This document shows positions 1-14,004 of a stretch of DNA of 14,004 nucleotides, piece after piece. A program made the translations under genes and the position numbers. Position 1 is the first letter of the stretch, and each line of letters starts with the position of its first letter. Origin of the DNA: Candidatus Poribacteria bacterium (GTDB lineage: Bacteria; Abyssobacteria; SURF-5); assembly GCA_016215705.1 (NCBI GenBank), contig JACRIR010000185.1, positions 1 to 14,004 of the forward strand. Reading direction: 5' to 3'. The notes under the pieces are model-generated. The model searched no databases. It worked only from the letters and a program-made list of their open reading frames with translations, and had not been told where the DNA came from.

Positions 1-1
1 G

Positions 2-487
2 ACGCTGACGAATAACGCCGTCACTGATAACACGGCACAGGATCGTGCAGGGGTATATGCGAAGACCGATTCCGGAAGGATGGACTTGACCAACAACACT
101 ATTACCGGAAACACCGCTGTTGGTCAGGGTGGAGGGGTTTCCGCGTGGCTGGGCAACAGCGCTGCTTCAGCGAATCTCTACAATAATATCATTTGGAATA
201 ACACTGCCTCAACCGGCGGTGACATATATATTCAAAACTCTTCAGGCGGAATGGCCAATGCATACAACAACGATTTTGACACGGCGAAGATGTTCGGCGC
301 GTTTACTGCACAAGGTGACAACATCAATGTGGACCCGCAGTTTGCCGGAGGCGGGGATTATCATCTGAGCGCCGGATCACAATGCATTGACGCAGGAAGC
401 GCCTCAGCGTCGTCATTGCCGCCCACTGACTTTGAAGGAGACGCTCGTGAGCTCGGTGTAGCGCCTGATATGGGCGCTGACGAATAC
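2..487 (+). repeat. Tandem protein-coding duplication, copy 1 (beta-helix + Q-type domain)
   Basis: Bases 2-487 and 1415-1897 encode the same module. Shared strings include [34 protein letters not shown] and LGVAPD.GADEY. The offset is 1413 at the left end and 1410 at the right, so one codon was gained or lost. DNA similarity is obvious by eye around 59-110 versus 1471-1521. The copies have diverged but keep the reading frame, which indicates an internal gene duplication. Confidence 0.85.
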
Positions 488-1900
488 TACGCGGAAGCGA
501 CGACGTATTCGGTAAGCGGGCAGATACTGGAGGACGGAGTCGGCCTTAGCGACGTGGTCGTGACGCTGACGGGCGCATATACAGACACGACGGCTACAGA
601 CGCCAACGGCAACTACTTATTCACGTGGGTTCCTGACGGCGGCTACACAATAACGCCTTCGTTGGAATACCATGAGTTCAGTCCGCCGGATAGACCGGTC
701 ACGGTGAGTGGCTCTGACGTAACCGGCCAGGATTTCACGGCGACGCTTGCAGACACAGACAATGATGGCATCCTTGACATGACGGACAACTGTCCGACAC
801 AGGCAAACGCTAATCAGCTTGATGGCGACGGAGACGGTGTGGGCGATGTGTGCGATAACTGCCCGATCACGCAGAATCCCGATCAGGCCGACTCTGACGG
901 CGACGGCTTTGGAGACGCATGCACCGTTGTGCATTACGTGAGCACGAGCGCGCAACTCCAGAGCGCGCTGACTGCGGCCCAGTCGAACAACAAGAACGAT
1001 GTGATCAAATTGGCGCAAGGGACGTATGGGATTTCGGCCAACAATAACTACCCCTTCCAATACTTTTCGACCCAGACGTACAGTCTCGCTTTGGAGGGTG
1101 GCTATACGTCTGAATTCACCGTGAGGGAGGTGGACCCTGCCAACACAATTCTGGACGGTCAAGGTATACTTCCTACAGGGGGTGGAGCGGGGGTGCTGTC
1201 TCTCACCGAGCTTAGTAACAACGCTAATTCGATCTTTGTGAAAGTAACAGTAGAAGGACTGACTATCCGCAATGGAAGAAAATACAATACTGCCGGAATC
1301 TATGTCGTAGGGGTGAAAAGCGCACTGATCTTCAGAAACAATATCATAAAGAGCAATTCCACCACGGGATCCTCATACGGTGGAATCAACGCCTATGTGT
1401 ATACGGGCAGTGTGACGTTGACGAATAATATCGTCAGCAATAACACGTCCTATAAGTATGCTGGCGTGTACGCAAAAACCGATTCCGGAAGAATAGAACT
1501 AACCAACAACACCATTACCGGAAACAGCGCCAATCAAGGGGGAGGGTGCTATTTCTCGCTGACTTACAGCGCCGCCTCCGTCAATCTCTACAATGATATC
1601 ATTTGGGGTAACACTGCCGGGATAGGCGGGGACATATATCTTTACAATACCACAGGCGCAACGGCGAATGTTTATTACAATGATTTCGATCCGGCGAAGG
1701 TGTACGGGACTTTCACCGCGCAGGGAAACAACATCAATGCGGACCCGTTGTTTGTGGGAGGCGGAGACTATCATCTGACCAGCGGGTCACCGTGTATCGA
1801 CGAGGGGACCGATTCGGTGGCGTCATTGCCCCTCGCGGACTTTGAAGGAGACGACCGCGTGCTCGGTGTAGCGCCCGACATCGGCGCAGACGAGTACTGA
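2..1900 (+). CDS. Modular surface/secreted protein with duplicated beta-helix and Q-type C-terminal domain, TSP3 repeats (5' partial)
   Basis: The frame is open from base 2, so the gene begins upstream of the window; an ATG at 80 lies inside a repeat and is not the start. The visible 632 residues show: (a) 2-487, Asn-rich parallel beta-helix rungs ([17 protein letters not shown]) ending in a domain with DPQF, GDYHL, CIDAG and DMGADEY, like the choice-of-anchor Q C-terminal domain; (b) about 509-745, an Ig-like carboxypeptidase-regulatory/SdrD-B-type fold ([20 protein letters not shown]); (c) 752-922, three thrombospondin type-3 calcium-binding repeats ([24 protein letters not shown] with paired Cys); (d) 923-1897, a second beta-helix and Q-type domain closely similar to (a), ending in DIGADEY. 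The family is extracytoplasmic and probably binds polysaccharide or calcium at the surface. The exact ligand is unknown. The stop codon falls where the first copy continues into its linker, so truncation is possible. Confidence 0.88.
1415..1897 (+). repeat. Tandem protein-coding duplication, copy 2
   Basis: This is the second copy of the module at 2-487, preceded here by its own complete beta-helix N-terminal section (from about 923). Resemblance to copy 1 continues past the stop codon at 1898-1900 into the linker. Confidence 0.85.
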
Positions 1901-1948
1901 AGGGAAGCGACCACACATTCGATAAGCGGGCGGGGCAAGGTGGCCTGA
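1901..1948 (+). pseudogene. Relic of the next linker domain after the stop codon
   Basis: Just after the stop, the same frame reads REATTHSISGRGKVA followed by TGA. The matching place in copy 1 reads [10 protein letters not shown] (from 491). Codon by codon, GAA GCG, TCG and AGC GGG are shared, and TAC at 488-490 corresponds to TGA at 1898-1900. The simplest reading is that the protein once continued into another Ig-like linker and was shortened by the stop, or that a repeat-unit duplication ended here. The similarity fades after about 1930. Confidence 0.6.
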
Positions 1949-1965
1949 GAGTTGCGGGGCCACCT
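1938..1965 (+). terminator. Hairpin downstream of the surface-protein gene (no T tract)
   Basis: AGGTGGCC (1938-1945) and GGCCACCT (1958-1965) form a perfect 8-bp stem with a 12-nt loop, 38 bases after the stop codon. It is followed by GCTGTCC rather than a run of T, so it is not a textbook intrinsic terminator. It may protect the 3' end or aid factor-dependent termination. Confidence 0.4.
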
Positions 1966-2088
1966 GCTGTCCAGGAATGTCGACCTGGGCGACCGCGTTT
2001 TCGCCTTGATTCGCTGTCTAACCTTTGTTCCGCTATTCTTTCCTTCGACAACCTCGACTTTGGATCTATCCTCGGCACAAATTTCCTA

Positions 2089-2118
2089 TTGACAACACTA
2101 CATATAGTATGCTATAGT
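2089..2118 (+). promoter_or_regulatory. Sigma-70-type promoter for nrdJ
   Basis: TTGACA at 2089-2094 is a perfect -35 match. After an 18-nt spacer, TATAGT at 2113-2118 fits a -10 box. The predicted start is near 2125, giving a leader of about 370 nt before nrdJ. The perfect -35 and AT-rich core make this the best promoter upstream of nrdJ. Confidence 0.7.
2095..2110 (+). promoter_or_regulatory. NrdR-box-like operator in the nrdJ promoter
   Basis: ACACTACATATAGTAT matches the known NrdR consensus ACACWATATATWGTGT at 14 of 16 positions. It lies exactly between the -35 and -10 boxes, where a bound repressor would block RNA polymerase. NrdR is the ATP/dATP-responsive zinc-finger/ATP-cone repressor of ribonucleotide reductase genes, and the downstream gene is nrdJ, so site and target agree. 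NrdR sites usually come in pairs about three helical turns apart; no convincing second box is seen. Confidence 0.68.
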
Positions 2119-2124
2119 TAACTA
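2115..2124. repeat. 10-bp palindrome overlapping the nrdJ -10 region
   Basis: TAGTTAACTA is a perfect self-complementary decamer overlapping the -10 box and start region. It could be a second half-site for a regulator or simply part of the AT-rich core promoter. Confidence 0.3.
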
Positions 2125-2153
2125 GGCTACAGGATAAGCTACTTTTGGAGTAT

Positions 2154-2270
2154 ATGGAGGGTCTTCTGCCGCACAACGCGATTTGGGTGTGGTTCCGAGA
2201 TTTCGACAAGCCCCAGACGCAGGCAAGTTCTCGTAATCAACAACTCAACGCGATCGAAAAGCAAAGCTAG
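2154..2270 (+). CDS. Possible 38-aa leader peptide upstream of nrdJ
   Basis: ATG at 2154 opens a 38-codon frame (MEGLLPHNAIWVWFRDFD, then a Gln/Asn-rich tail) ending in TAG at 2268-2270. GGAG (2147-2150) lies 3 nt upstream, a short spacing. The frame begins about 30 nt after the predicted transcription start of the NrdR-box promoter, so it would be the first frame in the nrdJ transcript. It resembles no family I recognise. It could be a chance frame, a leader peptide or a short new protein; a frame this short is weak evidence alone. Confidence 0.25.
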   Translation: MEGLLPHNAIWVWFRDFDKPQTQASSRNQQLNAIEKQS

Positions 2271-2311
2271 GAAGTAGGACCAGCTTTCAATTCGGGTTCA
2301 AGTCTTATCGG

Positions 2312-2341
2312 TTGACTTTCGGTTCCACAGGGTGTTAAGAT
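2312..2341 (+). promoter_or_regulatory. Possible second nrdJ promoter
   Basis: TTGACT at 2312-2317 and TAAGAT at 2336-2341 are separated by 18 nt. The -10 matches TATAAT at four of six positions. A start near 2348 would give nrdJ a shorter leader without the NrdR-like box and without the small upstream frame. Confidence 0.35.
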
Positions 2342-2353
2342 AACTTTTGGCTT

Positions 2354-2379
2354 TGCTGAAAATGTCCTGAATTTCAGCA
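2354..2379 (+). other. Stem-loop in the nrdJ leader
   Basis: TGCTGAAA (2354-2361) pairs perfectly with TTTCAGCA (2372-2379) around a 10-nt loop. I see no cobalamin-riboswitch signature around it, although the enzyme uses adenosylcobalamin. It may be a simple leader structure. Confidence 0.35.
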
Positions 2380-2480
2380 GAAGTTGAAGCGAATGGTTAA
2401 TTCGTGTCTTTCGGGTTTCTAACGAAGGCGTGAGACAAGTTCAAGTGTCCATTTGATAAGGACTTATGCATACTACAATT

Positions 2481-2488
2481 AAGGGGGA
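2481..2488 (+). promoter_or_regulatory. Ribosome binding site selecting the nrdJ start at 2496
   Basis: The purine run AAGGGGGA ends 7 nt before ATG 2496. It lies inside the frame that would start at ATG 2466, so it argues for the shorter protein. Confidence 0.6.
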
Positions 2489-2495
2489 ACAAGGA

Positions 2496-4850
2496 ATGCC
2501 CGATCTCAAGACAGGAAAGAAAACGACTGTGCGAAAGGCGCAAAAGACGGGCTTTCCACCGCCACCAAAGGCCGATATCGAGTTGACGGTGAATGCGCTG
2601 AAGGTGCTCGAGCGCCGTTATCTGAAAAAGGACGATGACGGCAAGCCCGTCGAGCGGCCGGAGGATATGTTCTGGCGGGTGGCATGGACCATCGCGCAAG
2701 CGGATAAGGAATACGACGAGTCTGCGGACGTAGTGTCGACGGCGAAGGAATTCTACTATCTGATGACGAATATGGAATTTATGCCCAACTCGCCGACGCT
2801 CATGAACGCGGGCCGCGAACTCGGACAGCTTTCCGCGTGCTTCGTTTTGCCTGTCGAAGACTCGATGGAGAGCATTTTCGAGGCAGTCAAGAACACGGCC
2901 CTCATCCACAAGAGTGGAGGCGGCACGGGCTTTTCTTTTTCCCGCATCAGGCCGAAGAACGACACCGTACTCACGACGAAGGGCATTTCGAGCGGTCCGA
3001 TTTCATTTATGAAAGTGTTCGACATGGCGACCGAGACCATCAAACAAGGTGGCACGCGCCGGGGCGCCAACATGGGCATCCTCCGGGTCGACCATCCCGA
3101 CGTCCTCGAGTTCATCGTCTCGAAGGAGAACGAAGACCAACTCAATAACTTCAATATCTCGGTCGCATTGACCGACAAATTCATGAAGGCGCTCGAGAGC
3201 GACGGAGAATACGAGTTGGTGAACCCGCGCACGGAAAAGACCGTGAAAAGACTGAAGGCCGCAGAGGTCTTCAAGACGATTGTCGAACATGCCTGGCTCA
3301 ACGGCGACCCCGGTATAATTTTCATCGACAGAATCAATGATACGAATCCGACGCCGCTTGTCGGCAAAATCGAGAGCACCAATCCGTGCGGCGAGCAGCC
3401 GCTGCTTCCATACGAGTCCTGCAACCTCGGCTCGATAAACCTCGCGAAAATGCTCGTGAAGCGCAATAGTCACCATGAGATGGATTTCCCGAAGCTTGCA
3501 CGCACTGTCCGGACAGCGGTGCATTTCCTCGACAACGTTATCGACATGAACAAATACCCGCTGCCGCAAATTAGCGAGATGACGCTAGCCAATCGCAAGA
3601 TCGGGCTCGGCGTGATGGGTTTTGCCGACATGCTGATACGGATGGGCATCCCATACAACTCCGAAAAAGCGCTTAAGGTGGCCGAAGAGATCATGGCGTT
3701 CATACAAAAGAAAAGCCATGATGAATCCTCGCGGATTGCCGAGGCGCGCGGTCCGTTCCCGAGTTATCCAAAAAGTATATACGCAAATTCGGGTCGGCCA
3801 ATGCGCAACTCCACCGTCACTACGATCGCGCCTACGGGTACAATCAGCATCATCGCCGGCTGCTCCAGCGGAATCGAGCCGATATTCGCAATCGCCTTCA
3901 CGAGGCACGTGCTCGACAACGACGAGTTGATAGAAGCCCATCCCTTCTTCAGGCAGATGGCTAAGGAGCGCGGCTTTTTCTCGCCTCAAATCATGAAAAA
4001 GATCGCGGAGGCCGGCGGAATCAAGGACTTGCCGGAAGTGCCCGCCGACGTCAAGGAGACATTCGTGACCGCGCACGACGTGTCGCCTGAATGGCACGTT
4101 CGCATGCAGGCGGCGTTTCAGACGCAGACCGACAACGCCGTCTCGAAGACCGTCAATTTCCCGAACAGCGCAACGAAGGAAGACGTCGAAAAAGTATACA
4201 GGCTTGCCTACAAGCTTGGCTGCAAAGGGGTCACCATTTTCCGCGACGGCAGCCGCACCGAGCAGGTGTGGACCAAGAGCATAACAAAGAAGACGCCGAA
4301 AGCGGGGAAGACGCCTAAAACGGTTCCGGCGGGAGGCGCCGACGAGATCATACCGCGCCCGCGCGAGACCGTGACGCACGGCACTACGGAAAAAGTCGTC
4401 ATAGGGTGCGGTAACCTGTACGTGACAGTGAACTCCGATGAGTTTGGTATTTGCGAGGTGTTCACCAGCACCGGCAGAGCAGGCGGATGTCCGTCGCAAT
4501 CGGAGGCAACCAGCCGCCTCGTATCCCTTGCGCTCAGGTCGGGCATCAGTGTCGATGCGCTTGTCGAACAACTAAAAGGAATCCGGTGTCTGTCTACTGT
4601 CGCCGCAAAAAGGAGCAACTCGGAGATAAAATGTCTCTCGTGTCCCGATGCAATCGGCAGGGCAATCGACAAGTACACCAAGAACCGCAAACGCGCGGCG
4701 CTCGAAGAAACAAAAGAAGAGCACGCGATTGAAGCAAAAGCGGAACGCCCCACGGCTGTCGGAAACGCATGCCCCGATTGCGGCGCACAAATCGAGCGCG
4801 AGGGCGGATGCATCGTCTGCCGCATGTGCGGCTTCTCGAAGTGCAATTAA
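2496..4850 (+). CDS. nrdJ: Adenosylcobalamin-dependent (class II) ribonucleotide reductase NrdJ
   Basis: This cytosolic enzyme reduces ribonucleotides to deoxyribonucleotides for DNA synthesis, using adenosylcobalamin to make a thiyl radical, so it needs neither oxygen nor a small subunit. With the start at 2496 it has 784 residues, normal for NrdJ. NSPTLMNAG precedes Cys115 (LSACFVLP). The radical triad lies in NPCGEQPLLPYESC: Asn296, thiyl Cys298, Glu300, with the reducible partner Cys309 eleven residues on, the spacing of Thermotoga NrdJ. A TSCPD-type domain spans about 610-705 (GGCPSQSEATSRLV). The tail carries six Cys (759, 762, 772, 775, 778, 783), a zinc-ribbon or redox relay. No ATP-cone is evident at the N-terminus. 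The start at 2496 is favoured by AAGGGGGA (2481-2488) 7 nt upstream; an in-frame ATG at 2466 would add ten residues but its AAGGA lies only 3 nt away. Confidence 0.96.
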   Translation: MPDLKTGKKTTVRKAQKTGFPPPPKADIELTVNALKVLERRYLKKDDDGKPVERPEDMFWRVAWTIAQADKEYDESADVVSTAKEFYYLMTNMEFMPNSPTLMNAGRELGQLSACFVLPVEDSMESIFEAVKNTALIHKSGGGTGFSFSRIRPKNDTVLTTKGISSGPISFMKVFDMATETIKQGGTRRGANMGILRVDHPDVLEFIVSKENEDQLNNFNISVALTDKFMKALESDGEYELVNPRTEKTVKRLKAAEVFKTIVEHAWLNGDPGIIFIDRINDTNPTPLVGKIESTNPCGEQPLLPYESCNLGSINLAKMLVKRNSHHEMDFPKLARTVRTAVHFLDNVIDMNKYPLPQISEMTLANRKIGLGVMGFADMLIRMGIPYNSEKALKVAEEIMAFIQKKSHDESSRIAEARGPFPSYPKSIYANSGRPMRNSTVTTIAPTGTISIIAGCSSGIEPIFAIAFTRHVLDNDELIEAHPFFRQMAKERGFFSPQIMKKIAEAGGIKDLPEVPADVKETFVTAHDVSPEWHVRMQAAFQTQTDNAVSKTVNFPNSATKEDVEKVYRLAYKLGCKGVTIFRDGSRTEQVWTKSITKKTPKAGKTPKTVPAGGADEIIPRPRETVTHGTTEKVVIGCGNLYVTVNSDEFGICEVFTSTGRAGGCPSQSEATSRLVSLALRSGISVDALVEQLKGIRCLSTVAAKRSNSEIKCLSCPDAIGRAIDKYTKNRKRAALEETKEEHAIEAKAERPTAVGNACPDCGAQIEREGGCIVCRMCGFSKCN

Positions 4851-4880
4851 GAATAGCCGACTCGGCATTCTTATTATTCC
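4851..4880 (+). terminator. Rho-independent terminator of nrdJ
   Basis: Immediately after the TAA, GAAT-A-GCCG (4851-4859) and CGGC-ATTC (4863-4870) form a stem with one bulged A and a 3-nt loop. It is followed by the T-rich run TTATTATT. Position and form fit an intrinsic terminator, making nrdJ the last gene of its transcript. Confidence 0.75.
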
Positions 4881-4927
4881 CTCGATATTCCCTCCAGGAG
4901 CCTGCCCCCGACACCTGGAAAGCACAA

Positions 4928-4947
4928 GGGCGCAATGAATTGCGCCC
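4928..4947. repeat. REP-like palindrome, unit 1
   Basis: GGGCGCAAT and ATTGCGCCC flank GA, a perfect 9+2+9 palindrome followed by CCTAC. Read on the minus strand it begins GTAGGGGCGCAATTC, nearly the same as unit 2 read on the plus strand. It lies between convergent genes, the usual place for REP/BIME-type elements. Confidence 0.65.
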
Positions 4948-4976
4948 CTACAAACATGAATCAAGAGATTTTATAG

Positions 4977-4996
4977 GGGCGCGATTCATCGCGCCC
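4977..4996. repeat. REP-like palindrome, unit 2 (opposite orientation)
   Basis: GGGCGCGAT and ATCGCGCCC flank TC, a perfect 9+2+9 palindrome preceded by ATAG. It differs from the inverse of unit 1 by A-to-G and T-to-C changes that preserve base pairing. The CCTA/TAGG edges of the two units face each other across about 25 bp, as in a paired REP element. Confidence 0.65.
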
Positions 4997-5014
4997 GATG
5001 TATGCTGTTTGGTT

Positions 5015-5032
5015 GCGGCAATGCTGTGCCGC
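5015..5032. repeat. Short inverted repeat between convergent genes
   Basis: GCGGCA (5015-5020) and TGCCGC (5027-5032) pair around ATGCTG. A second small GC-rich inversion (CCGCG/CGCGG, about 5038-5052) follows. The spacer 4881-5145 holds only palindromic elements and no gene that I can support. Confidence 0.35.
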
Positions 5033-5092
5033 GTCCCTCCGCGCTCTCCGCGGCTCAGATTCTTGTCTTGGACAACAGTGTTCTAATATAAG

Positions 5093-5134
5093 AAATTCCC
5101 CTTCCCCCTTTGATAAAGGGGGGAAGGGGAATTT
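5093..5134. terminator. Large bidirectional hairpin between nrdJ and the Spy-like gene
   Basis: The arm 5093-5111 (AAATTCCCCTTCCCCCTTT) is matched by 5115-5134 (AAAGGGGGGAAGGGGAATTT) with one extra G and a 3-nt loop. It begins 11 bases beyond the stop of the minus-strand gene, and on that strand is followed by a T-rich run (CTTATATT). It can act as a terminator on both strands. Its long, nearly perfect arms also suggest a dispersed repeat family. Confidence 0.6.
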
Positions 5135-5145
5135 TCCCGATGTTC

Positions 5146-5661
5146 CTACCGGCTTTTCGCTCTGCTCTCCGCGAATAGTTTCCAGAACTGGCAACCTTTT
5201 TCCTTGGGCAGACCAGCCGCCATGGAATTCCAGAGTTGCACCTCTTTTGTCATCAAGGAAGACAACGCCTGCCCGGCCTTTTGCGACTCGGCAGAGACGC
5301 GCTCCCCGCTCGGACACGGCTGGCGAAGCGCTGCCAACAAACCATCGCGGGCCTGCGTGTATTGGCTGGTCAGGGCCTTGATATCCGCACTATAGCTTTG
5401 ATCGATCTTTTGCAGATTAGCTTGCTCTTCAGGTGTGAGTTGAAGTTGTTTCGCAATCGCCTTTTTCTCGGCAGCGTTCGGCGCGCGGAACAAGTATGCG
5501 AGGTCCGAACCCATGCCCTTCTGCGCGCTGGGTTGCGGAGCCGTGGTCGGCGGACCAACTTGAACCTCCGCCGCTGATTCCCGATGTTGAATGAAGCCTG
5601 GCTCAACCACCAGGCACATCAGGATTATGAGCCCGAGTAGAGGTAGCGTCCATTTCTTCAT
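5146..5661 (-). CDS. Small exported helical protein, Spy/CpxP-like (LTxxQ-type)
   Basis: The 171-residue product starts MKKWTLPLLGLIILMCLVV, a classic Sec signal with lysines and a hydrophobic core, so it should be periplasmic. After a Pro/Gln-rich linker (about 31-48) the rest is charged and helical. QLTPEEQANLQKI at about 74-86 fits the LTxxQ motif of Spy/CpxP-type periplasmic chaperones and metal-resistance regulators. Two cysteines near the C-terminus (in RQPCPSG and EKGCQFW) could pair. The start is fixed by AGGAGG 8 nt upstream of ATG 5661; an upstream in-frame GTG (5724) has no such site and would bury the signal peptide. It has its own promoter and a strong downstream hairpin. The fold assignment is tentative; binding misfolded proteins or metal is inferred from the motif only. 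Confidence 0.72.
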   Translation of the reverse strand: MKKWTLPLLGLIILMCLVVEPGFIQHRESAAEVQVGPPTTAPQPSAQKGMGSDLAYLFRAPNAAEKKAIAKQLQLTPEEQANLQKIDQSYSADIKALTSQYTQARDGLLAALRQPCPSGERVSAESQKAGQALSSLMTKEVQLWNSMAAGLPKEKGCQFWKLFAESRAKSR

Positions 5662-5715
5662 CTCATGTCCTCCTTTTAAAGGTTTCCGCGCCTGAATCGG
5701 TTTTCCAAACAAACC

Positions 5716-5743
5716 ATAATACACACTTAGACGCTGGATTCAA
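5716..5743 (-). promoter_or_regulatory. Promoter of the Spy-like gene
   Basis: On the minus strand TTGAAT (5743-5738), a 16-nt spacer and TATTAT (5721-5716) form a good sigma-70 core. The predicted start near 5709 gives a leader of about 48 nt carrying the AGGAGG site. The 197-nt gap after the phosphatase gene shows no clear terminator, so read-through from upstream remains possible. Confidence 0.55.
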
Positions 5744-5858
5744 GAAATTATTTGAACAAAAGAAAGAAAATCTTGAAGTCGCTTTACGCCTACTTGAAGA
5801 TAATCGTCGCTCCTACAGAACCGCATCGATCATTTTGGCGAAATTCCGAATGTACTCT

Positions 5859-7319
5859 TCAAAGTCCGCCCGCAGTCCGCATCATTCTGAACACATCGGT
5901 GTTCTCGATGTATCCGTGCACGACATCCGCCCGGCCTCCGTAACCTGCGAGCAGAACAGGTATGGCATAATGCTCGGCCGTCGGCCATGCGATCCCATAT
6001 CTTGTTCCAAGAACTCTTCCCAGCGCCAGCATAGGATAGCCCATCTCGCGGTATTTCGGTTTGATCACATGGAACGGCGAAACGGGCTCTCCTTTCAAAA
6101 CAAATGCCGCCTCGGCATCGGTCAGTTCGATTCCGACGTGCTCACGGACCAGTTTCTTCAATTCAACGCTCGACGGTTTCTTCCCAATCAAGTAACCCAG
6201 GTACTCGAATGATGCATCCTGCCGGGATACTGCCTTGAGCGCTTCGCTGTCAGGATAGACCGTGTCGCCAAATTCCTCCGAGTATCGGGCCGTGAGACAC
6301 GGAGCGCCGGTCGCATGGTCCGCGGTGACGAAAACCGCGGTGTCTTCTTGCTTCTTTGCAAAAGCATATGCGACGCCGACTGCGTCGTCAAAGTCGAGTG
6401 TATCCGCCATCAGCGACGCGATATCGTTGTTATGCGCGGCGTGGTCGATGCGTCCGCCCTCGACCATCAGGAAGAAGCCTTTTTCGTTCTTCGAGAGCAT
6501 CTCGAGCGCTGCCTTGGTCATTTCCGCAAGCGATGGAACATTGGCTGCATCGTCCGGCTGCCGGTCGAGCGCATACGGCAGATGCGAGACCGCGAACAAA
6601 CCCAAAAGCTTCGTCTCTTTCGCCGGGGTGAGCAATTCGTCCCTGTTAGTCGCAAGCCGATATCCTGCCGCAGCGGCTTTTTCAAGAAGATTGAGAGTGT
6701 CTTTACGTTCGGATTTGCCGCCGGCGCCCGCAACCGGCGCAAGCTTGCCGAAGTCGGAGACTGGCCTGTCTTGCGGAACCCAATGAGCCAGTCCGCCACC
6801 CAACAAGATATCGATTCCCCCATCGAGCAACTGTTCGGCGATTTCGGCTTCCGAATCCCGCTCCTCAACGTGAGCGACAAAGCAGGCTGGTGTGGCGTGG
6901 GTCAAACGCGTGGTTGTGACAATGCCCACGCTTCGCGAACCCTTTTGTGCAATCTCGAGAATCGTCGTCAGCGGCTTGCCTTGCGGGCTCATCGAAATCA
7001 TTCCGTTGGCGGTTCTCTCACCCGTCGCCATCGCAGTGGCCGCCGCGGCGGAATCGGTCACCAGTGTGCCCAGGGCCGAAGCGTGCACCAGCGCGAGACG
7101 TCCTTCGCTGACAATGCGCTCGATCCACAATTCTCGTTTCTCCATAATCTGCGCATAGTCTTTGGCGAGTCCGATAACCTCCGGTCCCATGCCGTCGCCT
7201 ATGAGGAGGATTATGTTCTTCGCCGGCGGCGAGGGCCGAGTGGTGGCCAAGCCCCCGCTGCGGCCACATGCGATGAAAGTGGCGAAAAACACATAGACAA
7301 GGATTCTCGTTGATTTCAC
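5859..7319 (-). CDS. Alkaline phosphatase (PhoA superfamily), probable lipoprotein
   Basis: It hydrolyses phosphate monoesters outside the inner membrane with a two-zinc/magnesium site. The 486-residue product begins VKSTRILVYVFFATFIAC, a lipoprotein-like signal with Cys18 as likely lipid-bearing residue. Conserved motifs follow in order: NIILLIGDGMG (metal ligand Asp42), VTDSAAAATA (nucleophile Ser90), TTTRLTHATP, MVEGGRIDHAAH (Glu287, Asp292, His296), VTADHATG (Asp334, His335) and AEHYAIPV (His450). An insert of roughly 90 residues lies between the last two. The GTG start at 7319 is supported by GGAGGA about 9 nt upstream and by the 4-nt GTGA overlap with the kinase stop; a GTG at 7367 would spoil the signal peptide. 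No Pho-box is evident. Coupling to a kinase gene is unusual for this family. Substrate unknown. Confidence 0.93.
   Translation of the reverse strand: MKSTRILVYVFFATFIACGRSGGLATTRPSPPAKNIILLIGDGMGPEVIGLAKDYAQIMEKRELWIERIVSEGRLALVHASALGTLVTDSAAAATAMATGERTANGMISMSPQGKPLTTILEIAQKGSRSVGIVTTTRLTHATPACFVAHVEERDSEAEIAEQLLDGGIDILLGGGLAHWVPQDRPVSDFGKLAPVAGAGGKSERKDTLNLLEKAAAAGYRLATNRDELLTPAKETKLLGLFAVSHLPYALDRQPDDAANVPSLAEMTKAALEMLSKNEKGFFLMVEGGRIDHAAHNNDIASLMADTLDFDDAVGVAYAFAKKQEDTAVFVTADHATGAPCLTARYSEEFGDTVYPDSEALKAVSRQDASFEYLGYLIGKKPSSVELKKLVREHVGIELTDAEAAFVLKGEPVSPFHVIKPKYREMGYPMLALGRVLGTRYGIAWPTAEHYAIPVLLAGYGGRADVVHGYIENTDVFRMMRTAGGL
7316..7319 (-). promoter_or_regulatory. GTGA stop/start overlap coupling kinase and phosphatase
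   Basis: The kinase ends CGG TGA and the phosphatase starts GTG AAA, sharing GTGA. The phosphatase ribosome-binding site (GGAGGAG) is embedded in the last kinase codons. This is the standard layout for translational coupling, so the two proteins should be made together. Confidence 0.8.
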
Positions 7320-9043
7320 CGGGATGTCTCCTCCGGTTGCAGCGCGTTCGTCCGGGAGAGCCCCCACGCAAACCCCGGCCCGGATTGCCCCGCCTCATAT
7401 TCCACAACGCGCAATTCGTCGCGACCCGCTGAGTCGTCAAATGTCACAAAATACACCTTTTGGCCGTCCACGACGGCGGAAGTCTTCATCCGAGCCGTCG
7501 GCAGGTCGGTCAGCCGCTTTCCGTCAGCGGCGCGATACGCAACCAGCCTGCTTTCGCCGGAGGGCACGAAAAGGACCCCATCTTTCAGAGTAGGAGAGAG
7601 CTTGGCGGAGCCATTTGAGGCCGAGCCACTTGTCTTGTCGGTCCACTTTGCCTTTCCTGTTTCGGCGTCTATTGCAAATACTGTTCCCTCGCGGGTGCAT
7701 ACGTAGAGTGTCCCGTCCATGAGCGCCGGCGCCGTGAACACACAGCCGCCCGTATCAAATTTCCAGATAATCCTGCCTCCTTCTCGGGCGTCGAGGGCAT
7801 AGACATATCCGTCCCATGATCCGATGTATACGGCGTCTCCGTCAACCAGGGGCGCAGCGGTAATCTTGTCATTGGTTTTGAAGGTCCATTTGGCTCGACC
7901 CGTCCCGAGCTCGCACGCATACAGCGTCCCGTCTTCCGCTCCGAGAAACAGCGTGTCATCCGAGATCGCGGGGGATGCGAACATCCGCCCGTTGATTGCG
8001 AATGCGGGCCGCGATGCGGGCCCCCTTGCAGGCGCGCCGCCCGGCCTTAGCCAGATGTAGCCGAACAGCGCCAGATTGATCACTATGCTTGCCGCCAGAA
8101 CGGCTCTTATACGCGCAGGCGTCTCGATAACAATGCGCTCTCGCACGCGTGGGCCGGGGCGCTCCCCCTCGCCTGCGCGCGCAGGTTTAGCCTCGATTAT
8201 CTTCGTCGGCGCCTCGAGTTCAGCGCGCATGTTTTGCGGGACCGCCTGGCTGATGGCGTTGATTACGTGCCGGAAACTGTCGTAGCGGTCAGCCGGCTGT
8301 TTCTCCAGCATCTTGCTTACTACGTGCGCGAGATTCCCCGGGATTTCGGGATTCAGAAGCTTGGGAGATTCGGGCGCGCGGGTGAGGTGCATATGCAGCA
8401 CTTCCATCGCCGTTCCGCCTTTGAACGGGAGCCGTCCCGTCAACAGTTCATAGAACACTACGCCCAGCGAGTAGATGTCTGTGCGCCGGTCAATTGCTGT
8501 ACCCGAAGCCTGTTCCGGCGACATGTATTCCGGAGTGCCCATGACGCTGCCGGTCATGGTCAACCGCGTGCCCTCCTCGATGCGCGCTATGCCGAAGTCC
8601 ATAATCTTGAAAACCCCGTCCTCGTCCGCCATGATGTTGTCCGGCTTGACATCGCGGTGGATGATTCCGCGCGAATGTGCAAGGTCGAGGGCGTCCGCTA
8701 TGTCAATGATAACACGTGCCGCCCGGGCAGGCGGGAACCGGCCCTTTTGTTTCAGCAAAGACCCCAGCGTAGGCCCGGCGAGATATTCCATTGCGAAGTA
8801 ATGCAGGCCGTCCTCCTCGCCGATTTCATGGACCTTCACGATATGAGGATGGTCTAGCTGGGAAACCGCGTTGGCCTCGCGCCGGAAACGGTCGATGTAG
8901 TTCAAGTTCCGGGTCGATTCGGGTAGAAGTGTTTTGAGAGCAATCTTCCGCCCGCTCTCAGAGTCGCGGGCCAGATACACAACGCCCATTCCGCCCTTGC
9001 CGATTTCCTTCAGGATAGTGTATTTGCCGATCTGTCCCTGCAA
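7316..9043 (-). CDS. Hanks-type Ser/Thr protein kinase with transmembrane segment and PQQ beta-propeller
   Basis: A membrane receptor-like kinase of 575 residues that phosphorylates proteins on Ser/Thr. The cytosolic kinase domain (about 8-270) is complete: glycine loop GKGGMG (15-20), Lys37, Glu56, HRDVKPDN (129-136), DFG (149-151) and GTPEYMSPEQ (169-178). HRD keeps the Arg of kinases activated by phosphorylation of the activation loop, and that loop is rich in Thr/Ser. After a linker (about 270-310), one membrane helix spans about 313-333. The rest (about 345-575) holds PQQ-type propeller blades (LFLGAEDGTLYACELGTGRA, VYIGSWDGYVYALDA, LYVCTREGTVFAIDAETGKA), placed outside as sensor or docking surface. 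The start is TTG with GGGAGA 5 nt upstream. Its last four bases overlap the phosphatase start; 39 nt separate it from the small zinc-ribbon gene upstream. Ligand and targets are unknown. Confidence 0.94.
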   Translation of the reverse strand: MQGQIGKYTILKEIGKGGMGVVYLARDSESGRKIALKTLLPESTRNLNYIDRFRREANAVSQLDHPHIVKVHEIGEEDGLHYFAMEYLAGPTLGSLLKQKGRFPPARAARVIIDIADALDLAHSRGIIHRDVKPDNIMADEDGVFKIMDFGIARIEEGTRLTMTGSVMGTPEYMSPEQASGTAIDRRTDIYSLGVVFYELLTGRLPFKGGTAMEVLHMHLTRAPESPKLLNPEIPGNLAHVVSKMLEKQPADRYDSFRHVINAISQAVPQNMRAELEAPTKIIEAKPARAGEGERPGPRVRERIVIETPARIRAVLAASIVINLALFGYIWLRPGGAPARGPASRPAFAINGRMFASPAISDDTLFLGAEDGTLYACELGTGRAKWTFKTNDKITAAPLVDGDAVYIGSWDGYVYALDAREGGRIIWKFDTGGCVFTAPALMDGTLYVCTREGTVFAIDAETGKAKWTDKTSGSASNGSAKLSPTLKDGVLFVPSGESRLVAYRAADGKRLTDLPTARMKTSAVVDGQKVYFVTFDDSAGRDELRVVEYEAGQSGPGFAWGLSRTNALQPEETSR

Positions 9044-9082
9044 GTGTTTCTCCCACGAAAGGAGCGTATCTTTCGGCTGTCC

Positions 9083-9307
9083 TTATTTCTCCAACGTGAA
9101 ATCAAACTGAAACCCGTCATATGGACACCAGCCACTCCGCTGCGCTTTCTCGACGTAGAACATACGATCACACGTCGGGCATTGCACCCACATAAAATTC
9201 GCGCTGTTCACGCGTGTCTCGGGCATCGCCTTGCGAGTCGAGATGTCCCATGCGGCGAGACCGATCAACGCTCCTATGAGAATTATGAGCAGTGTTTTGT
9301 ACAGCAT
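9083..9307 (-). CDS. Small membrane-anchored zinc-ribbon-like protein
   Basis: The 74-residue product has one N-terminal membrane helix (about 3-20, LLIILIGALIGLAAW) and a short soluble tail with CPTC (Cys43, Cys46) and CPYDG (Cys61). The spacing resembles a rubredoxin-like or zinc-ribbon knuckle pair, but the fourth position is Asp64 instead of Cys, so a Cys3-Asp site or a degenerate ribbon is likely. The helix with few positive charges before it could also be an uncleaved signal; topology is not certain. GAGGAG directly abuts the ATG, an oddly short spacing that may mean weak translation. It lies 39 nt upstream of the kinase in the same direction and is probably co-transcribed. I do not recognise a named family. 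Confidence 0.7.
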   Translation of the reverse strand: MLYKTLLIILIGALIGLAAWDISTRKAMPETRVNSANFMWVQCPTCDRMFYVEKAQRSGWCPYDGFQFDFTLEK

Positions 9308-9478
9308 CTCCTCAGATTGACCCCTTTCAACTGAAAATCAAATGTGCGGAAGTCGGCGGTCGAAGGCCGAGTATTAGAGATAGGCGAAAAAGAAAAGACG
9401 AAAGACGACAGGGGCGCAGAAAGCAATAATCCGGAATCCGGAATCCAATACTAAAGGTGAGAGGAAAGCAAGGTCTAC
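9308..9478. other. 171-nt spacer with heptamer-phased low-complexity DNA
   Basis: No gene, terminator or convincing promoter is seen here. The main content is a run with seven-base phasing (9382-9451), including AAAGACG twice and AATCCGG 2.7 times. Whether the vWA transcript continues through it into the zinc-ribbon and kinase genes cannot be decided from sequence. Confidence 0.5.
9382..9451. repeat. Degenerate heptamer array A
   Basis: Cut in sevens from 9382 the DNA reads AGGCGAA, AAAGAAA, AGACGAA, AGACGAC, AGGGGCG, CAGAAAG, CAATAAT, CCGGAAT, CCGGAAT, CCAATAC. Two perfect period-7 runs (9394-9408 and 9428-9446) fall in the same phase. The same AGGCGAA unit recurs on the minus strand at 13910-13930, and the CCGGAAT unit recurs at 13831-13852. 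Confidence 0.55.
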
Positions 9479-11782
9479 TCATTTCCCAATCTCCTTTTTC
9501 AACTGTTCAAGAATGCCGGCAAACTTCTGCTGTGCCCGCCCCGCGGCATTGGCATTCTCCTCGAGCAACGCGACATCTTTGACCGTGTTTTTCTCGATGA
9601 GGAGAAAAAGCACATTGTCACCCATCGAATCGGGAAAGAAATAAAACTTGTCACCGAGGTTTCTCCAGTCAAACACGTATCCGGTGATTTCTTCACCGTC
9701 GGCGAAAATGATCTTTATCCGGTGGCCTGCACGAGGGACTTTGAGCGAAAGCAGGTCTTTGGTCAATTGGCCGTCGAAATCGCGCACAAACGCGGCGGCC
9801 TTGAGTTCGTAGAATCGCACATACGACTCCTTGCGGGAGATTACGTCCGCCCTGTTCAGGAAACGGAAGCCCTCCGCCTTGGTATCCCATGAGAGCGGCC
9901 AACCATGCTGGACCCCGGAGTCCAGGAAATAGAGAACTACCTGTCTTAGCGGCTTTGGAACCTCATAACGGAACTCGATCGCGCCGAACTTGATGGTATC
10001 AAGATGCACCAACTGCACTTGACCCGTTCTCGATTTATTGTTGACGATCACTTCGTCGGTCCCTTGCATAGCCTCGACGATTGTATGAACGTCATCCCGC
10101 GTCCTCAGCCCTGTGAACCTATAGGCCCTGTCGATCATCGACTTGTGCGGCAAGTCGACGTCCACTTCCTCTCCGACGCCGACTACGATTTCCTTGGAAC
10201 CTTTCTTTTCAGTGAGGCGTGCAAGGTTTATGTCTTTCATCATGCCCCTGGTCGGGTCGCTTGTCACAATAAGCCTGCCAGCGGGCCGCGCTTTATGCGC
10301 GCGATAATCAGAGATCGCCGTCCTCACGTTTCGCGAGGCGAACAGAGCCGCAGCAACCGCGGCAATGCAAACGATCACCAATCCAAAATAAACAGCGACT
10401 GTCCTGAAGGCGACGCCACGTCTTCCAACTTCCACTGATATGGGGATTTCGGATTGCGCGAACGCCCATCCGGCCGGCGGAATCAGCCTCACCACACCCT
10501 CGTATTTTCCCCCGGCCTGTTTTGCCACAGGCTGTCGGAGGGCAACCGTCACGGCCACTCTGATCTCCCGGGGTTTCATCGAGGGAGAAATCGTCAGCTC
10601 GAGTCCCTCGGGCAGTTGAAGATTGGCGCTAATCGACAAGGCATCGAGACTCGACGGAAAGTCGGTCCCGCTCGGGGTAATCGTGATGTTTCGCGTTTCT
10701 TCGTATGTGCCGCGAAAACCGGTGGGCCCGAACGACAAGGGAGAAAGCACGTGCACGTGCAACGACTCCGCAATCGAAAAATCAAACGGAACCCGGCGCG
10801 GCGAGAGCAGCAGGGCCTCAGGCTCCGCCGGCTGAAAAACAAAGACGCCCGAATAGCTGCCCTGCGCAAACCCTCGAGTCTCGACGCTCAACTTCTCGGA
10901 CCAGGGACTCTGACGGCACTCGATGCGCCTTGGCCCGACATCGAAAAACCTGTCGAGCGTGCCTTTGGCAAACTCAGCCTCGACTGCCATCTCTATCATG
11001 GTGTGTTCTTTAGGAGACCGGCGCGGGACAAAATTGATACGGAAAAAGGCATGTGTCGGAGTGTCCGGGAACTGGCCGAGATGGCTGATCGAGTCCGCTA
11101 TCCTCACGTCCGTAAGAGAGAGACCCTCGAGGCGTTCCTTGTCCTGGGGCCAGCGCACCGCAAAGGCCCCCGCGGCGCGCAAATATTCCTGCACGTCTTT
11201 CTCGATTCGGTCGCCGACTGAGAAGTAGTAGAAGCAGTAGTCTTCTTCGGGTTTGAGGTCGCCGTATCTGGCGAGGATATCCTGCAATGTGACGCTCTCA
11301 CTCCGCGCATCTTGCGGATCGCGGCGGCCGTCGCTTATCAGCAGCAGCAACCTTTCGCCGCCGGGATTCGAGACCGTGGAGGCCTTAATATCCGCCAGCC
11401 CTCTCTCCAGGGCCGGAAAATAGCTTGTATACGGTCCGCCCGGACGCAATTGGAGCAACTGCGACTTTAGTTGCTCGATGTCACCCTGCCTCTTGATTCT
11501 TCCCGATGCAATCAAAACGGTATTTGTCGAAAACTGGTAGCATGTGAACGAATCGCCTGCGCGCGCTCCGCTCACGAAGCGATTCAATATCCGATTAATC
11601 GAGGGAAGAAACGGAGAAATGCTTTCCGAACAATCGACAAGAACGACTGCGTCCTGTGGCGGAAATTGTCCACTGTGAACGTCAGGAGGGGATAGGCACC
11701 AGAGAAACAGAAAAAAGACGGTCAGACGGTGTGTGGCGCGCCTTCTTTTATGTTTGGGCATCTCACCCGGCCTAATTGCCAT
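9479..11782 (-). CDS. Membrane protein with extracytoplasmic vWA domain and cytosolic FHA-like and DUF6982-like regions
   Basis: The 767-residue product has a basic N-terminus and hydrophobic stretch (RLTVFFLFLWCL, 19-30) as signal peptide. A von Willebrand A domain (about 43-215) keeps the full MIDAS metal site: DCSES (Asp50, Ser52, Ser54), Thr119 and Asp151 in LLISDG. A long beta-rich region (about 225-455) leads to a membrane helix at about 461-483. The cytosolic part contains an FHA-like fold (about 505-607; note VDVDLPHKSMI, GTDEVIVNNKS, LDTIKFGAIEFRYE) lacking the usual GR...SRxH phosphothreonine pocket, then a section like DUF6982 (LKAAAFVRDFDG, FADGEEITGYVFDW, NTVKDVALLEE) and a helical tail. 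vWA domains bind protein partners through metal. Context with a Ser/Thr kinase suggests a signalling scaffold. ATG 11782 is used; its GGAG lies 11 nt upstream, and ATG 11761 is an alternative. Confidence 0.85.
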   Translation of the reverse strand: MAIRPGEMPKHKRRRATHRLTVFFLFLWCLSPPDVHSGQFPPQDAVVLVDCSESISPFLPSINRILNRFVSGARAGDSFTCYQFSTNTVLIASGRIKRQGDIEQLKSQLLQLRPGGPYTSYFPALERGLADIKASTVSNPGGERLLLLISDGRRDPQDARSESVTLQDILARYGDLKPEEDYCFYYFSVGDRIEKDVQEYLRAAGAFAVRWPQDKERLEGLSLTDVRIADSISHLGQFPDTPTHAFFRINFVPRRSPKEHTMIEMAVEAEFAKGTLDRFFDVGPRRIECRQSPWSEKLSVETRGFAQGSYSGVFVFQPAEPEALLLSPRRVPFDFSIAESLHVHVLSPLSFGPTGFRGTYEETRNITITPSGTDFPSSLDALSISANLQLPEGLELTISPSMKPREIRVAVTVALRQPVAKQAGGKYEGVVRLIPPAGWAFAQSEIPISVEVGRRGVAFRTVAVYFGLVIVCIAAVAAALFASRNVRTAISDYRAHKARPAGRLIVTSDPTRGMMKDINLARLTEKKGSKEIVVGVGEEVDVDLPHKSMIDRAYRFTGLRTRDDVHTIVEAMQGTDEVIVNNKSRTGQVQLVHLDTIKFGAIEFRYEVPKPLRQVVLYFLDSGVQHGWPLSWDTKAEGFRFLNRADVISRKESYVRFYELKAAAFVRDFDGQLTKDLLSLKVPRAGHRIKIIFADGEEITGYVFDWRNLGDKFYFFPDSMGDNVLFLLIEKNTVKDVALLEENANAAGRAQQKFAGILEQLKKEIGK

Positions 11783-11814
11783 TCAAAGGGCGTCTCCGTG
11801 AATAGTCGTGACCA

Positions 11815-11843
11815 ATTTTAACACACGAACGTGATGAAGTCAA
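11815..11843 (-). promoter_or_regulatory. Promoter of the vWA-protein gene
   Basis: On the minus strand TTGACT (11843-11838), exactly 17 nt, then TAAAAT (11820-11815). Both boxes match consensus at five of six positions and the spacing is optimal. The start near 11808 gives a leader of about 26 nt. This starts a new transcript after the acyltransferase gene. Confidence 0.72.
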
Positions 11844-11846
11844 AGC

Positions 11847-11863
11847 CGGAATTTCAAATTCCG
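11847..11863. promoter_or_regulatory. Inverted repeat just upstream of the vWA promoter, possible operator
   Basis: CGGAATTT-C-AAATTCCG is a perfect 8+1+8 inverted repeat ending 3 bp before the -35 box, with its centre near -47. That is a typical place for an activator or for cooperative repressor binding. There is no T run, so it is unlikely to be a terminator. Confidence 0.45.
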
Positions 11864-11891
11864 AAGTCCAGAGTCGGACGCAAGCGATCCT

Positions 11892-11947
11892 GGATTAGGG
11901 ATTGGGAAGAAGGAAGTGTGAAGTGTGAAAAGAGAAAGGAGAAGGGG
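11892..11947. repeat. Degenerate heptamer array B
   Basis: Eight successive sevens read GGATTAG, GGATTGG, GAAGAAG, GAAGTGT, GAAGTGT, GAAAAGA, GAAAGGA, GAAGGGG. Each starts with G and has A at position 3, and 11913-11929 is perfectly periodic. The array ends 17 bases before the acyltransferase stop codon. GGATTAG/GGATTGG units look like cyanobacterial STRR heptamers. Confidence 0.55.
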
Positions 11948-11964
11948 TCAGAGACGCGTGAGCG

Positions 11965-13365
11965 TTAGAACTGGAAGTAAATGAACCGCTCTTCGGTGGT
12001 AAAGAAGAGGAAAATGACGACGGTCGCGCATGAATAACCGAAGGCCTGGATGGGCGCAGGCAGCCGGACATACCAATCTTCCATGTTCCACTTGCCCCTG
12101 ACAACGTGACTGACCGCTGCTATGGCGAGCATGGCCACAATGGGAGCTTGGGCCGGGTCCCATGCGAAACTCCGGGTGAAGATGTTGCCAAGAATATTGC
12201 TCATCTTGCCCACGGATTCCGCCCTGAACATCACCCACCCCAGGCAGACAAGATGGAATGTGATCGCCGCGCTCAACGCAGAGGCAACGAGGGATTTTGA
12301 GGCGGTCCATTTCCTCACAAACTCGAACTTTTCCTCCAGGAGCCTCTGAACCGATATCAAAATCCCGTGATACGTTCCCCAAAGCACAAACGTCCAGTTC
12401 GCCCCGTGCCACAAACCGCCCAGCACCATAGTCATCATCAGATTGAAATACGTCCGCCCCTCTCCTTTGCGATTTCCGCCGAGGGCGATATAAAGATAGT
12501 CGCGCAGCCACGTGGACAACGAAATGTGCCACCGTCGCCAGAACTCCCTCGGGTTCCTAGCTATGTAAGGCAGATCGAAGTTGATGGGCAGCTTGAACCC
12601 GAGCAGCTTTGCGCAGCCGATGGCGATATCCGTATAGCCCGAGAAGTCAAAGTATATCTGAAACGCATACGCATAGGCCGCGATAAGTGTGGCCAGGCCG
12701 GAGTAGTCCGAAGGCGCAGCATAGACCTTGTCAACGAAGCTTCCCAGAAAGTCCGCGAAAACGATCTTCTTGACAAGCCCCTGCGCAATCTGGAAAATGC
12801 CGCGAATTCCTTCCTCGCTGTCGAACACCTGGCCCGCCTTGATCTGTGGCAAAAGGTCTCTCGGTTTTACAATTGGCCCGGCCAGAAGCGGCGGGAAGAA
12901 CGAAATGCACGCAGTGAAATTCCAGAACGACTCCTCAGGAGGTCTCCCCTTGTAGGTATCCACAATGTAGCTGATCATCTTGAACGTGAAAAAAGAAATC
13001 CCCAGAGGAAGGGTAATCTCGGGCGCCACGAAGTTCGTATTGAGCCCGAAGAAACCAAGCGCCGCCCCTACCGACTTTATCGCGAACGCAGTGTACTTGT
13101 AAAAGGCGATGCTGAACAGATCGACAACTACGGCCACCCACATGAAATGGCGCGCGTAGCGCGGTCTCTTCACCATTTCCAGCGCCATCGCAAAATTGAA
13201 CAACGTGATTACTGCGAGGAGAAAGAAATAGATCGGGAAAGTATATGAATAGAAGAAGTAGCTCAGGCCAACGAGTATATACACACGATGGCGCTGAGGA
13301 GCGGACCAGAAGAGGATGAGAGCGATTATGAAGAATGCGGCAAATGCTACGCTATTGAATAACAT
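11965..13365 (-). CDS. MBOAT-family O-acyltransferase, AlgI-like
   Basis: A polytopic inner-membrane enzyme that passes acyl (usually acetyl) groups across the membrane for O-acylation of a polysaccharide or other envelope polymer. The 466-residue product has many membrane helices and the AlgI/MBOAT hallmarks: SFFTFKMISYIVDTYKG, FFPPLLAGPIVKP, IYFDFSGYTDIAIG, NPREFWRRWHISLSTWLRDY (His280) and GGLWHGANWTFVLWGTYHG with the invariant catalytic His320, close to His322 of Pseudomonas AlgI. The start is ATG 13365; AGGAGA lies 13 nt upstream, rather far, and an in-frame TTG at 13392 has no better site. It overlaps the preceding small membrane gene by 14 nt, so translation is probably coupled. The SGNH-fold partner that usually works with AlgI-type proteins is not visible here. 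The acceptor polymer is unknown. Confidence 0.93.
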   Translation of the reverse strand: MLFNSVAFAAFFIIALILFWSAPQRHRVYILVGLSYFFYSYTFPIYFFLLAVITLFNFAMALEMVKRPRYARHFMWVAVVVDLFSIAFYKYTAFAIKSVGAALGFFGLNTNFVAPEITLPLGISFFTFKMISYIVDTYKGRPPEESFWNFTACISFFPPLLAGPIVKPRDLLPQIKAGQVFDSEEGIRGIFQIAQGLVKKIVFADFLGSFVDKVYAAPSDYSGLATLIAAYAYAFQIYFDFSGYTDIAIGCAKLLGFKLPINFDLPYIARNPREFWRRWHISLSTWLRDYLYIALGGNRKGEGRTYFNLMMTMVLGGLWHGANWTFVLWGTYHGILISVQRLLEEKFEFVRKWTASKSLVASALSAAITFHLVCLGWVMFRAESVGKMSNILGNIFTRSFAWDPAQAPIVAMLAIAAVSHVVRGKWNMEDWYVRLPAPIQAFGYSCATVVIFLFFTTEERFIYFQF

Positions 13366-13597
13366 GGGAGGGCTCGATTCTCCTGCGGACAAACATGACC
13401 AGCCAGTAAAGCAAGGCTAAAGCCAGACCCGGCAGGAGAACATCTTCCATTGCCAAAGTCGATTGGAAACGTGACAGGCGCATTTCCCGCGCCAGCCGTT
13501 CGGTGAAACTCGCAAGCGGGAAGTACAAAACCGCCACCGTAAACACAAAGTAGATGGCGCCCGTTATCACTTTCAGAATTGCTCGTATTGCTCGCAT
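13352..13597 (-). CDS. Small two-helix membrane protein overlapping the acyltransferase gene
   Basis: With ATG at 13597 the product has 81 residues. It has two hydrophobic stretches: ITGAIYFVFTVAVLYFPLA near the N-terminus and LLPGLALALLYWLVMFV near the C-terminus, followed by RRRIEPSHV. It is not a family I recognise. Reality is supported by same-strand location, the 14-nt overlap with the acyltransferase start and a good promoter directly upstream. It may be a helper or stability partner of the acyltransferase, as small membrane proteins often accompany MBOAT genes. The start is uncertain: ATG 13597 has GAAGG only 3 nt upstream, GTG 13600 and TTG 13606 are in frame, and the promoter position favours ATG 13597. 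Confidence 0.62.
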   Translation of the reverse strand: MRAIRAILKVITGAIYFVFTVAVLYFPLASFTERLAREMRLSRFQSTLAMEDVLLPGLALALLYWLVMFVRRRIEPSHVIQ

Positions 13598-13605
13598 CAC
13601 CTTCA

Positions 13606-13635
13606 ACTATACAAAAAGCCGGGAACCGAAGTCAA
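13606..13635 (-). promoter_or_regulatory. Promoter of the small-membrane-protein/acyltransferase operon, possibly leaderless
   Basis: On the minus strand TTGACT (13635-13630), an 18-nt spacer and TATAGT (13611-13606) form a strong core. Transcription should begin about 7-8 nt downstream, near 13599-13597, which is where the ATG lies. The transcript would have almost no leader. If transcription starts elsewhere upstream, the GAAGG before the ATG could serve as a weak ribosome site. Confidence 0.55.
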
Positions 13636-13830
13636 GCCCGCAGGCAAAGTTGCAATCGAAACGCAAATCGAGTAAAATAAGAAAAGTCAAGCGCAGTATA
13701 TCAAATCGAAAAGGCGCAAAGAATCCGGATATCAGTCAACGAACCCGCGAAGCGGGAGATTAATTGCACGATTCCATCATGAATGCCGTTTTTGATTCAA
13801 TCCGACGTACAAGACCTGTCTTCGACCGCG

Positions 13831-13852
13831 ATCCGGAATCCGGAATCCGGAA
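13831..13852. repeat. Heptamer array C (ATCCGGA x3)
   Basis: ATCCGGA is repeated three times without error, plus one extra A: 22 bp of perfect period 7. It is the same unit as the AATCCGG run at 9428-9446, and a single GAATCCGGA occurs at 13731-13739. The unit ends are CCGG-centred and partly self-complementary. Confidence 0.7.
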
Positions 13853-13902
13853 CAAGATGGACATGGAGGCGGAAACGAGAAAACAGGAGCCGGCGAACTG
13901 TT

Positions 13903-13944
13903 TGCTCCCTTCGCCTTTCGCCCTTCGCCTTTCCTCTGCCCTTT
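13903..13944. repeat. Degenerate heptamer array D (TTCGCCT-type)
   Basis: Successive sevens read TGCTCCC, TTCGCCT, TTCGCCC, TTCGCCT, TTCCTCT, GCCCTTT. Three nearly identical units (13910-13930) form the core. On the minus strand the unit is AGGCGAA, which also opens array A at 9382. Confidence 0.55.
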
Positions 13945-13956
13945 TGGGCCTGCTGC

Positions 13957-13975
13957 TCGCGGGCGGCGCCCGCGA
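13957..13975. repeat. GC-rich perfect hairpin near the window end
   Basis: TCGCGGGC (13957-13964) pairs perfectly with GCCCGCGA (13968-13975) around GGC, followed by ATATATAAA. It could be a REP-like element or the core of a terminator for a gene beyond the window; the flank is AT-rich but not a T run. Confidence 0.45.
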
Positions 13976-14004
13976 ATATATAAACCCACATATTCAGCAC
14001 CCGA

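Follow-up and report, generated by a model that had tools for sequence, protein, structure and literature searches.

Mycobacterium tuberculosis PknD has a cytosolic Ser/Thr kinase, one transmembrane (TM) helix, and an external beta-propeller, and its gene lies in a predicted operon with pstS2, which encodes an exported phosphate-related protein (PMC3322341). Deinococcus and Streptomyces kinases combine a kinase domain with PQQ repeats (PMC1262709; AfsK type). These kinases have other operon partners and are discussed in secondary-metabolism regulation. In archaea, ArnA and ArnB together with ArnC and ArnD bring a vWA domain, an FHA domain, and Ser/Thr kinases into one module (PMC5300886, PMC6509490), and the vWA protein ArnB is a substrate of the kinases ArnC and ArnD (PMC5300886). 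The Arn FHA protein is a separate one, of a subclass recognizing double pSer/pThr motifs.

The genes described here lie in the window, the 14,004-bp stretch of DNA that we analyzed, which is the whole of contig C119 in a 5.47-Mb genome of 270 contigs (G000). The family of this genome is "Candidatus Abyssubacteria" (PMC6121073); the main text of that description does not mention kinases or phosphatases. Four complete genes, all on the minus strand, follow one another in the order vWA gene, small gene, kinase gene, and alkaline phosphatase gene. The predicted architecture of the kinase and its pairing with an exported phosphate-related protein resemble those of PknD. However, the PknD propeller is six-bladed, whereas ours has about five blades and is BamB-like; the kinase is partnered here with an alkaline phosphatase, and its gene comes third, after the vWA and small metal-site genes. 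As in the Deinococcus and Streptomyces proteins, the kinase domain is joined to PQQ/BamB-type repeats, but nothing at this locus points to secondary metabolism. The block shares with Arn a vWA domain, an FHA-like domain, and a Ser/Thr kinase, but here a single transmembrane protein unites the FHA-like and vWA parts, and its FHA pocket has been lost. The closest solved relatives of the phosphatase by profile are the alkaline phosphatases of PDB entries 3wbh (E of 2e-92) and 3e2d (E of 9e-89), whose active-site residues it keeps; unlike those, it is encoded downstream of a kinase gene. We use Arn and PknD/PstS2 as working analogies and do not place the block in either system. It is apparently an undescribed envelope-signaling operon built of known parts, none of which is new by itself.

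Gene order and distribution

The genes and the sites that flank their starts are as follows.

11815 to 11843, minus strand: sigma-70-type promoter-like site, TTGACT-17-TAAAAT, with TG before the -10 hexamer
9479 to 11782, minus strand: open reading frame of the vWA membrane protein gene, with the start more likely at ATG 11761
9083 to 9307, minus strand: gene for a small single-TM protein of 74 amino acids with a putative metal site, CPxC...CPYD
7316 to 9043, minus strand: receptor-type Ser/Thr kinase gene with a TTG start, encoding Pkinase plus BamB/PQQ-type repeats
7328 to 7334, minus strand: GGAGGAG, ribosome-binding-like site of the phosphatase gene, as read from the sequence
5859 to 7319, minus strand: exported alkaline phosphatase gene (PF00245, E of 2.4e-88) with a GTG start

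We preferred ATG 11761 because an MPK start and a GGTGAG ribosome site are common to the G002 orthologue.

Our sample of the phylum was three genomes from one family and three genera: G000, which is the window's own, G001, and G002. Contigs C131 of G001 and C135 of G002 carry these four genes as well, with order and orientation unchanged. The preliminary description of the window had reported four codirectional genes and had named gene order in other genomes as one way to check its reading, which a lack of conserved order in every related genome would have refuted; the order recurs in both relatives, so that the block is found in all three sampled genera and its arrangement is not chance. Identities to the window's proteins (G001 and G002, respectively) were 44% and 51% for the vWA protein, 68% and 64% for the small protein, 56% and 59% for the kinase, and 54% and 65% for the phosphatase. 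The phosphatase had a single match per genome, the full-length kinase with its propeller was found only in this block in each of the three genomes, and full-length orthologues of all four genes occurred nowhere else in them. Upstream, G001 and G002 have two genes in common, glycosyltransferase-like and deacetylase-like (named from sequence alone), where the window has an MBOAT gene, and neither relative has the window's downstream genes next to the block. Because the flanking genes in the window do not travel with the block, the shared unit is exactly these four genes.

In a gene-order control that covered selected loci, further vWA paralogues of the three genomes likewise proved to lie in shared blocks (groups A and B). 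With only three genomes, and with other blocks shared as well, conservation of the order speaks moderately for joint function when taken by itself. This sharing of other blocks would also fit co-transcribed envelope genes needed under the same condition that have no common pathway, complex, or kinase-substrate relationship, as would the widely varying intergenic spacing: 171 nt between the vWA and small genes in the window versus about 14 nt in G002, and -4 (window), 13 (G001), and 147 nt (G002) between the kinase and phosphatase genes. We regard such mere co-transcription as a serious possibility and rank it second among the readings considered here. Against it, the block stays together while the window's neighbors are unshared, and no full-length orthologues of all four genes were found elsewhere in the three genomes.

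We searched 386 genomes, three from this phylum and 383 from outside it. In the latter, the vWA profile matched nothing at full length and gave partial DUF6982 or vWA matches only, and the small protein had only weak matches. No kinase match at an E of 1e-85 or better outside the three genomes extended into the propeller. The phosphatase homologues inspected in four outside genomes had no neighboring kinase gene recognized by motif, a further difference between the window's phosphatase and the 3wbh/3e2d type. The full four-gene set was not found in the 383 genomes, and, as far as sampled, it is restricted to this lineage.

Promoter-like site, probable operon, and alkaline phosphatase

In a consensus scan, the promoter-like site of the window ended 53 nt before the vWA ATG. 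At the orthologous positions, G001 has TTGACT-17-TAGAAT 51 nt before the vWA gene and G002 has TTGACA-18-TACTAT 54 nt before it; all three are consensus matches. When the 200 nt before the small, kinase, and phosphatase genes were scanned at the same threshold, no site exceeded it except a 9/12 match before the G002 kinase gene, and no conserved promoter-like site comparable to that of the first gene preceded the other three in the three genomes. Since each of the three genomes has a promoter-like site before the first gene and no conserved one before the others, the four genes likely form one operon, which we consider well supported.

The exported alkaline phosphatase, whose GTG had been described as overlapping the kinase stop, was confirmed in the window, where the GTG and the kinase TGA share the letters GTGA (7319 to 7316). 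Its nucleophile Ser lies in DSA and is accompanied by Asp/Glu/His metal ligands, as in PF00245, and residues D42, S90, E287, D292, H296, D334, H335, and H450 are invariant in the three orthologues. A lipobox is clear in G002 (LGGC), weak in the window (FIAC), and absent in G001; lipid anchoring is therefore not common to the three orthologues. The preliminary description had singled out translational coupling of the kinase and phosphatase as the odd feature of the locus. This did not hold: the relatives have gaps instead of an overlap, so the overlap is particular to the window genome and is ruled out as a conserved coupling.

The phosphatase bears on whether the operon serves, as the preliminary description suggested, a phosphate or surface-integrity response in which the propeller, sensing a product of the phosphatase, would tune the kinase. 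A phosphatase gene in the operon whose product retains its active-site residues would suit such a response, and the predicted pstS2-pknD operon of M. tuberculosis, which pairs a propeller kinase with a phosphate-binding protein gene, is a precedent (PMC3322341). However, no Pho-box-like site exceeded shuffled expectation in the three upstream regions (best, 8 to 9/14, with an enterobacterial consensus), and the overlap coupling is not conserved. We judge this response improbable.

vWA membrane protein and its FHA-like domain

The protein encoded by the first gene has the following parts.

11282 to 11653, minus strand: vWA domain with an intact MIDAS (DxSxS, T, D), predicted to lie outside the cytoplasm
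10337 to 10408, minus strand: predicted TM helix (helix 452-475)
9962 to 10279, minus strand: FHA-like domain without phosphothreonine-binding residues, placed by alignment and by Pfam matches of paralogues
9563 to 9940, minus strand: DUF6982 domain (PF22478), by Pfam

Pfam VWA and DUF6982 matched over the cutoff, and the protein has a signal-like N terminus, one predicted TM helix, and beta-sandwich regions, in agreement with its earlier description as a membrane vWA protein. Its model (mean pLDDT, 81.5) has a pTM of 0.51, and so the packing of the domains is uncertain. The model matched vWA structures with Z scores of about 14 to 18, among them ArnB-type vWA; the search used the whole model, and its list was filled by vWA domains, with little bearing on the FHA-like and DUF6982 parts. 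We found no mention of DUF6982 in a literature search, and several unrelated families also include short proteins that consist of this domain alone.

The vWA protein belongs to a vWA/FHA-like/DUF6982 family whose paralogues number about 20 or more across the three genomes, and within this family the three operon proteins form a clade with 100/100 support. Pfam FHA matched 17 of 20 aligned family members (best E, 1.3e-14), and the operon trio was unmatched even at an E of 0.5. By this comparison the FHA-like part is FHA derived, with an identity visible only through paralogues at the same aligned position. The motifs of an FHA pocket are GR, SxxH, and N(G) (PMC1262709). The operon trio has lost the Arg, the Ser, and the His (0/3 each) and keeps the Asn (3/3), with the G002 protein carrying an insertion at the pocket and its Arg position set by hand from the second motif copy; the paralogues have Arg in 3, Ser in 5, His in 18, and Asn in 19 of 19. 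Thus, the inside FHA-like part noted earlier is FHA derived, and a role for it as a phosphopeptide reader is unlikely because the pocket Arg, Ser, and His are lost in the operon orthologues; we rejected the domain as a phosphothreonine reader for the operon clade. The same residues weigh on a classical phospho-relay, in which the FHA domain of the vWA protein would bind phosphothreonines made by the neighboring kinase. The FHA ancestry of the domain and the retained Asn are in keeping with a relay, but the three missing residues and the failure of Pfam FHA to match the trio make it very improbable.

Kinase and small protein with a putative metal site

The kinase has three recognizable parts.

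8279 to 9022, minus strand: protein kinase domain, with HRDVKPDN, DFG, and SPEQ intact
8048 to 8116, minus strand: predicted TM helix (helix 11-33 of the C-terminal model)
7400 to 7969, minus strand: BamB-like beta-propeller of about five blades, predicted outside, from the model and fold matches

The catalytic Lys and the HRD, DFG, and SPE motifs mark a Hanks-type kinase, whose catalytic residues do not vary among the three orthologues. The model of the C-terminal part (mean pLDDT, 76) shows the TM helix together with about five blades, which resemble those of BamB most closely, and profile and fold matches were mainly to BamB-type propellers. The kinase and a propeller predicted outside the membrane, as first proposed, were therefore retained, but not the PQQ: the term is only the name of the repeat, and nothing indicates PQQ binding.

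The small membrane protein with a metal site was also present as described, with an N-terminal TM helix and a putative site of three Cys plus Asp; CPxC and CPYD are found in all three orthologues. The Pfam zinc-ribbon match was subthreshold only, and on a zinc-ribbon reading (two CxxC-type knuckles) the fourth ligand would be Asp. Relatives of 280 to 305 amino acids in the same genomes keep CPYC. Topologies of the block proteins are predicted, and the membrane orientation of the small protein is ambiguous.

Spacers at 9327 to 9478 and 13845 to 13960 of the window contain repeated GGATTCCGGATT-like and pyrimidine- or GAAGG-rich stretches and are mutually similar.

Proposed mechanism

We tentatively favor, at somewhat less than an even chance, an inner-membrane Ser/Thr-kinase signaling module encoded by one operon, with the vWA protein as partner or substrate of the kinase; a receptor kinase with such a partner is the most economical mechanism. 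While the operon is well supported, the steps that follow are what we infer. Transcription from the promoter before the vWA gene would give a single transcript of the four genes. Outside the membrane, the BamB-like propeller may bind a ligand or a partner, possibly the outside part of the vWA protein, and this binding would set the activity of the kinase, for which the vWA protein's FHA-like/DUF6982 tail in the cytosol may be the target. The vWA protein itself would be a membrane scaffold or effector whose contact with the kinase does not depend on phosphothreonine docking. That the FHA pocket was lost in just those proteins whose genes share an operon with the kinase argues against such docking and for another contact. 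The small metal-site protein may play an accessory part in the complex. The alkaline phosphatase is probably a periplasmic enzyme that is co-expressed with the others; its predicted place on the opposite side of the membrane argues against a protein phosphatase that counters the kinase, and, should the predicted sides hold, it could not reverse phosphorylation in the cytosol.

The kinase-vWA module is favored by the gene order in three genera, the propeller kinase found only in the block, the single-copy phosphatase, the unshared flanks, and the promoter-like site. Further support comes from the 100/100 clade, the intact MIDAS, the invariant catalytic residues, a second vWA-kinase pair in G001 (below), and the precedent of ArnB phosphorylation by ArnC and ArnD (PMC5300886). 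If correct, this reading would make a kinase and its partner in an uncultured lineage of the deep subsurface accessible to testing. It would also present an FHA-derived domain whose phosphopeptide pocket was lost precisely in the clade that has a kinase in its operon, and it would offer an initial hypothesis on DUF6982, which would form the cytosolic terminus of a transmembrane protein.

Paralogues of the vWA protein

A broader and rather unlikely idea is that the vWA/FHA-like/DUF6982 proteins are a lineage-specific family of general membrane signal couplers, of which the operon branch was paired with its own receptor kinase and traded phosphopeptide reading for direct contact with it. Paralogue loci L032 to L051 of the three genomes encode vWA-TM-FHA-DUF6982 proteins in orthologous groups, some with their own conserved neighbors, such as L040/L041/L047 and L044/L046/L048. 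A general vWA-kinase linkage was rejected: beyond the operon trio, in the stretches examined, a kinase-motif gene was near only one paralogue, L051. At this G001 locus (7670 to 14841), a divergent vWA paralogue has a kinase gene directly downstream, with the called frames overlapping by 23 nt, and the third gene of this second vWA-kinase neighborhood begins with FHA-like sequence.

The vWA proteins of L044/L046/L048 have lost the MIDAS (DSSEA/DSSKN/DSSGN, with Thr and Asp replaced by Ala), and the group shows long gene-order conservation despite this loss. L050 (7661 to 8719) encodes a DUF6982 protein with a Cys/His-rich N terminus and no vWA part. On contig C56 of G000 (25917 to 26681), the match to a vWA-family paralogue crosses one in-frame TAG and may represent a decaying copy.
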